Shown: positions 1 through 64,000 of the stretch, one piece after another
How positions within the stretch are numbered: position 1 is the first letter of the stretch
Layout: every line of letters starts with the position of its first letter
Assembly: GCF_039645585.1 (NCBI RefSeq)
Contig: NZ_CP147915.1
Span: forward strand, 1,798,001 to 1,862,000
Reading direction: 5' to 3'
DNA: 64,000 nucleotides
From: Sulfurimonas sp. HSL-1656
GTDB lineage: Bacteria; Campylobacterota; Campylobacteria; Campylobacterales; Sulfurimonadaceae
Notes under the pieces: model-generated
Database searches by the model: none
What the model saw: only the letters and a program-made list of their open reading frames with translations
What the model was told of the DNA's origin: nothing
Made by a program: the position numbers and the translations under genes

Positions 1-2595
1 GCGGCTGATGTTGATGAAGTAGGTTGCCGGGTAGAGCTCGCCGATAATACGCCCCGCCCCTTCAAGGGAGCTGACCGGTTCGCTGAGCCCCGAGAAACTG
101 ATGGTCGGCAGCAGCGTCAAAATGGCCGTTGCCGCCAAAGCGGCGATCTGGGTCCGGGTAAACGCGGACATGAGCAGCCCGAGGCCCGTCGTGATCGTCA
201 CGAAAAGCAGCGCCCCCAGGCTCAGCGTCATCATACTCCCTTTGAGCGGGACCCCGAACAGCCATACGGCGATCATGACCAGGCCGAAAAAACCGACCAT
301 GCTGACAACGATGTAGGGAAGCTGCTTGCCCAGCAGGAACTCCAGGCGCGTGACCGGGGTGGCGTAGAAGTTGGTGATGGAACCCAGCTCCTTCTCCCGC
401 ACGACGCTCAGCGCCATCAGGATCGACGGGATGAAGACCAGCAGGATCGGGATGATCGCGGGCACCATCGCGAAGATACTTTTGAAGTCCTGGTTGTAGC
501 GGTAGCGCATCTCGATGTCGACAGGTGAGAGCGCGGGAACATAGCCCAGCGTCCGGCGTGTCAGCTCCGTAAGGTAGTCGTAGTGCATCCCGCGGATGTA
601 GCCCAGGATCGTTTCGGCGCGGAACGGCATCGCCCCGTCGATCCAGACCCCGATCTGCGTCTGCTGCCCCCGCGTCACATCCCTGCCGAAGCCCGGCGGG
701 ATCTCGAGGGCGACGGCGACCTCCCCGCTGCGCATGCGCCGGTCCAGGTCCGCCTGCGACTGCAGCGGCGGCTGCTCCAGGAAATAGCGCGACCCCGCCA
801 GGCTCTGGACGTAGTCGCGGCTCTGGGGGCTATGGTCCCGGTCGAGTACGGCAAAGTGGAGGTCCTCGACGTCCATCGTGATCCCGAACCCCAGGGTAAG
901 CATCAGCAGCACGGTCCCGAACACGGCGAAAGTGAGCCGGACCGGGTCGCGCAGCAGCTCGAGCGTTTCGCGGTAACTGTAACCGAAAAGGCGCAGCGGG
1001 CTGAAGAAACGGTTCGGCGTCCTGGCACGGTGCGACGCCGGCTCCGCGGCGCTCTGCCCCTTCTCCTCCCCCCCGATCGCCTCCTCGAGGTAATCGATAA
1101 AGGCCTCTTCGAGCCCCGTCTTCCCCCGCGCGCGGATAAGCGATTCCGGTGTATCGCTGGCCAGGACCCTGCCCTGGTGCATCAAGGAGATGCGGTCGCA
1201 GCGTTCGCCCTCGTTCATGAAGTGGGTGGAGATGAAGATCGTAACGCCGTCGTGACGGGCAAGGTCGATCAACAGCTCCCAGAAGCTGTCGCGCGACACG
1301 GGGTCGACGCCCGAGGTCGGTTCGTCGAGGATGAGCATCTGCGGCCGGTGCACGACGGCGACGGCCAGGGAGAGGCGCTGCCTGATGCCCAGCGGCATCC
1401 CGTCGGGGTAGCTGTGCTCGTACGCTTCGAGCTTGAAGCGTTCGATCATCTCGTCGACCCTTGTCTCGACCTCCTGCGCGGGAAGGTGAAAGAGTTTGGC
1501 GTGCAGCACGAGGTTCTGCCGGACCGTCAGTTCCGCGTAGAGCGAGAAAGACTGGGTCATGTAGCCGACTTTGTTCCGCGTCGCGAGATCGTGGCTTTCA
1601 CTCCGGACGCCGAAAAGCCACGCCTCCCCCTCGCTGGGGTGCAGCAGTCCGGTCAGCATCTTCATCGTCGTCGTCTTTCCGCAGCCGTTGGAACCGAGAA
1701 ACCCGAAGATCTCGCCGCGTTTGATCCGGAAACTGACACGGTCCACCGCCGTAAAATCGCCGAATCGCATCGTCAGCCCCTCTGCGGCGATGGCATCTTC
1801 CGCCTCCGCAAAGTTGCCCGGGGGGACGACGAGGATTTCATGCCCCCGGCGTTTACGCTCGGGCAGCAGGCGGATAAAGGCTTCATCAAGCGTCTCCGTA
1901 CCGGTCTGCTTCCGCAAGGCATCGGGGGTCCCCGTTGCCAGCACCTGCCCTTCGTCCATCGCCACCAGCCAGTCGAAGCGTTCCGCCTCCTCCATATAGG
2001 CCGTGGCGATGATCACGCTCATCCCCTCCCAGTGGGAGCGGATGCGTTCGATCAGCTCCCAGAACTGCCGTCGCGACAGCGGGTCGACCCCCGTCGTCGG
2101 TTCGTCGAGGATCAGCAGGTCCGGATCGTGGATCAGGGCGCAGCAGAGCCCCAATTTCTGCTTCATCCCGCCCGAAAGCTTCCCGGCCGGGCGTTCTTTG
2201 AAGGGGGCAAGCCCGGTGCTCTCGAGCAGCTCAGCGATCCGCGCTTCACGCTCCGCCCGACCCTGGGCGAACAGGCGGCCGAAGAACTCGACGTTTTCAT
2301 ACACCGACAGGGACATATAGAGGTTCTTGCCCAGCCCCTGCGGCATGTAGGCAATGCGCGGGCAGACCGATGCGCGGTAGCGTGCATCGGCCATGTCACC
2401 CCCGAAAACCTCCACGCGCCCCGCTTCGATGCGCCGGACCCCGGAGATCAGTCCCAGCAGCGTCGATTTCCCCACGCCGTCGGGGCCGATAAAGCCGACC
2501 ATCTTGCCTGCCGGAATCTCCAGGTTGACGCTATCAAGCGCCTGTGTCTTGCCGTAGCGGTGAGAGATTTCTGCAAGGGTGACCACACTGTTCAT
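1..2595 (-). CDS. rbbA: RbbA-type ABC protein (two ATPase domains plus ABC-2 permease), 3' end cut by window edge
   Basis: Inner-membrane exporter subunit with two nucleotide-binding domains fused to an ABC-2 permease; 865 codons are visible. NBD1 has Walker [10 protein letters not shown] (residues 37-45), signature LSGGM (about 140) and Walker B LLILDEP (160-166). NBD2 has Walker [10 protein letters not shown] (301-309), a degenerate signature LGIRQRLS and Walker B MLILDEP. A first membrane helix near residue 505 is followed by an extracytoplasmic domain and more helices. The aspartate in the first Walker A (GPDG) and the LGIRQR signature resemble E. coli RbbA/YhiH (about 911 aa), so roughly 45 residues should be missing at the left edge. 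Its ATG overlaps the stop of the HlyD gene as ATGA. E. coli has the same YhiI-RbbA order, with a YhhJ permease next, so one may lie beyond the edge. Ribosome association is known for E. coli RbbA only; export is the likelier role here. Confidence 0.88.
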
Positions 2596-3593
2596 GGCGT
2601 CGGATCATCCCCCGGCAGGCGGTTCAGCCGCTCAGGCCACGGCGTCTGCGTGTCCGTACGCACATAGGCACTCCCCGGCAGTCCGATCTTGACCCGGTCA
2701 AGGTAGCGGCGCAGCAGGGCTTCGTCGACTTTCACCTTGATCCGGAACATCAGCTTTTCGCGCTCGCTCTGCGTTTCGATCTCTTTGGGGGTGAACTGCG
2801 CCTGCGGGGAGACGAAGGTCACCGTGGCCGGGATCGCGACATCCGGACGCGCATCCAGGACAATCCGCGCTTCGCTGCCGATGTCGATGCGCCCCGCCTG
2901 CGCCGTCGGCAGGAAAATCGTCATATAGACGTCGGTCAGGTCCAGCAGCGTCAACACCTTTCCGCCGCCGCCGATGATCTCACCGGGTTCGCGGAGCCGG
3001 TAGAGGACGCGTCCGTCGATGGGCGCATAGAGCCGGCTCTCGTCAAGGTTCGCCTTGATCGAATCCGCCTGCGCCCGCGCCGCATCGATGGCGGCATCAG
3101 CGCTGACGACCTGTGCACGCGCCGCCTCCAGGGCGGCTTCGGTAACATTCAGGGCCGACTCGTGCTGCTGAAGCTGTACCAGCGGGATGTTCTTGTTGAC
3201 ATAGAGATTCTTGGAGCGTTCAAGGTTTTTGCGCGCAAGGGTCCGTTCGCTCTCGCGCTGCTTGACCACGGAAAGCGCGAGTTTGCGCTGCTGCTCCGCC
3301 TGGCGCACCTGCGCCAGCGCCTGGGCGTAACGGGCATCAAGCTCGGCCGTGTCCATCGCCGCCAGCAGCTCCCCTTTTTTGACCATGTCCCCCTCGTGCA
3401 CGGTGATCTCGGCGAGCCTTCCGGGCAGTTTCGTTTCAATGTCGACCATCGTCGCCTCGATGCGCCCGTTCCCCATCGCGATCGTCTCCGGCAGGGAAGG
3501 CCCTTCCAGCCGGAGCAGTGTAAAGTAAAGTGCGCCGGCCGTGACGGCCAGCAGCAGGACAATGCCCGCACGTTTGAAAAATGGGTTATTCAT
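2592..3593 (-). CDS. HlyD-family periplasmic adaptor (YhiI-like)
   Basis: Membrane fusion protein of 333 residues bridging the RbbA-type transporter and the TolC-like channel. It has one N-terminal membrane helix (about residues 8-25), a biotinyl-lipoyl-like segment around [20 protein letters not shown], a long coiled-coil hairpin rich in A, Q, R and E (about 75-190), then the second lipoyl half ([10 protein letters not shown]) and a beta-barrel region. The ATG at 3593 is preferred to an in-frame ATG 45 bases upstream because AGGAAAG lies just before it. It overlaps the end of the channel gene by 8 bases and the start of rbbA by 4, so the three are translationally coupled. Substrate unknown. 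Confidence 0.88.
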
Positions 3594-5943
3594 AGCTTTC
3601 CTTTTTGACCGAATACGCTTCCGGGGTTTCCAGCGCATGCCGCAGCCGGGCGATAAAATCCCTGCGCGCCTCCGCGTTCATGAAAAAATCGAAACGCCCG
3701 CCGTCATACTGCAGCTGCATCAGATCGACGAGGAAACGGTACCGGGTGTTCACGGCACCGAAATCGGCGGAGAGTGCCGCGTTCTGCGCGACAAGCAGGT
3801 CCGCCAGTGTCCGGTTCCCCAGGGCGTAATTCTCCCGCACGAGCCTATAGCTTTTGCGCGCGCTCCCGGCCGCCGACCGGGCCAGTGCAATCGCCGGGTA
3901 CCCGGCACGCAGCGTATGCAGGTCCCCCCGGATCCGCTGCTCCAGTGCCGACAGCCGCTCGAGACGGTCCGCCTCCAGCCGTCTGACCCCCAAGCTTGAA
4001 CGTGCGGCACGGGCACTGCGCCCCCCGCCCTCGAACAGCGGGAGGGAGAGCGACACCCCCGCCATCCAGTTGGTTTCGTCCTCTAGGCTGAACGCTGCAC
4101 CCGGCGTCCGGGTCTCGTCGAAGACATGGGTCACTTCGCCGTACAGCGCGATATCCGGGGACCAGTAGGCCCGCCGGTCGGAGCGGTACTGCCGGCGCTG
4201 CGCCGAAAGCTGCGCTTCGACCGCATCCAGGTCCGGCGAAACCTTCTGTGCCTCGGCGACATAAAATGCGTTGAGCCGTTCGAACGATACGGCGTTGCTG
4301 ATGCGTCCGAGCAGGCCGCTATCGCTGATCACGAGGGCGGGATCCTCAAGGGTCACTTCCGTCAATGCGTACCTGTCGGTGATAGGCCGGTGCAGAATCC
4401 GGTTGAGCTGTTCATACGCCCTGGCGACATCGGCCTCGGCCCGCAGCCGCGCCTGTGTCGCCACCGCGATCTCGCTCTCCCACTGGTAGACGTCGGAGAG
4501 GTCCGTCATCCCCGCATCGACACGCTGCCTTGCCATCGCAAGGTTGGCCTGCATCAGCCGCTCGTTCTCCCGGCGAATGTCTAAAAGTGTTGTGGCCACG
4601 TGCGTCTGCAAAAACGCCGTGGTCGCCTGTCGGACCACCTCGAGTTCCAGCCCGCGCTGCTGCGCCCTGCGCCCTTCCTGCAGCGATTGTTGCACCGCCA
4701 GCCTGGCCAGCGCCCTCTCCGAGAAGAGGATCTGCTGCAGCTTCAGCGCACCGTCCGTACTCTTCTCCGCGTAGAAGCCCCCTTCGACGTAGACGTTGTC
4801 GCCGTTACGCTGGGTATAGAGCAGCTCGGCACTCAATTGGGGCAGCAGGACCGAACGTACCTCGTCGATGCTCTCTTCGCCTTCCCGGACCCCCAGTTTG
4901 CCGGCGATCACATTGAGGTTCTGCTTCAGCGCCGTTTCCGCCACACCGACCAGGTCCATCGTTTGACCGTCATCGGCCGACTCGTGCAGCAGGCGCGCCT
5001 GCGCCAGGACACGGAACGGCGGCGAGATCTGCAGGGCGCGGGCGACCGCCATATCGATGCGCAGCATGCTCTGCGCTTCAAAAGCGACGCGCTGGCGCTC
5101 CGCCGCTTCTCCGCCGGCGATCGCCACGATGTTCAGGGCGGTGCGCCGCAGACGCCGCAGACGCTCATCGGCGACAAAGAGATCGGCCAGCACGCCTGAG
5201 CCCACCCCGGGTTCGAAACCGAGCGGGAACATGGGAAGCTTCTCCCGGCGGAGGTTTTCCATCAGCGCCGTGCGTGCTGCCGCAGCGAGCCCCGACATCT
5301 CTGCCAGCAGCACCGCCCCGCTCCCTTCGGCGAGACTGTAGCTCCCGTCGGCGGCCACCGGCAGCACCGCGAGCCTGACCCCCTGCGCTTTTGCGCGCTC
5401 CGCGGCACGCGCCGCCATTTCCGGGAAGAGCGCAAGGACGCGCGCATCGACCAGCAGCGATGCCTGCTCGAACGGTACGATTTCGCGGTAGCGCTCCAGT
5501 GCCGCACCGAATGTGCTATGGCCCAGGACAAAGTTGACGTTGCGGATACCGCTCCCGTCCCCTTCCGGTGCGATCCCCCGCAGGCCGGCACCTCCCGCAA
5601 AGGGGATCACCGTCGGCTTTTGCATGGCGCCCTTTGAGAGGGCGACCTCCCCCGCCAGCGTACCGAGGAGAACGATCATGTCGACCTTCTTATCCTTTTG
5701 CAGGCGTTCGATCGCGGCAGCGGTACGGACAGTGTCACCCCCGCCTTCCACCTGCATTGTCTCCGGGAAAAGGAGTTCTGACGGGTGAGGGGCGAGCTGT
5801 TTCACTTCCGTCACCAGTGCCGCCCGGTCCTGGGCGAATCCCTCATCGTAACGGTCCGCGACGATGCCCACATTGAAACCGAACGCCCATGCGGGGAACA
5901 GGAGCAGCGCCGCCGCGCCCCAACGCCTACATCCTGTTTTCAT
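3586..5943 (-). CDS. fusion of periplasmic substrate-binding-like domain and TolC-family outer-membrane channel
   Basis: 785-residue exported protein. The signal peptide (about residues 1-22) ends near AWAFG. Residues about 23-300 resemble ABC substrate-binding proteins of the ABC_sub_bind type: FNVGIVAD at the start, then KKVDMIVLLGTLAG, TVIPFAGG and VNFVLGHSTFG, the alternating strand/helix pattern of a two-lobed periplasmic fold. Residues about 310-785 are TolC-like with two repeats: long helices (LLDIRRENERLMQANLAMAR and a following Q/A/R-rich stretch) and a second repeat with VSLSLPLFEGGGRSARAARS. An ordinary TolC-family protein is about 420-500 aa, so the N-terminal domain is an addition. 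The start at 5943 has AAGGGGGAT upstream and yields the signal peptide directly. It follows tetR with a 17-base overlap. Inference: the extra domain may recruit the efflux substrate in the periplasm; a structural role is also possible. Confidence 0.82.
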   Translation of the reverse strand: MKTGCRRWGAAALLLFPAWAFGFNVGIVADRYDEGFAQDRAALVTEVKQLAPHPSELLFPETMQVEGGGDTVRTAAAIERLQKDKKVDMIVLLGTLAGEVALSKGAMQKPTVIPFAGGAGLRGIAPEGDGSGIRNVNFVLGHSTFGAALERYREIVPFEQASLLVDARVLALFPEMAARAAERAKAQGVRLAVLPVAADGSYSLAEGSGAVLLAEMSGLAAAARTALMENLRREKLPMFPLGFEPGVGSGVLADLFVADERLRRLRRTALNIVAIAGGEAAERQRVAFEAQSMLRIDMAVARALQISPPFRVLAQARLLHESADDGQTMDLVGVAETALKQNLNVIAGKLGVREGEESIDEVRSVLLPQLSAELLYTQRNGDNVYVEGGFYAEKSTDGALKLQQILFSERALARLAVQQSLQEGRRAQQRGLELEVVRQATTAFLQTHVATTLLDIRRENERLMQANLAMARQRVDAGMTDLSDVYQWESEIAVATQARLRAEADVARAYEQLNRILHRPITDRYALTEVTLEDPALVISDSGLLGRISNAVSFERLNAFYVAEAQKVSPDLDAVEAQLSAQRRQYRSDRRAYWSPDIALYGEVTHVFDETRTPGAAFSLEDETNWMAGVSLSLPLFEGGGRSARAARSSLGVRRLEADRLERLSALEQRIRGDLHTLRAGYPAIALARSAAGSARKSYRLVRENYALGNRTLADLLVAQNAALSADFGAVNTRYRFLVDLMQLQYDGGRFDFFMNAEARRDFIARLRHALETPEAYSVKKESYE

Positions 5944-6556
5944 CTGATCCCCCTTTTGCTTCCGCGTCTTTACCCTGCGCATACGGATAACACCCTTTCG
6001 TCTGGCAGATGAAGGTCTCGCACAACTGCTCGGCGAGGGCCAGCGGATTTCCGCCTGCCACTACCCAGTACTGCATGTAGCCGTGCAGCTGACCGCTGAA
6101 GATATACACGAGCAGGTCGGTCTGCTCCTTCTCCAGGCCGGGATTGATCTTTGCAAAACATGCCGTCAGGAAACTGTGGATTTTTTTGGCGCTCTGCGAG
6201 AACTCGTTGCTGAGGGCGTTGAAAAAGAGCGGATTGTTGCGCACCCCCTCTTCCAAAACAATCCGGCCCTGCTCCAGCGTGCCGAAAATGAAGCCGGCAT
6301 ACTGTTTTAACTGCAAGACGGGGTCTTCATCGGCAATACCGTCAATGGCTTCAAGGAGTGCTGCGATCTTCGATTCGATGTAGGCGAGGTAGATCCCCTC
6401 TTTTGAGCCGAATATCGCATAGACGGTACTGATGGAAACGGATCCGGCTCTGGCCAGTTCCGCCACTTTCAACTGCTGATACCCCTTCTGCTCCAGCATC
6501 GTCGACGCCAATGCCAAGAGCCTGGCTTTTTTTGCATCCATTACACTCTTTTTCAT
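5927..6556 (-). CDS. TetR/AcrR-family transcriptional regulator
   Basis: 209-residue repressor-type protein and first gene of the efflux operon. The N-terminal helix-turn-helix covers about residues 10-55, with the family pattern QLKVAELARAGSVSISTVYA followed by IFGSKEGIYLAYIE. The C-terminal ligand-binding half is helical and not closely assignable. AAAGG lies 9 bases before the ATG. Its 3' end overlaps the channel gene, so regulator and pump are co-transcribed, which usually means autoregulation with effector-triggered derepression. Two palindromes upstream (6579-6590 and 6611-6625) are the obvious operator candidates. Confidence 0.9.
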   Translation of the reverse strand: MKKSVMDAKKARLLALASTMLEQKGYQQLKVAELARAGSVSISTVYAIFGSKEGIYLAYIESKIAALLEAIDGIADEDPVLQLKQYAGFIFGTLEQGRIVLEEGVRNNPLFFNALSNEFSQSAKKIHSFLTACFAKINPGLEKEQTDLLVYIFSGQLHGYMQYWVVAGGNPLALAEQLCETFICQTKGCYPYAQGKDAEAKGGSDENRM

Positions 6557-6578
6557 GCCGCACGCCTTTAGTGTGTTG

Positions 6579-6625
6579 ACTGCGTACAGTATAGGAGCTA
6601 TTTTCTTAAGAGTAATTTAATTACT
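6579..6625 (-). promoter_or_regulatory. promoter and candidate TetR operators of the efflux operon
   Basis: On the minus strand a TATACT -10 element lies at 6588-6593, about 32 bases before the tetR ATG. It is overlapped by the palindrome-like ACTG-CGTA-CAGT at 6579-6590. A perfect inverted repeat, AGTAATT-T-AATTACT, sits just upstream at 6611-6625 near the -35 position. Either could be bound by the TetR protein encoded next to it; this is inference from position and symmetry. Confidence 0.5.
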
Positions 6626-6669
6626 GTAAATTCGCAGAGGGTGTTTCGGCTGCAAAAGTGTGCGGCCGG

Positions 6670-7041
6670 TCAGTACTTCCGTTTGTGGGGGATCACGCCG
6701 CGTACACCGCCCCGGGGGTCAGACAGGTCCCCTTGGCGGCGCGGGATCAGGTGCATATGGACGTGAAAGATCGTTTGGCCGGCATCGGCGCCGACGTTGA
6801 TACCGATGTTGAAGCCGCTGATCGTCCCGTCCAATGCCTTCAAACGTACTTGTTGCCGCTGCAGCAATGCGTGCATCGCCGCGACTTCTTCCTGCGTCAG
6901 TTCAAAATAGTCCGCGACGTGGCGCCGGGGGATAATGAGCGTATGGTGCGCCGTCACCGGGTATTTGTCGTAAAAGGCGATGGCGAGCGCGTTGCTGTCG
7001 ATCACGCTCGTTTCGGGGAGATGGCAAAAAATACAGTACAT
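6670..7041 (-). CDS. HIT-family nucleotide hydrolase/transferase
   Basis: 123-residue histidine-triad protein, probably acting on dinucleoside polyphosphates or AMP-linked substrates in the cytoplasm. The catalytic HxHxH motif is visible as FHVHMHLIPRR, with the N-terminal MYCIFCHLP and the conserved ALAIAFYDKYPVTAHHTLIIP segment. CxxC at residues 3-6 (CIFC), with a histidine next to it (CIFCH), could bind zinc as in some family members. It is monocistronic, between the divergent efflux operon and a forward gene. I see no good Shine-Dalgarno; a weak -10-like CATCCT preceded by TGC lies six bases before the ATG. Confidence 0.9.
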   Translation of the reverse strand: MYCIFCHLPETSVIDSNALAIAFYDKYPVTAHHTLIIPRRHVADYFELTQEEVAAMHALLQRQQVRLKALDGTISGFNIGINVGADAGQTIFHVHMHLIPRRQGDLSDPRGGVRGVIPHKRKY

Positions 7042-7257
7042 AGCCGTAGGATGGCAGAAGATGGATTAAAATGGGTTTCGTTTCCTTGCAGCAGACAGCA
7101 GGAGAGTGCTTCTTTTTCATTTTGCAGAACACATTACATTTTATGCATCGTTTTCTCTTATTTGGCAAAGATTTTGCTAAACATAAGAAAACACCTGTAA
7201 CAATGGGAAATACCGATTTTTATCAGGCGGCACGTTTCGCGCCAAAGGAGTGTTTAC

Positions 7258-7707
7258 ATGAAGTACCTCATTATCCTCTCTCTGCTCGCCGCTTCCCTGT
7301 TGGCCGAGATCGATGTCAGACAGAATATCAAAGCCCTCTATATCGGGGTTCCCCTGACAAAAGGCCAGATGGATTACATTCTCGACAACCAGTCCCGTAT
7401 CGTCGCGCTCATGAAGGCGCAGGCCATCCAGACCGTAGGCGCCCAGCAGATCCACGACAGCAACGTCGTGGAATTCATGCTGCGCAGTGACGGCACGGCC
7501 GACAGTTACAGAGTCCTTGACCACGCCAGCCGTCGCAACATCGACCGGCTCAGTGAACTGATCGTCATGGAGGGGTACAAGCAGATGCCCGTTCCCCCTA
7601 CTGACACCCCCGTCCGTCTTATTATCCGGTACCGTACCGGCAATATGGAGAGCGCCGTCGACCTTACGCCGGAGCCAGAACCGCAGCCGAAAAAACGCGT
7701 GCGCTAA
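7258..7707 (+). CDS. small exported protein with a TonB-C-terminal-like domain
   Basis: 149 residues. A signal peptide (MKYLIILSLLAASLLA) is followed by a short helical stretch. A region at about residues 75-128 has the spacing of TonB C-terminal domains: VVEFMLRSDGTADSYRVLDH, then an alpha helix ending MEGYKQMPVPP, then VRLIIRYR. No N-terminal membrane anchor or proline-rich spacer of a full TonB is present; the tail is PEPEPQPKKRVR. AAAGGAG sits 7 bases before the ATG. It may be a periplasmic TonB-like accessory or only a structural relative. The 216 bases before it (7042-7257) hold an AT-rich stretch around 7105-7210 that is presumably its promoter; I see nothing else there. Confidence 0.6.
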   Translation: MKYLIILSLLAASLLAEIDVRQNIKALYIGVPLTKGQMDYILDNQSRIVALMKAQAIQTVGAQQIHDSNVVEFMLRSDGTADSYRVLDHASRRNIDRLSELIVMEGYKQMPVPPTDTPVRLIIRYRTGNMESAVDLTPEPEPQPKKRVR

Positions 7708-7758
7708 CGCCAGCAACGGCTGCCTTTCTTTCACGGCAGGCCGTCAACCCCATTTCAA

Positions 7759-9066
7759 ATGAACAATATGATGCCGAATACGACGAAGACAATCGGACTG
7801 GCCGGCGCGATCGCGATCGGCATCGGCGGGATGGTCGGCGGAGGAATCTTTGCCGTTCTCGGTGAAGCCGTCTCCCTGTCGCACGGTGCCACACCGCTCG
7901 CTTTTCTCTTCGGCGGGGTCATCGCCCTGATGACCGCCTTCTCCTACGCCCGGCTTGCCGTCGCTTTTCCCGGACCCGGCGGGACGGTCATCTACATCGA
8001 CAGCGCCTTTGGGAACAACCTGGCGTCAGGGAGCGTCAACCTGATGCTCTGGCTGAGCTACCTGGTGACGATCGCGCTCTATGCCGTCGCGTTCGGCGCC
8101 TACGCCCATACTTTTTTTCCGCTCGAATCGGCCCTGCTCCATCATATCCTGATCTCCCTGGCCATCGTCCTTCCGACCCTGATCAACCTCGTCAGCAGCG
8201 CGTTCGTCAGCCGCTCGGAGACCTTTATCGTCGGGATGAAACTGCTGCTGCTTGCACTCATCATCCTTGCCAGTATCCCCGATATTGACGCCGCGCCGCT
8301 TTCCCCTTCGCACTGGGGAGCCTTTCCGACCATCATCGCCGCGGGCATGATCATCTTCGTAGCCTATGAAGGGTTCGAACTGATCGCCAATGCCTCTGCC
8401 GACATTAAAACGCCCGAACGCACGCTTCCCCGCGCCTTGATAGGGAGCGTCCTCATCGTCATCGTACTCTATATCCTCATCGGGGTCGTCACGGTCAGTA
8501 GCGTTCCCGAAACCGCCCTGGAAAAAGCCAAGGATTACGCCCTGGCCGTTGCGGCGGAACCCGCACTGGGACACACCGGCTTCATTCTGGTCGCCGTCGC
8601 CGCGCTGCTGGCAACGTTTTCGGCCATCAATGCCACCATCTACGGGAATGCACGCCTGGGGTATACCCTCGCCAAAGAGGGGCGCCTGCCCGAGGCCTTT
8701 GATAAAGAGCGGCGGAATGAACCCTTTGTCGGTGTCCTCGCCACGATGGCCCTGGGGATCGTCATCGCCAATACGATCAACCTGACCGAGATCGCCATCA
8801 TCGGCAGCGCCGGTTTTCTCCTCATCTTCGCCCTCGTCAATGCCGCGGCGCTGAAACTGGCCCGGGCCATCGGCAGTCAGCCCCTGCTGCACCTGCTCGC
8901 CCTGCTGCTGAGTGCGGGGGCGCTGCTCGTGCTCCTCTACCACACCTGGGAAGAAAACAGCGCTGCCGTCATGATCTTCGCCGGCTTTATCGCCATTTCC
9001 GTTCTCTTCGAGTTACTCTACGGGCGGCTCGTGCGGGGGCACTTCCTGGACCGGGCTTACCACTAA
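7759..9066 (+). CDS. APC-superfamily amino acid/polyamine permease
   Basis: 435-residue inner-membrane transporter with about 12 helices. The diagnostic start of the fold is intact: helix 1 AGAIAIGIGGMVGGGIFAVLG gives the unwound substrate-binding GxGGG segment. Later FVAYEGFELIANASADIKTP matches the helix 6 region and the amphipathic loop of APC permeases. The C-terminal helices are shorter than in typical 450-500 aa members. No strong ribosome-binding site precedes the ATG at 7759; ATGs at 7768 and 7771 are alternatives. Substrate cannot be told from sequence. It converges on modC, with one base between the stops. Confidence 0.85.
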   Translation: MNNMMPNTTKTIGLAGAIAIGIGGMVGGGIFAVLGEAVSLSHGATPLAFLFGGVIALMTAFSYARLAVAFPGPGGTVIYIDSAFGNNLASGSVNLMLWLSYLVTIALYAVAFGAYAHTFFPLESALLHHILISLAIVLPTLINLVSSAFVSRSETFIVGMKLLLLALIILASIPDIDAAPLSPSHWGAFPTIIAAGMIIFVAYEGFELIANASADIKTPERTLPRALIGSVLIVIVLYILIGVVTVSSVPETALEKAKDYALAVAAEPALGHTGFILVAVAALLATFSAINATIYGNARLGYTLAKEGRLPEAFDKERRNEPFVGVLATMALGIVIANTINLTEIAIIGSAGFLLIFALVNAAALKLARAIGSQPLLHLLALLLSAGALLVLLYHTWEENSAAVMIFAGFIAISVLFELLYGRLVRGHFLDRAYH

Positions 9067-9067
9067 G

Positions 9068-9943
9068 TCAGAGCTGCCCAACGCCACTGCGTGCGGGGTG
9101 AAGGGAGGGGGCGAAAGCCTTGGTGCTGACCTGCACCGTCTGTCCCACCTCGAAGCGTGCCGCCTCCTCTTTGTCGCAGACAACTTCGACAATCTGCTGC
9201 CCGATGGCGACGACGGCGATGTAGATGACGTCGGCGCGGATAATGTCGAGCAGCTCCCCTTCCAGGATGAACTTCTGGCTGCCGCTGGTACGCAGCAGGA
9301 CTTCGCTTGGGGTACCGTCGTGGACGATGCGTCCGTGCTCAAGCACGACGACCCGTTCGGCCAGGCGGTAGATCTCGCTGGGGTCGTGGCTGACCATCAC
9401 TGTCGTCGTGCCGAACGCCTTGTGCAGGGTAAGGATGTCATGCTGCAGCTTCAGGCGCATCGCCGGGTCGAGCGCGGAGAGCGGTTCGTCCATCAGCAGC
9501 AGTTTCGGCCGGTTCATCAGGGCGCGGCAGAGCGCGACGCGCTGCTGCTGCCCGCCGCTGAGGGTCCCCGGCAGGCGGTTTTTCAGCTCCAGCAGGCCGG
9601 TCATCTCCAGCAAGATCGCCGCATGCGCCCGGTCCTTGTTGACGTACAGCAGGTTCTGCTCCACGCTCATATTGGGGAATAGCGCATAGTCCTGGAAAAC
9701 GAAGCCGATCCCCCGTTTTTGCGGCGGCAACATCCCCTTCCTGTCCAGCCAGCGCTCCCCCGAAACGGTGATCTCCCCGTCGGCACGCTCCAGCCCGGCC
9801 AGCAGCCGCAGCAGCGTCGTTTTCCCGCTGCCGCTCAACCCCGCCAGCGCCACGAAGCTCTTCTCCCGGATGGAGAGTGCGACATCCAGCGGCATCTCGC
9901 CGCCGCTGCCCTGCAGCATCTTGTGGATGTTCAGCTCAATCAT
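9068..9943 (-). CDS. modC: molybdate ABC transporter ATP-binding protein
   Basis: 291-residue ATPase that energises molybdate/tungstate import with ModB. Walker A is GLSGSGKTT (about residues 36-44), the Q-loop is FVFQDYALFPNMS, the signature is LSGGQQQR, Walker B is LLLMDEPLSALDP and the H-loop is VMVSHD. A C-terminal TOBE/Mop-like segment (about 225-285) is the regulatory oxyanion-binding part typical of ModC. The ATG at 9943 overlaps the modB stop as ATGA; a GTG one codon earlier is possible. It is the last gene of the eight-gene molybdenum operon. Confidence 0.93.
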   Translation of the reverse strand: MIELNIHKMLQGSGGEMPLDVALSIREKSFVALAGLSGSGKTTLLRLLAGLERADGEITVSGERWLDRKGMLPPQKRGIGFVFQDYALFPNMSVEQNLLYVNKDRAHAAILLEMTGLLELKNRLPGTLSGGQQQRVALCRALMNRPKLLLMDEPLSALDPAMRLKLQHDILTLHKAFGTTTVMVSHDPSEIYRLAERVVVLEHGRIVHDGTPSEVLLRTSGSQKFILEGELLDIIRADVIYIAVVAIGQQIVEVVCDKEEAARFEVGQTVQVSTKAFAPSLHPARSGVGQL

Positions 9944-10626
9944 CACGCCACCCCGATCCGGCGGTTCTGGCGCTGGTTGAAGAGGTAGACACCCAACAGC
10001 ACCACGAAACTCAGCGCCACCATAATCGCGCTGTAGATATGCGCCGTCGTATAATCCATCACCTCGACCATTTCATAGATGGCGACCGAAGCGACTTTCG
10101 TCTCGCCGGGGATGGAGCCCCCGACCATCAGGACGACCCCAAATTCGCCGACGGTATGCGCAAAGGTGACAATAAGCGCCGTCATCAGGGCCGGTTTGAT
10201 GTTGGGCAGCGCCACACGTAGCAGGGTCTCCGCTCTTCCCTTCCCGCTGATGTAGGAGGCCTCCAGCATGTTCTTGTTCAGCGCTTCAAAGCCGCTTTGC
10301 AGCGGCTGCACCATAAAGGGGAAAGAGTAGAAGACGCTGGCGATGACAAGCCCCGTAAAATTGAACACGAGTTTGATGCCGAAGGTCTGCTCGAAAAAGG
10401 CCCCAACCGGCGAGTTGTACGAGAGCGCGTAGAGAATGTAAAACCCGAGCACCGACGGCGGCAGGACGATCGGCAGGGAGGTGACCGCCTCGACAAAGGG
10501 CTTGCAGCGGCACACCGTCTGCGACAGCCACCATGAGACCGGAAGTGCGACGATAAACAGTATCAGCGTCGTCAGTGCCGCCAGTTTGAACGACAGCAGG
10601 AAAGGGCCGAAATCAATTGCTTCCAT
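9943..10626 (-). CDS. modB: molybdate ABC transporter permease
   Basis: 227-residue inner-membrane channel subunit with about five or six helices. The cytoplasmic coupling loop is visible as EASYISGKGRAETLLRVALP followed by NIKPALMTALIVTFAHTVGE, the EAA-type motif that docks onto ModC. The N-terminus FGPFLLSFKLAALTTLILF and the LPIVLPPSVLGFYILYAL segment match ModB. Translation is coupled: it overlaps modD upstream by 14 bases and modC downstream by 3-4. Confidence 0.94.
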   Translation of the reverse strand: MEAIDFGPFLLSFKLAALTTLILFIVALPVSWWLSQTVCRCKPFVEAVTSLPIVLPPSVLGFYILYALSYNSPVGAFFEQTFGIKLVFNFTGLVIASVFYSFPFMVQPLQSGFEALNKNMLEASYISGKGRAETLLRVALPNIKPALMTALIVTFAHTVGEFGVVLMVGGSIPGETKVASVAIYEMVEVMDYTTAHIYSAIMVALSFVVLLGVYLFNQRQNRRIGVA

Positions 10627-11467
10627 CAGTCTCCCACCGTGCCGTCAGGTCGGCCATGCCCGCCTGGTAGGGGCTGCTGGTGACGACCCCCTCTACACCC
10701 GATGCGGCGTAATCGGCCACGTTGGAGGGGTTGATCCCCCCGGCCGCCAGGATCGTCGCGGCGGGATGATGCTCGCGCTTGTATGCGACGAGCTCGCGCA
10801 GGGTATCCGGGCCGCACTTATCCATCTGGATCACGTCCGCACCGAGGGAGAGCATCCGTTTGGCATCGTCGAGCGATTCGGACTCCACCGTCAGCTTCTT
10901 CTCGACGCAGCGCTGCTTGAGCTCCCGCAGCGCGTCCTCGAACGCGGCGCTGTCTTTGTAGAGCGAGCGGTGCTGTTCGAAGACGAGGACCGTCTCCGAG
11001 AGGCCGAGCCGGTGCGGCATCGCGCCGCCGCACATCAGGGCCCGGACGGCAAAGCGTTTGGCGAAGGGGAAACTTTTGCGGGTCACGAGCAGTTCGCAGT
11101 GCGGGTTGACCGCGCGCGCTTTGGTAAGCATCGTCCGCGCACGCGTCGCCATGCCGCAGGCGTATTCAAGCAGAATCTGGCAGAGCCGCCACGCGCCGTG
11201 CAGCGCCTCGTGATCGCCGTGCAGCTCCAGGAGCACGCTGCCTGGCTCGGCAACGCGCCCGGACGGAAAGGCGCTGTAGGCCTCGCAGCCCAGAAGCTCG
11301 CCGATGCGCACCGCCTCTTCGGTACAGGCCGCGACGACCTCGTCGCGCGTCAGCACCTTCAGCGTTCCTTGCTGCGGCGGCAGTGCCAGCAGATGGGTCG
11401 TCAGGTCGAAATAGGGGAGGTCCCCCCTGATGTACTCCCAGAGTTCCGGATCGGACAACCGGTTCAT
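10613..11467 (-). CDS. modD: ModD, quinolinate phosphoribosyltransferase-like molybdenum-locus protein
   Basis: 284 residues of the NadC fold. The N-terminus (LWEYIRGDLPYFDLTTHLL), the TKARAVNPHCELLVTRKSFP and MCGGAMPHRLGLSETVLVFE regions and the barrel end ILAAGGINPSNVADYAASGV are the conserved blocks. In true NadC the corresponding segments bind quinolinate and PRPP. Location between mod transport genes identifies it as ModD, a poorly understood family linked to molybdenum transport. It overlaps the TOBE gene as ATGA and modB by 14 bases. A role in molybdenum or tungsten use is inferred from genomic context; the reaction is unknown. Confidence 0.9.
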   Translation of the reverse strand: MNRLSDPELWEYIRGDLPYFDLTTHLLALPPQQGTLKVLTRDEVVAACTEEAVRIGELLGCEAYSAFPSGRVAEPGSVLLELHGDHEALHGAWRLCQILLEYACGMATRARTMLTKARAVNPHCELLVTRKSFPFAKRFAVRALMCGGAMPHRLGLSETVLVFEQHRSLYKDSAAFEDALRELKQRCVEKKLTVESESLDDAKRMLSLGADVIQMDKCGPDTLRELVAYKREHHPAATILAAGGINPSNVADYAASGVEGVVTSSPYQAGMADLTARWETDGSN

Positions 11468-11874
11468 ACGTCTCCTTCTTTAACGATCTCAAGGATGGAG
11501 AGATCGCTTGCCTTGATCAGCGCCGTGACGCTGTCGCCCTCATGCAGCGCCATCGTCTCGGCGGAATCGCGGGTAATGATGCTCTCCATCCGCGCCGGGC
11601 CGACACGGAGCGTTACGCTGCACAGCAGCGCCCCCGTCTCAACCGTTTCGATCACCGCTTCGAGGCGGTTGGAGATGGAGAGGTTTCCTTCCAGTTTCTT
11701 GGCCAGGGCGACATGGGATGCCTTGGCCCCGAGAATGACCCGCGTACCGACGGCAATGGGGCTTGTCAGCCCCAGGGCCATCATCCGCATGGGCTGGCCG
11801 TCCGCATTGAACGACACGACGGTGATATTGTCCCGGCATTCGATCCTGGTGATGTAGGCTTCGATCCGGTTCAC
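11464..11874 (-). CDS. TOBE-domain molybdate-binding protein
   Basis: 136-residue small protein made of two TOBE/Mop-like halves. The first has VILGAKASHVALAKK; the second, ISNRLEAVIETVETGALLCS to ALIKASDLSILEI, carries the usual strand-turn-strand and KASD/KASH ends that line oxyanion sites. It starts with GTG at 11874, overlapping the modA stop. It differs from the two Mop proteins upstream by lacking the initial SARN motif in the first half. Likely cytoplasmic molybdate or tungstate storage or delivery, or feedback sensing. Confidence 0.8.
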   Translation of the reverse strand: MNRIEAYITRIECRDNITVVSFNADGQPMRMMALGLTSPIAVGTRVILGAKASHVALAKKLEGNLSISNRLEAVIETVETGALLCSVTLRVGPARMESIITRDSAETMALHEGDSVTALIKASDLSILEIVKEGDV

Positions 11875-12614
11875 TCGACGAGGTATCCGTAGTTGCGCAG
11901 AATCGCTTTGGCTTCGTCGCTGAGTATAAAGTCGTAGAACGCTTTGTATTCCGCGCTCTCTCCCGCATGTTTGAGCAAAACAATCCCCTGTTTGATCGGC
12001 GTGTAGAGTGCCGGATCGACACTCGTCCAGTTAACGTTTTCCTTGTATTGTGCCATTTTCGGGCTGTAAAGGGAAGATTTCGCGATGAAACCGATGTCCG
12101 CCGCCGTCAAGGCGTAGGTCACGGTCTGGGAAATCGACTCTGCATAGACGAACTTCGGCTTGACGGCATCATAGACGCCCCCTTTTTTCATCGCTTCGAC
12201 CGCGGCGGCACCGTAGGGGGCCGTCTTCGGGTTGGCGATGGCGATCTTGGTCACGGATTTGTCCGCCACCAGGGCGATCCCTTTGGAGAAGTCCATCGGT
12301 TTCGCGCTGAGGTACGCCAATGCGCCCTGCGCGTAAACCAGCGGTTTCGTCGTGGCGATGCCGTCGGCATAAAGCGATGCGGGGAACTTCATGTTCGCGG
12401 CCATGAAAAGGCCGAAAGGGGCACCGTTCTTGATCTGTGCCGTCAGCTTGCCGCTGCTGCCCAACGTGACCTGGACCTTGGTATCCGGGTACTGTTTCGC
12501 GAAGACTGCTTTGAGTTCATCGATGGCGTAGCTGACGTTCGCCGCGACGGCGATGTTGATCTCGCCGGCAAAGGCGGAGAGGCTGAAGAGCAGGCTGAGA
12601 AGTGTCTTTTTCAT
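11871..12614 (-). CDS. modA: molybdate ABC transporter periplasmic binding protein
   Basis: 247-residue exported binding protein. A short signal peptide (MKKTLLSLLFSLSAFAG) precedes EINIAVAANVSYAIDELKAV, the conserved ModA start whose backbone and side chains bind the oxyanion. VTLGSSGKLTAQIKNGAPFG matches the second binding segment (SSG). AAKP-type hinge residues and a KQGIVLL stretch follow. AAGGAAC lies before the ATG. Which of molybdate and tungstate it prefers cannot be read from the sequence. Confidence 0.94.
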   Translation of the reverse strand: MKKTLLSLLFSLSAFAGEINIAVAANVSYAIDELKAVFAKQYPDTKVQVTLGSSGKLTAQIKNGAPFGLFMAANMKFPASLYADGIATTKPLVYAQGALAYLSAKPMDFSKGIALVADKSVTKIAIANPKTAPYGAAAVEAMKKGGVYDAVKPKFVYAESISQTVTYALTAADIGFIAKSSLYSPKMAQYKENVNWTSVDPALYTPIKQGIVLLKHAGESAEYKAFYDFILSDEAKAILRNYGYLVE

Positions 12615-12628
12615 CTTGTTTGGTTCCT

Positions 12629-13048
12629 TTATTTCGCGATCATAACGTCGCTGGCTTTGACGATGGCGATGACGTCACTGTTTTTGTCGATGCCCAGTTC
12701 GGCCATCGATTCGTTGGTGATGATGGCGGTGAGCAGATCACCGCTCTCCAGGCGGATGATCAGCTCCGTATTCACCGCACCCTGAATCACGGTTTCGACA
12801 CGGCCCGGCAGTTTATTGCGGGCACTGATGTTCGGAATCCCCCCCGTCGCGATCAGCACGTGCGACGCTTTGAAGAAGGCACGGACGGCATCCCCTTCGG
12901 TCAGCCCGAGGCTTTCGACGCTTTCGATCGTCACGATGGCACTGAGCAGCGTCCCTTTGGGCGCGCGCAGCGCCACCTTGGCGTTGACCGCCCCTCTGTT
13001 GACGGAAAGTACCTCCGCGTCGATCTGGTTTCTGGCACTGATTTTCAT
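12629..13048 (-). CDS. di-Mop molybdate-binding protein (second of pair)
   Basis: 139 residues made of two Mop domains, each opening with the hallmark SARN: KISARNQIDAEVLSVN at the start and NISARNKLPGRVETVIQGAV at about residue 74. Each ends in KASHV or KASDVMIAK. Such dimops assemble into trimers that bind about eight oxyanions in known homologues and serve molybdate/tungstate homeostasis in the cytoplasm. It follows its paralogue by 16 bases and precedes modA by 14. Confidence 0.88.
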   Translation of the reverse strand: MKISARNQIDAEVLSVNRGAVNAKVALRAPKGTLLSAIVTIESVESLGLTEGDAVRAFFKASHVLIATGGIPNISARNKLPGRVETVIQGAVNTELIIRLESGDLLTAIITNESMAELGIDKNSDVIAIVKASDVMIAK

Positions 13049-13064
13049 TTTTTGTTCCTTCTTT

Positions 13065-13493
13065 TTATCGGACAGGTTTGGCGATCATCATGTCCGAGGC
13101 TTTGACGATCGCGACAACGGGCATCCCCGGCTGCAGGGCCAGGTTGGAAACGGCGTCGTCGGTCACGGTCGCGCTGATGCGGTCCCCGCCGCCGAGCCGG
13201 ATCCTGACTTCCGCATTGACGACGCCGCGGTGGATGCTTTCGACGACCCCTTCGAGCCGGTTGCGGGCACTGATGGGGATGACCCACCCGGTCGCTACCA
13301 GCACGTGCGAATCCTTGAAAAAAGCGATGACCCGGTCCCCCTCCCTGACGGAGAGGGCCTCAGAGGCATTCCCGGTGATCGAAGCGAACAGATGCGTCCC
13401 CTGGACTGTTTTGAGCTCCAGCAGAGCACTGACCCCGTCCCGGCACACCGAGACGACATCGGCATCGATCTGGTTACGCGCACTGATCATCAT
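13065..13493 (-). CDS. di-Mop molybdate-binding protein (first of pair)
   Basis: 142-residue paralogue of the next gene, again with two SARN-initiated Mop domains: MISARNQIDADVVSVCRDGV and PISARNRLEGVVESIHRGVV at about residue 76. The domains end in KDSHVLVAT and KASDMMIAK. The start at 13493 has AAAGGAG six bases upstream; a long upstream in-frame extension overlaps the porin and is rejected. Two adjacent, clearly diverged dimops suggest separate oxyanion preferences (molybdate versus tungstate), which is inference. Confidence 0.87.
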   Translation of the reverse strand: MMISARNQIDADVVSVCRDGVSALLELKTVQGTHLFASITGNASEALSVREGDRVIAFFKDSHVLVATGWVIPISARNRLEGVVESIHRGVVNAEVRIRLGGGDRISATVTDDAVSNLALQPGMPVVAIVKASDMMIAKPVR

Positions 13494-13504
13494 CCTCCGC
13501 TCCT

Positions 13505-14980
13505 TTAGAAGAGGTAGTTGATCTCGAAACGGGCATCCAGGCTGTCGGCATCCGTTTTCTCGGTGTCGTTGTAGCCCAGGCGCAGTCGCCACTGCAGGTC
13601 GGAGAGCATCGGCAGGTTCTGGACAAAGCCGAGGTAATAGTAGTTCTCGTCATAGTACCCCTTCGACTCGTCCGCATCGGTATGGAGGATGGATGCCTGG
13701 ACGAAAATGTCGGTGAAGACGCCGGTTTTGTTGGCGGCGCGCTGCAGTTCGACGCGGTAGCTCTTCGTATTCGCCATCCAGTTGTAGCGGGCCATTGAAC
13801 GGGTATAGCCCGCCGTCGGGAAGCCCCGCCACGGGGTGATCAGGTCCGCTTCGTCAAAGACCTGGGTATAGCCGAAGTTGAGTTTATACTTGCCCATCTG
13901 CGCCACGAGCCGGGCGGCGAGCATCTGCGCGTCGAGGGAGTCGGCCTCGTCATAGCCGCCGGCTGCACCGCTCTGGCCTGCGAGTTTGCCGCTGTACGCC
14001 GCGCCGCCGACCTTTCCGGCACCGTTGTCAAACTGCTGGATATAGCGGACCCCCGGTGTCAGCGACACGCTGCCGAGGCTGATCTTGTAGTTCGCTTCCG
14101 CCATGAGCTCGCTGACGAGTTCCGGGACGATGTAGAAGGAGGCGTCGAGTTTCAGGTTGGGGATGGCCGTATTGTGCAGGTCCCCCGTGATCAGCGGTGC
14201 ATCCGTCGGTTTGCCGGCGGCTTTGAGTGCCGTGTAAGTGAGCCCCTTGTGCATCGCGGAGTCATCGTTTTCACTCCACTCCGGATGCTCCGAACTGCTG
14301 CTGTTCGCATCCCCGTACATGAGGACCGAGTGCGCCTGCGTATGGTCGCGCAGTTTCTGTTCGGCAAGGTAGGCTATCCGCACCGCCGTTGCCGGCACCG
14401 CCGTCGTATCGATGACGATACCGTCGAAGGTGTTCGGGATCATTTTCGTGTCGTTGGATTTGGTGTAGAAGGTCTCCACCAGCTGACGGCCGACGGCGAT
14501 GCGCATTTTGGGAATGCCGCTGTAGGCGATGTAGGCCTGGCCTACGACACCCATCCCCTTGTTCCCCGTATTGGCGTAATCGTAGCGGCTGAGGAGATCC
14601 TTGCCCGGTTTGATCGTGCCGATCGGGTCGTCGTTGTTGTCGAAAAAGGCCTGGGAGTAGTAAAGGCCCATCCCGAAATCGAAACCGCCGAAGGTCGCAC
14701 TGTTATAGACCAGCGAACCGCCAAGGGCCGAGATAATATGATTGTCCTGCTTCGCACTCTCGTCTTCCCACTGGTAGTAGAAGGTGTTTGAACGCAGCCG
14801 GCCGTAGAAGACCCCGCCGCTGAACATTTCCGAGAAGTGCCCGGCCGTCCCCGGCACGTCGTTATGTACCAGCGTATAGTTCGCATTGAGCGCCTGCTTC
14901 GGCAGGACCGCTTCCGCGGCATACACCGATACACTCAACATCCCCGCTGCTGCGGCACTTATCCATCCGATCGTCTTCAA
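13505..14980 (-). CDS. Opr-family outer-membrane porin heading the molybdenum operon
   Basis: 491 residues with a signal peptide (MKTIGWISAAAAGMLSVSVYA) and a body of alternating amphipathic strands typical of OprD-like porins of Campylobacterota. TAGHFSEMFSGGVFYGRLRS is near the start, aromatic-rich strands such as SNTFYYQW and NYYYLGFVQ recur, and the protein ends in the C-terminal aromatic signature FEINYLF. It is separated from the first Mop gene by only 11 bases and preceded by two ModE-type boxes, so it belongs to the molybdenum operon. A role in outer-membrane passage of molybdate or tungstate is inferred from context. The family is otherwise known for small anions and carboxylates. 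Confidence 0.85.
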   Translation of the reverse strand: MKTIGWISAAAAGMLSVSVYAAEAVLPKQALNANYTLVHNDVPGTAGHFSEMFSGGVFYGRLRSNTFYYQWEDESAKQDNHIISALGGSLVYNSATFGGFDFGMGLYYSQAFFDNNDDPIGTIKPGKDLLSRYDYANTGNKGMGVVGQAYIAYSGIPKMRIAVGRQLVETFYTKSNDTKMIPNTFDGIVIDTTAVPATAVRIAYLAEQKLRDHTQAHSVLMYGDANSSSSEHPEWSENDDSAMHKGLTYTALKAAGKPTDAPLITGDLHNTAIPNLKLDASFYIVPELVSELMAEANYKISLGSVSLTPGVRYIQQFDNGAGKVGGAAYSGKLAGQSGAAGGYDEADSLDAQMLAARLVAQMGKYKLNFGYTQVFDEADLITPWRGFPTAGYTRSMARYNWMANTKSYRVELQRAANKTGVFTDIFVQASILHTDADESKGYYDENYYYLGFVQNLPMLSDLQWRLRLGYNDTEKTDADSLDARFEINYLF

Positions 14981-15011
14981 TGAATCTCCTTATCTGGTGC
15001 GCTTGCACATT

Positions 15012-15035
15012 CGTTATATTTTCATAAACATAACG
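15012..15035. promoter_or_regulatory. candidate ModE operator, proximal to the porin
   Basis: Inverted repeat CGTTAT, 12 bases, ATAACG. From memory of the E. coli modABCD operator, the arms, spacing and inner bases (CGTTATATT on the left, ACATAACG on the right) agree closely. It lies 31 bases before the porin ATG, where binding would block RNA polymerase. No modE gene is in the window. Confidence 0.72.
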
Positions 15036-15115
15036 GTACCTGCAACGAACATTCCTTCCAATATGCTTAAAAAAGGCGGATAAGCACTCAAAAATGCGAC
15101 AAAACGCGACAAAAG

Positions 15116-15139
15116 TGTTATATCCTAAAAAACATAACG
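15116..15139. promoter_or_regulatory. candidate ModE operator, distal copy
   Basis: Second copy with TGTTAT, 12 bases, ATAACG: one arm mismatch, same spacing and same ACATAACG right half. The two copies are 104 bases apart start to start, close to ten DNA turns. It is nearer to the divergent MATE gene, so it could affect that gene or form a loop with the proximal box. Confidence 0.62.
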
Positions 15140-15254
15140 GAATACTAGAAGAAGTTGCCTTGCCCCCTGCTTAAAAAGTGTACGCCTCCCGTAACGGTAT
15201 CCTAAGACGAAGCAAGGGGCTCTATACTATAGACAAAAACCCGGACGGTAATGC

Positions 15255-16595
15255 ATGCAGCTTGATCTCACCCGCGGCAATATCAAAACGCACATCAGGA
15301 CCTTGGCCGTACCTGCCTGTATCGGCTTTTTTTTTCATACCCTTTTTAACATTACCGACACCTACTTCGCCGGGACGATCTCGACCCAGGCCCTGGCGGC
15401 ACTCTCCCTCTCCTTTCCGATCTTCTTCATCATCATCTCCCTTGCCGAAGGGATGAGCGAGGCGGTGACGGCCCTCGTCGGCAATGCGCTGGGGGCGGGC
15501 GAACCGGAAACGGCCCGCCACCTCGCCGGCAATGCGCTCCTCTTCGGCGCCCTGCTCGCGCTGACGCTGACGGCCGCAGGCTTTGCCGCCGCCCCGGCAC
15601 TGATGGCCTCGCTCGGGGCCCGCGACGCCTACCTAGCCGAAGCGCTGGCCTACATTAATGTCATCATCGCCGGGACGGGACTCTTCGTCTTCACCTTCTT
15701 TCTCAATGCCCTGCTCAATGCCGTCGGGGACACCGTCTCCTTCCGCAACGTGCTCATGGCCGCCGCCGTGATCAACGTCGCGCTCGACGCCTGGTTCGTG
15801 CGCGGCGGGTTCGGTGTGGCGCCGATGGGCGTCTCGGGCATCGCTCTGGCGACGGTGATCATCGAATCCATGAGCGCCGCCTACCTCTTTTACCGCCTCA
15901 AAACCAAACCCGTCTACCGCGCTAACACCCCCTTCCGTTTCGATCCGTCGGCATTGGGCGAGCTGATCCGGCAGGGGATCCCTCCCAGTGCGAACCTGGC
16001 ACTGATGGCCGCGGGCATCTACATCATCACCTATTTTGCCGCGCCCTACGGTCAGGAGGTCGTCGCGGCCTACGGGGTGGGCATGCGTATCGAACAGATC
16101 ATCCTGATGCCCGCCGTCGGGCTCAACGTCGCCGTGCTCGCCATCGTCGCCCAGAACAGCGGCGCCCGCCGTTTCGAACGCATCGGCGAGACGGTCGGCC
16201 GTTCCCTCTTCTACGGCGCCGTCGTCGCCCTCATCGGCGGTATCATACTCTTTACCGGTGCCGAAACGGTGATGGGTGTTTTCAGCGACATCCCTGGCGT
16301 CATTGACGAAGGGGCGCTCTACCTGCGCGTCGAAGCCTTCCTGATCTACCCCTTCGTCGTCATCTTCACCTATGTCGCCATGCTCCAGGGGGTCAAACGG
16401 CCCGCGTTCATCTTCTATATCAGCCTTGCCAGGCAGGTCGTCGCGCCGCTGATCGTGCTTTGGATACTCGCCCGTCTTGCCCCCTCGGCCCTCGCCGTCT
16501 GGCTCGGCATCGGCGGCGTCGTCATCACTGCCGCCGCCGTGACCTACTGGTACGCTCGCGGTATCCTGGCCGACCTCTCCCGCTCCCTGAACTGA
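15255..16595 (+). CDS. MATE-family multidrug/metabolite exporter
   Basis: 446-residue membrane protein with 12 predicted helices in two six-helix halves. Family hallmarks are FFFHTLFNITDTYFAG in helix 1 and the matching second-half segment IPPSANLALMAAGIYIITYF. SEAVTALVGNALGAGEPETA is the conserved loop after helix 2. Likely an Na+ or H+ antiporter exporting cationic compounds. A TATACT -10 element at 15223-15228 gives a leader of about 20 bases; no strong ribosome-binding site is visible. It is divergent from the molybdenum operon and shares the intergenic region with the ModE-type boxes. Confidence 0.9.
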   Translation: MQLDLTRGNIKTHIRTLAVPACIGFFFHTLFNITDTYFAGTISTQALAALSLSFPIFFIIISLAEGMSEAVTALVGNALGAGEPETARHLAGNALLFGALLALTLTAAGFAAAPALMASLGARDAYLAEALAYINVIIAGTGLFVFTFFLNALLNAVGDTVSFRNVLMAAAVINVALDAWFVRGGFGVAPMGVSGIALATVIIESMSAAYLFYRLKTKPVYRANTPFRFDPSALGELIRQGIPPSANLALMAAGIYIITYFAAPYGQEVVAAYGVGMRIEQIILMPAVGLNVAVLAIVAQNSGARRFERIGETVGRSLFYGAVVALIGGIILFTGAETVMGVFSDIPGVIDEGALYLRVEAFLIYPFVVIFTYVAMLQGVKRPAFIFYISLARQVVAPLIVLWILARLAPSALAVWLGIGGVVITAAAVTYWYARGILADLSRSLN

Positions 16596-16780
16596 CGCCC
16601 TTTTACCCACCATAAGTGATGAAATATTCATCATTAAAGCATAGACTTTGCATGAAAACTCATCTACAATGCCCGGCGTACATACGATTTGACACCAGCC
16701 ATTTTATTTTTCTCCTTTTCCCGCTTCCCGGCGCAGTGGTGCCGGGGAAGAGAATATGCCTATTTTACGAAGGAGTTTCC

Positions 16781-17653
16781 ATGCAAAACCTAGTATCCAT
16801 CTACGAAGAAAATGCCGACCTTATCCAGAAATTCATCCTCGCGTCCATCCAGCGGATCGGACTTGTCCATCTGACGGAAAAAAACGTCAAACACATTTTT
16901 GCCGTCTTCCCGAGCCTGGAGCTGGCCTATGAAACCGACGAAGGGTTCGCCCAGACCTCCGCCAACCACAGCCGCCACAAAAAGGATTCGTCAGCCGTCG
17001 GCGCAGACCGCAGCTATCTCATCGACGAGAGCAGACTCACCGGCGACTACTACTTTCACGAGCCCTACCTCTCCACCACGACGGGCCATCTGTGCATCAC
17101 CGTCGTCTACAAGACGGCCAAGGGCGGCTACATCCTGCTCGATTTCCAGCTGCGCAACCTTCTCGAACGTTTCATGCTGATCGAGAACAACGGCGCCCTC
17201 AAGCTGACCCACCGTACCCTCTACGGCATCATCGGCGGGGGCCTGCTACTGCTGGGAATCTTTGTCGTCCTCTACGGGCTTTTCAGTTTCGGCCACTACC
17301 TCATCATCGAGGAGGAGCTCTCGCTGGAGATGTTCTTCAAACCCGTCATCGCCCTGACCCTTGGCCTGGCCGTTTATGACCTGGGCAAAACGATCGTCGA
17401 CCAGGAGGTCATGCCCAAAACGCAGAAAGTCCACGAGGGGATCAAGGTGAAGACCCTGCTCAACTTTTCCGTCTCCATTCTCATCGCCCTGATGATCGAG
17501 GCGCTGCTCGTCGTGTTCAAGATCTCCATCTCCAACTACCACGACCTCCCCTACGCCGCAACACTGATCGGGGCGCTCGCCCTGCTCTTCTTTGTCTTCT
17601 CCTACTTCATCTACATCGTCAGGAAGAGCGGGAGCGCCCCGGAACTCGAATAG
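16781..17653 (+). CDS. membrane protein with N-terminal sensor-like (PDC/Cache-like) domain
   Basis: 290 residues. The N-terminal part (about 1-135) is soluble and helix/strand mixed. GDYYFHEPYLSTTTGHLCIT and VYKTAKGGYILLDFQLRNLL look like the membrane-distal end of PDC sensor domains. Four hydrophobic helices follow (about 150-175, 190-210, 225-250, 262-285), but no kinase, GGDEF or HAMP domain. The ATG at 16781 has AGGAG five bases upstream; an in-frame ATG at 16616 lacks one and adds unrelated residues. Function unknown; a sensory or ligand-binding membrane protein is a guess. It converges on korB with two bases between the stops. Confidence 0.6.
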   Translation: MQNLVSIYEENADLIQKFILASIQRIGLVHLTEKNVKHIFAVFPSLELAYETDEGFAQTSANHSRHKKDSSAVGADRSYLIDESRLTGDYYFHEPYLSTTTGHLCITVVYKTAKGGYILLDFQLRNLLERFMLIENNGALKLTHRTLYGIIGGGLLLLGIFVVLYGLFSFGHYLIIEEELSLEMFFKPVIALTLGLAVYDLGKTIVDQEVMPKTQKVHEGIKVKTLLNFSVSILIALMIEALLVVFKISISNYHDLPYAATLIGALALLFFVFSYFIYIVRKSGSAPELE

Positions 17654-17655
17654 CC

Positions 17656-18498
17656 TCAGTAGGCGTCAAAGAGCGCCTGGATGTGCGCGGCGTCATGCGT
17701 TGCGAGGTAGAGCGGCCGCCGCTGCCCGTGGCGGACGCGTTCCTCGAACGTCTCCGTTTCCCGGCGGTAAAAAATCCCCAGCGGGAACGGCCCGCTCTCC
17801 ATCGCCCGCGCCATCGCCGCGCCGGGATCGGCCGTGTCATGGGAGGCGTCCAGCTCATAGGTATGTTCTTTGAACCAGCCGAAGGTGTTGATCTTGTTGA
17901 ACGTCACGCAGGGCTGAAAGATGTCGACCAGGGCGTAACCGCGGTGCAGGAATGCGGCCCTGAGGACGCTTTTGGCATGCTCGGGATTCCCGATATTGAC
18001 CCGGGAGACGAATCCCGCCCGCAGCGCCAGCGCCACGGCCAGGGGGTTAAAGGGCTCGTTGCCGACCCCGTCGACCTGCACCTTCGTTTCCATCCCTCTC
18101 TGGCTCGTCGGCGACGCCTGCCCTTTGGTCAGCCCGTAGATCATATTGTTATGGACGATATGCACGATATCGACGTTGCGGCGGACGGCATGCAGGAAGT
18201 GATTTCCCCCCTCCCCGTACATATCGCCGTCGCCCCCCTCTGCCACGACGGTCAGTTCGGGGTTGGCCGCCTTGACGGCCGTCGCGACGGGCACGGCCCG
18301 CCCGTGCAGCACCCCGAACATATTGACGTCGACATAATAGGGCGTCTTCGCCGCCTGGCCGATGCCCGAGACGATGACGACGCTGCGCCCTTCGGCCCCG
18401 AGATCGTCCAGCACCTTGCGGATCAGCGTGAGGATGCCGAAGTTCCCGCACCCCGGGCACCAGCCGATATCGACGTTTTCGCGTTCAAACGGTTTCAT
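17656..18498 (-). CDS. korB: 2-oxoacid:ferredoxin oxidoreductase beta subunit (2-oxoglutarate type)
   Basis: 280-residue thiamine-diphosphate subunit that decarboxylates 2-oxoglutarate, or another 2-oxoacid, with CoA and ferredoxin. WCPGCGNFGIL (residues 13-23) supplies cluster-ligand cysteines; the TPP site is EGGDGDMYGEGGNHFLHAVR followed by IVHNNMIYGLTKGQASPT. The length and CPGCG start match the two-subunit KorAB class. Its ATG overlaps the KorA fusion stop as ATGA, so subunits are made in step. In Campylobacterota this enzyme commonly runs in the reductive TCA cycle, where it fixes CO2 onto succinyl-CoA. No other cycle gene is in the window. Confidence 0.9.
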   Translation of the reverse strand: MKPFERENVDIGWCPGCGNFGILTLIRKVLDDLGAEGRSVVIVSGIGQAAKTPYYVDVNMFGVLHGRAVPVATAVKAANPELTVVAEGGDGDMYGEGGNHFLHAVRRNVDIVHIVHNNMIYGLTKGQASPTSQRGMETKVQVDGVGNEPFNPLAVALALRAGFVSRVNIGNPEHAKSVLRAAFLHRGYALVDIFQPCVTFNKINTFGWFKEHTYELDASHDTADPGAAMARAMESGPFPLGIFYRRETETFEERVRHGQRRPLYLATHDAAHIQALFDAY

Positions 18499-21068
18499 GA
18501 GAGCTCCTTTAGCACGGCAGCAAGTTGTCCTGCCAGCTGATCGGCGAAATAGGCGAAGCCGTTGCTCTGCAGGATCCGCCGGTCGGCCCCGACGCCGTGC
18601 AGCGCCAGCTGCTCCGCAAAGGCACCGTCGGCATTGTTTTCGACGACGATGCGGTATTCATACGTTTGCAGGAAGGCCAGCTGTTCGGGGTCGAGCGGAT
18701 GTACCCATGCGAAGTGGACCTGGCAGGTCCGGTCGTCGCCCAGGTGCGCCAGGGCCTCGGCAATCGCACCGCGGCTCGAACCCCAGCCGATCACCGCGAT
18801 GCTCCCCGCACCGCGCACTTCCGGCGCCCACGCCTCGGCCACGATTCCTTCGGCCTTTCGGGCACGCTTGGCAACCATCGCCTCGCGGACGCGGAAATCC
18901 TCGGTGATCTGCCCCCTTGCATCGTGTTCGTGACCGTCGCTGCAGACCAGCCCCTCGCCGCCGCCCGGAACGGCCCGGGGGCTGACGCCTGAAGGGGTAT
19001 CGGCATAGCGGTGGTATGTTTCGGATGCCGGTGCGATGTAGCGGCGCTGTTCAAAGTCGGAAAAATCGATATCGCCCGTCATCGCCATCGTATCGGCGAG
19101 GTACTGGTCGCTCAGCACGATCACGGGCACCTGCCACCGGTCGGCCAGTTCAAAGGCGAGGTGGCCCAGCTCGACGCATTCATGCAGCGAACCGGGGGCA
19201 AGGATGATCCGCGGAAAGGGGCCGTGCCCCGAATGCAGCGCCAGGTTCAGGTCGCCCTGCTCGCTGCGGGTCGGCAGCCCCGTCGCCGGGCCGGGCCGCT
19301 GGGCCAGGTAGACGACGGCGGGGGTCTCCGTGATGCCCGAGAGGCTGATCCCCTCGCCCATCAGCGCGAACCCGCCCCCCGACGTCGTCGTGAGCGCCCG
19401 CGCCCCGGCGTACCACGCCCCCATCACGAGGTGGATCGAGGCGATCTCGTCCTCGCTCTGCTCCACAGCGATCTCGAAGCGTTTGGACATCCCCGCCATA
19501 AAATTCAGCACCCCCGTAGAGGGGGACATAGGGTAGGAGGCGACAAAGTTGCATCCCCCGGCGAGAAACCCGAAGCCGCAGGCGGTCGTGCCGTCCATCA
19601 GGTGGAGCGCGGCAGCCCCTTCGGGATGGGGATGAGGCAGCGGCGGCAGCGGAGGATGCTGAAGGTTCCGGCCCGCTTCGGCACCGGCCTGCACCGCGTC
19701 AAGGTTCCCCCTGTCCCCGCCGAAACGCGCCTCCACGCTCTCCATCAAGGGGGGCGTCTCCAGACCGAGCATCCCGTAGACCAGCCCGGCGGCATAGGTG
19801 TTGGCGTAGCGCGGATCGCCCAGCCGCTGCGCCTCGCGCTGCATGGCAACGGCGATCGCGCCGGCCGCCTCCGCCGCAAATCGCTCGTCGGCCAGTACGA
19901 CCGTCCGTGCGGTCAGGCGCGGCGCCGCATGCGTCAGCGCCAGGGCGTCAAGCGCGATGAAGAGGTCCACCTCCCAACAGGGTGCCTCCTGCGGCGCATC
20001 GGCAATGCGGATCAGGGTCGTATTGCTCCCCCCGCGGACCCGGGACATGAACTCCTTGCTCGAATAGACGTAGTAGCCGCTGCGGACAAAGGCGTCACTG
20101 AGCAGCTTCTCCATGGTGTCAATCCCCATACCCGCCGCCCCGCCGATCAGGATAGAGAGACTCTGCGCAGCCCCGGACGGGGCAGGCTCTCCCGACTCAG
20201 ACCGCTGAAACGGCGGCAGGGAAGCCTCTGCGGCAAAAGGGACCTCATACCGCCCTGCCGAAGAGAGCTTCGCGTCCGTGCCCGGCGAAGGCGCAGATTC
20301 GGATACCGCCTTGAAAGCGGATGCAGAATCTGTTTGCGCCTGAGGATAGGGCATGCTCTCGCCCCAGGTGATCTTGCCGCCGTAGTAGCCCAGCACGATG
20401 ACCCCCGCGCCCGTCAGCAAAACGATCGCATGGTAGGCGATGCTCTCCGCCCGCCAGGTGTAGACGATACCCGGCTCCTCCATATAGAGCACGATCGCTA
20501 CGACCCCCGCCAGCAACATCAGGGTAGAAAGAATGATCTTGACGGCAAAGGGGCGGCGCCAGGTCCCGCCGTAATTGATCCGCCAGCTGATCAGCCCGGG
20601 GACCATCGCGACCGCACCCATCACCGTCGCCGCCAGGAAAGTATAGAAAACGGCGGCGGCATACAACGCGGTCGGTGCGGCGAAAAAGAGCAGATCCATC
20701 AGCGAAGCAAAGAGATGAAGGGCAATGGGGAAATGGACGGTCATGGGATGGGGGTGGTAGCGTCGGTAGAGCGCCTGCCAGCGGCGGCGGCGCTCCTTGT
20801 TCGGGTCCGGCGGCGGCGCATCGGCCCGGGCCGTCTGCTCCGGCTCCGCTTCCAGGGTGCCGACGACACTGTAGCGTTCAAACACCTCTTCGCCGTGCGG
20901 GGCGCCCTCGAGCATGGGCGTGAGGTCCCTCCCCGCCCGGTGCATCCCCTGGTGGTTCCCCTCCGCCCACATCGGGCTCTCGGAGACGTCGTAGACCTTC
21001 CCTTTATAGGCAACATAGGCGGGCCTTCCGTCACGGCCGTCATACGCCGCAAGTTCACGCGAAGTCAT
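18495..21068 (-). CDS. korA: fusion: cytochrome-b5-like heme domain, DUF2231 membrane domain, KorA (gamma-alpha) subunit
   Basis: 857 residues in one uninterrupted frame. Residues about 2-72 are a cytochrome-b5-like domain: RELAAYDGRDGRPAYVAYKG, KVYDVSESPMW, AGRDLT and APHGEEVF, with His39, His43 and His58 as possible heme ligands. Residues about 105-232 are a four-helix DUF2231 domain opening with HPHPMTVHFPIALHLF. A Ser/Ala/Pro linker (about 240-301) leads to the 2-oxoacid:acceptor oxidoreductase gamma part (SILIGGAAGMGIDTMEKLL, FMSRVRGGSN). The alpha part starts at about residue 490 (MDGTTACGFGFLAGGCNFVA, SYPMSPSTG, VEQSEDEIASIHLVMGA). A standard KorA is about 560-600 aa, so about 280 residues are extra. 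The ATG at 21068 has AAAGGAGGAGG upstream. It lies 48 bases after sodB. Inference: the enzyme is membrane-tethered and may exchange electrons with a heme. A sequencing-made fusion is not excluded, but the linker reads as normal coding sequence. Confidence 0.85.
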   Translation of the reverse strand: MTSRELAAYDGRDGRPAYVAYKGKVYDVSESPMWAEGNHQGMHRAGRDLTPMLEGAPHGEEVFERYSVVGTLEAEPEQTARADAPPPDPNKERRRRWQALYRRYHPHPMTVHFPIALHLFASLMDLLFFAAPTALYAAAVFYTFLAATVMGAVAMVPGLISWRINYGGTWRRPFAVKIILSTLMLLAGVVAIVLYMEEPGIVYTWRAESIAYHAIVLLTGAGVIVLGYYGGKITWGESMPYPQAQTDSASAFKAVSESAPSPGTDAKLSSAGRYEVPFAAEASLPPFQRSESGEPAPSGAAQSLSILIGGAAGMGIDTMEKLLSDAFVRSGYYVYSSKEFMSRVRGGSNTTLIRIADAPQEAPCWEVDLFIALDALALTHAAPRLTARTVVLADERFAAEAAGAIAVAMQREAQRLGDPRYANTYAAGLVYGMLGLETPPLMESVEARFGGDRGNLDAVQAGAEAGRNLQHPPLPPLPHPHPEGAAALHLMDGTTACGFGFLAGGCNFVASYPMSPSTGVLNFMAGMSKRFEIAVEQSEDEIASIHLVMGAWYAGARALTTTSGGGFALMGEGISLSGITETPAVVYLAQRPGPATGLPTRSEQGDLNLALHSGHGPFPRIILAPGSLHECVELGHLAFELADRWQVPVIVLSDQYLADTMAMTGDIDFSDFEQRRYIAPASETYHRYADTPSGVSPRAVPGGGEGLVCSDGHEHDARGQITEDFRVREAMVAKRARKAEGIVAEAWAPEVRGAGSIAVIGWGSSRGAIAEALAHLGDDRTCQVHFAWVHPLDPEQLAFLQTYEYRIVVENNADGAFAEQLALHGVGADRRILQSNGFAYFADQLAGQLAAVLKELS

Positions 21069-21116
21069 GGCCTCCTCCTTTCTCAAAAGCGTTGTCGTGG
21101 AGGCCGTCACGCCTGT

Positions 21117-21797
21117 TTACGTGGCGGTCGTTTCGTTTGCCTGCATCGTATCGACGTAGTCGCACACCTCGGTGTTGTCGTTGCAGGGCTGGCTGTAGCC
21201 GGCGATGGGATCATTCTCCTCCGCGGCAAGGTTATCGGAAACGAAACGCCAGTTGATCAGCTGCCACCACTGCTCCAGGTACTCCGGCCGGGCGTTTCGG
21301 CGGTCGATGTAATAGGCGTGTTCCCAGACGTCGCAGACCAGCAGCGGCCGCCGTCCGTAGCGTACGGGCGTATCGGCGTTGGAGGTCGTCTCGATCACCA
21401 GGGTGTTCTCGGCGCTCAGTACCAGCCAGGTCCAGCCCGACCCGAACAGCCCTGCCGCCGCGGCGAGGAAGGCCCCTTTGAACTCCTCCATCGACCCGAA
21501 GTCGCGCTCGATCATCTCGGCGAGCTCCGCCGACGGCTCTGTGCCCCCGGGAGACAGGCCCAGCCAGTAGAAGTCGTGGTTGAAGACCTGGGCGGCGTTG
21601 TTGAAGGTTGCGCCTTCTGCCTCGCGGATGATCTTGAGCAACGGGACATGTGCAAAGATCGTCGCGTTGATCAGCGCGTTGAGTTTTGCAACATAGCCGG
21701 CATGGTGTTTCCCGTAATGGAAAGACACCGTTTCGGCAGAGATATTGGGTTCCAGCGCCGTCGCTTCGTACGGCAGTTTCATCAGTTCGAATGCCAT
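21117..21797 (-). CDS. sodB: iron/manganese superoxide dismutase
   Basis: 226-residue enzyme converting superoxide to oxygen and peroxide. Metal ligands lie in VSFHYGKHHAGYV (first His), FNHDFYWLGL (second His) and VCDVWEHAYYIDRRN (Asp and His). Tryptophans WTWLVL and WWQLINW are typical. The C-terminal 35 residues (with CNDNTEVC) extend past the usual end of about 195 aa. The ATG has AAAGGAG upstream. It is probably co-transcribed with the Kor genes, which fits protection of an oxygen-labile Fe-S enzyme. Fe versus Mn is not decided. Confidence 0.92.
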   Translation of the reverse strand: MAFELMKLPYEATALEPNISAETVSFHYGKHHAGYVAKLNALINATIFAHVPLLKIIREAEGATFNNAAQVFNHDFYWLGLSPGGTEPSAELAEMIERDFGSMEEFKGAFLAAAAGLFGSGWTWLVLSAENTLVIETTSNADTPVRYGRRPLLVCDVWEHAYYIDRRNARPEYLEQWWQLINWRFVSDNLAAEENDPIAGYSQPCNDNTEVCDYVDTMQANETTAT

Positions 21798-21966
21798 GAT
21801 TTTCTCCTTTTTCCGAGCTCACTTTTATTATCATAACTTATCCAGGTAAAGGAATGAAAAGGAATTCGGGTTAGCGGCAGGATCAAGCCTGCCTTCAGAA
21901 TAGCCACTGCGGCGTCCGCGTGCCCGGCCAAATAGAGTATACTTCCGCCAAAAAAGTCTTCCCAGC

Positions 21967-22860
21967 GTGAAAAAGTTTCTCTCCCAGACCGACCGCGGCG
22001 TGCTCTTCATGCTGCTCAGCGCCCTCATCTCCGCCCTCAACGGGGCCGTCGCCAAGCTGCTCGGCGACGACCTGAGCGCGCTGGAGATCGTCTTTTTCCG
22101 GAACCTCATCGGGGTCGTCATCATCCTCGCGATGCTGCGCCACACCCCGCCCGCACTGCCCGGCGGCAAACTGCACCTGCTGCTGCTTCGCGGCTTCTTC
22201 GGCTTCAGTGCGATGATCCTCTTTTTCTATACGATCACCGTCATCCCGCTGGGCGAAGCGATCACGCTCAACAAGACCTCCCCGCTCTTCGTCTCCGTAC
22301 TCGCCTTTTTCCTGATGAAGGAGCACCTCAGCCGCTACGCCGTCGCGGCGCTCGTTATCGGCTTTGCCGGCGTCCTCTTCATCTCCAAGCCGACGGGGAT
22401 GCTGATGGGGTACGAACACTTCCTCGGGCTGCTCGGCGGTTTCTTCGCCGCCTCCGCCTACGCGACCATCAAGACGATCCGCCACGTCTACGACACCCGC
22501 GTCATCGTCCTCTCATTCATGGGGGTAGGCACCCTCGCGCCGCTGGTGCTCTTCGCCCTCGCCCCCTTCGTCAACGCGCCGGACGCCCTTGCCTTTCTCT
22601 TTCCCGCGTTCTTCTGGCCGACATCGCCGAAGGTGTGGGCGCTGATCGCTTTCATGGCCCTTATCTCCACCCTCTCGCAGTGGCTGCTCACCAAAGCGTA
22701 CAGTTTCAGCAAAGCGGGGATCATCGGGGCGGTGAGCTACACGAACATCCCCTTCGCCGTCGGTTTCGGCATCATGCTCGGCGACGGCTTCCCCGACGCC
22801 GCCGTCTGGCTGGGCATCGCCATGATCGTCGCGGCGGGACTTCTGGTCAAAAAAGGATAA
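21967..22860 (+). CDS. DMT-superfamily (EamA) transporter
   Basis: 297-residue, ten-helix permease made of two EamA halves. The first starts FMLLSALISALNGAVAKLLG and EIVFFRNLIGVVII; the second contains LISTLSQWLLTKAYSFSKAG. It starts with GTG at 21967, the only candidate that keeps the first helix; the upstream ribosome-binding site is weak. A TATACT at about 21938 may be its -10. Three bases separate it from the NDH-2 gene, indicating one transcript. Substrate unknown. Confidence 0.87.
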   Translation: MKKFLSQTDRGVLFMLLSALISALNGAVAKLLGDDLSALEIVFFRNLIGVVIILAMLRHTPPALPGGKLHLLLLRGFFGFSAMILFFYTITVIPLGEAITLNKTSPLFVSVLAFFLMKEHLSRYAVAALVIGFAGVLFISKPTGMLMGYEHFLGLLGGFFAASAYATIKTIRHVYDTRVIVLSFMGVGTLAPLVLFALAPFVNAPDALAFLFPAFFWPTSPKVWALIAFMALISTLSQWLLTKAYSFSKAGIIGAVSYTNIPFAVGFGIMLGDGFPDAAVWLGIAMIVAAGLLVKKG

Positions 22861-22863
22861 TAC

Positions 22864-24081
22864 ATGCAGCAAGAACACATCGTCATTCTCGGCGGCGGCT
22901 ACGGCGGTCTGCGGGCCGTCGAGCATCTCGTCGGCGACCCGCGCTTCCGCATCACGCTGGTGGACCGCCACCCCTACCACTACCTGCAGACCGAAGCCTA
23001 CGGCTACATCGCCGGGCGCTTCGACATCCACGACATCACCATTGACCTGGCGAACTGGTGCCGGGGCTTCGGCGACCGTGTCAGCTTCGTGCAGGCGGAG
23101 ATCACCGGCATCGACCCGGAAGCGCGGACGGTCCTGCTCGAAGAAGAGCGCCTGGCATACGACAGTCTCATTATCGCGACCGGGGCGCGTACGAACTTCT
23201 TCGCGTTTATCAAGGGGCTGCGGGAGAACAGCTACGGGGTCAAGAACCTCCAGCGCGCCTTCGCTTTCCGCCAGACCTTCGAACAGCTCGTCTACACCAA
23301 GGTCGAAGAGCCCCGCGATCCGGCGCCCGGAGAGCTGCATATCGCCATCGGCGGGGCGGGGCTGAGCGGCGTCGAGATCGCCGCCGAAATGGCCGACGTC
23401 ATCGAGAAGCACCACAAAACCCTCGGTACGAACGCCAAAAAGATCCGGATCACCCTTATCGACGCGGCGCCGTCGATCCTGCCGGGGATGAGCGACTACA
23501 TCGTCCGCAGCACGGCAACGCGGCTGGAGTCCCTCGGCATCCGCATCCTGACCGACGCCTTTATCGACAGGGTCGAAGACGGCACCATCCATCTCAAGGA
23601 CGGGACGCGCCTTCCCTACTGCTTCATGATCTTTACCGGGGGGATCATCGCCAACACCCCCGCCTCCGAGCCGGCCCGCGAGACCAACCGGCTGGGGCAG
23701 ATCCTTCCCGACGCCTACCTGCGTCTCGCACCGCACATGAACGTCTATGCCGTCGGGGACTGCGTCGAGCTCAGGGATACGGCGGGCAATCTCCTGCCGC
23801 CGACGGCCCAGACGGCGGAGAAAAGCGCCGAATACGTCGCGGACGCGATCAAAAAACGGCTTGAGGGCAAACCCGTCGCCCCTTTCCATGCCAAGGTCGA
23901 CGGGGTCTTCGTCGCGCTGGGCGGCCGCTACGCCGTCGGCGAACTCTTCGGCGTCATCCGGGTCAAAGGCTACACGGCCTACCTGCTCAAAAAGCTCATC
24001 ACCAAGGGGTATTACCTCGGGCTGAAACTCCGGATCAACACCGGCTTCAAAAAGCGGAGTGCCGAGCACGAAATTAACTGA
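22864..24081 (+). CDS. type II NADH dehydrogenase (NDH-2)
   Basis: 405-residue FAD enzyme transferring electrons from NADH to quinone at the inner membrane without pumping. The FAD-binding Rossmann motif is ILGGGYGGLRAVEHL at the N-terminus. The NADH-binding one is IAIGGAGLSGVEIAAEM (about residue 161). VYAVGDCVE closes the FAD site and PPTAQTAEKSAEYVADAIKK is the quinone-side helix. The last 40 residues (GYTAYLLKKLITKGYYLGL) are amphipathic and fit membrane attachment. Sulfide:quinone reductases are related, but the paired cysteines they need are absent. Confidence 0.88.
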   Translation: MQQEHIVILGGGYGGLRAVEHLVGDPRFRITLVDRHPYHYLQTEAYGYIAGRFDIHDITIDLANWCRGFGDRVSFVQAEITGIDPEARTVLLEEERLAYDSLIIATGARTNFFAFIKGLRENSYGVKNLQRAFAFRQTFEQLVYTKVEEPRDPAPGELHIAIGGAGLSGVEIAAEMADVIEKHHKTLGTNAKKIRITLIDAAPSILPGMSDYIVRSTATRLESLGIRILTDAFIDRVEDGTIHLKDGTRLPYCFMIFTGGIIANTPASEPARETNRLGQILPDAYLRLAPHMNVYAVGDCVELRDTAGNLLPPTAQTAEKSAEYVADAIKKRLEGKPVAPFHAKVDGVFVALGGRYAVGELFGVIRVKGYTAYLLKKLITKGYYLGLKLRINTGFKKRSAEHEIN

Positions 24082-24138
24082 AAATTAATGCCTTTGTCCT
24101 ACAATGGTTTTACGTAACCATTCACAGGAGTTCTCAGG

Positions 24139-24705
24139 ATGAAACCTTTCGCAAAAATGGCCCTTATCGCGGCCGCGGCCCTCGCTATCACTACCACCTC
24201 GGCTTTTGCATGCAGCGGGCAGAGCGGCATGCAGGGGATGCACGGCGGCAGCGACAACAAGATGCATATCGCCCGCAAAGTCGTTGACGCCGTCAGCCAG
24301 ACGGGCCTCAGTACCGCGCAGACCCAGGCCGTCACCGACGCCGTCAACACCTTCAAGGCGAAAATGATGGAGCGCAAAGCGGCCAAAACATTCCCGATCG
24401 ACGCCTTCGGCGACAGTGCCTTCGATGCCAAGCAGTTCAAGGCGTTCCAGCAGAAGCAGTTTGATGCGAAGATGGATGCCATGACCGAACTCTTCAACAG
24501 CATCTACGCCACCCTGACCCCGGAACAGCGCCCCGTGTTCAAACGCGCCTTTACCGCCCCGATGGTCAAAAAGATGATCAGGCAGAACATGATCAAAGGC
24601 GGCATGAAAGGCGGCGGGATGAAGAACAGCGGTGCGAAGAGCGGCGGCATGAAGAACAGCGGCATGAAATGCGGGGGGATGAAGTGCGGCGGCATGTCAC
24701 GCTGA
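24139..24705 (+). CDS. Spy/CpxP-like periplasmic protein with pentapeptide Met-Lys tail
   Basis: 188 residues: signal peptide (about 1-25, ending TTSAFA), then a helical core with two LTxxQ-like motifs, LSTAQ near residue 58 and LTPEQ near 128, the mark of the Spy/CpxP chaperone family. The final 38 residues are seven near-perfect five-residue repeats of the form xGGMK, spaced so that a methionine recurs every fifth residue (one replaced by alanine). Two are CGGM. Met/Cys-rich tails in this family usually bind copper or related metals, so a periplasmic metal-response role is likely. CAGGAG stands 11 bases before the ATG, with TCAGG nearer. The gene is single. Confidence 0.72.
   Translation: MKPFAKMALIAAAALAITTTSAFACSGQSGMQGMHGGSDNKMHIARKVVDAVSQTGLSTAQTQAVTDAVNTFKAKMMERKAAKTFPIDAFGDSAFDAKQFKAFQQKQFDAKMDAMTELFNSIYATLTPEQRPVFKRAFTAPMVKKMIRQNMIKGGMKGGGMKNSGAKSGGMKNSGMKCGGMKCGGMSR
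24589..24705 (+). repeat. 15-bp minisatellite encoding xGGMK pentapeptides
   Basis: In-frame tandem repeat with a 15-base period inside the 3' end of the Spy-like gene. Codons vary between units (ATG AAA, ATG AAG, GGC/GGG), so it is not a very recent slippage product, but copy-number change would keep the frame. Confidence 0.75.
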
Positions 24706-24822
24706 CACAGGCCCCTTTCCCTTCAGCCGGGACGGGCCGATGACCCGCCCGGCAATGCCTCCTCACCCAAAGCACAACCACCCTTTTCCCACCGAAGCCC
24801 CTCTTAAAGCGGACAGATCCTT

Positions 24823-25698
24823 TCAGATCACACTGATGGGCAGGTAGAAGTCCAGGTCGAAACGTTCATCCCGCTCAAGAAAATGGTTCCGGCGGTAGAC
24901 GACGTAGGGCGGCAGGGTCTTCGCCTCGAAACCGCTCTCCGGCAGCCACGTATGGTAGATGTGGCGGATCAGGTTCGGCACCTCGCCGTAGCGCCCCTGC
25001 ATCGTAAAACGCGCGCACAGCGACGGCGGGATGACGAAGCTGGAGACGCTACCCGTCACTTCGAACGTCTCGGGGATCTCGATGGCCGCGACGTAGGCGC
25101 ATTCGTTCAGCGGCACGATCGAGGGGTTGTCGTGGTGCAGCCCGATCTGCCGGGCAGACTCCAGGCCGTGTTCGACCGCGTACGCGTAGAGCCGCCGCCA
25201 GACGTCGGCGATGGAGCGGTTATAGCCCCGGTGCCGGATGTAGGCGACACGGATGGCGGGCATCTTGACGATCTCCGGTTTCAGCCCGGTAAAATCCGAC
25301 GTTATCCGCGGCGCGTTGTCCGAATAGCGGATGTTCTCCTTTGAGAAATCGAGGTATCCCCCTTCGCGCCACTGCGTCGGGGTCAGGCTGTAGCGCTGCC
25401 TGAAGGCGCGGATAAACGCCGAATGCGTGCTGTAGCCGCACTGCTGCGCGATCGCCGACACCTTCTCTTTCTTGTTGACAATCAGCAGGTTGGCCGCCTT
25501 CTGCAGCCGGATGGATTGCAGGGTGTCGTAGAAGTTGCGCCCCGTCACCTCCTTGAAGATCCGGTGGAAATGGTACACGCTCGTACGGTTGCGCTCTGCA
25601 AGCACCTCCAGGGTGATCGGCGAGTCGATATGGCGGTAAATGTAATACAGCGCATCGTTGACCACGTGGGCGTGGTGGCGCAGCGTCTCTTTCTTCAT
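24823..25698 (-). CDS. AraC-family regulator with GyrI-like effector domain (copy A)
   Basis: 291 residues. N-terminal AraC DNA-binding domain (about 1-115) with two helix-turn-helix units: ITLEVLAERNRTSVYHFHRI and VSAIAQQCGYSTHSAFIRAF, closing RQRYSLTPTQWR. The C-terminal part (about 135-291) is a GyrI-like ligand-binding domain: ALKPEI/VKMPAIRVAYIRHRG, LHHDNPSIVPLNECAYVAAI, HTWLPESGFEAKTLPPYVVY. This arrangement senses small, often cationic or aromatic compounds. It is a clear paralogue of the regulator at 58589. The ATG is six bases from a -10 element, with no room for a Shine-Dalgarno. It is divergent from an aminotransferase gene, a plausible target. Confidence 0.9.
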   Translation of the reverse strand: MKKETLRHHAHVVNDALYYIYRHIDSPITLEVLAERNRTSVYHFHRIFKEVTGRNFYDTLQSIRLQKAANLLIVNKKEKVSAIAQQCGYSTHSAFIRAFRQRYSLTPTQWREGGYLDFSKENIRYSDNAPRITSDFTGLKPEIVKMPAIRVAYIRHRGYNRSIADVWRRLYAYAVEHGLESARQIGLHHDNPSIVPLNECAYVAAIEIPETFEVTGSVSSFVIPPSLCARFTMQGRYGEVPNLIRHIYHTWLPESGFEAKTLPPYVVYRRNHFLERDERFDLDFYLPISVI

Positions 25699-25738
25699 AA
25701 GACCATTTTAGCAAGATCTGCATAGTTTTATGCAAGAA
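25699..25738 (-). promoter_or_regulatory. leaderless promoter of AraC copy A with inverted repeat
   Basis: On the minus strand: TTCTTGCAT (25730-25738), then ATCTTGCTAAAAT (25705-25717), which contains an extended -10 (TGC TAAAAT), then six bases and the ATG. Transcription should begin at or next to the A of the ATG. A perfect inverted repeat TGCATA-N4-TATGCA at 25719-25734 lies in the spacer and may be the autoregulatory site. The same two blocks occur before the paralogue at 58589. Confidence 0.62.
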
Positions 25739-25797
25739 ATATTGAAGAGATATCTTCGGAATCGGCGTATCATCGCATCCATACAAAAGGATACAAA

Positions 25798-26946
25798 ATG
25801 AAACGCCAATTTATCCGGGAGATCCTGGATGTTATCACCGCGGACACCATTTCATTCGCCGGCGGCCTTCCCGACGCCGACCTCTTCCCGACCGACGCAT
25901 TCAAAGTCGCGGCAGACAGGGTCCTGTCCGATCCCGCTTCGCTGCAGTATTCGCGTTCGCAGGGCTACGCCCCCCTGCGCGAAAAGATCGCGCAGCGCTA
26001 CACTGACGCGGGGTTCGAGACCCGTGCGGACGAGATCCTCATCACCACCGGTTCGCAGCAGGCCATCAACCTTATCGCCCTGAGCATGCTCCCCTTCGGG
26101 GTCACCGTCGAGCTGCCCGCCTATCTCGGTGCGCTCGGCGCATTCCGTCTGGCGAAGACGAAAACCGACGGGGTCGCCCTGGAACACGACGGTATCGCGA
26201 TGACACCGTTCAGACGCAGCATCGCCAGGACGGGGGCGGCCTACCTGATCCCGGACTTCCAGAACCCGACGGGGCTGCGCTACAGCGACGCCAAACGCAA
26301 TGCCGTCGCCAAGGCACTGCTGGACGCGGATGCGCTGCTGATCGAAGATGCCCCCTACAGCGAGCTCTATTTCGACCATGCGTCCCGGCCCATCAGTACA
26401 GCGATGCCCGACCGCAGCTTTCACCTGGGCTCCTTTTCCAAGATCCTGGCCCCGGGCCTGCGGGTAGGATGGGTCCGGGCCAGCGAGGCGAACCTGCGCC
26501 GGCTTATCATCGTCAAAGAGGCGATCGACCTGCATACGTCGACGCTGGACCAGCGCCTGATCGACGCGTTTTGGGAGGCCGAGGGGCTTGACCGCCACCT
26601 CTCAACCCTCCGCATCCACTACCGGGCCAAGAAAAATGCGCTCTCCGGCGCACTGCGCACCCAGCTGCCCGATTTCATTTTCGACGAGCCCCACGGCGGC
26701 ATGTTCCTCTACGGAAGGCTGCCCGGCTACGATACGAGAATGCTGGTCAACCACTGCCTGGAGCGCGGGGTCGCTTACGTCCCCGGCAGCGAGTTCTACC
26801 CCGGAACGCCTGCGCTCGACGAGCTCCGGCTCAACTTCACCCACACCGACCCGGCGCAGATGCACCGCGGTGTCCGCCTGATGGCCGAAGCCTACCGCGA
26901 ACAGGTCGTATCCAAAATCACGGGGCTTGCCAAAGCCACCGCGTAA
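25798..26946 (+). CDS. PLP-dependent aminotransferase, class I/II (MocR/2-aminoadipate type)
   Basis: 382-residue fold-type I enzyme. SFAGGLPDADLFP at the start, YSRSQGYAPLREKIA and ITTGSQQAINL are typical of the 2-aminoadipate/LysN and MocR-like group. YLIPDFQNPTGL is the conserved PNxxNPTG-like segment, EDAPYSELYF holds the cofactor aspartate, and GSFSKILAPGLRVGW carries the Schiff-base lysine and phosphate-binding arginine. No GntR DNA-binding domain is attached, so it is an enzyme only. Substrate likely a neutral, branched or aromatic amino acid. Divergent from AraC copy A across 99 bases. Confidence 0.88.
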   Translation: MKRQFIREILDVITADTISFAGGLPDADLFPTDAFKVAADRVLSDPASLQYSRSQGYAPLREKIAQRYTDAGFETRADEILITTGSQQAINLIALSMLPFGVTVELPAYLGALGAFRLAKTKTDGVALEHDGIAMTPFRRSIARTGAAYLIPDFQNPTGLRYSDAKRNAVAKALLDADALLIEDAPYSELYFDHASRPISTAMPDRSFHLGSFSKILAPGLRVGWVRASEANLRRLIIVKEAIDLHTSTLDQRLIDAFWEAEGLDRHLSTLRIHYRAKKNALSGALRTQLPDFIFDEPHGGMFLYGRLPGYDTRMLVNHCLERGVAYVPGSEFYPGTPALDELRLNFTHTDPAQMHRGVRLMAEAYREQVVSKITGLAKATA

Positions 26947-26993
26947 CAGGCGCGCATCACGCCTTCACTGGAGAACGGTGCCCGACGGTCGCC

Positions 26994-27761
26994 TCAGCGC
27001 CCGAGCTGCTGCATAAAGTGCAGATAGAACTGCTTGGCTGTCCTGCCGCTGCGCGACGCACGCACGGCCGCGAAGCGCAGCGCTTCGCGCATCAGCGTCT
27101 CCCGCTCGACCTCGACCCCTTTGAAATAGTGCTCCACCATCGCCAGGTAATCGTCCTGCGTCCCCTGGTAGAACGAGAGCCAGAGTCCGAAACGGTCCGC
27201 CAGCGAGATCTTCTCCTCGACGCTGTCGCCGTAGTGCAGCTCCCCGTCTTTGACCGTCGTACCGGCGTTGTCGCTCATGTATTCGGGGACGAGGTGGCGG
27301 CGGTTCGAGGTGGCGTAGACCCGGACGTTTTCAGGGGCGCTCTCGATGGAACCCTCCATCGCACTTTTGAGGTAGGTATAGGAGAGGTCCGTCTCTCCGA
27401 ACGTGAGATCGTCGAGGTAGAGGATGAAACGGTAGGGCTCGTCGCGCAGCTCATCGATCACCTCCGGCAGATAGGAGAGATCCTCCTTGAAAAACTCGAC
27501 GATCCGCAGCCCCTCGTCAAAGTAGGCCTGCAGCAGCGCCTTGACCAGCGATGATTTCCCCGTCCCGCGGCTCCCCCACAGCAGCACATTGTTCGCAAAG
27601 CGCCCCGCCAGGAAGTTCTCCGTGTTCTCGACCAGTGCCTGCTTCTGGCGGTCGATGTTGATCAATCCCTCCAGCGGCACCGCCTCCACTTCGGCGATGG
27701 GTTTGAGGGTCCCCGTACGCCGTCTGAACACAGCGGCCTTGGTCGTCTTCCACGCAATCAT
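26994..27761 (-). CDS. DUF815-family AAA-type ATPase
   Basis: 255 residues. Walker A GSRGTGKSSLVKALL is at about residue 62 and Walker B FILYLDDLTFGETD at about 112. VYATSNRRHLVPEYMSDN gives the sensor-like asparagine, and an arginine-rich C-terminal helix (FAAVRASRSGRTAKQFYLHF) follows. Length and order match the DUF815 family, whose function is not established. AAGGAGG is upstream of the ATG. It is a single gene between convergent and divergent neighbours. Confidence 0.85.
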   Translation of the reverse strand: MIAWKTTKAAVFRRRTGTLKPIAEVEAVPLEGLINIDRQKQALVENTENFLAGRFANNVLLWGSRGTGKSSLVKALLQAYFDEGLRIVEFFKEDLSYLPEVIDELRDEPYRFILYLDDLTFGETDLSYTYLKSAMEGSIESAPENVRVYATSNRRHLVPEYMSDNAGTTVKDGELHYGDSVEEKISLADRFGLWLSFYQGTQDDYLAMVEHYFKGVEVERETLMREALRFAAVRASRSGRTAKQFYLHFMQQLGR

Positions 27762-27862
27762 AGCGCCTCCTTGAGGACAGAACTTTTGCTGCCATTATAC
27801 CCCTGTGCAAATTTCGGGCACCTTCGCTACAATGATAATATAATTTCACAACGGAGGCCGGA

Positions 27863-28729
27863 ATGAGAATTGCCATGGGGGGTGCCACCGGGTTCGTCGG
27901 AAAACACCTGCGGAAACGATTTGAAGCGGAGGGGTGGGCGGTCGTGCCGCTCAGCCGCAGCGACCTCGCGCTCCCGGCCGAAGCGCTGGCGGAAAAGCTC
28001 ATCGGCGCCGATGTCATCATCAATATCGCCGGGGCCCCCGTCGACCGCCGCTGGAGCCGCCGCTACAAAGCGCTGCTCGTCTCCAGCCGCGTCGGCACGA
28101 CGGAGCGCCTCGCCGAGGCGATCGGCCTGCTGGAGGTCAAACCTTCGCTCTATATCGGCGGTTCCGCCGTCGGCATCTATCCGTCGAAAAAGTGGCATGA
28201 TGAACTGAGTGAAGAGTACGCCTATACCTTCCTGAGCGAACTCTGCCGCCAGTGGGAAGCCGCCGCGACGGAGGTGAAAGCCTACGGCGTGCGGACGGTC
28301 ATCTTCCGCCTGGGCATCGTCCTAGGCAACGGGGGGATGCTCGCCCGGATGCTGCCCGCCTTCCGGCTCGGCCTCGGCGGGGTGGTCGGCAACGGGAAGC
28401 AGTACCTCTCCTGGATCCACATCGGCGACCTCTGCGAGGCGTTTGCCCGTGCTATCTCCGATGCCGAAATGCGGGGGATCTACAACCTCGTCGCGCCCCG
28501 GGTTTCGACCAACAAGGAGCTGACCGAGGCACTGGGGACACGGCTGCACCGCCCCACCTTCATGCGGCTGCCCTACTGGTTCCTGCGCCTCGTTTTCGGC
28601 GAAGGGGCACAGGTGATCGCCGGCGGGCAGTGGGCCGTCCCGCGGCGCCTGCTCGATGCCGGGTTCACCTTCCGTTTCGAACATCTCGGCGACGCCCTGG
28701 ACAATCTGCTGGCAAAACGGCATGATTGA
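27863..28729 (+). CDS. TIGR01777-family NAD(P)-dependent epimerase/oxidoreductase (YfcH-like)
   Basis: 288-residue atypical short-chain dehydrogenase. GGATGFVGKHLRKRF is the nucleotide-binding start, and IINIAGAPVDRRWSRRYKAL, YIGGSAVGIYPSKKWHDELS and RLGIVLGNGGMLARMLPAFR are family landmarks. The DUF1731-like end (RRLLDAGFTFRFEHLGDALD) closes the protein. The usual SAVGYYG reads SAVGIYP here. ACGGAGG precedes the ATG. Substrate not known for the family. Confidence 0.88.
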   Translation: MRIAMGGATGFVGKHLRKRFEAEGWAVVPLSRSDLALPAEALAEKLIGADVIINIAGAPVDRRWSRRYKALLVSSRVGTTERLAEAIGLLEVKPSLYIGGSAVGIYPSKKWHDELSEEYAYTFLSELCRQWEAAATEVKAYGVRTVIFRLGIVLGNGGMLARMLPAFRLGLGGVVGNGKQYLSWIHIGDLCEAFARAISDAEMRGIYNLVAPRVSTNKELTEALGTRLHRPTFMRLPYWFLRLVFGEGAQVIAGGQWAVPRRLLDAGFTFRFEHLGDALDNLLAKRHD

Positions 28730-28839
28730 AACGCCTTCGTGCATAGCCCGAGTGAAAAAACGCTATAATTCCGCCATCATTCGCAGCGGCGGAGCCCGGC
28801 GTTAATCCGCATCTTTCCCTGCATTACCAAGGACATACC

Positions 28840-29691
28840 ATGGCCATCCCATCCGTAGCGTTCAAACGCCAGAACCACCGTCTCCTGCTTTGCCAGGAAG
28901 CCCGCAAAGGCGAGCTGCTCTCCCTGCTGCTTGCCGAACATGACGGGAAGAAAATCACCGTCGTCACCGCCGGCGACACCGCCGCTATCAACGTCCCCGA
29001 TACCGTCACCGTGCTCGGCGACGACGCCCTGGAGGGCGCGGAAAGCTGTGACCTGCTGATCAGCTACGACCTGCCGGAGGTACCGCAGCGCTACCTCGAA
29101 CGCATGGCCCTCGCCCGCGAAGGGGCGCTCGCCCTGCTGGGGGAAGAGGACCGTTCCCGCCTCATGGGCATCGAGATGCTGCTGGGCCGTGCCATCTCCC
29201 AGGAGCGCCCGGAGGGGTTCGCCCCCGAAGAGAGCGCCGCGCCGACACAGCGCCCCAAACGCTACAAAAAGCCTTCCGCACGCCTCTACGAAGAAGACGC
29301 ACCGAAAAAAGCACCGGCCAAACCCAAGGGGAAGGGTGCGCCGCGTAAGCCGAAAGAGAGCGGCGTCTCACGCTACATCGGCACGGACGAGAACGGCAAG
29401 CCGATGTTCTCCGGAAAGACCGGCGAACGTAACCACCGCGCTGACGGCAAGCCCCATACCGAAGAGAGCCTTGCGGCCAAAAAAGAGTGGGAAGAGAAAC
29501 GCAAAAAAAGCGGCGGCAAAAAGCCCTATGATGCGAAAAAGAAACCGCCGTACAAAGGCGACAAAAAACCTTATGACGCCAAGAAAAGTACGGACAAACC
29601 GGCAGACAAGAAAGCGGAAAGCACCAAGCCGAAACGCCCGATGATCCGCATCAAAGCGGAAAAGCTCAAAAAGAGCGAACCGAAAAAATAA
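28840..29691 (+). CDS. decayed DEAD-box-helicase-C-like protein with lysine-rich tail
   Basis: 283 residues. The first 125 follow the outline of the second RecA-like domain of RNA helicases: LLLCQEARKGELLSLLLAEH and KITVVTAG, then CDLLISYDLPEVPQRYLERM, the place of the usual DLVINYDLP...[10 protein letters not shown], then ALALLGEEDRSRLMGIEMLL matching the end of that domain. The ATPase arginines of HRIGRTGR are gone and there is no first RecA domain, so it cannot be a helicase alone. The remaining 155 residues are strongly basic and low complexity, with KKPYDAKK twice. AAGGA precedes the ATG and a TATAAT lies at about 28764-28769. Likely an RNA-binding accessory protein; inference only. Confidence 0.55.
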   Translation: MAIPSVAFKRQNHRLLLCQEARKGELLSLLLAEHDGKKITVVTAGDTAAINVPDTVTVLGDDALEGAESCDLLISYDLPEVPQRYLERMALAREGALALLGEEDRSRLMGIEMLLGRAISQERPEGFAPEESAAPTQRPKRYKKPSARLYEEDAPKKAPAKPKGKGAPRKPKESGVSRYIGTDENGKPMFSGKTGERNHRADGKPHTEESLAAKKEWEEKRKKSGGKKPYDAKKKPPYKGDKKPYDAKKSTDKPADKKAESTKPKRPMIRIKAEKLKKSEPKK

Positions 29692-29697
29692 CCGCCG

Positions 29698-30423
29698 CTA
29701 TTTCCCCAGCGTATAGAGGTTGTTGCTGCTATGGCACGCGGCCTGGAAACGCTCTTTGAGCTCCCGGTCATAGGTCATGATGAACACGTCGGCCTGCCGG
29801 AGCCGCAAACGCTCGAACTCCCCCAGCAGAAAATCGTCCGCCACGTTCTTGCCGTGATCGACAACGGTAAAGTTGAACGACTCCAGCCGTTTGCCGTAAT
29901 CGTACAGCTCCGCCTCCCACTCCCGCCGCTTGAGGTAGAGCGAGTCGGGGTTCGCCGCCAGGTAGATGCGGTCGTCGGGAACGTTGAACTTCTCGATGAC
30001 ATGGGTGAACATCGGGCCGACGGGCCCGAAGTTCTCGATGTCCCAGAAGAGGTAGGTGGCGCGCGTCCGGCTGCGGCGTTTTTTGTTGAGCAGCTTGAGG
30101 CGCTTGGAGATGTTGAGGTGGACATGGGCATTGTCGTTGGTCAGCTCGATCTTCAGCTTCAGCGCCTCCGCCTCCACCGTCTTGAACCCCAGCACCTTCC
30201 CCATATCGATAAAGAGCTGCAGCTCGGCCAGCTCGGCCTGCGCCCCGCCCTTCTGGTAACGCCCCAGCGCCCTGATCTTCTCCGGTGAAAAGAGAAGTGC
30301 GAGCGTCGGCGTTCTTTGAACCGCACAGGCTTTTCTGACGGCATGAAAGACGGTGTAGGCGTTCGGGGTCTCGGGCATTTCAACACTCCCTTTGACCTCA
30401 TCGCCGATAATGATCTGCTTCAT
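29698..30423 (-). CDS. NYN-domain (PIN-like) putative ribonuclease
   Basis: 241 residues. The C-terminal half carries a NYN fold: ATYLFWDIENFGPVGPMFTH with the key aspartate and asparagine, then FNFTVVDHGKNVADDFLLGE with acidic residues, and ADVFIMTYDRELKERFQ with the last acidic site. The N-terminal 115 residues are helical and unassigned. TATAAT at 30431-30436 (minus strand) is only seven bases from the ATG, implying a leaderless transcript. It converges on the basic protein gene with six bases between the stops. Confidence 0.75.
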   Translation of the reverse strand: MKQIIIGDEVKGSVEMPETPNAYTVFHAVRKACAVQRTPTLALLFSPEKIRALGRYQKGGAQAELAELQLFIDMGKVLGFKTVEAEALKLKIELTNDNAHVHLNISKRLKLLNKKRRSRTRATYLFWDIENFGPVGPMFTHVIEKFNVPDDRIYLAANPDSLYLKRREWEAELYDYGKRLESFNFTVVDHGKNVADDFLLGEFERLRLRQADVFIMTYDRELKERFQAACHSSNNLYTLGK

Positions 30424-30474
30424 GGGCCGGATTATAAAAGGAATGGATAAAAGCGGGCTGATGTTTTAAAGGAG

Positions 30475-30495
30475 CGGCCGGCGACGTGCCGGCCG
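30475..30495 (-). terminator. candidate terminator after the giant lipoprotein gene
   Basis: Perfect hairpin CGGCCGGC, loop of five, GCCGGCCG. In the minus direction it is followed by GCTCCTTTAAAAC, a short T-poor tail. A second smaller hairpin, CGCCG-TTG-CGGCG, lies at about 30519-30531 nearer the stop codon. Confidence 0.5.
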
Positions 30496-30534
30496 TTCAG
30501 GAGTGAAAGATGAAACAACGCCGTTGCGGCGCGT

Positions 30535-33500
30535 TTACTGGAAGATCACCGGTCCGTTGGGTACGACCCGGACAAACACCATGCTGCTGTCAAGCGTCAT
30601 GTAATTGTTCGTGGCATCGAAACTGACCGTCATATTGACCGGCACCAGATGGCCGGAGGCGTCGTAGGCCGTCAGACCGAACTCCAGGTTCGTATCACCG
30701 GCGACGGTGTCGCACCCGGAGGTATCCGCATCGGTACAGACCGCGCTCTCATCCGTCACGGCATCCGGCATCATCGTCACCGTACCGTTTCCTTCGACCA
30801 CATAGGTACCGAACTCCGTCATGTTATAGCGCCCGAAGCTCCCCGGTTCGATTTCGACAGGATCGGAACCCTGGTTCTCATCGACGTCGGCGACCATATA
30901 GTGGCCCGCGCCGTCGAGGGCCAAGATGACGAACTTGACGCTGCCCGTCGTCGACTGGTTCATGATCCACGCGCCCGCTTCAAGACTGATCGCACTGCTG
31001 AGGCGGTTGAAGACTGCCGGACCGTCACTGACGGTGGTCAGCGTTGCCGTATCGTCACCGTTGTCGACGACCGTCGCGCCTACGGCACTGTCGCCGGCAT
31101 TGGTATTGATCAGCGGTGCGGCATTGGTGAAATTGCCGCCCGCATCCAGCGTATACTGTCCCACTTCGACACCGCCGATGATACCGTCGGAACCCAGCAC
31201 CTGCTGCACCGCCATGTACTTATCGTTGTCGGCGACGATGAGAAGCGCATCCATCGTCGTGATGCCGCCCAGTGCCCAGGCACCGACCAGCGTCGCATCG
31301 TTGGCGGTCGTAGGCGTGGTGCTGCTGCCGCCCCCGCTCATAAAGTAGTTGATCAGAGCGTCACGGGCGATGATGTTGAACTTGATCTCGATATCGCCGG
31401 TAAAGGCCGGCTGCATGTCGCCCTCGGCGACATAGTCACCGAAGCCGTCGTTCATCACCGTCGCGGCGAAAGGCCAATTCATGCTCGGCAGTTCGACGAT
31501 GATGACATCGCCGTTGCCGTCGCTCTGGACGTGCCAGCTACCGCTTTCCACGACCTGCGGGTTCTGCATATCGCTGAAATCGATCAGCACGACCGTCCCG
31601 CTGCTGCTTCCGCCCGTATAGGCATCGCCGGCAGTGAACTGGATACCGGTGGTGCCGTTGACGTTAAAGACGTATCCGCCCGTACCGCCCTGGTTGGCCG
31701 TGACAAACTCTGCCAGCGTCGTGAAGGTCATGGAGGAGTAGTTCACATCAAACGATGCCAACGGCCCCCAGAAATCATACTCGTCGCTCAGACGCAGATG
31801 CGCTGTTTTATACCCTTCGGAGCCTGCCGGCATCGTGATGCCGAACATCGCTTCCAGGGCCGCCTGGTCATAGGTTTCCCCCAGGTACGCGAACAGGTGG
31901 CCGTTCGGCGGAATGGAGACATTGAGTTCCGTGCCGGCAAGATTGATCGTGAAGGGATGGCTCTCCGTCACCGTACCGTTGATGTCTTTGAACATGACCG
32001 TACCGTTCGAGTCGGCATAGAGTGCTTCGGAATCGACGGCAATGACCGCTGTTCCGTTACTGTCGGGCCAGACGCCCCACAGGTCCATGTCGGCGAGGAG
32101 GGAGACCTGGGCCTTGGCAAGGGCATCCCACTCCGCCTGGCTGATAGGAATCTCGGTCAATGCCCAGAACTCGTCGACCGTCATCGGCGTTGCCGGCGGC
32201 GTATAGTTTGCAATAGCGGTCAGAATATCATTCATCGCCGTATCGTTGTAGGTTACCGAATCATTGCCTACGATAAAGTCCGTCATCGGCGCACTGTACG
32301 AACCGTTGTAGACCACACCGTTATGGATATGTGTAAACGCGGCTTCGCCCTCATTATACATGGCAGGGTCGACCAGCGTGGCATTCAACTCGGTACGGAC
32401 AATCAGGTTCGTATCATTGGGCAGGGTGGAGACCCACCATGTACCGACGATCTGGCTGTTATTGCCGTCGGCGACCAGGTTACCCGTCATGCCGAGCGTC
32501 AGCGTCGTAATATCCGCGCCGTTGCTGTCGACGGCAGCGGTGCCGCCGGCATTCCGCTGCGCGACAAAAGCCGGTTGCCATGTCGACTCATCCCAATAGA
32601 ATGTCCCGTCGCCGTTCATATGGTCTTCGAGTGTCGTGTACCCAAGACCGCTGTTCCAGTAGGAGTAGAAGATCTCGTTGTCCGCCTTGTAGAGGGATTC
32701 ATACTGTATTGCACCTGCAGAGAACGTGACCTGCATCGTCGTTCCGGAGCCGATCTGGATATCCAACGTCTGCCCGCTCAGGTCCGTGACCGTCCCAAGG
32801 CGGTGCGATTCGTTCTGCGTGGAGAGCGTCAGCGTGTCCGCGCTGATGGTGTAGTCGATCTGCAGATAAGAGTCCGGGACCCAGACCGTGTTGATGTCAT
32901 CCCAGGTCACCATGTTCATATCGATCGGGACCTCGCTCCAGTTGTTGTCCACGAGTTTATAAGTCATGGTCTCGACAGCACCGTAATTAAGGTAGTGCTG
33001 TGCATACATCGGCACGTTTGCCGTACCGTTGTTTTCCAGCCAGTAGTCATACAGGTACTGCCCGTCGTAAAAGCTGTTGTCCATCAGTACCGGATCGGCA
33101 ACGACTGTGACGACGAAGGTCTCCTGGGCAGTAAGAACGCCGTCATCGACGGTGACCGTCACAGTTGCAGTACCTTCCGAAACAGGATCGACCGCTACCG
33201 TCGTACCGTTCGCCGAAACTGCGGCGACGCCCGGATTGGACGAAACGGCGCTCAGCGTCAGTGCATCACCGTCAACATCGGCAATGGAGACCGGGACTTC
33301 GAAGATCGGTGCACTGACCGCCACTGCCGGCGGGTTGCCGATGGGGTCGATCGTCGGGGCGTCGTTGACAGGTGCGACCGTGAGCGTGACCGTCGCCGGG
33401 AGCGAAGTCGCGCCCTGGTTATCCTGGATCGTGTAGGTAAAACTGTCCGTACCGTTGAAATTGGCGTTCGGCATGTAGGTCACAACACCCGTCGTCGGGT

Positions 33501-35943
33501 TGACGCTCAGGTTACCGTCCGTTGCGCCGGAGGCGGCCACCGTCGTGGCATCCACCGAGCCGTCGCTGTCGCCGGTGTGTGCCACCACGTCGATCAGCAC
33601 CGCCGTATCCTCATCGGTAGTGGCCGTAAAGTCGGCCGCTATGGGTGAGAAGTTGGCGACGACACTGATGGTGACCGTTGCCGGGGCGCTCGTCAGTGTG
33701 CCGTCGGAGACCTCGTAATCAAAGGTAAAGTTGCCTTCCGACGCACTGGTGAACGTGAAGGTACCGTTGCTGTTGAGCGTCAGTCCGGCAAGTGTTCCGA
33801 CCTGCGTAAAGGTCAGGGTGTCGCCGACATCGATATCCGACGCGTACGGCTTCAGGTCGCCGTCAAGCTGGGTGTTCGTCTGCACCTGGAACGATGCGGC
33901 CGACGCCGTCGGGGCGTCGTTGACATTGATCACTTCCAGATCGAAGGCTGCCAGCGATGCCGTCAGCAGCGAGTCGGAGACGGAGATGACGATCCCCGTG
34001 GTCGTGCCGACATCGGCATTGCCCGGAGTGCCGGAGAGTGCTCCTGTCGCTGTGTCAAATGTCGCCCAGGAGGGCTTGTTTTGAATGCTGAAAGTCAGCG
34101 TGTCGCCGTCGAGATCACTCGCACCCGGCGTAAAGCTGTACGGCGCGTCCTGGTTCACCGATGTGGCCGGCGTACCGTCGATCGTCGGCGCGTCGTTCAC
34201 GTTGACGACGGTGACGGAGAAGAGCGGCAGGGAGACCGTGGCCGTACCGTCGGTCACCGAGATATTGATATCGGCGGTCGTACCGACGTCGCCGTTGCCC
34301 GGCGTACCCGTCAGCGCCCCCGTTGCCGGGTCAAATGCCGCCCATGCGGGCGGGTTGACGATGCTGAAGGTCAGTGTGTCGCCGTCAATGTCACCGGAAG
34401 AAGGCGTAAAGCTGTACGCTGCATCCTGGTCGACCGACGCTGCCGGTGTTCCGCCGATCGTCGGGGCATCGTTTACCGCAGCGACCGTGACCGAGACATT
34501 GCCGTCGGCACTGCGGCCCGTGCCGTCACCGACCGTATAGGTAAAGCTGTCCGGACCGTTGTAGTTTGCGGCCGGGGTGTAGGTGACCGTTCCGTCCGGA
34601 TTGATCACCGCCGCGCCGTGGCCCGCGGCCGAAACGGCAGTGACAAAGAGCGTATCGCCGTTCTGGTCCGTATCGTTCGCCAGGACGTTGAGCGTCGCAT
34701 TGGTATCTTCATCGAGATTCAGGTTGTCGGCCACCGCGACCGGCGCATATTCGTTCCGCATGACGACAAGGTCGAATGCCCGGTTGTTCGTGACCAGGCT
34801 GTTCGCGACCGTCGCTTTGAGCACCACGGCCACATCCGCCGTATCGCTGCGTGTCACGGCACCGGTAGCGACATCGATGACGCCCATAGGCGTCGCCGAC
34901 CATGTCAGGTTCAGATCCGGCGTATCATAGGGCGCCGCGGCAGGACTGCTCAGCACCAGATCGGCCGTAATATTCTCATTGGCCGTATTCGTCCCGAGAT
35001 AAGTGATATTGTTTGTGAGGGCATCTTCGACTTCCGCCAGCGCGGCGATCATCGGGTCGACGTAGGTCCCCGTTTCGATATCCTGCGCGACCTGGGTCGT
35101 GTTCATGTCGCCGAGTGTCGTCGTCAGATCACTGACGGCCGTGAGATCGCCGTTTTCGATCGCCCCCTCCGCCGCTTCGGCATAGGTATTGATGGTTTCG
35201 CCGAAACCGTCCAGTTCACCTACCGTCGTGACGTTGGCTGCAAGGTCATCGATCGTCCCGGCGAGCGTTTCGACAAAGGTCGCGATCGACGGGTCGGCAC
35301 CGACCTCGGCCGCCAGTTCGGTTGCATTGAATTCACCGGAGGTCGTGGTTGCCAGCGCATTGAACACCTGTTCGTAAGCATCGTTAAAAGACTCGCCGTC
35401 AGTTTTCGTTGCCGCGCTCAATACTTCAACGACCTTCTGCACTTTCTGTGCGGCCATAAAGCTGTCGCTGTCGAGCATGGGGTCGTTTTTCACCGCATCA
35501 GCGCTGATCCCCAGATTGGCGGCGACCGCATCGGCCGCCGTATCGAATGTCATCGTCGGGTCCGAGGCCATGATCGCCGCGACATAGGTTGTCAGCGGCG
35601 AAAGGACGATGGGACGTGTCGCGTCATACACGGTTGAGAGCCGCCCTTCAAAAGGGAAGCCGGTACTGATATCGGTACCGCCGTAAGCGTAGATCTTCGT
35701 CCCGTCGGCAATCGTCACCGCAAAAGCGAAGTCCCCGTTCGTATCGGTCACCGTCGATGGCTCCGTATCGTTGTGTTCCCCTTCGCCGGTACTGTCGGCA
35801 AAGACGGTCGCGCCCGACACATAGCCGTCAATGACTCCGCCGCTGCTGGCAGGGTCGCTGCTGCCCCCGCCTCCACCGCCGCCACAGCCGCCGATGGCAA
35901 GCACGGCAGCCGCAGAGAGCATGATTTTTCTAAATTCAACCAT
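30535..35943 (-). CDS. giant surface lipoprotein with Ig/cadherin-like repeats
   Basis: 1,802 residues. The lipobox IGGC puts the lipidated cysteine at residue 20, followed by a flexible glycine run. Next come a carboxypeptidase-regulatory-like beta domain (GVIDGYVSGATVFADS, residues about 35-120) and a helical region (about 120-370). Then follow about six beta-sandwich repeats (about 380-970): a tandem-95/VCBS-type unit (LDEDTNATLNVLANDTDQNG), two He_PIG units nearly alike, a cadherin-like unit, another tandem-95 unit, and one starting NDAPTIDPIGNPPA. The C-terminal 800 residues are acidic, rich in Asn, Thr and aromatics, and unassigned. The ATG at 35943 has AGGAG upstream. Likely an outer-membrane-anchored adhesin or polymer-binding protein. 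It lies directly downstream of a two-component system that may control it. Confidence 0.82.
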   Translation of the reverse strand: MVEFRKIMLSAAAVLAIGGCGGGGGGGSSDPASSGGVIDGYVSGATVFADSTGEGEHNDTEPSTVTDTNGDFAFAVTIADGTKIYAYGGTDISTGFPFEGRLSTVYDATRPIVLSPLTTYVAAIMASDPTMTFDTAADAVAANLGISADAVKNDPMLDSDSFMAAQKVQKVVEVLSAATKTDGESFNDAYEQVFNALATTTSGEFNATELAAEVGADPSIATFVETLAGTIDDLAANVTTVGELDGFGETINTYAEAAEGAIENGDLTAVSDLTTTLGDMNTTQVAQDIETGTYVDPMIAALAEVEDALTNNITYLGTNTANENITADLVLSSPAAAPYDTPDLNLTWSATPMGVIDVATGAVTRSDTADVAVVLKATVANSLVTNNRAFDLVVMRNEYAPVAVADNLNLDEDTNATLNVLANDTDQNGDTLFVTAVSAAGHGAAVINPDGTVTYTPAANYNGPDSFTYTVGDGTGRSADGNVSVTVAAVNDAPTIGGTPAASVDQDAAYSFTPSSGDIDGDTLTFSIVNPPAWAAFDPATGALTGTPGNGDVGTTADINISVTDGTATVSLPLFSVTVVNVNDAPTIDGTPATSVNQDAPYSFTPGASDLDGDTLTFSIQNKPSWATFDTATGALSGTPGNADVGTTTGIVISVSDSLLTASLAAFDLEVINVNDAPTASAASFQVQTNTQLDGDLKPYASDIDVGDTLTFTQVGTLAGLTLNSNGTFTFTSASEGNFTFDYEVSDGTLTSAPATVTISVVANFSPIAADFTATTDEDTAVLIDVVAHTGDSDGSVDATTVAASGATDGNLSVNPTTGVVTYMPNANFNGTDSFTYTIQDNQGATSLPATVTLTVAPVNDAPTIDPIGNPPAVAVSAPIFEVPVSIADVDGDALTLSAVSSNPGVAAVSANGTTVAVDPVSEGTATVTVTVDDGVLTAQETFVVTVVADPVLMDNSFYDGQYLYDYWLENNGTANVPMYAQHYLNYGAVETMTYKLVDNNWSEVPIDMNMVTWDDINTVWVPDSYLQIDYTISADTLTLSTQNESHRLGTVTDLSGQTLDIQIGSGTTMQVTFSAGAIQYESLYKADNEIFYSYWNSGLGYTTLEDHMNGDGTFYWDESTWQPAFVAQRNAGGTAAVDSNGADITTLTLGMTGNLVADGNNSQIVGTWWVSTLPNDTNLIVRTELNATLVDPAMYNEGEAAFTHIHNGVVYNGSYSAPMTDFIVGNDSVTYNDTAMNDILTAIANYTPPATPMTVDEFWALTEIPISQAEWDALAKAQVSLLADMDLWGVWPDSNGTAVIAVDSEALYADSNGTVMFKDINGTVTESHPFTINLAGTELNVSIPPNGHLFAYLGETYDQAALEAMFGITMPAGSEGYKTAHLRLSDEYDFWGPLASFDVNYSSMTFTTLAEFVTANQGGTGGYVFNVNGTTGIQFTAGDAYTGGSSSGTVVLIDFSDMQNPQVVESGSWHVQSDGNGDVIIVELPSMNWPFAATVMNDGFGDYVAEGDMQPAFTGDIEIKFNIIARDALINYFMSGGGSSTTPTTANDATLVGAWALGGITTMDALLIVADNDKYMAVQQVLGSDGIIGGVEVGQYTLDAGGNFTNAAPLINTNAGDSAVGATVVDNGDDTATLTTVSDGPAVFNRLSSAISLEAGAWIMNQSTTGSVKFVILALDGAGHYMVADVDENQGSDPVEIEPGSFGRYNMTEFGTYVVEGNGTVTMMPDAVTDESAVCTDADTSGCDTVAGDTNLEFGLTAYDASGHLVPVNMTVSFDATNNYMTLDSSMVFVRVVPNGPVIFQ
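33922..34473 (-). repeat. tandem 276-bp repeat (two 92-residue Ig-like units)
   Basis: Two adjacent coding units of exactly 92 residues, 34198-34473 and 33922-34197, both opening NDAPTI and sharing blocks such as DGDTLTFSI, TGAL and TGTPGN/SGTPGN. They come from an internal duplication of a He_PIG-type domain. Confidence 0.85.
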
Positions 35944-35982
35944 AATCAACTCCTGAAGTTTTTTCCTACTGCAAGGTACAGG

Positions 35983-36010
35983 AAAAAAGTCAAAAAAAGT
36001 CAAAAAGTGA
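35983..36010 (-). promoter_or_regulatory. direct repeats before the lipoprotein gene
   Basis: Three A-tract plus GTCA/GTGA units at 35989-35992, 35999-36002 and 36007-36010, read on the minus strand as repeated TGACTTTTTT. Spacing near one helical turn suits either an OmpR-type regulator, which binds direct repeats, or the periodic T-tracts of Campylobacterota promoters. Confidence 0.4.
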
Positions 36011-36031
36011 CATGAAGCGAAGAATGAAGGT

Positions 36032-36718
36032 TCAGGAGAGAATGTAGCCCTGCTTGCTGAGATTTTTGATCTGGAGTTCCGGTACACGTTTCCGCAGAGA
36101 GTAAACGACCGTTTTTAAAGAAGATGAAGAGACCTCCCCGTCGGCCCAGATGGCAAATTCGAGATCGTTATAGCTCACCACCTGGTGACGGTGCGCCACC
36201 AGATGCGCCAGCAGAACGTTCTGCTTGACCGTCAGCGTCACTTCCGTACCGTTGGCGTAGAGGCGGCCGTCGGAGGGGTCATAGGTGTGAAGGGGGGAGA
36301 GATCGATGATGCCGCCGCTTTGCGTATTTTCTCCGCAGGGGGCGCGTTCCTGCATACGGTGCCGGGCCGTGCGGAGGACCGTTTCGAGCTCTTCCGGGCC
36401 GAAAGGTTTCATGACATATCCGTATGCCAGGGGGCGGAAGGCCCGCTGCAGGGTCTCGTTATCGCAGTAGGCCGTGATATAGATGATCGGTACCGTGTGT
36501 TTTTCCCAGATCTTGTCGCTCAGGGAAAAACCGTCCATATTCCCCCGGATGTTTACATCCATCAGCAGCAGCGCGGGGAGCTCCTCTTCGAGGGCCGCGA
36601 TGACGGAGAGGGCGTTGTCGAAGATGCCGGTCACCCGGATGCCCCACCCTTTGAGGAGACTGGCGATGTAGCGGGCCGTCAGCATTTCATCTTCGACGAC
36701 CATCACGGAGTCAATCAT
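36032..36718 (-). CDS. OmpR-type response regulator
   Basis: 228 residues. The receiver domain (about 1-120) has acidic pocket VVEDE, phospho-acceptor Asp in LLLMDVNIRGNMDG, the threonine/alanine switch YITAYCD and the lysine in YGYVMKPFGPEEL. A winged-helix DNA-binding domain (about 140-228) shows TLTVKQNVLLAHLVAHRHQV and SSSSLKTVVYSLRKRVPELQ, ending in the hairpin KNLSKQGYILS. Its ATG overlaps the kinase stop as ATGA, so the pair is co-translated. The lipoprotein gene follows 88 bases downstream on the same strand and is the likeliest target. Confidence 0.9.
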   Translation of the reverse strand: MIDSVMVVEDEMLTARYIASLLKGWGIRVTGIFDNALSVIAALEEELPALLLMDVNIRGNMDGFSLSDKIWEKHTVPIIYITAYCDNETLQRAFRPLAYGYVMKPFGPEELETVLRTARHRMQERAPCGENTQSGGIIDLSPLHTYDPSDGRLYANGTEVTLTVKQNVLLAHLVAHRHQVVSYNDLEFAIWADGEVSSSSLKTVVYSLRKRVPELQIKNLSKQGYILS

Positions 36719-37902
36719 GCCTGTTCTTCCTTTGCGTCAAATGCCACGGTAATCGTCACGCCGCCGTCGGAAATAATATCCAGCGTACTGTTGTCCAAAC
36801 TCTTGACAAGGTCCGTCATCAGCATCATTCCGATCCCCTCCGACGTGGGTCCCTCTTCGCTGATCCCCTTGCCGTAATCACGTATCTGCAGGGCATAGCT
36901 GTCACCGCCCCGGTGCACGAGCCGGATGAGGATCTCGCCGTTTTGTTCACCGTGATAGGCGTGCTTGATCGCATTGGTCACGCCTTCATTGACGATCAGA
37001 CCGATCGCCAGTGCATTTCGGATTCCCATGCGTATGGACTTTTCGCATTCACAATGGATCTGCACCGTCGATATTTTCTGAAGATTCTGCGTCAGCATCT
37101 GCAGATAGTGGTGCATGTCGATGTCTTCAAAATCGTCTGCCCCGTAGAGATTTTCATGCACCATCGCCATCGCCCGCAAACGGCCGATATTTTCGGTGAA
37201 ATATTTTCGGTACTTCGGATCTTCAATCTTTTCGGACTGAAGCCACAGCAGGCTCATGATGACCTGCATGTTATTCTTGACGCGGTGGTGAAGTTCCCGG
37301 AGCATCACTTCCCGCTCCCTTGCCGTTTTCGCCAGGCGCAGCTCATAATCCATACGCATCTGTTCGAAATAGTAGACAACGAACGAGATGGCGACATAGC
37401 CGATAAACATCTGGATCAGAAGCCCCGGGGGGAAAATGGGGTCGCCGATATCGAGCGCGCTCAGCAGCAGTACCGCGCCGATGCCCGATGCATTCAGCAC
37501 GCTCCACCGGATCCCCCGTTCCAACCCGTGCTGGGCGAAGACGTAGATCGGCAGCGATGCCGTCCAGAACAGCGCAGAGTCTTTTTCAAATCCGTCGATG
37601 TGCAGCGAGAGGATGGCCAGTCCCGAAATCACCCCGACCAGGATGCTCGAGGTCGTTGCCAGCTCGACCCTCCGGCTGCGGAACATGATGTTGTTAACCA
37701 GGATGATCACGATCCCGAACAGCTCCAAGATGGCAAGCGTGTCAAACCCGTGGGTCAGGTTGTTGTAAATGTCCAGCGCAAGGACCAGGACGGCGAAGAT
37801 CGTAATGAGGTTCGCAATAACGGAACGTTTATGCTCGATCGAGTCTTCGGGATAGTCGATATTGTCGCGGATGATTTTTTTGCACCAGGGAGAACAGAAC
37901 AT
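36715..37902 (-). CDS. membrane histidine kinase of the HisKA_2 class
   Basis: 395 residues. About six membrane helices (residues 25-180) form the sensor, with little periplasmic loop, so the signal is probably in or at the membrane. The phospho-histidine lies in REVMLRELHHRVKNNMQVIM (HisKA_2), the N-box is IGLIVNEGVTNAIKHAY, and the G-boxes are RDYGKGISEEG and SEGIGMMLM. HisKA_2 kinases often pair with unusual partners; here the partner is a winged-helix regulator. CxxxxC (FCSPWCKK) at the very start could bind metal or sense redox. The ATG lies six bases after an extended -10 (TGC TATGAT), with no Shine-Dalgarno. Confidence 0.88.
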   Translation of the reverse strand: MFCSPWCKKIIRDNIDYPEDSIEHKRSVIANLITIFAVLVLALDIYNNLTHGFDTLAILELFGIVIILVNNIMFRSRRVELATTSSILVGVISGLAILSLHIDGFEKDSALFWTASLPIYVFAQHGLERGIRWSVLNASGIGAVLLLSALDIGDPIFPPGLLIQMFIGYVAISFVVYYFEQMRMDYELRLAKTAREREVMLRELHHRVKNNMQVIMSLLWLQSEKIEDPKYRKYFTENIGRLRAMAMVHENLYGADDFEDIDMHHYLQMLTQNLQKISTVQIHCECEKSIRMGIRNALAIGLIVNEGVTNAIKHAYHGEQNGEILIRLVHRGGDSYALQIRDYGKGISEEGPTSEGIGMMLMTDLVKSLDNSTLDIISDGGVTITVAFDAKEEQA

Positions 37903-37965
37903 TCAGCCATCATAGCATGTTTTTATGCCTGTTTCATTAGCATGCTTCGAATACGCTGCAGCAAC

Positions 37966-38625
37966 CTAGCGCGCGGTTTTTTTCTCTTCTGCCTCTTCCA
38001 TACATGCAATCAGTTCCGTCTGCATATAGGCACCCTGGAGCTTAGCCAGCCCGGCGTCATGCAAGTCCTGCTGGGCCATGTCCAGCGCCGCGTCGTTGTC
38101 CGCGACCCGGTCGTGGATGCTCTGAAGCGCCGGCCCGGCCAGGGTTTCAGCCGAAGCGGACTCGACCATCTCCCGCAGACCGTCGAGCCCCTCGGCGGGA
38201 ACCGGCAGGTTGCAGTAGTAATCCCGCGTCGGCGTCAGCCCCCAGTAGCAAAACCCCAAAGAGAGGTAAAAATCGAGCGACTGGGGGACGCAGACCGCTT
38301 TGAAACGCCGGACATGCAGATGCACGGCCAGTTCGAACACCCACTGCAGCAGCATCATCGCGTAACCGTGCCGCCGGTGGCACAGCGGGGTCAAAAGATT
38401 ATGGATGGTCAGATACTCGCGATAGCGGTCGATCTTGTAGAAGAGGTAGCAAAGATGTTCACCCGTTTCATCCGTGAGTATGACGCTCCCCTCGGCATTC
38501 CAGCTGTAGTGGCGGTCCCACCACCGCAGCGCCTGGTCGGCAAACCCCCTGCTCTTCGCATCGCCGATCTGCGCGATGGAATCAAGGTACTCTTTTCGGT
38601 TGACATCGATAACACGGTAAGGCAT
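37966..38625 (-). CDS. GNAT-family acetyltransferase
   Basis: 219 residues. The acetyl-CoA-binding loop is visible as LTPLCHRRHGYAMMLLQWVF (an R-x-x-G/A-type motif), preceded by GSVILTDETGEHLCYLFYKI and followed by RRFKAVCVPQSLDFYLSLGF, the usual motif B with late GF. The last 75 residues form an added acidic helical tail. The ATG at 38625 has AAAGGGG upstream; one 21 bases earlier lacks a site. Substrate unknown. Confidence 0.75.
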   Translation of the reverse strand: MPYRVIDVNRKEYLDSIAQIGDAKSRGFADQALRWWDRHYSWNAEGSVILTDETGEHLCYLFYKIDRYREYLTIHNLLTPLCHRRHGYAMMLLQWVFELAVHLHVRRFKAVCVPQSLDFYLSLGFCYWGLTPTRDYYCNLPVPAEGLDGLREMVESASAETLAGPALQSIHDRVADNDAALDMAQQDLHDAGLAKLQGAYMQTELIACMEEAEEKKTAR

Positions 38626-38975
38626 GGGCGCCCCTTTGCAAGCCAATAATAATGCTTGAAAAGGGCAAACTTCACAGAGGTATTATGAGAGACAGAGTTG
38701 TACTATATCCACTATAACACTCCGGCGGTGTCTGCGGGGTACACGGGTGTATAATATGTAACCATTCAGGCAAACTCCCTCCTTCTCCTTCCGCGCGCCA
38801 GCATTTCAGCTTGCGATGTATCTGATTTTGAGATATGATACAGCACAAGAAAGATGATAGAGTGAGTTTCATCTTGGTTAGTTAAGTATTGAAGGCATTC
38901 TTTCCTCAATTTTTTCGATACCTTGCAGAGTGCTCCACATTCAATTTCGACGACTACATTACACAAGGACTTGCT
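38626..38975 (+). promoter_or_regulatory. intergenic stretch holding the cold-shock promoter and long leader
   Basis: 350 bases without a gene. It is AT-richer than its surroundings. TATAAT at 38750-38755, preceded by TG, predicts a start near 38762 and hence an untranslated leader of about 214 bases before the TTG codon. Long structured leaders are usual for cspA-type genes, where they act as thermosensors. AAGGA at 38965-38969 is the ribosome-binding site. I see no other element. Confidence 0.55.
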
Positions 38976-39194
38976 TTGGCAGATCTTAAAAAGGGAACCG
39001 TTAAGTGGTTCAACAGTGAAAAAGGCTATGGGTTTATCTCCCCTGAAGACGGCGGCAAAGACGTATTTGTACACTTTCGCCAGGTCAACAGAAGCGGTTA
39101 CGGCCGTGTCGAACTCCAGGAAGGTCAGGAAGTGACTTTCGAGATCGGCGAAGGGCAGAAAGGCCCGCAAGCAGAGAACGTTACTCCGCTTTAA
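38976..39194 (+). CDS. cold-shock protein (CspA family), TTG start
   Basis: 72-residue single OB-fold nucleic-acid chaperone. RNP1 is KGYGFIS and RNP2 is VFVHF; the opening [13 protein letters not shown] and closing [10 protein letters not shown] are typical. An open frame continues 29 codons upstream, but those residues match nothing in the family. The TTG at 38976 gives the standard length and lies six bases after AAGGA, so it is chosen. It faces the RhlE helicase operon, another cold-linked function. Confidence 0.92.
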
Positions 39195-39233
39195 GCCCTA
39201 TCGGCGGATCACTCCGCCGCCGGGACACCTTTT

Positions 39234-39262
39234 AAAACCCTTCAGCGTCCTGAAGGTTTTTA
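39234..39262. terminator. rho-independent terminator, bidirectional
   Basis: Stem CCTTCAG, loop CGTC, CTGAAGG, flanked by an A-run before and T-run after (AAAAC...GGTTTTT). It serves the cold-shock gene on the plus strand and the helicase operon on the minus strand. Confidence 0.82.
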
Positions 39263-39295
39263 AAAGATGCCCTTCCCCGGCTTGGAAAATCCAGG

Positions 39296-39475
39296 CTAGG
39301 CTTCCGGCGCGTTTACCGCTGCCGGTTCCGTTTCCTCTTCGGGAACGTAGATCTCCGGAAGCGGCACATAATCATCGCTTTTCTTGACCTCTTTCTTGAG
39401 GCGTTTCGCCTCTTTCTTCTGCTTTTTATCCAGTTCCCGGCGCCGTTTTTCGAATGTCTGCGTACTGCGGGCCAT
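39296..39475 (-). CDS. 59-residue basic/acidic small protein linked to rhlE
   Basis: Begins [20 protein letters not shown], continues as a lysine-rich helix (KEAKRLKKEVKKSDD), then an acidic, proline-containing tail (YVPLPEIYVPEEETEPAA). Its ATG shares one base with the rhlE stop (TGATG), the signature of coupled translation, and the terminator follows 34 bases after its stop. No known family is recognised; the charged helix suggests RNA or ribosome binding, or a helicase partner. Confidence 0.7.
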   Translation of the reverse strand: MARSTQTFEKRRRELDKKQKKEAKRLKKEVKKSDDYVPLPEIYVPEEETEPAAVNAPEA

Positions 39476-40824
39476 CAGCGCGCTCCCGCTTTCATCTGCG
39501 AGAGATAGGCTGCGACATCTTCCGCACGCATCGGCTGTTCTTTACGGCGGTCATTCTGTGCGTTGCGCTTTTTATCACGCTGCCCCTGGCGCGGCTTGGC
39601 ATCGGTACGCTCGTTACCGTTGCGTGCCGGCCGCTTGTTGGAGGAACTGTTCGTTTTCGGTTTGGCTGCAGATTTCGTCTTTTCGGGCAACCGGGTTTCG
39701 AACCCTTCGACACTCTTTTGCGGAATTGACGCTTTGATCAGCTTCTCGATGTTGCGCAGGTAATCGGCCTCTTCGGCGCAGACCAGTGAAACGGCCTCCC
39801 CTTCGTTGCCGGCACGGCCGGTCCGGCCGATGCGGTGCACATAGTCCTCGGGCACGTTCGGCAGCTCGAAATTGACGACGTGCGGCAACTGGTCGATATC
39901 GATCCCGCGCGCCGCGATGTCCGTCGCGACCAGGACACGGACCCGGCGTTCCTTAAAGGCCGCCAGCGCTTTGGTGCGTGCGTTCTGTGTCTTGTTGCCG
40001 TGGATCGCCTCGGAGGGGATACCGTCTGATGTCAATTGCTTGCACAGGCGGTTCGCCCCGTGCTTGGTCCGCGTGAAAACGAGGACCTGCTCCCAGCCGT
40101 TGGTGTTGATCAGCGTGGAGAGCAGTGCGCGCTTGCGGTCCTGTTTGACCGGGTAGACGACCTGCGCGACGCGTTCGGACGTCGTGTTGCGGCGGGCGAC
40201 CTCGATGAGTTCAGGATTGTGCAGCAGGCCGTCGGCCAGCGTCTTGATCTCGTCGGAGAAGGTGGCGGAGAAGAGCAGCTTCTGCGCCTTTTTCGGGACG
40301 AGCTTGAGCACCTTCTTGATGTCGTGGATAAACCCCATGTCGAGCATGCGGTCCGCTTCGTCGAGGATCAGCAGCTCGATGCGCGAAAGGTCGATGTTCT
40401 TCTGGTTCGCATGGTCGAGCAGGCGCCCCGGCGTCGCGACGACGATGTCCACGCCGCCGCGCAGTTTATTGATCTGCGGGTTGATGTTGACCCCGCCGAA
40501 AATCACCGTCGAGTTCAGCTTCAGGTACTTGCCGTAGGTTTCGACGCTCTGCCCCACCTGTGCGGCCAGTTCACGTGTCGGCGTCAACACCAGTGCACGG
40601 ACGGGACGTTTGCCCTTGGAGGGCGTCGCTTGCGAGAGCAGCTGCAGCATCGGCAGGGTAAAGCCCGCCGTTTTGCCCGTGCCCGTCTGGGCGCCGGCAA
40701 GGAGATCTTTCCCGCCGAGCACGACGGGGATCGCCTGTGCCTGGATGGGGGTGGGTTCAGTGTAGCCGGTATCGGCGACAGCACGCAAAAGAGGCTCTGA
40801 CAAGCCCAGTGTTGAAAATGACAT
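39475..40824 (-). CDS. rhlE: DEAD-box RNA helicase, RhlE type
   Basis: 449-residue ATP-dependent RNA helicase. Q-motif and motif I lie in [19 protein letters not shown] and AQTGTGKT; motif II is [17 protein letters not shown] is LLFSATFS, V is [20 protein letters not shown] and VI is [12 protein letters not shown]. The C-terminal 75 residues are basic and Asn/Lys/Arg-rich, as in RhlE. GACAGG precedes the ATG. A minus-strand promoter at 41026-41034 gives a leader of about 195 bases. Roles in RNA remodelling, ribosome assembly and cold growth are known for the family. Confidence 0.93.
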
Positions 40825-41179
40825 CTATATTCCTGTCAATGAGGGGAGAGTGTAATATCCTCTTAGGATCCTTACGTTCCCTCAAGCCTGCCAAACATCC
40901 GAAAACATTATCGATCCAGGCTATATGGTAAAAAAATTGTTAAGGTAATCAGTAGATGCGCTAAGCGATCAAAGAAGTACGAAAACGGAGACAGTCGCAG
41001 ACCGTGGTGCGCTGAAAGTGGTGACATTATACCACAAACTGCACTCCATCGGTTCGCGCCTGCACCGGACTGACAATGGCGAGCTTCTTCCTTACCACCG
41101 GGGCACCGTGCACTGAAGGTTTCAGGCTATAATAGTTCTCATTGGAATGCCGTCTTCTCTGCGGTATGAAAGGGAGCAG
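40825..41179. promoter_or_regulatory. intergenic region with divergent promoters and the long rhlE leader
   Basis: 355 bases without a gene. On the minus strand an extended -10, TGG TATAAT, lies at 41026-41034, which leaves a leader of about 195 bases for rhlE. That leader contains a small inverted repeat ATCCT-CTT-AGGAT at about 40856-40868. On the plus strand GGC TATAAT at 41125-41133 should drive the DUF3147-like gene. The remainder shows nothing I can name. Confidence 0.55.
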
Positions 41180-41530
41180 ATGTATTACTACATCGTCAAA
41201 ATCATCACCACGACGCTGCTGATCGTCGCGATCTCCGAAATCTCCAAGCGGAGCACCCTCATAGGGAGTATCCTCGCTTCGATCCCTCTGGTCTCGGTCC
41301 TGGCGATGATCTGGCTCTATATCGATACCGGCGATACCCAAAAAGTGACGGAGCTCTCCTACAGCATATTCTGGCTGGTTATCCCTTCGCTGGCACTTTT
41401 TCTCTCCCTGATACTGCTGCTCAAGCGGGGAGTGGGATTTTATCCGGGCATGGCGCTTTCGATCGTCGTGACCGTTCTGGCCTACTATCTGATGATCACA
41501 CTTCTGGAGAAGTTTGGCATCAAGCTGTAG
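41180..41530 (+). CDS. DUF3147-like small membrane protein
   Basis: 116 residues with four hydrophobic helices. IIKT/IITTTLLIVAISEISKRS and TLIGSILASIPLVSVLAMIW match the DUF3147 pattern of a conserved ...RSSLIGALIASLPLVSLLAMIW. The ATG at 41180 has GGGAG seven bases upstream; an in-frame ATG 33 bases earlier adds hydrophilic residues and lacks a site. Function unknown. Confidence 0.75.
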   Translation: MYYYIVKIITTTLLIVAISEISKRSTLIGSILASIPLVSVLAMIWLYIDTGDTQKVTELSYSIFWLVIPSLALFLSLILLLKRGVGFYPGMALSIVVTVLAYYLMITLLEKFGIKL

Positions 41531-41570
41531 CAGCGAAAGAACGCAACGAGGTTTAAACAAGGAGAATGCA

Positions 41571-42116
41571 ATGATGGAAACCATGCCGATCGCAAAAGCC
41601 TTTACGCTGATGGAATCCGGCCCGGTCGTCCTTGTGACGACCAAAGACGGAGCGAAAAACAACATCATGACCATCTCCTGGACGATGGTCATGGATTTCA
41701 CGCCGGTGTTCGCCATCACCACGGGGCCCTGGAACTACTCTTTTGCCGCGCTGCAACAAACACGCGAGTGCGTCATTGCGATCCCTACCGTCGACCTTAT
41801 CGACACGGTCGTCGGCATCGGCACCTGCAGCGGCTCGGATACGGACAAATTCGGGAAATTCGGTCTCACCCCTCTTGACGGGGGATTTGTCGGTGCACCG
41901 CTCATCAAAGAGTGCCTGGCGAACATCGAGTGCGAGGTCGTCGATATTATCGAAAAACACAACATCATCGTGCTCGAAGGCGTGGCGGCCTGGTTCGACC
42001 ATGCCCGACAGGAGCAGCGGGCCCTTCACGCCGTCGGCGACGGTACTTTCATCGTCGACGGCGAAAGAATCGACCGCAAGCGGATGATGCGCTCAAAACT
42101 TCCTGACGGCGTCTGA
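41571..42116 (+). CDS. flavin reductase-like FMN-binding protein
   Basis: 181-residue split-barrel flavoprotein. GPVVLVTTKDGAKNNIMTIS and WTMVMDFTPVFAITTGPWNY form the FMN-binding start, ECVIAIPTVDLIDTVVGIGT the next conserved block, and CEVVDIIEKHNIIVLEGVAA the dimer strand. Likely NAD(P)H:flavin oxidoreductase or a related reductase. AAGGAG lies seven bases before the ATG. It follows the DUF3147 gene by 40 bases and may share its transcript. Confidence 0.85.
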   Translation: MMETMPIAKAFTLMESGPVVLVTTKDGAKNNIMTISWTMVMDFTPVFAITTGPWNYSFAALQQTRECVIAIPTVDLIDTVVGIGTCSGSDTDKFGKFGLTPLDGGFVGAPLIKECLANIECEVVDIIEKHNIIVLEGVAAWFDHARQEQRALHAVGDGTFIVDGERIDRKRMMRSKLPDGV

Positions 42117-42155
42117 TTCACAGGAACTCATCTCCCTGCCTGCAAAAAGTAGAAC

Positions 42156-43064
42156 CTATTTCCCCGGCACCACAGGTTTCGCCGAAAACAGCGAAACGTA
42201 AATCCCCGTTCCGATCAGAAGCGCCCCGACAACGTGGTAGAACTGCAGGGTTTCGCCAAGGAAAATGTAGGCCAGAATGGCGCCGAAAAGCGGCATGAGG
42301 TGGGCGAACTGCCCCGTTTTCGCCGCACCGAGGACGTCGATCCCCTTGTTCCAGAAGATATAGGAGAGGATCGAGGCAAAGAGCGAGACGTAGATGAAGT
42401 ATGCCCAGTAGTTTTCAAGCAGCACGGCCTCCGCGTGGAACGTATAGCCCTGCGCCAGGTAGATCGGCAGCAGGTAGAGGAAGCCCAGGTACATATTGGC
42501 CATAAAGAGCTCCGCGCTGCTGTAGCCCGCGGGTTTCAGTTTGAAAAGGACCGAGTAGAGCGCCCACGACAGCGAACTCGCCAGCATCCAGAAGTCGCCG
42601 TGGTTGAGACTTAGCGCCGAGACGCTTCCGAAATCGCCTTTGAGGATCAGGAAAACAACCCCCGCCGTCGACAGCGCGATGCCTGCGACCTGGCGCCCGC
42701 TCACGTCGTGCTTGAGCATCATCGCCGAGAGGATCAGGATCATGATGGGGACGCTGGAGTTGATAAGCAGTGCGTTGGTCGCCGTCGTCGTCTGCAGGGC
42801 GGTGTAAAGGATGGTATTGAAAAACGTCACGCTGAGGATGGCCAGCACGGATGTCACGATGAAGTGTTCGCGGACCAGCTTCAGGACATTACGGAGGCTG
42901 ACATGGTAGAACGCCGGCAGCAGCATGAGGCAGACGAAGGCCCAGCGGAAAAAGGCCAGTTCCAGCGGCTGCACGTCATCCCGGACAAAACGGCCGAGAA
43001 TAAAGTTGCCGGACCAGAAAAGCACGCAGAGGCCGACAAGGAGATAGACGCTGTACTTTTTCAT
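42156..43064 (-). CDS. DMT-superfamily (EamA) transporter
   Basis: 302-residue ten-helix permease with two EamA repeats: LFWSGNFILGRFVRDDVQPL then ELAFFRWAFVCLMLLPAFY in the first, and SSLSWALYSVLFKLKPAGYS with a final PLFGAILAYIFLGETLQFYH in the second. AAGGGGG precedes the ATG. It is only distantly like the DMT gene at 21967, with a different helix 1. Substrate unknown. Confidence 0.88.
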   Translation of the reverse strand: MKKYSVYLLVGLCVLFWSGNFILGRFVRDDVQPLELAFFRWAFVCLMLLPAFYHVSLRNVLKLVREHFIVTSVLAILSVTFFNTILYTALQTTTATNALLINSSVPIMILILSAMMLKHDVSGRQVAGIALSTAGVVFLILKGDFGSVSALSLNHGDFWMLASSLSWALYSVLFKLKPAGYSSAELFMANMYLGFLYLLPIYLAQGYTFHAEAVLLENYWAYFIYVSLFASILSYIFWNKGIDVLGAAKTGQFAHLMPLFGAILAYIFLGETLQFYHVVGALLIGTGIYVSLFSAKPVVPGK

Positions 43065-43182
43065 TGTGCCCCCTTGCCGTTATGAAGCGGCATTGTAACA
43101 ACTTTTTACCACTCGGTGTTTTGAACAAAAGATAATCAACATATCTTTCAGGACACGCCAACGGTTTGGTAGGCTTGGGCAG

Positions 43183-43199
43183 GCTTCCATAGTGGAAGC
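43183..43199. repeat. inverted repeat before the eight-cysteine protein gene
   Basis: GCTTCC, loop ATAGT, GGAAGC, 98 bases before the start codon. Operator or leader hairpin; nothing decides between them. Confidence 0.35.
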
Positions 43200-43296
43200 A
43201 GGTTCGATGCAACAAATGTTTTTTTACTTGCATATCGCCACCATTTCAGTCCCAGCCACTATTACTCGCAACGTATAGATTACGGAGGAATTCATC

Positions 43297-43638
43297 GTGA
43301 AAAAATTGATCTTGGCACTTCTTGCCCTCGGTCTGTTGTTATCAACAAACGTCTTTGCCCAGGATGCCAAATTCTGTGTGCACCTTGACGACCGGTGGGG
43401 TGACAACTGCGGTTCTTCAGACTCATTGTCCATCAAAGTCACCAACCAGTGCAACCAGCGCGTCTATGTCAAGATGTGCCTTGAAAAGAAAAACGGGAAC
43501 TGGTCCTGCGGATCGGACTCCACGCTTGACCCGGGCGAAACCAACAACGGGTTCTACACCTGCCACGCGACGGGCGACTACCAATGGTCGGCCTGTACGG
43601 GCGGCTACAACGAGTGCGGTTTCAAAAATCCGCGCTGA
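43297..43638 (+). CDS. small secreted eight-cysteine protein
   Basis: 113 residues starting with GTG after GGAGG. The signal peptide is MKKLILALLALGLLLSTNVFA. The mature part of about 92 residues has eight cysteines, enough for four disulfides, and is rich in Asn, Gly, Trp and Tyr: AKFCVHLDDRWGDNCGS, VTNQCNQRVYVKMCLEKKNG, GFYTCHATGDYQWSACTGGY. I recognise no family; the NxCxxxVYVKMC strand pattern recalls small beta-rich secreted proteins. The 232 bases before it are AT-rich and hold an inverted repeat (43183-43199). Codon choice looks less GC-biased than its neighbours, so acquisition is possible. Confidence 0.62.
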   Translation: MKKLILALLALGLLLSTNVFAQDAKFCVHLDDRWGDNCGSSDSLSIKVTNQCNQRVYVKMCLEKKNGNWSCGSDSTLDPGETNNGFYTCHATGDYQWSACTGGYNECGFKNPR

Positions 43639-43781
43639 CCCTCAATACTATTCCTTGGAGTGCGGCCAATCATTTTGATCTGGGCAAAACGGCGCCGTCC
43701 TCCAATCCCCACTTCACTGCCGAAAGCACCCTGCTACCCTTATGCCCGAAGCGTCATCATGAATTGGCTATGATAAACACT

Positions 43782-44645
43782 ATGTTACACCGCTACAGGA
43801 CACGCGTCATGACTGTGCTCACCTTTTTCCTCGGCATCCTGGCCCTGCTGCTCGTCGCCCTCGTGCTGCTGCGCTACTATGACTACCGTGCGGAAGCGCA
43901 AGAATGGCAGCGGCTGCGCTCAAAACAGCCCCTCCAGCCTGCGCGTTTCGACCCGGTAATGGTCACGGAGCTGCCCGTTGCGGCGCAGCGTTACTTCGCC
44001 TATACCATCGCTCCCGGCACGCCCCTGCTAAACGTCGCCGAGATCGACATGAAGGGGCGGTTCAGCCTCAAGCCGCCCGAGTACCTGCCCATGGAAGCCC
44101 GGCAGATCCTCGCCCTGCCCCACGGGTTTGTCTGGAAGATGCACCTCATCGGCGGCCTGCCCGTTTCCGGTTCCGATACGGGCAGCTGGACGCGCTTCAG
44201 GATACTGGGGCTCGTGCCCGTCGCCCGGGCGGGCGGCGAGGCGGACCATACCCGCTCCGCCTTCGGCCGCTACGTCATCGAGGCCCTCTTCTGGACCCCG
44301 GCGGCCCTGCTGCCCGGACCGGGCATCACATGGGAGTCGGTAAGCGAAAACGTCGCCCGCGTCACCGTAACAAAGGGCGAGCTTTCACAGGCAGTGGAGA
44401 TCACGCTGGGCGACGACGGACGGCCCGTTGAAGTCTCCATGATGCGCTGGAGCAATGCCAACCCGCAAAAAACGTACCGGCTGCAGCCCTTCGGCGGGAC
44501 GCTGTCGGATTTCCGCGACGTCTCCGGTTACCGCCTCCCCTTCAGGGTCGAAGGGGGCAATATGTTCGGCACCGGTGAATACTTCCCCTTTTACAAGGCG
44601 GAAGTCACGGCGATCCGTTTCCCTTCACCCTCGCCGCTGCAGTGA
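43782..44645 (+). CDS. DUF6544-like membrane-anchored protein
   Basis: 287 residues. One N-terminal helix (VLTFFLGILALLLVALVLLR) precedes a beta-rich domain whose landmarks match the DUF6544 (formerly DUF6920) family: ELPVAAQRYFAYTIAPGTPL, ILALPHGFVWKMHLIGGLPV, SGSDTGSWTRFRILGLVPVA and ALFWTPAALLPGPGITWESV. Function unknown. Start is uncertain: ATG 43782 follows a -10-like TATGAT (43769-43774) by seven bases and would be leaderless; ATG 43809 has AGGA upstream; ATG 43770 is also in frame. Confidence 0.68.
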   Translation: MLHRYRTRVMTVLTFFLGILALLLVALVLLRYYDYRAEAQEWQRLRSKQPLQPARFDPVMVTELPVAAQRYFAYTIAPGTPLLNVAEIDMKGRFSLKPPEYLPMEARQILALPHGFVWKMHLIGGLPVSGSDTGSWTRFRILGLVPVARAGGEADHTRSAFGRYVIEALFWTPAALLPGPGITWESVSENVARVTVTKGELSQAVEITLGDDGRPVEVSMMRWSNANPQKTYRLQPFGGTLSDFRDVSGYRLPFRVEGGNMFGTGEYFPFYKAEVTAIRFPSPSPLQ

Positions 44646-44731
44646 CCTTCCTGAAAAAAACTGGTAAATGATTAAAAATTATGATAGTCTGATGCCAGAG
44701 AAAGCATTGCGTGCGTAGAGGAGGGAATGAC

Positions 44732-45616
44732 ATGTACCGTATCAACAGGGAGAAGCTCCAGGCCATTATCCAGGAACTGGACCAGGCCATGTACAATCAC
44801 AGCCAATGGTACCAGAACATCATCCGTTCCCTCGTCTGCCGCCTCCCCTTCGATCACCGGGACCTGGCCGATGACGCCCACCGCCAATGCACGTTCGGCC
44901 AGTGGTACTATCACTGTAGCGACGCCGAAATCCAGCAGAACAAGACCTTCCAGTCCATCCGCACCGAACACCGTCAGACCCACCAGTTTGTCCAGAAACT
45001 CCTGCAGGCCTCGGAAAAGAACAAACCGGTGCTGCCCATCGACTACGACAACTTCGCCAACGCCGTCGAGCGGCTGCGCCTGAACATGCAGACGCTCAAA
45101 TACGAGCTCGAAGAGACCCTCTACAACCGCGATCCGCTCACCGGGGTCAGCAACCGTATCAGCATGCTCAGCGACCTGCGCAAACAGATGGAGCTGATCG
45201 AGCGCCACGTCGAGACGACGGTGATCGCCATTCTCGACCTTGACCACTTCAAACAGGTCAACGACAGCTACGGCCACCCGATGGGTGACACGGTCCTCTC
45301 CGAAATCGCGGCGTTTATTCTGCAGCACCTGCGCGCGTACGACAGCATCTACCGCTACGGCGGCGAGGAGTTCCTGATCATGATGCCCCACTCCGATCTC
45401 GACACGGCTACCGCCATCATCGAACGTATCCGCGAGGGCGTCGGAAACGTCCGGACACGCAGCAGCGGCGGCGAACCGATCAGCGTCACCGTTTCGGCCG
45501 GCCTGACGCAGCTACGCGAACACCAGAGCATCGAAGCCGCCATCCAGAGTGCCGACAAGGCCCTTTACGATGCGAAGCTGCTGGGGCGCAACCGGGTGGT
45601 CGTCGCGTCTTCATAA
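44732..45616 (+). CDS. dgcZ: zinc-sensing diguanylate cyclase (CZB-GGDEF, DgcZ-like)
   Basis: 294-residue c-di-GMP synthase. The N-terminal CZB domain has the zinc ligands His23 (NHSQWYQ), Cys53 (QCTFGQWYY), His80 and His84, one residue off the E. coli DgcZ positions as I recall them. The GGDEF domain has the metal/substrate sites DLDHFKQVNDSYGHPMGD and active loop YGGEEF. The inhibitory site RxxD (RAYD) sits five residues before the loop. Domain order and length match DgcZ, in which zinc binding represses activity. GAGG lies a few bases before the ATG at 44732. A GTG 21 bases upstream is less likely. Confidence 0.88.
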   Translation: MYRINREKLQAIIQELDQAMYNHSQWYQNIIRSLVCRLPFDHRDLADDAHRQCTFGQWYYHCSDAEIQQNKTFQSIRTEHRQTHQFVQKLLQASEKNKPVLPIDYDNFANAVERLRLNMQTLKYELEETLYNRDPLTGVSNRISMLSDLRKQMELIERHVETTVIAILDLDHFKQVNDSYGHPMGDTVLSEIAAFILQHLRAYDSIYRYGGEEFLIMMPHSDLDTATAIIERIREGVGNVRTRSSGGEPISVTVSAGLTQLREHQSIEAAIQSADKALYDAKLLGRNRVVVASS

Positions 45617-45671
45617 GACAACTGTTTGTAGTGATTTGATCCAGGGTAGTTGAGGAAAAAAGTGAAAGAAG

Positions 45672-45693
45672 CGGGAACGCCGCGGCGCTCCCG
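45672..45693. terminator. terminator hairpin between converging dgcZ and acs
   Basis: CGGGA-A-CGCC, GC, GGCG-C-TCCCG. The T-rich side (CTTCTTTCACTTTTTT) follows on the minus strand, so it mainly serves the acetate operon. Confidence 0.6.
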
Positions 45694-45701
45694 AAGAGGG
45701 G

Positions 45702-47675
45702 TTATACGCGGCAGGCGTTGACGACTTCCTGGATCTTCTCGACGACACTGGGGTCTTCGAGTGTCGATGTATCCTGGGTGATCGCCTCGCCCTTGGCGAT
45801 AGAGCGGAGGATGCGGCGCATGATCTTGCCCGAACGGGTCTTCGGCAGGCCCGGAACGAAGGCGATGTCGTCACAGACGGCGATGTTGCCGATCTCCGTT
45901 TTGATGACATTGTTGATCTCTTTGCTCATCTCGACGTCTTCAGCCATGCTCTCCTCACCTTTGAGGACGATATAAGCAAAGATGGACTCACCCTTGATAT
46001 CGTGCGGCTTGCCGACGACGGCGACTTCGGCGACGTTGGAGTGTTTCTTACACGCCGCTTCGACCTCGGCCGTTCCCATACGGTGGCCGGAGACGTTGAT
46101 GACGTCGTCCGTACGGCCCGTGATGGTGATGTAACCGTCCTCGTCGTAGTTCGCGCCGTCTCCGGTGAAGTAGACCGGCTCGCCGTCTTTCTTGACGTCG
46201 CCGAAGTAGGACTTCACGAAACGCTCCGGGTCTCCCCAGACGCCGCGGATCATCGACGGCCACGGCTTGGTGACACACATGTAGCCGCTCTCGCCGGCAC
46301 CGACTTTTTTACCGGTCTGCGGGTCGAGGATCTCGCCCATGATGCCCGGCAGCGGCAGGGTGGCACAGGCCGGTTTGATCGGCGTCGCCCCCGGCAGCGG
46401 CGTGACGATGTGGCCGCCCGTTTCCGTCTGCCAGTAGGTGTCGACGATGGCGCATTTGCTCCCGCCGATCTCCTCGTAGTACCACTTCCACGCCGGCGGG
46501 TCGATCGGCTCGCCGACGGTACCGAGGACCTTCAGGCTGGAGAGGTCGTACTTCTTCGGCTCTTCCGCACCCGTCTTGTGCAGGACGCGGATCGCCGTCG
46601 GCGCCGTGTAGAACTGGTTGATCTTGTACTCTTCGACCATTTTCCACGGGCGTCCCGCGTCCGGATAGGTCGGGACCCCTTCGAACATCAGCGTCGTCGC
46701 GCCCATCGCGAGCGGGCCGTAGACGATGTAGGTGTGGCCGGTGATCCAGCCGATGTCCGCCGTACACCAGTAAGTGTCGTTCTCTTTGACGTCGAAGACC
46801 CACTCCATCGTCATCTGTGCCCAGAGGATGTAGCCGGCCGTGTTGTGCTGGACCCCCTTCGGTTTGCCCGTGGAACCGGAGGTGTAGAGCAGGAACATCG
46901 GGTCTTCCGCGTCCATCGGTTCGCTTTCGCAGACGGCGGACTGCTGGTCGATCATCTCGTTATAGGAGTAGTCACGGCCCGCTTTCCATTCGACATCCTC
47001 GCCGTTGCGCTGAACGACGAGGACCTTCTCGACGCATTCGCAGCCCGATTCCAGCGCTTTGTCGACGACCGGCTTGAGCATGTACGGCTTGTCCTTGCGG
47101 AAGGCGCCGTCGGCCGTGATGACGAGCTTCGCCTCGGCGTCGATGACACGGTCGCGCAGCGCTTCCGCGGAGAACCCGCCGAAGACGATGGAGTGGATCG
47201 CACCGATACGCGTACACGCCAGCATGGCGTAGGCCGCTTCGAGGATCATCGGCATATAGATGACGACGCGGTCGCCCTTCTTGATACCGAACTCTTTCTT
47301 GAGCAGGTTCGCCATTTTGTTGACGTTGTAGTAGAGCTCAAGGTAGGTGACGATCTGCTTGTCGCCGCGGTCCCCTTCGAAAATGATCGCCGCTTTGTTC
47401 TTGCGGGAGTCGAGATGACGGTCGATACACTGGTGCGCGACGTTCAGTTTTCCGCCTTCGAACCATTTGACAAAAGGCATGTTGCTGTCGTCGAGCACTT
47501 TGCCGTACGGCTCGAACCAGTCAATCTTCTCTTTCGCGAAGTGGTCCCAGAACCCTTCGTAATCCTCTTCGGCCCATGACGCCAGTTCTTTGTATTCGCA
47601 CATGTTCTTGATGCGTGCCGTTTTGGCAAACTCGCGGTTTGGCTGAAAAACCGGTTTGACTGTTGTATCACTCAT
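45702..47675 (-). CDS. acs: acetyl-CoA synthetase
   Basis: 657-residue AMP-forming ligase making acetyl-CoA from acetate, ATP and CoA. Core motifs: [20 protein letters not shown] (P-loop), [16 protein letters not shown] (adenylate binding), [20 protein letters not shown] (hinge Asp), and [11 protein letters not shown] with the catalytic lysine whose acetylation silences the enzyme in other bacteria. AGGAGAG lies before the ATG. It overlaps the exonuclease gene by ATGA and ends the acetate operon. Confidence 0.97.
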
Positions 47676-48301
47676 GTTCTCTCTCCTGTTTTGAGTTTAA
47701 TCGTATTGTTCAATTTTATAAAGATCATTGCCGTCATGATCGCGTCGTTGACGGCGTTATGCCGCCCCATCGGGGGCACTCCCAGGTTGGCAAGGATTGT
47801 ATCAAAGCGTAAATCAATGTTTCCTTGCGGAATCCCGAAATTTTTTTTGTCAAAGTAAAGGCCCGAAACCTCTATTTTCGGGTTGGGAAGCTCCACCCCG
47901 AGCCAGGGTTTGACGTAGCGGTTGATCATCGCCACGTCAAACTCCAGATAATACCCTGCCAGCGGCCGCGGGCCGATAAACTGCAGGAACCTTTCAATCC
48001 CCTCCGGCGGAGAGAGCGCATACTCAAGGTCGCAGGGCCTGATACCGTGCACCTCGATGCTCTCCGCCGGGATGGGCCTGTCCGTTTTGAGGTAGACCTC
48101 GAAGGTCTCGGAGGTGAGGATCCGGTTGCCTTTCACCTTCACCGCGCCGATGGAGATCACCTCGTCTTTCCTGGGATCGAGCCCCGTCGTCTCCGTGTCG
48201 AAAACGACCACCTCGTCACCGTCATAGGGCTCGAACAAAAAGGCGTATGCCTCGTCCTTGAGCCTCTTGCGGTTCCGTTTTCTGCGCCACGCCCCGAACA
48301 T
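47672..48301 (-). CDS. DnaQ-like 3'-5' exonuclease
   Basis: 209-residue DEDDh exonuclease. Exo I is [20 protein letters not shown], Exo II lies in [15 protein letters not shown], Exo III is [15 protein letters not shown]. It has no polymerase or UVR domain. The ATG at 48301 overlaps the DUF294 stop as TGATG; a GTG one codon earlier is possible. Its steady place between a DUF294 protein and acs is known in other proteobacteria, but the reason is not understood. Confidence 0.88.
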
Positions 48302-50118
48302 CACATCACCATGTTCAGGTGGAAGTGATAGGTCAGCAGTTTCTTGAGGGCATTGACGACCTTGAAACTGTCCTTGAGCAGGTCCCGCTCCAGCTTGTCG
48401 AGCTCACCGGGACGGACCTCGTTGAGCATCCATTCGTCGCCGGGGCGTGCCAGGCGGGCCCGCAGCCTGATCGAGAGCAGCGTGTCATACGCCTCCATCA
48501 GCTCCGCCGAGAAGGTCTTGTCGAACACCCCGATATTGTTGAGCTGCTTGATCCGCTCGAAGGTGTTCGTCTCGCGGATCTTCTTCTGCAGCGCCAGGAC
48601 GCGGATGCCGTGGACGATGGCGAAGATGCCCCCTTTTTTCAGGTTCAGCGTGTTGCCCTGGCTGCGTTCGACGACCAGCCCCGAAAAGAGGCTCAGCGGT
48701 GTTTCGAAGCTCAGTGCCGCCTTCGCCATATGGGCCAGGACGTCGTCACGCCCCTCAAAGCGGCCGTAGAGGTACTGTTTGGCACGTTCCAGGAGCTCCG
48801 CGTTCCCGGCGACGCAGCGCGCATCCAGGAAGATGTCGAGGTTCTGCAGCGCCGCCTCGTCCATCGAGCCGACCCAACCGTCGATATCGGACTGGTACGC
48901 ACCCAGCGGGCGGCGCCACTGAGGGTTGGTGACCATGACGTTGCCCGGGCAGTCGGGGAAGCCGAGCTGCCGCAGAGCGTCGTTCATCGCGGCCATCTCT
49001 TCGGCAAAATCCTTCCCGCACCCCTCGCGGATAATGAGGCCGTTGTCCTGGTCGGTGCGCAGGATCTGCTCGCCGCGCCCTTCGCTCCCCATCACTATAA
49101 GGGCGCAGTCGTCCCGGTGCTCCGGCGCGACGCAGAACTCGAACACCTTGCGGTAGATCTTCGTATTGAGGGCATTGACCAGTTTGGTGATATAGCGGAC
49201 CTTGACCCCCTTGGTGTGCAGGGAACGGATCAGGTTGACCATCTCTTCGCCGATGCGCTGAAGCGCCGCGATGCTGTCGGCTTTCTCCACCTGCATCGCC
49301 ACCAGGTAGGAGTGGCTGGCGAAGAAGCTGAGCAGGTCGAGCTGCTCGAGGATACCGACGACACTGCCCCCGTCCGTCACGGCGATCCGTTTGATGTGGT
49401 GCGCGGTGAACTGCAGCAGCGCGTTAAAGAGGAAGTCCTGTTTTTCGATGGTGATCAGCGGGCGGGTGGCGATGGTCCCGATCGCGGCGGAGGCCTCGAC
49501 AGCACCCATCAGGACGCTTCGGCGCAGGTCCGTATCGGTCACGATACCGTAGCCCTCTTCGCCTTCGACGAGGATCGCCGGGCTCTTCATCGCCTCCATC
49601 CGGCGCACCGCCTCCGCAATGGGGGTCTCACCCGCGACGATGCAGGGCGTATGCAGGTAGATATCCCCGATGCGCGCCACCATGAACGGTGTCAGGTCGT
49701 TCTGCTGCTTGAGCATTTTGAGCTGTTCGTGCTTGGTGACAAAGTCTTCGAGGTAGAAGTGTTTGAAGGCGTCGTGGTCCTGGATGAGATCGAGAAAGAC
49801 CTGTTTGGGGAGTTCGTAGCAGATGAGATCTTCGTGCACGACGAAGCGTTTGTCCGTTTTGCCGTAGATGAGGGCGTCGGCGTCGAAGCTGTCCATCGCC
49901 CCGTAGACGTCGGTCAGCTCCTCGCCCAGCCACTCATGCACGCTGCCTTTGATGATGATGTAGAGGCACTCCGCTGGGACGTTGGGCGAGACCAGTACCG
50001 TCTCCTGCGGATAGTAGGCGATATCCATCTGCGCCATGACGTTGTCCAGCGCCCGCGATGACAACAGGTCAAAGGGGTGCATCGACGCCAAAAGCTGCTT
50101 CTGGTCGAATATGCTCAT
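48301..50118 (-). CDS. DUF294 protein: cNMP-binding, CBS pair and GlnD-like nucleotidyltransferase
   Basis: 605 residues. A cyclic-nucleotide-binding-like domain (about 15-130, ECLYIIIKGSVHEWLGEEL) is followed by two CBS motifs (about 155-275, with GIVTDTDLRRSVL and VGILEQLDLLSFF). A nucleotidyltransferase-like domain follows (CALIVMGSEGRGEQILRTDQ, then DN), with the GS and DxD-type residues of the GlnD family, and a helical DUF294_C end. Likely a regulator that senses adenylate or cyclic nucleotides and modifies or controls acetate transport or activation. This is inferred from co-location, not shown. GAGG precedes the ATG. Confidence 0.88.
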   Translation of the reverse strand: MSIFDQKQLLASMHPFDLLSSRALDNVMAQMDIAYYPQETVLVSPNVPAECLYIIIKGSVHEWLGEELTDVYGAMDSFDADALIYGKTDKRFVVHEDLICYELPKQVFLDLIQDHDAFKHFYLEDFVTKHEQLKMLKQQNDLTPFMVARIGDIYLHTPCIVAGETPIAEAVRRMEAMKSPAILVEGEEGYGIVTDTDLRRSVLMGAVEASAAIGTIATRPLITIEKQDFLFNALLQFTAHHIKRIAVTDGGSVVGILEQLDLLSFFASHSYLVAMQVEKADSIAALQRIGEEMVNLIRSLHTKGVKVRYITKLVNALNTKIYRKVFEFCVAPEHRDDCALIVMGSEGRGEQILRTDQDNGLIIREGCGKDFAEEMAAMNDALRQLGFPDCPGNVMVTNPQWRRPLGAYQSDIDGWVGSMDEAALQNLDIFLDARCVAGNAELLERAKQYLYGRFEGRDDVLAHMAKAALSFETPLSLFSGLVVERSQGNTLNLKKGGIFAIVHGIRVLALQKKIRETNTFERIKQLNNIGVFDKTFSAELMEAYDTLLSIRLRARLARPGDEWMLNEVRPGELDKLERDLLKDSFKVVNALKKLLTYHFHLNMVM

Positions 50119-50136
50119 TAATACCTCATGCTAACA

Positions 50137-50153
50137 CGGGAGCCACGCTCCCG
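50137..50153 (-). other. intercistronic hairpin after actP
   Basis: CGGGAGC, loop of three, GCTCCCG: a 7-bp stem just four bases after the actP stop and before the DUF294 ribosome-binding site, without a T tract. It may set unequal expression by protecting the upstream mRNA or by partial termination. Confidence 0.5.
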
Positions 50154-50156
50154 CAA

Positions 50157-51806
50157 TTAATGGCTGACGGCGCCTTCGGCACCGATACCAGTCTGTGAAC
50201 GGATGTTCTGGGCCTCGAAGGCTTCACGTTCGTTCTCGCCGTCCGCGCTCTTGTCGGTAATGGAGAAGAACCAGATACCGACGAAGGCGACCGTGACGGA
50301 GAAGAGCGCCGGGTACTTGTACGGGAAGACCGCTTCCGCGTTACCGAGGATCTGTACCCAGACGATGGGGCCCAGGATCACCAGCAGTACCGCCGTAGCG
50401 AGTCCCAGCGAACCGCCGATGACGGCACCGCGTGTGGTCAGTCTCTTCCAGAACATGGAGAGGAAGAGCACCGGGAAGTTCGCGGATGCGGCGATGGCGA
50501 AGGCCAGACCGACCATGAACGCGATGTTCTGCTTCTCAAACGCAATCCCCAGCAGGATCGCGACGATCCCCATGACGACGACGGCGATCTTGGAGATGCG
50601 CATCTCCTGCATCTCGTCGACCTGCCCGCGGCGGAAGACGTTGGCGTAGAGGTCGTGGCTGATCGCCGAAGCACCCGCCAGCGTCAGACCGGAGACGACC
50701 GCGAGGATCGTCGCGAAGGCCACCGCCGAGATGAAGCCGAGGAAGAAGTTCCCGCCGACCGCGTGGCTGAGGTGGATCGCCGCCATGTTGTTACCGCCGA
50801 GCAGTGCGCCCGCCGCATCAAGGTAGTGCGGGTTGGTCGCCACCATGACAATCGCCCCGAACCCGATGATAAAAGTCAGGATATAGAAATAGCCGATGAA
50901 ACCGGTCGCATAGAAGACCGATTTGCGTGCCTCTTTGGCGTCGGAGACGGTAAAGAAGCGCATCAGGATATGCGGCAGACCCGCCGTACCGAACATCAGC
51001 GCGATACCGAGGCTGATCGCGGAGACCGGGTCGCTGACCAGGCCGCCCGGGCTCATGATGGCATCGTGCGTGCTGTGGACTTCGACCGCTTTCGAGAAGA
51101 GCGCTTCAAAGCTGAACCCGAAGTGCGCCATGACGGCGATCGCCATAAAGGTCGCACCGGAGAGCAGCAGCCCCGCCTTGATGATCTGGACCCACGTCGT
51201 CGCCAGCATCCCGCCGAAGGTGACGTAGAGGATCATAAGCACACCGACCAGGATGACCGCGACCTCGTACGGCAGACCGAAGAGGATCTGGATCAGCTTG
51301 CCCGAACCGACCATCTGCGCGATCAGGTAGAGCGTCACCGTCGCGATGGAGCCGAAGGCCGCCAGGGTACGGATCGGTGTCTGTCTCAGGCGGAAGGAGG
51401 CGACGTCGGCAAAGGTGTACTTGCCAAGGTTGCGCAGGCGCTCCGCCACGAGGAAGAGGATCAGCGGCCAGCCGACCAGGAAACCGATGGAGTAGATCAG
51501 CCCGTCATACCCTTTGAGGAAGACGAGGCCGGAGATCCCCAGGAACGATGCGGCGGACATGTAGTCGCCCGCAATCGCCATCCCGTTCTGGAAGCCCGTG
51601 ATCCCGCCGCCGGCGGTATAGAAGTCCTTGGCCGTTTTCGTGCGCTTGGCCGCCCAGTAGGTAATACCCAGCGTCGCACCGACGAAGACGAGGAACATCA
51701 CGATCGCGGAGACGTTCAGCGGCTGTTTTTCCACGGCACCCTCAATGGCGCCCGATGCCATCAGCGTGGATGCTGCGGCGGTCAAAAGAATGAGAAGACG
51801 TTTCAT
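50157..51806 (-). CDS. actP: cation/acetate symporter
   Basis: 549-residue sodium:solute symporter (SSF) with a signal-like N-terminal segment and 13-14 helices. [20 protein letters not shown] followed by YMSAASFLG is the SSF/ActP signature; [20 protein letters not shown] is the conserved helix 6-7 region. It imports acetate and similar short carboxylates using Na+ or H+. Its ATG overlaps the DUF485 stop as ATGA, the same pairing as E. coli yjcH-actP. Confidence 0.95.
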
Positions 51807-52135
51807 TCAGCCCCCTTTGCCATGTCGCGCTCGAGTTCGGCACGCACCTCGCGGTTAAGATCGTCGAACTCGCCGTTGGCGCGCTTGACGTAAATTCCCG
51901 TCAGAATAAAGGCGATAAAGATAATCGCAACACCGACCGGGATGCCGACCGTCGTGACCCCCGTCTCGCTCAGCGGCGTGCCGAGCAGCGCGGGATCAAA
52001 GGCGATCGTGAGGATAAAGGTGAAATAGACCACCAGCATCACGATGGAAAGTTTCCAGGCGAAAGCGCTGCGCGTCTTCACCAGTTCCTGGTACTTCGGG
52101 TTGTTCTTAATGTGCTCAACCATTTCCTGTGTCAT
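51803..52135 (-). CDS. DUF485 membrane protein (YjcH-like), acetate symporter partner
   Basis: 110 residues with two helices. The N-terminal [20 protein letters not shown] is the DUF485 signature; the helices are [18 protein letters not shown] and [20 protein letters not shown], with the closing [19 protein letters not shown]485 proteins accompany ActP and are thought to help or stabilise it. Translationally coupled to actP. Confidence 0.93.
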
Positions 52136-52148
52136 GACCGTCCTTTAA

Positions 52149-53540
52149 TTAAAAGTTATAGTTTACAATAAACCGATATTCGTTCCAGCCCGTGTCGCTG
52201 CCCGCTGTTGCTTCCGCAAACTTCCTCGGAAAGTTCCCGCGCAAACGCAGCTGCAGGTTCTTGACCGCTTCGGGGTAGTACTGGATATCGAACCCTGATT
52301 CCGATGCCGTGCGCTCCACGCCGTAGCCGCTTTCGGCATCCATATCGAACGATGCGTAGAACACGGCCGTCGAGAGGTTCGTCCCGAGCGATTTGAAGTT
52401 GTAGCTCGCCGCCGCTTTCCACGCTTTCGTCCCGGCAAAGAACTGGTGACGCGTCACCATGCCCTGCGTATAGGCCGGCATGCCGCCGAATTGGGAGATG
52501 ATGGCATGTTTGTACGCATCGTCGCCGGCATCGTTGGCCGTCGTCTCCGAATAGGCCGCATAGGCCGTCAGACCGGCATAACTGGCACCGACTTTCGCCG
52601 CCCAGTAAAAGGAATCGACTTTACCTTCTCCGTAGACCGGCGTACCGTTGATGTCTTTGGCGACAGAAACGTTGCTCAAGTATTCACTTCCGACGCTGTC
52701 CTGCTTGATCGCCTGCACCGCCACGAACGGATGAACGTTCGCGTTGAGCAGGCAGTCCCAGGTCGCCCCTACTTCCGCATAGAGCGTGTTATACAGATCC
52801 CATGCATAATCGTTCGAAAGCTTTGCATTGAAGTTTTTGTTTTTAAAACTCACCATAGCATTGGTAACACCGCCTGTGTTCTTCCCGACGGCGGCCTTCC
52901 CCATGTTGTAGTATTTTCCTGCGACGACATCGCCTTCCGTCGTGTAACCGGACGTAACAGGCAGCATGCCGCCGGCATACGGATGGTACGCGTTATAGAA
53001 AGAGCCGTAGGCAACCGCCTGGACCTGCGCAACCTGGAACTCGACGTTTTCAATATCGCTGTTCGTCAGCTTGTACGCTTCGAACGTGGTGGGAAGCATA
53101 CGCGCGTCGTCGCCGCCCATCATCGGTGTATCGTAGCGCTGGTAACCGAGCTTGGCAACGGTTTTTGTCCCCAGTGCGCTCATGTCGTAATTGATATACG
53201 CCTCGCCCACGATGGCGTAGTTCTCATAGCCCGTTCCCAGCAGGGAGGGGTCCATCACTTTCAAGTCGAACGTATGAATCGCGTTCGTCGTATAGAGCGC
53301 CGCGGCGGCACTCAGGCCGTTCCAGGCATCCAGCGTATACTTGAGGTTGCCGCCCAGCGCCAGGGAATTGCGGTGGGTATCCGCACCCGAACCGCCCTGG
53401 TACTCTCTGTCGACGTAAAACATCCGGATCTGACCGCTGGCTTGCCCCTCGGAAAACATCGCGCTCAGGTCTTCGGCGCCAAAGAGGTTTGCACCGCCGA
53501 GCAGGCCAACCGCCAAGACGCTTGAAGCTATTTTTTTCAT
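52149..53540 (-). CDS. Opr-family outer-membrane porin heading the acetate operon
   Basis: 463 residues. Signal peptide MKKIASSVLAVGLLGGANLFG, then EDLSAMFSEGQASGQIRMFY, the usual start of Opr-type porins of this phylum, many amphipathic strands, and a C-terminal aromatic end (YRFIVNYNF). It lies 13 bases before the DUF485 gene, so it opens the operon. The likely task is acetate or short-carboxylate passage across the outer membrane, inferred from the operon. It is distantly related to the porin at 13505. Confidence 0.87.
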   Translation of the reverse strand: MKKIASSVLAVGLLGGANLFGAEDLSAMFSEGQASGQIRMFYVDREYQGGSGADTHRNSLALGGNLKYTLDAWNGLSAAAALYTTNAIHTFDLKVMDPSLLGTGYENYAIVGEAYINYDMSALGTKTVAKLGYQRYDTPMMGGDDARMLPTTFEAYKLTNSDIENVEFQVAQVQAVAYGSFYNAYHPYAGGMLPVTSGYTTEGDVVAGKYYNMGKAAVGKNTGGVTNAMVSFKNKNFNAKLSNDYAWDLYNTLYAEVGATWDCLLNANVHPFVAVQAIKQDSVGSEYLSNVSVAKDINGTPVYGEGKVDSFYWAAKVGASYAGLTAYAAYSETTANDAGDDAYKHAIISQFGGMPAYTQGMVTRHQFFAGTKAWKAAASYNFKSLGTNLSTAVFYASFDMDAESGYGVERTASESGFDIQYYPEAVKNLQLRLRGNFPRKFAEATAGSDTGWNEYRFIVNYNF

Positions 53541-53644
53541 TTTCTCTCCCCGTAATGAAGCTTAAGTTGCATCGTAAGAGAGAAAAATAGCATCAACATA
53601 GCATTCAAGCGAATCGATAAAAAAAAAGGCCTTTCACTCAACAG

Positions 53645-53661
53645 TGTAACTTTTAGTTACA
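53645..53661. promoter_or_regulatory. inverted repeat upstream of the acetate operon
   Basis: TGTAAC, five bases, GTTACA: a perfect 17-bp palindrome 105 bases before the porin start. On the minus strand between it and the gene lie a T-run (about 53619-53627) and two TGCTAT -10-like elements 12 bases apart (about 53584-53601). A candidate activator site. Confidence 0.45.
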
Positions 53662-53712
53662 TATCTATCCTCCGCCATCGTCGTATTGTTACTATTGGTA
53701 TTGGCCTGCGCC

Positions 53713-54597
53713 TTATTCGGAAACCGGCGGCTTGATTCTGACGGTACACGTCATACCGGCGGCAACGGTAAACCCCTCCGGGACCGTGTCGATATGGATC
53801 CGGACCGGGATACGCTGTGCCAGGCGGACCCAGGTGAAGGTCGGGTTGACGTTTGCCAGCAGCCGCTCGCCCGTGGCGTTGTCCCGGTCGGAGATCCCCC
53901 TCGCGATACTCTCGACATGCCCCTTGAGGGTGTATTTGCTTCCCAGCATTTTCATCTCCGCCAAGTCGCCGACGCGGATGAGGGAGAGTTTATGCTCTTC
54001 AAAATAGCCGTAGACCCAGAAGGAGTCCGCTTTGACAAGCGCCATGCGGCTCTCGCCGCGTTCGACATAGTCGCCCGCCCTGAGCAGCAGGTTCGAGACC
54101 CAGCCGTCGCAGGGCGCGCGGACAGCGGAGCGCTGCAGGTCGAGCGCAGCGGTTTCCGCACGGGCCTGCGCCTCCTCGTAGCGCGCCTTAGCGATGTCGG
54201 CTTCGAGCCGCGCATCCTCGCGGCTCTCCTGTGAAACCGTCTCGCTGTCTAGGGCCGCACGCCTGAGGTACTGGCGCTGCTTCATCTCGTACTCTGCTTT
54301 GCGGGTCCGGGCCACCGCTTCGGCTTCGTGCAGGGCATGCTCGAAACGGGCCCCGTCCACGCTGAACAGCAGGTCGCCGCGTTTGACGAACTGGTTGTCG
54401 GCAACGGCGATGCGGCTCACCAGGCCGCTCACGTCGGGCGCGACCATAACGATGTCCGCGCGCACACGGCCGTCGCGGGTCCATGAGCTCTCCATATAAT
54501 TCTGCCAGAGCAGCAGCGCGAGGAAAACAGCGACGGCCACTACCGTAAAGGTAATGGTATAGCGCACCAGTTTGGAAAGCTTGGTATTGAGAGTCAT
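53713..54597 (-). CDS. HlyD-family adaptor of an AaeA type
   Basis: 294-residue membrane fusion protein: one N-terminal helix (YTITFTVVAVAVFLALLLW), lipoyl halves around MVAPDVSGLVSRIAVADNQF and RAPCDGWVSNLLLRAGDYVE, a short coiled-coil (about 90-150), and a terminal beta domain (FTWVRLAQRIPVRIHIDTVP). Size and sequence match AaeA/EmrA-like adaptors that work with FUSC pumps. AAAGGGATAGG lies upstream of the ATG. Last gene of the efflux operon. Confidence 0.9.
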   Translation of the reverse strand: MTLNTKLSKLVRYTITFTVVAVAVFLALLLWQNYMESSWTRDGRVRADIVMVAPDVSGLVSRIAVADNQFVKRGDLLFSVDGARFEHALHEAEAVARTRKAEYEMKQRQYLRRAALDSETVSQESREDARLEADIAKARYEEAQARAETAALDLQRSAVRAPCDGWVSNLLLRAGDYVERGESRMALVKADSFWVYGYFEEHKLSLIRVGDLAEMKMLGSKYTLKGHVESIARGISDRDNATGERLLANVNPTFTWVRLAQRIPVRIHIDTVPEGFTVAAGMTCTVRIKPPVSE

Positions 54598-54607
54598 CCT
54601 ATCCCTT

Positions 54608-54808
54608 TCAAGTATAGATCAACAGGCACGGCAGGGTAAAAAGGCAGACGAAAACCGCCGTCCTGAAAAGCCCCGGGTGCCAGACATGTTTATAGACCCC
54701 GGCATCGGCAAGGATGCGGTCCACCAAAATCTGTAAAACGGCCGCCGCCGCGAAGATGGGCAGGAGCGTAGGCATCTGGATGCCCAGCAGGGTGATCTCT
54801 AGCGGCAT
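54608..54808 (-). CDS. DUF1656 small membrane protein (AaeX-like)
   Basis: 66 residues with two helices (LLPIFAAAAVLQILVDRIL and GLFRTAVFVCLFTLPCLLIY) and the typical WHPGLFR between them. DUF1656 proteins accompany AaeAB-type efflux systems in many proteobacteria; role unknown. It overlaps the FUSC gene by 10 bases. Confidence 0.9.
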   Translation of the reverse strand: MPLEITLLGIQMPTLLPIFAAAAVLQILVDRILADAGVYKHVWHPGLFRTAVFVCLFTLPCLLIYT

Positions 54809-56943
54809 GTATCCTCCGTCACGACCGGCAGCGACCCTTCACTCAGCATGATCGTACGGATCAATGCCAGTTCCGCCGCCGCCTTTTGTATCCTTTTCAG
54901 CTCGGCCGCGCCCGCCGAATCCCCCTGCGCATGCAGGACCGCGACCGCCTCCTTGAGCGTCATGAGCAGCATCCGCCGCATCTGCTCCGAGGGGGTTGCA
55001 AAGTAGTTCCGGACCGCGTAGATCGCACCGTCCAGGCTGTCGGATGCCGCCGAAAGCGGCAGCCGCTTCCGGCTGCGCCGCACGGCAATGACCGCACGGC
55101 CGATCTCCAGCGTCGAAAGCAGCCATGTGTACACCAGACGGCTCGAGCGCATGTTCAGGCGCCCCTGCGTCGAAAACTGCTGCACCATGTCACGCCCCGT
55201 GCTCTCAAGCGCGCTGCGCTGCACCGTGATCGTGCCGCTGCACAGCGTCACGATCTGCCGGCGCAGGATCTTCGCGACACGCTGCTGCGTCAGCGAACAG
55301 GACCAGAAGTTGACCAGCAGGTACGCCAGACCGGCGAAACCGATCCCGATCAGGTACGCCAGCGTGCTCTCCATAAAGACCGTCGGATCGACCCGGAAGT
55401 AGGGGTCGAGCGAACACTGGTACATGAACAAGAAAATGAAGCCCAGCGCGAAACCGCTCCACCGGGGCTGCGTCGTCCACCACGCCACCACGGCCAGTAC
55501 AGGGGCAAGCACCAGGGCGAGGGTCAGCATGTCCGAGGTGTACTCGGGAATAATGTAAAAATCGTAGACCGCCGCCACGGCCACGGCACTCACCCCGCCT
55601 TTGAAAAAGTTCATCACCGCGGCGAGCGGGCTCGGCAGGGTCCCGATGAGCAGCCCCAGCACGACTGCCAGGGTCACGGTCAGCGTCGCGTAGGGCCACC
55701 CGGTCACGATCCAGAACAGCATCGTCACCAGCAGCACCCCGCTGCCCCGCAGTGCCGCCAGCGCGACGAGGACGCTGTCGGTATGGGTCGAAAACCGCAC
55801 GACGCGGCTGAGCTCCCGGGACGCCCTCCCCGAGAGGCGGTGCCGCAGGAAGGCCCGGTAGGTCACGCAGTGGATGTGGAGTTCGCCAAGCAGCCGCACG
55901 ATGAGGCCGGACGCCGAGCTGAAAGCCTCGTAGGCATCAGCTTCCAGGAACGGTGCCAGACGGAGCCGTTCCTCCTCCACCAGGGTCTGAAGCACTTCTT
56001 TGGCCTCCAGCACGCCGGCAATGATGCCGTCGAGCTCTTCGACGGAGACCGGTGTGCGCGGCGACGCATTCACCACCGAAGCGACCGGGGCGTAAAGTCC
56101 GGCCAGCGACTCCCGTGCCTCGGGGGGCATGCGCTCGCCGGCGGCGGCCAGGATGTTTTTGAGCGAATGGAACGTCGTCGAGAGGTGCATATACTCCTGG
56201 TTGAGCTGTCCCGAAAGCTGCCGGGCCTTGCGGTCGGTGCCGCTTTCAAAGCTGCTGTTGATCCGCACGGCATGCAGACCGACGACGCCGGAGAAGCCCG
56301 CACTCCCGGGTTCCGTTTCCGTGCCGGCTGCGAAGAGCGCGTCGCCCTCGCCGAGGATGGAAAAGAGGTTGGCGAACCGCTCCCGCTCACTGGCCAGCAG
56401 CGAATCGAACAGCTTGCGCGGGAAGACCATGTCACTCACGAGCGTCGCGCTCATAATCCCGATGATGACCTCCGAAAAGCGCGACACGGCGATGCTGAAA
56501 ATCTCCAGCGGCGTCTCGATCACGGGAAGGGCCACGATGCAGAGCGTGTAGCCCGCAAGAACGAAACCGTAGGACTGGAAATTGCGGAATTTCAGCCCGG
56601 CGCCGGTACAGAGCCCGATCCAGAGCGCGAAAAACGCGATGAACCAGACGGGGTCCTGCGCGAAGAGGCCCATCATCAGCAGGGAAACGCCGACCCCGGC
56701 GATCGTCCCCAGGACACGGTAGTAGCTCTTGGAAAAGACCAGGCCGCTTTGCGGCTGCATGACCAAAAAGGTCGTGAAAATCGCCGTACGCGGGTCGGGC
56801 AGGTTCAGCGTCATCGAGATGACCAGCGCGAGCAGCCCGGCAAAGGTCGCCTTCGCCATATAGGTCAGGACGGGCGCGTCCGTCGCGAGCCACTCACGCG
56901 CCGTACGCTTCCAGGATAACGGCTGCACCAGGGTATTAGTCAT
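54799..56943 (-). CDS. FUSC-family inner-membrane efflux protein (AaeB-like)
   Basis: 714 residues in two halves, each with five or six helices followed by a cytoplasmic helical domain. The first starts VLTYMAKATFAGLLALVISM and carries NLPDPRTAIFTTFLVMQPQS and YYRVLGTIAGVGVSLLMMG; the second has GWPYATLTVTLAVVLGLLIG. These match aromatic-carboxylate efflux proteins of the AaeB class, presumed proton-driven. The ATG at 56943 has AAGGAGG seven bases upstream; in-frame ATGs at 56949 and 56970 lack good spacing. It overlaps the channel gene by 8 bases. Confidence 0.9.
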   Translation of the reverse strand: MTNTLVQPLSWKRTAREWLATDAPVLTYMAKATFAGLLALVISMTLNLPDPRTAIFTTFLVMQPQSGLVFSKSYYRVLGTIAGVGVSLLMMGLFAQDPVWFIAFFALWIGLCTGAGLKFRNFQSYGFVLAGYTLCIVALPVIETPLEIFSIAVSRFSEVIIGIMSATLVSDMVFPRKLFDSLLASERERFANLFSILGEGDALFAAGTETEPGSAGFSGVVGLHAVRINSSFESGTDRKARQLSGQLNQEYMHLSTTFHSLKNILAAAGERMPPEARESLAGLYAPVASVVNASPRTPVSVEELDGIIAGVLEAKEVLQTLVEEERLRLAPFLEADAYEAFSSASGLIVRLLGELHIHCVTYRAFLRHRLSGRASRELSRVVRFSTHTDSVLVALAALRGSGVLLVTMLFWIVTGWPYATLTVTLAVVLGLLIGTLPSPLAAVMNFFKGGVSAVAVAAVYDFYIIPEYTSDMLTLALVLAPVLAVVAWWTTQPRWSGFALGFIFLFMYQCSLDPYFRVDPTVFMESTLAYLIGIGFAGLAYLLVNFWSCSLTQQRVAKILRRQIVTLCSGTITVQRSALESTGRDMVQQFSTQGRLNMRSSRLVYTWLLSTLEIGRAVIAVRRSRKRLPLSAASDSLDGAIYAVRNYFATPSEQMRRMLLMTLKEAVAVLHAQGDSAGAAELKRIQKAAAELALIRTIMLSEGSLPVVTEDTCR

Positions 56944-58372
56944 TTGCATCCTCCTTCGCGTCCGGGTCACGGTAGCCGCCGCCGAGCGCGTTGATCAGGG
57001 CGATCTTGAGGCCTGCGCGCTCCTCGCGCAGCGCGATGCCGGCCAGTTCGCCGCGCCAATACGCCCTTTTGGCCTCCAGGTAGGGCAGCTTGTCCGTCAA
57101 TCCGCCGCCAAACCGCTTCTGCGCGAGGGCCGCATTGCGCTGCTTCGCGCGTATATCCGTGTCATGCAGCTGCGTCTGCGAGACGATGAGTCTGGTGCGT
57201 TTCAGGACGCCGACGACCTCATTCGCCGCCTTGATGACGGCCGCGTTGTAATCGTTGACGGCGCGGTTGTAGTCACTGACGCTGGCCTGCAGGTTCGCTT
57301 CCCGGGCGCCGCCGTCGAACAGGGGGAGCGAAAGGGCCGCACCCCCCGCGGGAGCGTAGGACGACGCCGCGAGCAGCTTGCCGAAATCAAACGAGATAAA
57401 CCCGAGCAGCCCGGTGAGGCTGATATTGGGGTAGAACTGCGCCTTGGCCTGCTCGATGTTCTGCTCTTTGCTGAGGACAATGTATTTGCAGACCGTCACG
57501 TCGGCGCGGTGCGCGACCAGGTCCAGGCGGACTGCTTCGGGGAGGGGCACCTCGGTGTCTTCGCGGAGCTTCGGCACGGCCAGGGTGTCGGTATAGGAGG
57601 GCAGGAACCCGCCCAGGATGCCGATCCCCTCTAACTTGCCAGCAATAGCCCGCTTGACGGCGGCCTTTTCCCCTCTGAGGGCCGCCACCTCCGCCTGTTT
57701 CGCATAGAGCGCCGTGGCGTCGATCAGCCCCTGTTTCCATTTTTTTTCCAGGATGGCCTGCTCCTCGACCAGCGCGCGCTCGGAGGTCTCGAGAAGAAGC
57801 AGGCGCTCCCCGTCGAAGTGCCAGGAGAGGTAGAGCGTGGAGATACCGACGGCAAGGGCCAGTCTCGCCGCATCGACGGCCGCTTTCTGCGCCAGGGCGC
57901 CATACGCTGCGGAACGGATCCTTGATGCGCGTTCGTCCCAGAAATCGAAGGTGTAGTCCAGGCTGACACCCGTCTCGTAAAGGGTGTACGTCCCTCCGCC
58001 GAGGGGTGCGGGGAAAATGTGGTTCGCGCTGAAACGCTCCCGCGTGACGGCGGCATCGGCCGAGACATGGGGCACGTTGCCCGACTGCGCGGCGGCAATG
58101 GCGCTGTTTGCCAGCGCATAGCGCGCTTCGACGCTTTTGAGAGCCGGTGCGTTGCGCAGCGCGTTTTCGATCAGCGCGTCGAGCTGCGCGTCGCCGTACC
58201 CTTTCCACCAGTCGGTCTCCAGGCGCGCTTCGGGCAGTTGTGACCCCGGAGCGTCCTGCCCCAGTTCGCGGGAAAGGTCCGGTGTCGCCATCGGTGCCTG
58301 TTTGTCGGTCATCGGCACGCAGGCGCCGAGGAAGAGCGCCGGAAGAAGTCCGAATAGGAATCTGTAATGCAT
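56936..58372 (-). CDS. NodT-type outer-membrane efflux lipoprotein
   Basis: 478 residues. The lipobox LGAC places the lipidated cysteine at residue 18. Two outer-membrane-efflux repeats follow: PEARLETDWWKGYGDAQLDA and LIENALRNAPALKSVEARYA in the first, FYPNISLTGLLGFISFDFGK and GGAALSLPLFDGGAREANLQ in the second. This is the NodT/OprM-like architecture that completes the pump with the FUSC protein and adaptor. The ribosome-binding site is weak. First gene of the operon, divergent from an AraC regulator. Confidence 0.92.
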   Translation of the reverse strand: MHYRFLFGLLPALFLGACVPMTDKQAPMATPDLSRELGQDAPGSQLPEARLETDWWKGYGDAQLDALIENALRNAPALKSVEARYALANSAIAAAQSGNVPHVSADAAVTRERFSANHIFPAPLGGGTYTLYETGVSLDYTFDFWDERASRIRSAAYGALAQKAAVDAARLALAVGISTLYLSWHFDGERLLLLETSERALVEEQAILEKKWKQGLIDATALYAKQAEVAALRGEKAAVKRAIAGKLEGIGILGGFLPSYTDTLAVPKLREDTEVPLPEAVRLDLVAHRADVTVCKYIVLSKEQNIEQAKAQFYPNISLTGLLGFISFDFGKLLAASSYAPAGGAALSLPLFDGGAREANLQASVSDYNRAVNDYNAAVIKAANEVVGVLKRTRLIVSQTQLHDTDIRAKQRNAALAQKRFGGGLTDKLPYLEAKRAYWRGELAGIALREERAGLKIALINALGGGYRDPDAKEDAND

Positions 58373-58436
58373 TTCTGTATGGCTCTAATGGGATAGGTTT
58401 TCGGTGTCAGTTATGTTTTGGATAGCAGCGATTTTC

Positions 58437-58496
58437 CACCCGTTTCGGGTGCTCTGTTTTTCACGCATTTTGCATCTGGCATTCGGCGGAATTATA
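58437..58496 (-). promoter_or_regulatory. promoter and leader hairpin of the NodT-FUSC operon
   Basis: TATAAT on the minus strand at 58491-58496 predicts a leader of about 110 bases before the nodT-like gene. A perfect inverted repeat, CACCCG-TTT-CGGGTG, lies at 58437-58451 within it and may be an operator or leader hairpin. The TATAAT and the regulator promoter on the other strand are 80 bases apart. Confidence 0.5.
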
Positions 58497-58546
58497 GTCG
58501 TTTCACCAAGGGAATTCCATACATTCCGCAACCTATAAATCAACAC

Positions 58547-58588
58547 TTCTTGCATCCAAAGTTGGCATATCTTGCTATAATTTCTCTT
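58547..58588 (+). promoter_or_regulatory. leaderless promoter of AraC copy B
   Basis: TTCTTGCAT (58547-58555) and ATCTTGCTATAAT (58569-58581), holding an extended -10 (TGC TATAAT), then seven bases and the ATG. No ribosome-binding site fits between. Both blocks are shared with the promoter at 25699-25738, with only one base difference in spacing. Confidence 0.68.
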
Positions 58589-59467
58589 ATGAAAAAAGGC
58601 TCCGAACGCCACAGAACCAAAATCACCAACGACCTAATGCACTATATCTACGAGCATATAGACACGCCGATCAACCTGGATACCCTCAGCGCCGATTTCG
58701 GGGTCTCAAAGTTCCACATGCACCGGCTCTTCAAGCGGGAGTTCGGCAGGAACATCCACGAGACGATCCAGTCGATCCGGCTGCAGATGGCGGCGAACCT
58801 GCTCATCACCAACAAGAAATCCACCATTTCAAAGATCGCCGCCATGACCGGCTACAGTTCGCAGACCTCCTTTATCAGGGCCTTCGGCAAAAAATTCGCG
58901 ATGACGCCGAAAGCGTGGCGCAACGGCGGGTTCATGGCCTATTCGGATACGATCGTGCGGGAGATGCCGGACGACCTGACCTCCGACGTCACCTATGAAA
59001 ATCTTTCGCCCGTTATCAAAAAGATGCCGTCATTCAAGGTCTACTATATCCGGCACCGGGGGTACGACGATGCCATCAAGCAGTGCTGGCAGAAGCTCCA
59101 GGCGTTTACCCTCGGCAGCGACATCCGGAACTATGCGCAGATCGCGCTCTATCACGACAACCCGATCATCACCCCGCTGGATGAGTGCCACTACGTCGCC
59201 TGCATCGTCCTCAACGAACCCTTTAACGCCGAAAAGGTCCCCCTGCCCTCGTTCGAGATACACGGGGGCGTCTACGCGGAGTTCACTGCACGCGGGTACC
59301 GTAACGATATCCTGAAACTGATCCGCTGGGTCTACCATGAGTGGCTCCCCTCGAGCGGGTACGAGACCACGGCGAAGCACGCCTACCTCATCTACGACGA
59401 CAACGACTTTTTAAACGAGACGGGATTTTTCTCCCTGAAGTACTACATTCCCATCGTCCTGCCGTAA
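58589..59467 (+). CDS. AraC-family regulator with GyrI-like effector domain (copy B)
   Basis: 292 residues. DNA-binding domain first (about 1-115) with helices INLDTLSADFGVSKFHMHRL and ISKIAAMTGYSSQTSFIRAF, closing GKKFAMTPKAWRNGG. The GyrI-like domain (about 135-292) contains VIKKMPSFKVYYIRHRGYDD, IALYHDNPIITPLDECHYVA and YHEWLPSSGYETTAKHAYLI. It parallels copy A along its whole length. It is divergent from the NodT-FUSC-HlyD operon and is its likely ligand-responsive regulator. An upstream in-frame extension exists but has no family match. Confidence 0.9.
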   Translation: MKKGSERHRTKITNDLMHYIYEHIDTPINLDTLSADFGVSKFHMHRLFKREFGRNIHETIQSIRLQMAANLLITNKKSTISKIAAMTGYSSQTSFIRAFGKKFAMTPKAWRNGGFMAYSDTIVREMPDDLTSDVTYENLSPVIKKMPSFKVYYIRHRGYDDAIKQCWQKLQAFTLGSDIRNYAQIALYHDNPIITPLDECHYVACIVLNEPFNAEKVPLPSFEIHGGVYAEFTARGYRNDILKLIRWVYHEWLPSSGYETTAKHAYLIYDDNDFLNETGFFSLKYYIPIVLP

Positions 59468-59497
59468 CCCGGCCGAGACAGGTGCGGCACAGGGCCC

Positions 59498-60163
59498 CTA
59501 TTTCAATGATCCGTCGATCATGTACCCCATGGCACGGATATTCTGGATGAAATCCTCTTTCAACGCTTTTTTCAGGCGGTTCACCTCGGCACGGATCGTC
59601 GCGTTATCGATGATCGCTTCGTCCCAGACGTAGATGCGGAACGTTTCGAAATCGACCACCCGGTTCATGTTGCGCGCAAGCAGGTCGATGATCTGGTGCT
59701 GGCGGCGGGTCAGGGTCTGCGGTACGTTGTCGAAAAGCAGGGTCTCGTTGAGCATGTCGTAGCTGTAGCGCTTGGAGAGGCGCAGGTGTTTGCGCTGCTC
59801 GGGCGGGACGTCGCGCATGACCCGGTTGATGTGCAAGAGAAGCTCCTGCAGGTGGAAGGGCTTTTTGAGGTAGTCGAAGCAGCCCAGCTCGTACGCCTTC
59901 GAGATCTCGGCGATGTCGGTCTGCGCGCTCGTAAAGATCGCCGGGACGGCAAGTTTCGCCGCATTGAGTTGTTCGAGCAGGCTCAGGCCGTCGATGGAAG
60001 GGACGTTGATGTCAAGGATCAGCAGGTCGTACCCGCCCTTCATGATTGCCTCCAGCGCCTCCGCACCGTCGACAAAGGCGTCGACCCGGTGGTTGTGCAT
60101 CTGCAGGTATTCGCTCACGGCGCCCTGGAGCATCACCTCATCTTCAAGCAGCAGGATTTTCAT
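59498..60163 (-). CDS. OmpR-type response regulator
   Basis: 221 residues. Receiver (about 1-115): LLLEDE, phospho-acceptor Asp in LLILDINVPSIDGLSLLEQL, FTSAQTD and the lysine FDYLKKPFHLQELL. Winged helix (about 130-221): TLTRRQHQIIDLLARNMNRV and DNATIRAEVNRLKKALKEDF, ending IRAMGYMIDGS. The ATG at 60163 has AAGGGGGGT upstream. It overlaps the kinase end by 20 bases, so kinase and regulator are one operon. Confidence 0.9.
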   Translation of the reverse strand: MKILLLEDEVMLQGAVSEYLQMHNHRVDAFVDGAEALEAIMKGGYDLLILDINVPSIDGLSLLEQLNAAKLAVPAIFTSAQTDIAEISKAYELGCFDYLKKPFHLQELLLHINRVMRDVPPEQRKHLRLSKRYSYDMLNETLLFDNVPQTLTRRQHQIIDLLARNMNRVVDFETFRIYVWDEAIIDNATIRAEVNRLKKALKEDFIQNIRAMGYMIDGSLK

Positions 60164-61772
60164 CGCACCCCCCTTTCGCAATAATATAGGTAAACGCCGT
60201 CACGCCGGCTTCGGAGCGGATGTCCGTCTCGATGCCGTACTTGTTGCAGATGGACTTGACCAGGTGCAGCCCCAGCCCGAAGCCGCTCAGCTCGTCCGCT
60301 TCCCGGTAGAAGGCTTCGAAGACCTTCTCCGGGCGGTCGATGGGATTCGAACGCGTCGTAAAACGCATCCGGGCCGTCTGCGCCACCACTTCCAGCTCAA
60401 TGTCGACCGTACTGTCGGGATAGGCGTACTTGATGGCGTTGGAAAGGTTGTTGTCGACGAGGCGCCGTAGCTCCTCCTCGTTGATACAGACCGGGACCGC
60501 CTCCGCGATCCTTGCCGCCGCTTTCAGGCGGTTCGCCGTCATGACACTCTCGAAAAATGCCAGCCGCCCCTGCAGGAAAGCCCCCAGGTCGATCGTGTCG
60601 GAGGGGTAGTCGATCCGCTCTTTTTTGACCATGTAACGCAGGTCGTCGAAGATCGTATGGAGCATCTTCGCCGCCGCTTCGATATGGCCGAGGAAGCGGT
60701 CCTCGCCGTGCATGTGGCGGTAGAGATCGATCTGCGTCATGATCACCGCCAGCGGGGTGTTGACCTCGTGGATGGACTGCTTGATGAAAGCGTCCTGCGA
60801 CTGCACCAGCTGGTCGCTGAACGCCTTCTCCTTCTGCAGCTTGGCCGTTTTGTCCCGCACCTTCTGCTCCAGCGAGGCGTTGAGTTCGGAGAGCTCGAGG
60901 TTGCGGCTGTGGATCGTGTCGACCATCGCGTTGACGTGAACGACCAGGGTCTGGAACTCGGCGATCCGGATCTGTTCACGCTCGATGACGACGTAGCGCG
61001 ACGCGGCGAGGGAGAAGAAGTCGCTGAAGGTGCGGATCTCGTCGCGCAGGACCTTGTTGATGAGCTTGATCCCGCTGAGTGCCAGGGCAAAGAGGATGGC
61101 GCTGAGGGTGAGGATCTCCATGACGTACTTGATGAGCTGGTCGCGTTTTTGCAGTTTTTTCTCCGCGATCAACGCGTCGATGTCATCCAGGTAGACCCCC
61201 GTACCGATGAGCCAGTGCCAGGGTTCGAAGATGACGGCCGAGGCGATCTTCGGGGAGAGTTCCCCCGTCGTCGGCTTCTCCCACACATAGTGCAGAAAAC
61301 CGCCCTCGCGCGCCGCGGCGATGAGCCCGTCGTGGACGGCGACCCCGTTCACGTCATGGACGTTGCGCATATTCTTTCCGAAGTTCTCGGGCTTGTTCGG
61401 ATCGTTGACGTTGATGCCGTCGACCGTATAGATAAAGATGTATTTGCTGCCGTCCCCGCGGTCATAGAGGGCGTTGATCGCATCGATGATATTGTGCTGG
61501 AGCACCTGTTCATCAAGACGGCCGTTCCAGCGTTCATACTCATGCTCGATGAAGCTGATCGCGCGCTGCGTCTCTTCGCGGATCATCTCTTTTTGCTGCT
61601 GCAGGTAGCTTGCACGCATCTGCGCGGCATCGCGGTCGAAATCCCGGTACTCTTCGAATATGACCAGCAGCGTAAAAAGCATCGCAAAACAGAAGAGTGC
61701 CACAATGGCCAGGAAGTTGATCTTCTCCAGGCTGATCGTATGCCAAAGGCCGTGCGATGCTTTTCTTTTCAA
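60144..61772 (-). CDS. sCache_2-domain histidine kinase
   Basis: 542 residues from the proposed TTG start at 61772. Two membrane helices (about 20-40, 210-235) flank a periplasmic single Cache domain: FIYTVDGINVNDPNKPENFG, AREGGFLHYVWEKPTTGELS and IFEPWHWLIGTGVYLDDIDA, a fold that binds small organic acids or similar ligands. A coiled-coil leads to the phospho-histidine in QSIHEVNTPLAVIMTQIDLY, then the N-box DNNLSNAIKYAYP and G2 box GFGLGLHLVKSI. The G1 box (DxGxG) is replaced by TRSNPIDRP. No ATG exists near the first helix; the frame runs open to 61937, but those residues look non-coding and overlap the divergent promoter. TTG is therefore preferred, with moderate certainty. Confidence 0.85.
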   Translation of the reverse strand: MKRKASHGLWHTISLEKINFLAIVALFCFAMLFTLLVIFEEYRDFDRDAAQMRASYLQQQKEMIREETQRAISFIEHEYERWNGRLDEQVLQHNIIDAINALYDRGDGSKYIFIYTVDGINVNDPNKPENFGKNMRNVHDVNGVAVHDGLIAAAREGGFLHYVWEKPTTGELSPKIASAVIFEPWHWLIGTGVYLDDIDALIAEKKLQKRDQLIKYVMEILTLSAILFALALSGIKLINKVLRDEIRTFSDFFSLAASRYVVIEREQIRIAEFQTLVVHVNAMVDTIHSRNLELSELNASLEQKVRDKTAKLQKEKAFSDQLVQSQDAFIKQSIHEVNTPLAVIMTQIDLYRHMHGEDRFLGHIEAAAKMLHTIFDDLRYMVKKERIDYPSDTIDLGAFLQGRLAFFESVMTANRLKAAARIAEAVPVCINEEELRRLVDNNLSNAIKYAYPDSTVDIELEVVAQTARMRFTTRSNPIDRPEKVFEAFYREADELSGFGLGLHLVKSICNKYGIETDIRSEAGVTAFTYIIAKGGCDENPAA

Positions 61773-61913
61773 ATGCTTATATCCCGTTTTCCCGTTAACT
61801 CTATTGAAGTTTATCCTAAAACAGCGTGCAGAAAAAATCCTGCCGGGGCCGGAGAACAACACACCCCGGCCAAAAAATACACCGCGGCAGCATCGGCGTG
61901 CCGTGCAGCGGAT

Positions 61914-61921
61914 GCTATAAT
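61914..61921 (+). promoter_or_regulatory. promoter of the 510-residue outer-membrane protein
   Basis: Extended -10, TGC TATAAT with the hexamer at 61916-61921, placing the start near 61928 and a leader of about 34 bases; AAGG precedes the ATG at 61962. Confidence 0.6.
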
Positions 61922-61961
61922 GCCCCGCAACTGTCAAAAAGCGTTACCCGAAGGTGCCCCT

Positions 61962-63494
61962 ATGCCCAAACTGCCGCTGTTTCATGTTCCCGATAGACTC
62001 TACAAGGCCCTCCCCCTGCTCTTTGCGCTGCTGCTGCCGGTAGAGACGCTCCGCGCATCGCAGGATGTCCAGACCTACACCTCGCAGGGGCTGGTCGTCG
62101 CCGACTACCAGGTCATCGACCTTCCCGGCAGCGACGCCATCGACCTGCTCGGCCTGCGCTACCTGCTGCAGCTCAACGACTGGCTCTATTTCGGTCTCGG
62201 TGCCCATGCCCCGCTGGTCCGCGGGGATTACGGCGGGTTCATGACCCTGGATGCCACGCTGCATGCCCAGTACCCCCTCTATGAGGGGCTCTTTATCGAC
62301 GCGGGGGCCACCGTGGGCGGCGGCGGCGGGGGTTCCAGCATCGCGCAGAGCAAAGAGCTCTCCGGTTCGGGCGGCTTCGGCATCGGCTATATCGGTCTGG
62401 GGTACGAGTTCGACAACCACTTCTCCGTCGGCGTGAACTACGCCTACATCAAATTTGAAGACTCCCAGATCGACAGTTCCCAGGTCAATTTCTTTGTCGA
62501 AAAGGCGGTCGATTACACCGCCGCGTCCTATGCCGATGCCGGCAAGATCGTCCCCGCGCTGGTCAAGCTGCTGGGCAGCAAAGAGCATATCCTGACGTTT
62601 GAAATGAACAACCTCTTTCAAATCGACCCGACGGGCACGAACAAGAAGACCGTCAACACGATCGCGCTGCAGTTCTCCCATTTCCTCGATGATGCCAACT
62701 ACCTCTTCGTCGAAGCGGAAATCGGCTACAAGGGCCTTCCGCTCTATAACCAGGTGCTCCCCGGCGCCGGCCGCCGCTTCTCCCTCTCTCCCCACGTTCA
62801 CCTCTACGGCCAGGTCGGCGTCGGATCGGGAGGGTATTCGCCCGACCTCATCGACACCGGCTCCGGGCTGCTGGTCTACCCCAAGGCGTCGCTGGAGTAC
62901 CTCCCGGGCGACGATTGCGGTCTGGCCCTCTCCGGCGGCTACCTGGCCGCACCGACGGGAAGCTCCAGAAACTATACGCTGGGGGCCTCCCTCAATTACC
63001 ATCTCACCGGCGCCAAGAAGGGCACGGCAGGCGGGCGTACCTTCAAAGGGTTCCGCCTCAGCGTCTTTCCCCAGAGCGAGCTGAATGTCAAAGTGGACGG
63101 TGCGAGCCACCACGACGTGCATATGCTCTCCACCCAGCTCGACGCCCTGCTGGACCCCCACTGGTACTTTGCCACGCAGGTCAGTGTCGCCTATAACGAC
63201 TACCTGGGCTACCCGGGGTACGGCGAGATCCTGGCGGGGGTAGGGATCCAGAACCGCTACACGCCTTCCACGCGCTTCCAGAGTTTTTTCCAGCTCCTGC
63301 TGGGCACCAACGTGGACGGCGTCGTCTTCAAACCTTCCGTCGGCACGACCTATACGCTCACGGACCGTATCGCACTCTATGCCCAGGTTGGGCAGATCAT
63401 GTCCGTCAACAGCCAGGACCTCTACCGGGAAGACCGTCCCTTCAGCGCGACCTCCGTCGGGGCAGGCCTCTCTTACCGTTTTTCGCTGCCCTAA
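61962..63494 (+). CDS. predicted outer-membrane beta-barrel protein, function unknown
   Basis: 510 residues. Signal peptide (MPKLPLFHVPDRLYKALPLL and on to ETLRAS). Strands rich in Gly/Tyr alternate through the body: WLYFGLGAHAPLVRGDYGGF, GGFGIGYIGLGYEFDNHFSV, FSLSPHVHLYGQVGVGSGGY. It ends in a classical barrel signature, VGAGLSYRFSLP. A glycine run (GGGGGG) near residue 120 is a loop. There appear to be two barrel-like halves (about 30-355 and 365-510). I recognise no specific family. It is divergent from a Cache kinase/regulator pair that may control it. Confidence 0.65.
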   Translation: MPKLPLFHVPDRLYKALPLLFALLLPVETLRASQDVQTYTSQGLVVADYQVIDLPGSDAIDLLGLRYLLQLNDWLYFGLGAHAPLVRGDYGGFMTLDATLHAQYPLYEGLFIDAGATVGGGGGGSSIAQSKELSGSGGFGIGYIGLGYEFDNHFSVGVNYAYIKFEDSQIDSSQVNFFVEKAVDYTAASYADAGKIVPALVKLLGSKEHILTFEMNNLFQIDPTGTNKKTVNTIALQFSHFLDDANYLFVEAEIGYKGLPLYNQVLPGAGRRFSLSPHVHLYGQVGVGSGGYSPDLIDTGSGLLVYPKASLEYLPGDDCGLALSGGYLAAPTGSSRNYTLGASLNYHLTGAKKGTAGGRTFKGFRLSVFPQSELNVKVDGASHHDVHMLSTQLDALLDPHWYFATQVSVAYNDYLGYPGYGEILAGVGIQNRYTPSTRFQSFFQLLLGTNVDGVVFKPSVGTTYTLTDRIALYAQVGQIMSVNSQDLYREDRPFSATSVGAGLSYRFSLP

Positions 63495-63606
63495 GCAGAG
63501 CGGCAGCCTTGGCCTATGCCGTTTTCTACGGGTAACCCGATTTAAAAACCGCCCGTTAAGTTTTTCCCAAATATAATGCGCTTTAAAATAGACAGGAGTA
63601 CTACCT

Positions 63607-64000
63607 ATGTTCGGTTTCGGAAAACAAGAACTCAAGACCTACGACTACAGCGCCGAGGAGATGGCATCGTTCCAATGGGCGAAAATGACGACGAGCAAGG
63701 GTGTCATGTGGCTCAAACTCTACAACGAAGAGACGCCGAACACGGTCGCGAACTTCGCCTTCCTGGTCAAAGACGGCTACTATGACGGCCTGAACTTCCA
63801 CCGTGTCATCCCGGGCTTCATGGCCCAGGGCGGCTGCCCGCACGGTACGGGTACCGGCGGTCCGGGCTGGGCCATCGCGTGCGAAACGAAGAATAACGTT
63901 CACAAGCATGTCAAAGGGACCCTCTCCATGGCCCACGCGGGTCCGAACACGGGCGGCAGCCAGTTCTTCATCTGTTTCGTCCCGTGCCCGCACCTCGACG
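63607..64000 (+). CDS. cyclophilin-type peptidyl-prolyl isomerase, cut by window edge
   Basis: 131 residues visible, open at the right edge. [60 protein letters not shown] and [11 protein letters not shown] are the conserved cyclophilin blocks, including the catalytic arginine (FHRVIPGFM). No signal peptide, so cytoplasmic. AGGAG lies seven bases before the ATG and TATAAT lies at 63572-63577. Confidence 0.94.

Follow-up and report, generated by a model that had tools for sequence, protein, structure and literature searches.

The 64,000-nucleotide window (the whole stretch of DNA that was analysed) carries on its minus strand a gene in which a cytochrome b5-like domain, a DUF2231 domain, a linker and the gamma-alpha subunit KorA of a 2-oxoacid oxidoreductase are joined, with korB behind it and a superoxide dismutase (SOD) gene in front (Table 1). 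The frame runs uninterrupted from ATG 21068 to the stop at 18495 (857 codons), and Pfam analysis gave, in this order and all above cut-off, Cyt-b5 at residues 3-72 (27.3 bits, cut-off 23.7), DUF2231 at residues 107-236 (38.2 bits, cut-off 26.4), POR at residues 313-464 (82 bits, cut-off 27) and POR_N at residues 502-733 (165 bits, cut-off 27). The NCBIfam gamma-alpha model TIGR03710 scored 535 bits (cut-off 483). The single 857-codon fusion described in the original prediction was thus borne out by the frame, Pfam and TIGR03710, as was the ATGA overlap with which KorB follows (ctcATGAaacc, 18498/18495). The ORF caller had placed the start at a GTG (871 aa), but a GGAGGAGG Shine-Dalgarno sequence closely precedes the ATG of the 857-aa form, so the ATG start is favoured and the GTG appears less likely. 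The host genome is a single contig of 2.556 Mb with ~60% G+C.

Table 1 Positions of the fused gene, its parts and its neighbours in the window
Feature	Coordinates	Strand	Basis or remark
KorB, 280 aa, ATGA overlap	17656..18498	-	TIGR02177
Fused gene, 857 aa: cytochrome b5-like + DUF2231 + linker + KorA (gamma-alpha)	18495..21068	-	
KorA gamma-alpha part, residues 301-857	18498..20168	-	TIGR03710; 5b46_A, 6n2n_A matches
Linker, residues 240-300, fast-evolving	20169..20351	-	dN/dS; short YEVPF motif
DUF2231 four-helix membrane domain (predicted), residues 107-236	20361..20750	-	Pfam, AF2, charges
Cytochrome b5-like domain, residues 1-73; invariant H39, H43, H58	20850..21068	-	Pfam, structure matches
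Fe-type superoxide dismutase, 226 aa	21117..21797	-	Pfam; 48 nt upstream of fused gene, same strand

Three complete genomes from this genus share the fused frame, at 89-91% identity. Their linkers are likewise open, without a frame shift, and differ by indels solely in multiples of three, and near 20160-20345, where the original prediction had wanted a frame error or stop to be looked for, there is none. The dN/dS values against the three genomes were 0.04-0.09 for the b5 domain, the lowest of all segments, 0.07-0.14 for DUF2231 and 0.10-0.11 for the KorA part, while the linker, whose YEVPF motif is common to other long-linker forms, reached 0.67-0.72; low values in the domains and about 0.7 in the linker indicate a functional protein whose domains are joined by a flexible tether. 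Because the same order occurs in several genera of two families and the domains have low dN/dS, neither chance nor a frame error accounts for the fusion, which is real and under selection. In one MAG copy (L021/L040) KorA contains an in-frame TGA, and MAG copies in the locus set may carry assembly errors, but a frame error, a chimeric assembly or a decaying gene is extremely improbable as the source of the fusion: the genome is a single contig, the fusion recurs in independent assemblies, and strong purifying selection acts on all domains. A frame error or chimera was therefore rejected, since three sister genomes and many genera share the fusion.

The fusion was found in ~29 distinct Campylobacterota loci from several genera and two families, and in ~13 further loci the two halves are split yet adjacent, being separate neighbouring genes in Sulfuricurvum and some Sulfurovum. 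A KorA orthologue occurs in 39 of 151 genomes of the family, and the N-terminal b5-DUF2231 module in 20 of 397 phylum genomes (at least 90% complete) and 6 of 68 genera, with KorA adjoining in each. A scan with the full-length fused protein as query gave no match, whereas the module alignment, run against about 85,000 species genomes, gave 34 loci; 32 of these were from Campylobacterota, with KorA directly downstream in 31, and the remaining one ends at a contig edge. The plasmid search with the module returned lone b5 domains only. The domain order sought in other genomes thus recurs, and unlinked halves in close relatives were rejected, since all untruncated Campylobacterota modules lie directly before KorAB.

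The loci fall into five forms: fused with a linker of 52-62 residues; fused with a shorter linker of 26-37 residues; split, the gap between the hits being 14-20 nt in Sulfuricurvum and ~110 nt in L046; DUF2231 without b5 ahead of KorAB (L031, L084, L085, L087); and KorAB with the module lost (L018) or reduced to deletion scars (L020, L029), both of which retain the first module residues and L029 also the last. Because three KorAB loci lost the module or keep only a scar, KorAB can work without it, and the module is dispensable in a few lineages; the DUF2231-only loci likewise show that the b5 half can be dispensed with. A KorA tree with two distant plasmid-borne KorAs as its root placed every Sulfuricurvum row, all of the split form, in one clade and the other 39 rows, mostly fused, in a second; the split L046 and L084 and the module-lost L018 and L020 branch inside the latter. 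Either one fusion with later splits or an ancestral fusion that was split in Sulfuricurvum would fit this tree.

The genome encodes no Cyt-b5 domain besides this one. The b5 histidines H39, H43 and H58 are present as originally described and are invariant in 27 homologues, and the matched structures, 6nzx (Z 14.4, rmsd 1.5 over 73 residues) and 6vz6 (Z 13.9, rmsd 1.4 over 73 residues), carry equivalents of all three. Since the domain is 51-58% identical to these two over 73 residues, keeps the histidines, and 6NZX has been described as a b-type cytochrome (PMC7096707), haem binding is likely, with H39/H43 and H58 as candidate ligands.

For DUF2231, transmembrane helices were predicted at residues 108-130, 134-166, 172-197 and 207-235, a positive-inside charge count put both termini in the cytoplasm, and AF2 pLDDT was 91 for the domain alone and 86 together with b5. 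Membrane anchoring by four helices with N-in/C-in topology is well predicted by these models, which together with the Pfam match support the four-helix anchor proposed earlier. The invariant histidines are H107, H112, H118 and H213, with H105 just upstream of the domain. Two stand-alone relatives were found outside the phylum, in a Spirochaetes MAG (L080) and a Nitrospirae MAG (L082), with no KorAB within the fetched flanks of either. Of the residues that are invariant in 27 KorAB-linked DUF2231 sequences, both retain H105, H107, H112, W162, N165, Y166 and K177, but H118, G151, G188 and H213 are changed in both, as is D125, which is kept in 26 of the 27. In this comparison with two outsider sequences, the linked-only set is suggestive of a mark of KorAB-linked DUF2231. 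In the predicted four-helix bundle the five residues sit in the mid to outer half, and this placement might fit a haem or quinone site. By a rough depth estimate H118 lies mid-membrane and H213 ~10 A closer to the outer face, so the two make a poor single bis-His haem pair, and the simple H118-H213 pair was demoted to a possibility. Structure searches with DUF2231 yielded only generic helical bundles, in VIA of the four-helix kind, and CcmC and b561 came up in Foldseek as weak leads; a literature search for DUF2231 together with cytochrome b5 found nothing.

It is rather unlikely that the module is a plain anchor, in which DUF2231 would keep KorAB at the membrane near its partners and b5 would serve a structural or ligand-binding purpose with no electron transfer from KorAB. 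The DUF2231-only forms upstream of KorAB and the long, variable linker agree with it, but b5 is the most conserved segment with its three histidines kept, and the restriction of H118/H213 to linked copies goes beyond what anchoring requires.

KorB scored 330.6 bits with TIGR02177 (cut-off 261.9), and the best beta model for it was PRK11869 (NF008821), although at 406 bits it stayed below the equivalog cut-off of 438. The thiamine-diphosphate motif GDGD...NN (G89-D92, N117-N118) is invariant. For the four Cys ligands of a [4Fe-4S] cluster, three are present: C14, C17 and C197 are kept, and the third position is Q48 (codon 18355-18357), with Gln at the equivalent position of every linked KorB seen (about 50). 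The enzymes of Sulfolobus, Magnetococcus and Helicobacter do have the third Cys, after SGIG, as do the OorB of this organism, the structures 5b46, 5b48, 6n2n and 8ys5, and other KorBs, with SGIGC in Cytobacillus and Embleya and AGIGC in Natrinema. An in-silico Q48C change lowered the PRK11869 score by 4 bits and raised those of four other beta models by 2-6 bits, which suggests that Gln48 is a trait of a wider subfamily; its being unique to this clade was weakened, as the PRK11869 profile itself favours Gln. With one cluster Cys missing, the KorB cluster is uncertain: it may be altered, or a different ligand may complement the three Cys. In KorB, K51 and L123 match K49 and L123 of StOFOR, which set broad substrate use there (PMC5020499), and from this match KorAB is likely to act on 2-oxoglutarate or on mixed 2-oxoacids. 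No ferredoxin subunit is encoded in the operon.

The genome also encodes canonical OorA/OorB, PorA/PorB-like and NifJ-like oxidoreductases and ATP-citrate lyase, so the fused KorAB is an extra enzyme, a third type of 2-oxoacid oxidoreductase in the organism. The original prediction had tied the fusion to electron supply for CO2 fixation, with haem b and the membrane part carrying quinol electrons to the enzyme, and this part of it did not hold up well. Menaquinol (about -75 mV) is far too oxidising for succinyl-CoA + CO2 (about -500 mV), a reduction that is impossible without strong energy coupling, and no four-helix b-type domain is known to supply such coupling. The reductive TCA cycle does serve Sulfurimonas for CO2 fixation (PMC12029903), and the ATP-citrate lyase gene speaks for it too, but because quinol cannot drive 2-oxoacid synthesis and Oor, Por, a NifJ-like PFOR and ATP-citrate lyase are already present, we regard a role in reductive fixation as very improbable. 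New relative to the original prediction are the SOD neighbour, the cysteine gap in KorB, the split, b5-less and module-lost forms, and the H118/H213 pair of linked copies.

In at least 12 genomes, drawn from two families, the SOD gene is found 18-115 nt upstream in the same orientation; the order, mostly with this spacing, was seen in all four genus genomes and in G117, G025, G016, G030, G046, G063, G058, G070 and G358. Elsewhere SOD sits farther upstream (361-401 nt; L067, L071), is divergent (L074) or follows downstream (L077, L084), and from these several arrangements the association arose or was kept more than once. It is mostly not nearby in Sulfuricurvum loci. Because the module-less L018 also has SOD, the adjacency relates to KorAB and not to b5-DUF2231. 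In this phylum Oor and Por are sensitive to oxygen and deliver electrons to the respiratory chain by way of ferredoxin/flavodoxin and Nuo (PMC6682613), and two-subunit Kor enzymes are relatively oxygen-tolerant, with an open pocket beside the lone cluster where ferredoxin docks (PMC5020499). The SOD neighbour, taken with this sensitivity and this tolerance, points to an enzyme that works near oxygen. The module could then be an oxygen shield that protects the Fe-S cluster, draining O2 or superoxide equivalents into the membrane or sensing redox, in concert with the co-encoded SOD. The b561 superoxide oxidase CybB drains superoxide equivalents into the membrane with quinone. The repeated SOD adjacency and the oxygen sensitivity of Oor/Por favour such a shield, but the SOD next to module-less L018 and the many Sulfuricurvum loci lacking SOD nearby speak against it, and we hold it to be unlikely, if well within consideration.

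The reading we prefer, with a probability of about 0.48, is that KorAB is membrane-anchored and passes Fe-S electrons through the tethered haem b toward menaquinone, mainly in the oxidative direction and under micro-oxic conditions. Kor and Por work at about -500 mV and normally give their electrons to soluble ferredoxin or flavodoxin, and oxidation of a 2-oxoacid (about -500 mV) by menaquinone (about -75 mV) is steeply downhill. Its own N-terminal module would tie KorAB to the cytoplasmic membrane, at the inner face. The substrate that KorAB decarboxylates on thiamine diphosphate would probably be 2-oxoglutarate or a broad range of 2-oxoacids, and the electrons would reach the single Fe-S cluster in KorB. 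On its flexible linker of 55-60 residues, on the KorA side of the membrane, b5 could dock in the ferredoxin pocket, and its haem would act as a built-in electron carrier, like the built-in ferredoxin domain of larger enzymes; electrons would then pass through the membrane domain to menaquinone, bypassing ferredoxin/flavodoxin and Nuo. We infer haem binding, cluster-to-b5 transfer, b5-to-quinone transfer and the direction of flow because the fusion is widely conserved and its halves are never unlinked in untruncated Campylobacterota loci, because b5 is the most constrained segment and linked DUF2231 keeps H118, D125, G151, G188 and H213, and because the topology is N-in/C-in, the operon is without a ferredoxin subunit, the Kor pocket is open, two-subunit Kor tolerates oxygen relatively well, Oor/Por of the phylum are oxygen-sensitive and use ferredoxin/flavodoxin and Nuo, and SOD is a neighbour in many loci.

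Dispensability of b5, loss of the module in places, the depths of H118/H213, the Cys gap in KorB and the generic folds matched by DUF2231 count against membrane electron transfer. Its narrower form, a 2-oxoacid:menaquinone oxidoreductase in which a single-chain wire leads from thiamine diphosphate and the Fe-S cluster via the tethered b5 haem to a membrane haem or quinone site of H118, D125, G151, G188 and H213 and bypasses ferredoxin, flavodoxin and complex I, is doubtful, though we would place it ahead of the shield. The papers searched contained no membrane-bound Kor and no Kor-family 2-oxoacid:menaquinone oxidoreductase. If membrane electron transfer is true, a membrane-wired Kor would alter the coupling of carbon flux and respiration in microaerobic sulfur oxidisers, and DUF2231, whose function is unknown as a family, would gain its first redox context. 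The fused KorAB may also show how oxygen-sensitive Fe-S enzymes run near oxygen, and the natural series of split, long-linker, short-linker, b5-less and module-lost forms offers ready comparisons for the role of each part.

Compared with known systems, the canonical OorDABC and PorCDAB of Campylobacterota belong to the same reaction class, but they are separate genes and proteins with 31-36% identity to the fused KorA over the alpha core only, and unlike it they have no membrane or haem domain. The b5 counterparts 6nzx (Hadesarchaea) and 6vz6 (Methanococcoides burtonii) are separate small domains, whereas b5 is here joined to a membrane domain and an enzyme. The DUF2231 family (PF09990) shares its HP..HFPI motif with the domain here, and the linked copies differ from the family in the extra H118, D125, G151, G188 and H213 and in sitting before KorAB. 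The nearest enzymes are StOFOR1/2 of Sulfolobus tokodaii (5b46/5b48), the Magnetococcus enzyme (6n2n) and Hydrogenobacter KorAB (TIGR03710/TIGR02177), which likewise consist of a gamma-alpha KorA and a KorB, with the thiamine-diphosphate motif and no ferredoxin domain; the enzyme described here differs from them by the b5-DUF2231 module on the KorA N-terminus and by the Gln that replaces the third Cys of KorB.

The linker of the fused gene evolves rapidly, and the short YE[VA]PF motif within it was also present in the long-linker forms of other genera and was found in none of the short-linker forms. In two relatives, KorAB was preceded by only a scar of the b5-DUF2231 module (L020 and L029), and these scars reflect either assembly errors or natural loss of most of the module from loci that retained KorAB. 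A conserved Trp of KorA was replaced by an in-frame TGA (APC*EVD) in L021/L040 of genome G084, which reflects a sequencing error or a broken gene.

Features of the window, its genome and homologous loci
Feature	Coordinates	Strand	Remark
KorB	17656-18498	-	codon 48 is Gln at third cluster Cys position
345-aa protein	16616-17653	+	convergent with KorB
Linker of fused gene	20169-20351	-	fast-evolving; contains YE[VA]PF
Fe-SOD	21117-21797	-	neighbour of fused gene
NifJ-type pyruvate oxidoreductase match	G000:C1:2030744-2031097		~1213-aa frame
Module scar, L020	1431-3219		KorA after only first ~15 b5 residues
Module scar, L029	~1170-1270		short ORF, b5 start joined to DUF2231 end

The C-terminal tail of the Fe-SOD (residues 193-226) carries a CNDNxEVCDYVD motif, which recurred in the SODs adjoining the module-free KorAB locus L018 and the split locus L046, and no alignment of this motif was obtained in the SODs of L067 and L084. 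The 345-aa protein has at least two hydrophobic segments and had no match in Pfam or NCBIfam. Judging from its sequence, the NifJ-type frame would be an additional 2-oxoacid oxidoreductase of the genome carrying the fused KorA. All KorBs at module-linked loci had Gln at the third cluster Cys position, and a profile test showed that this residue is common to the PRK11869 subfamily.
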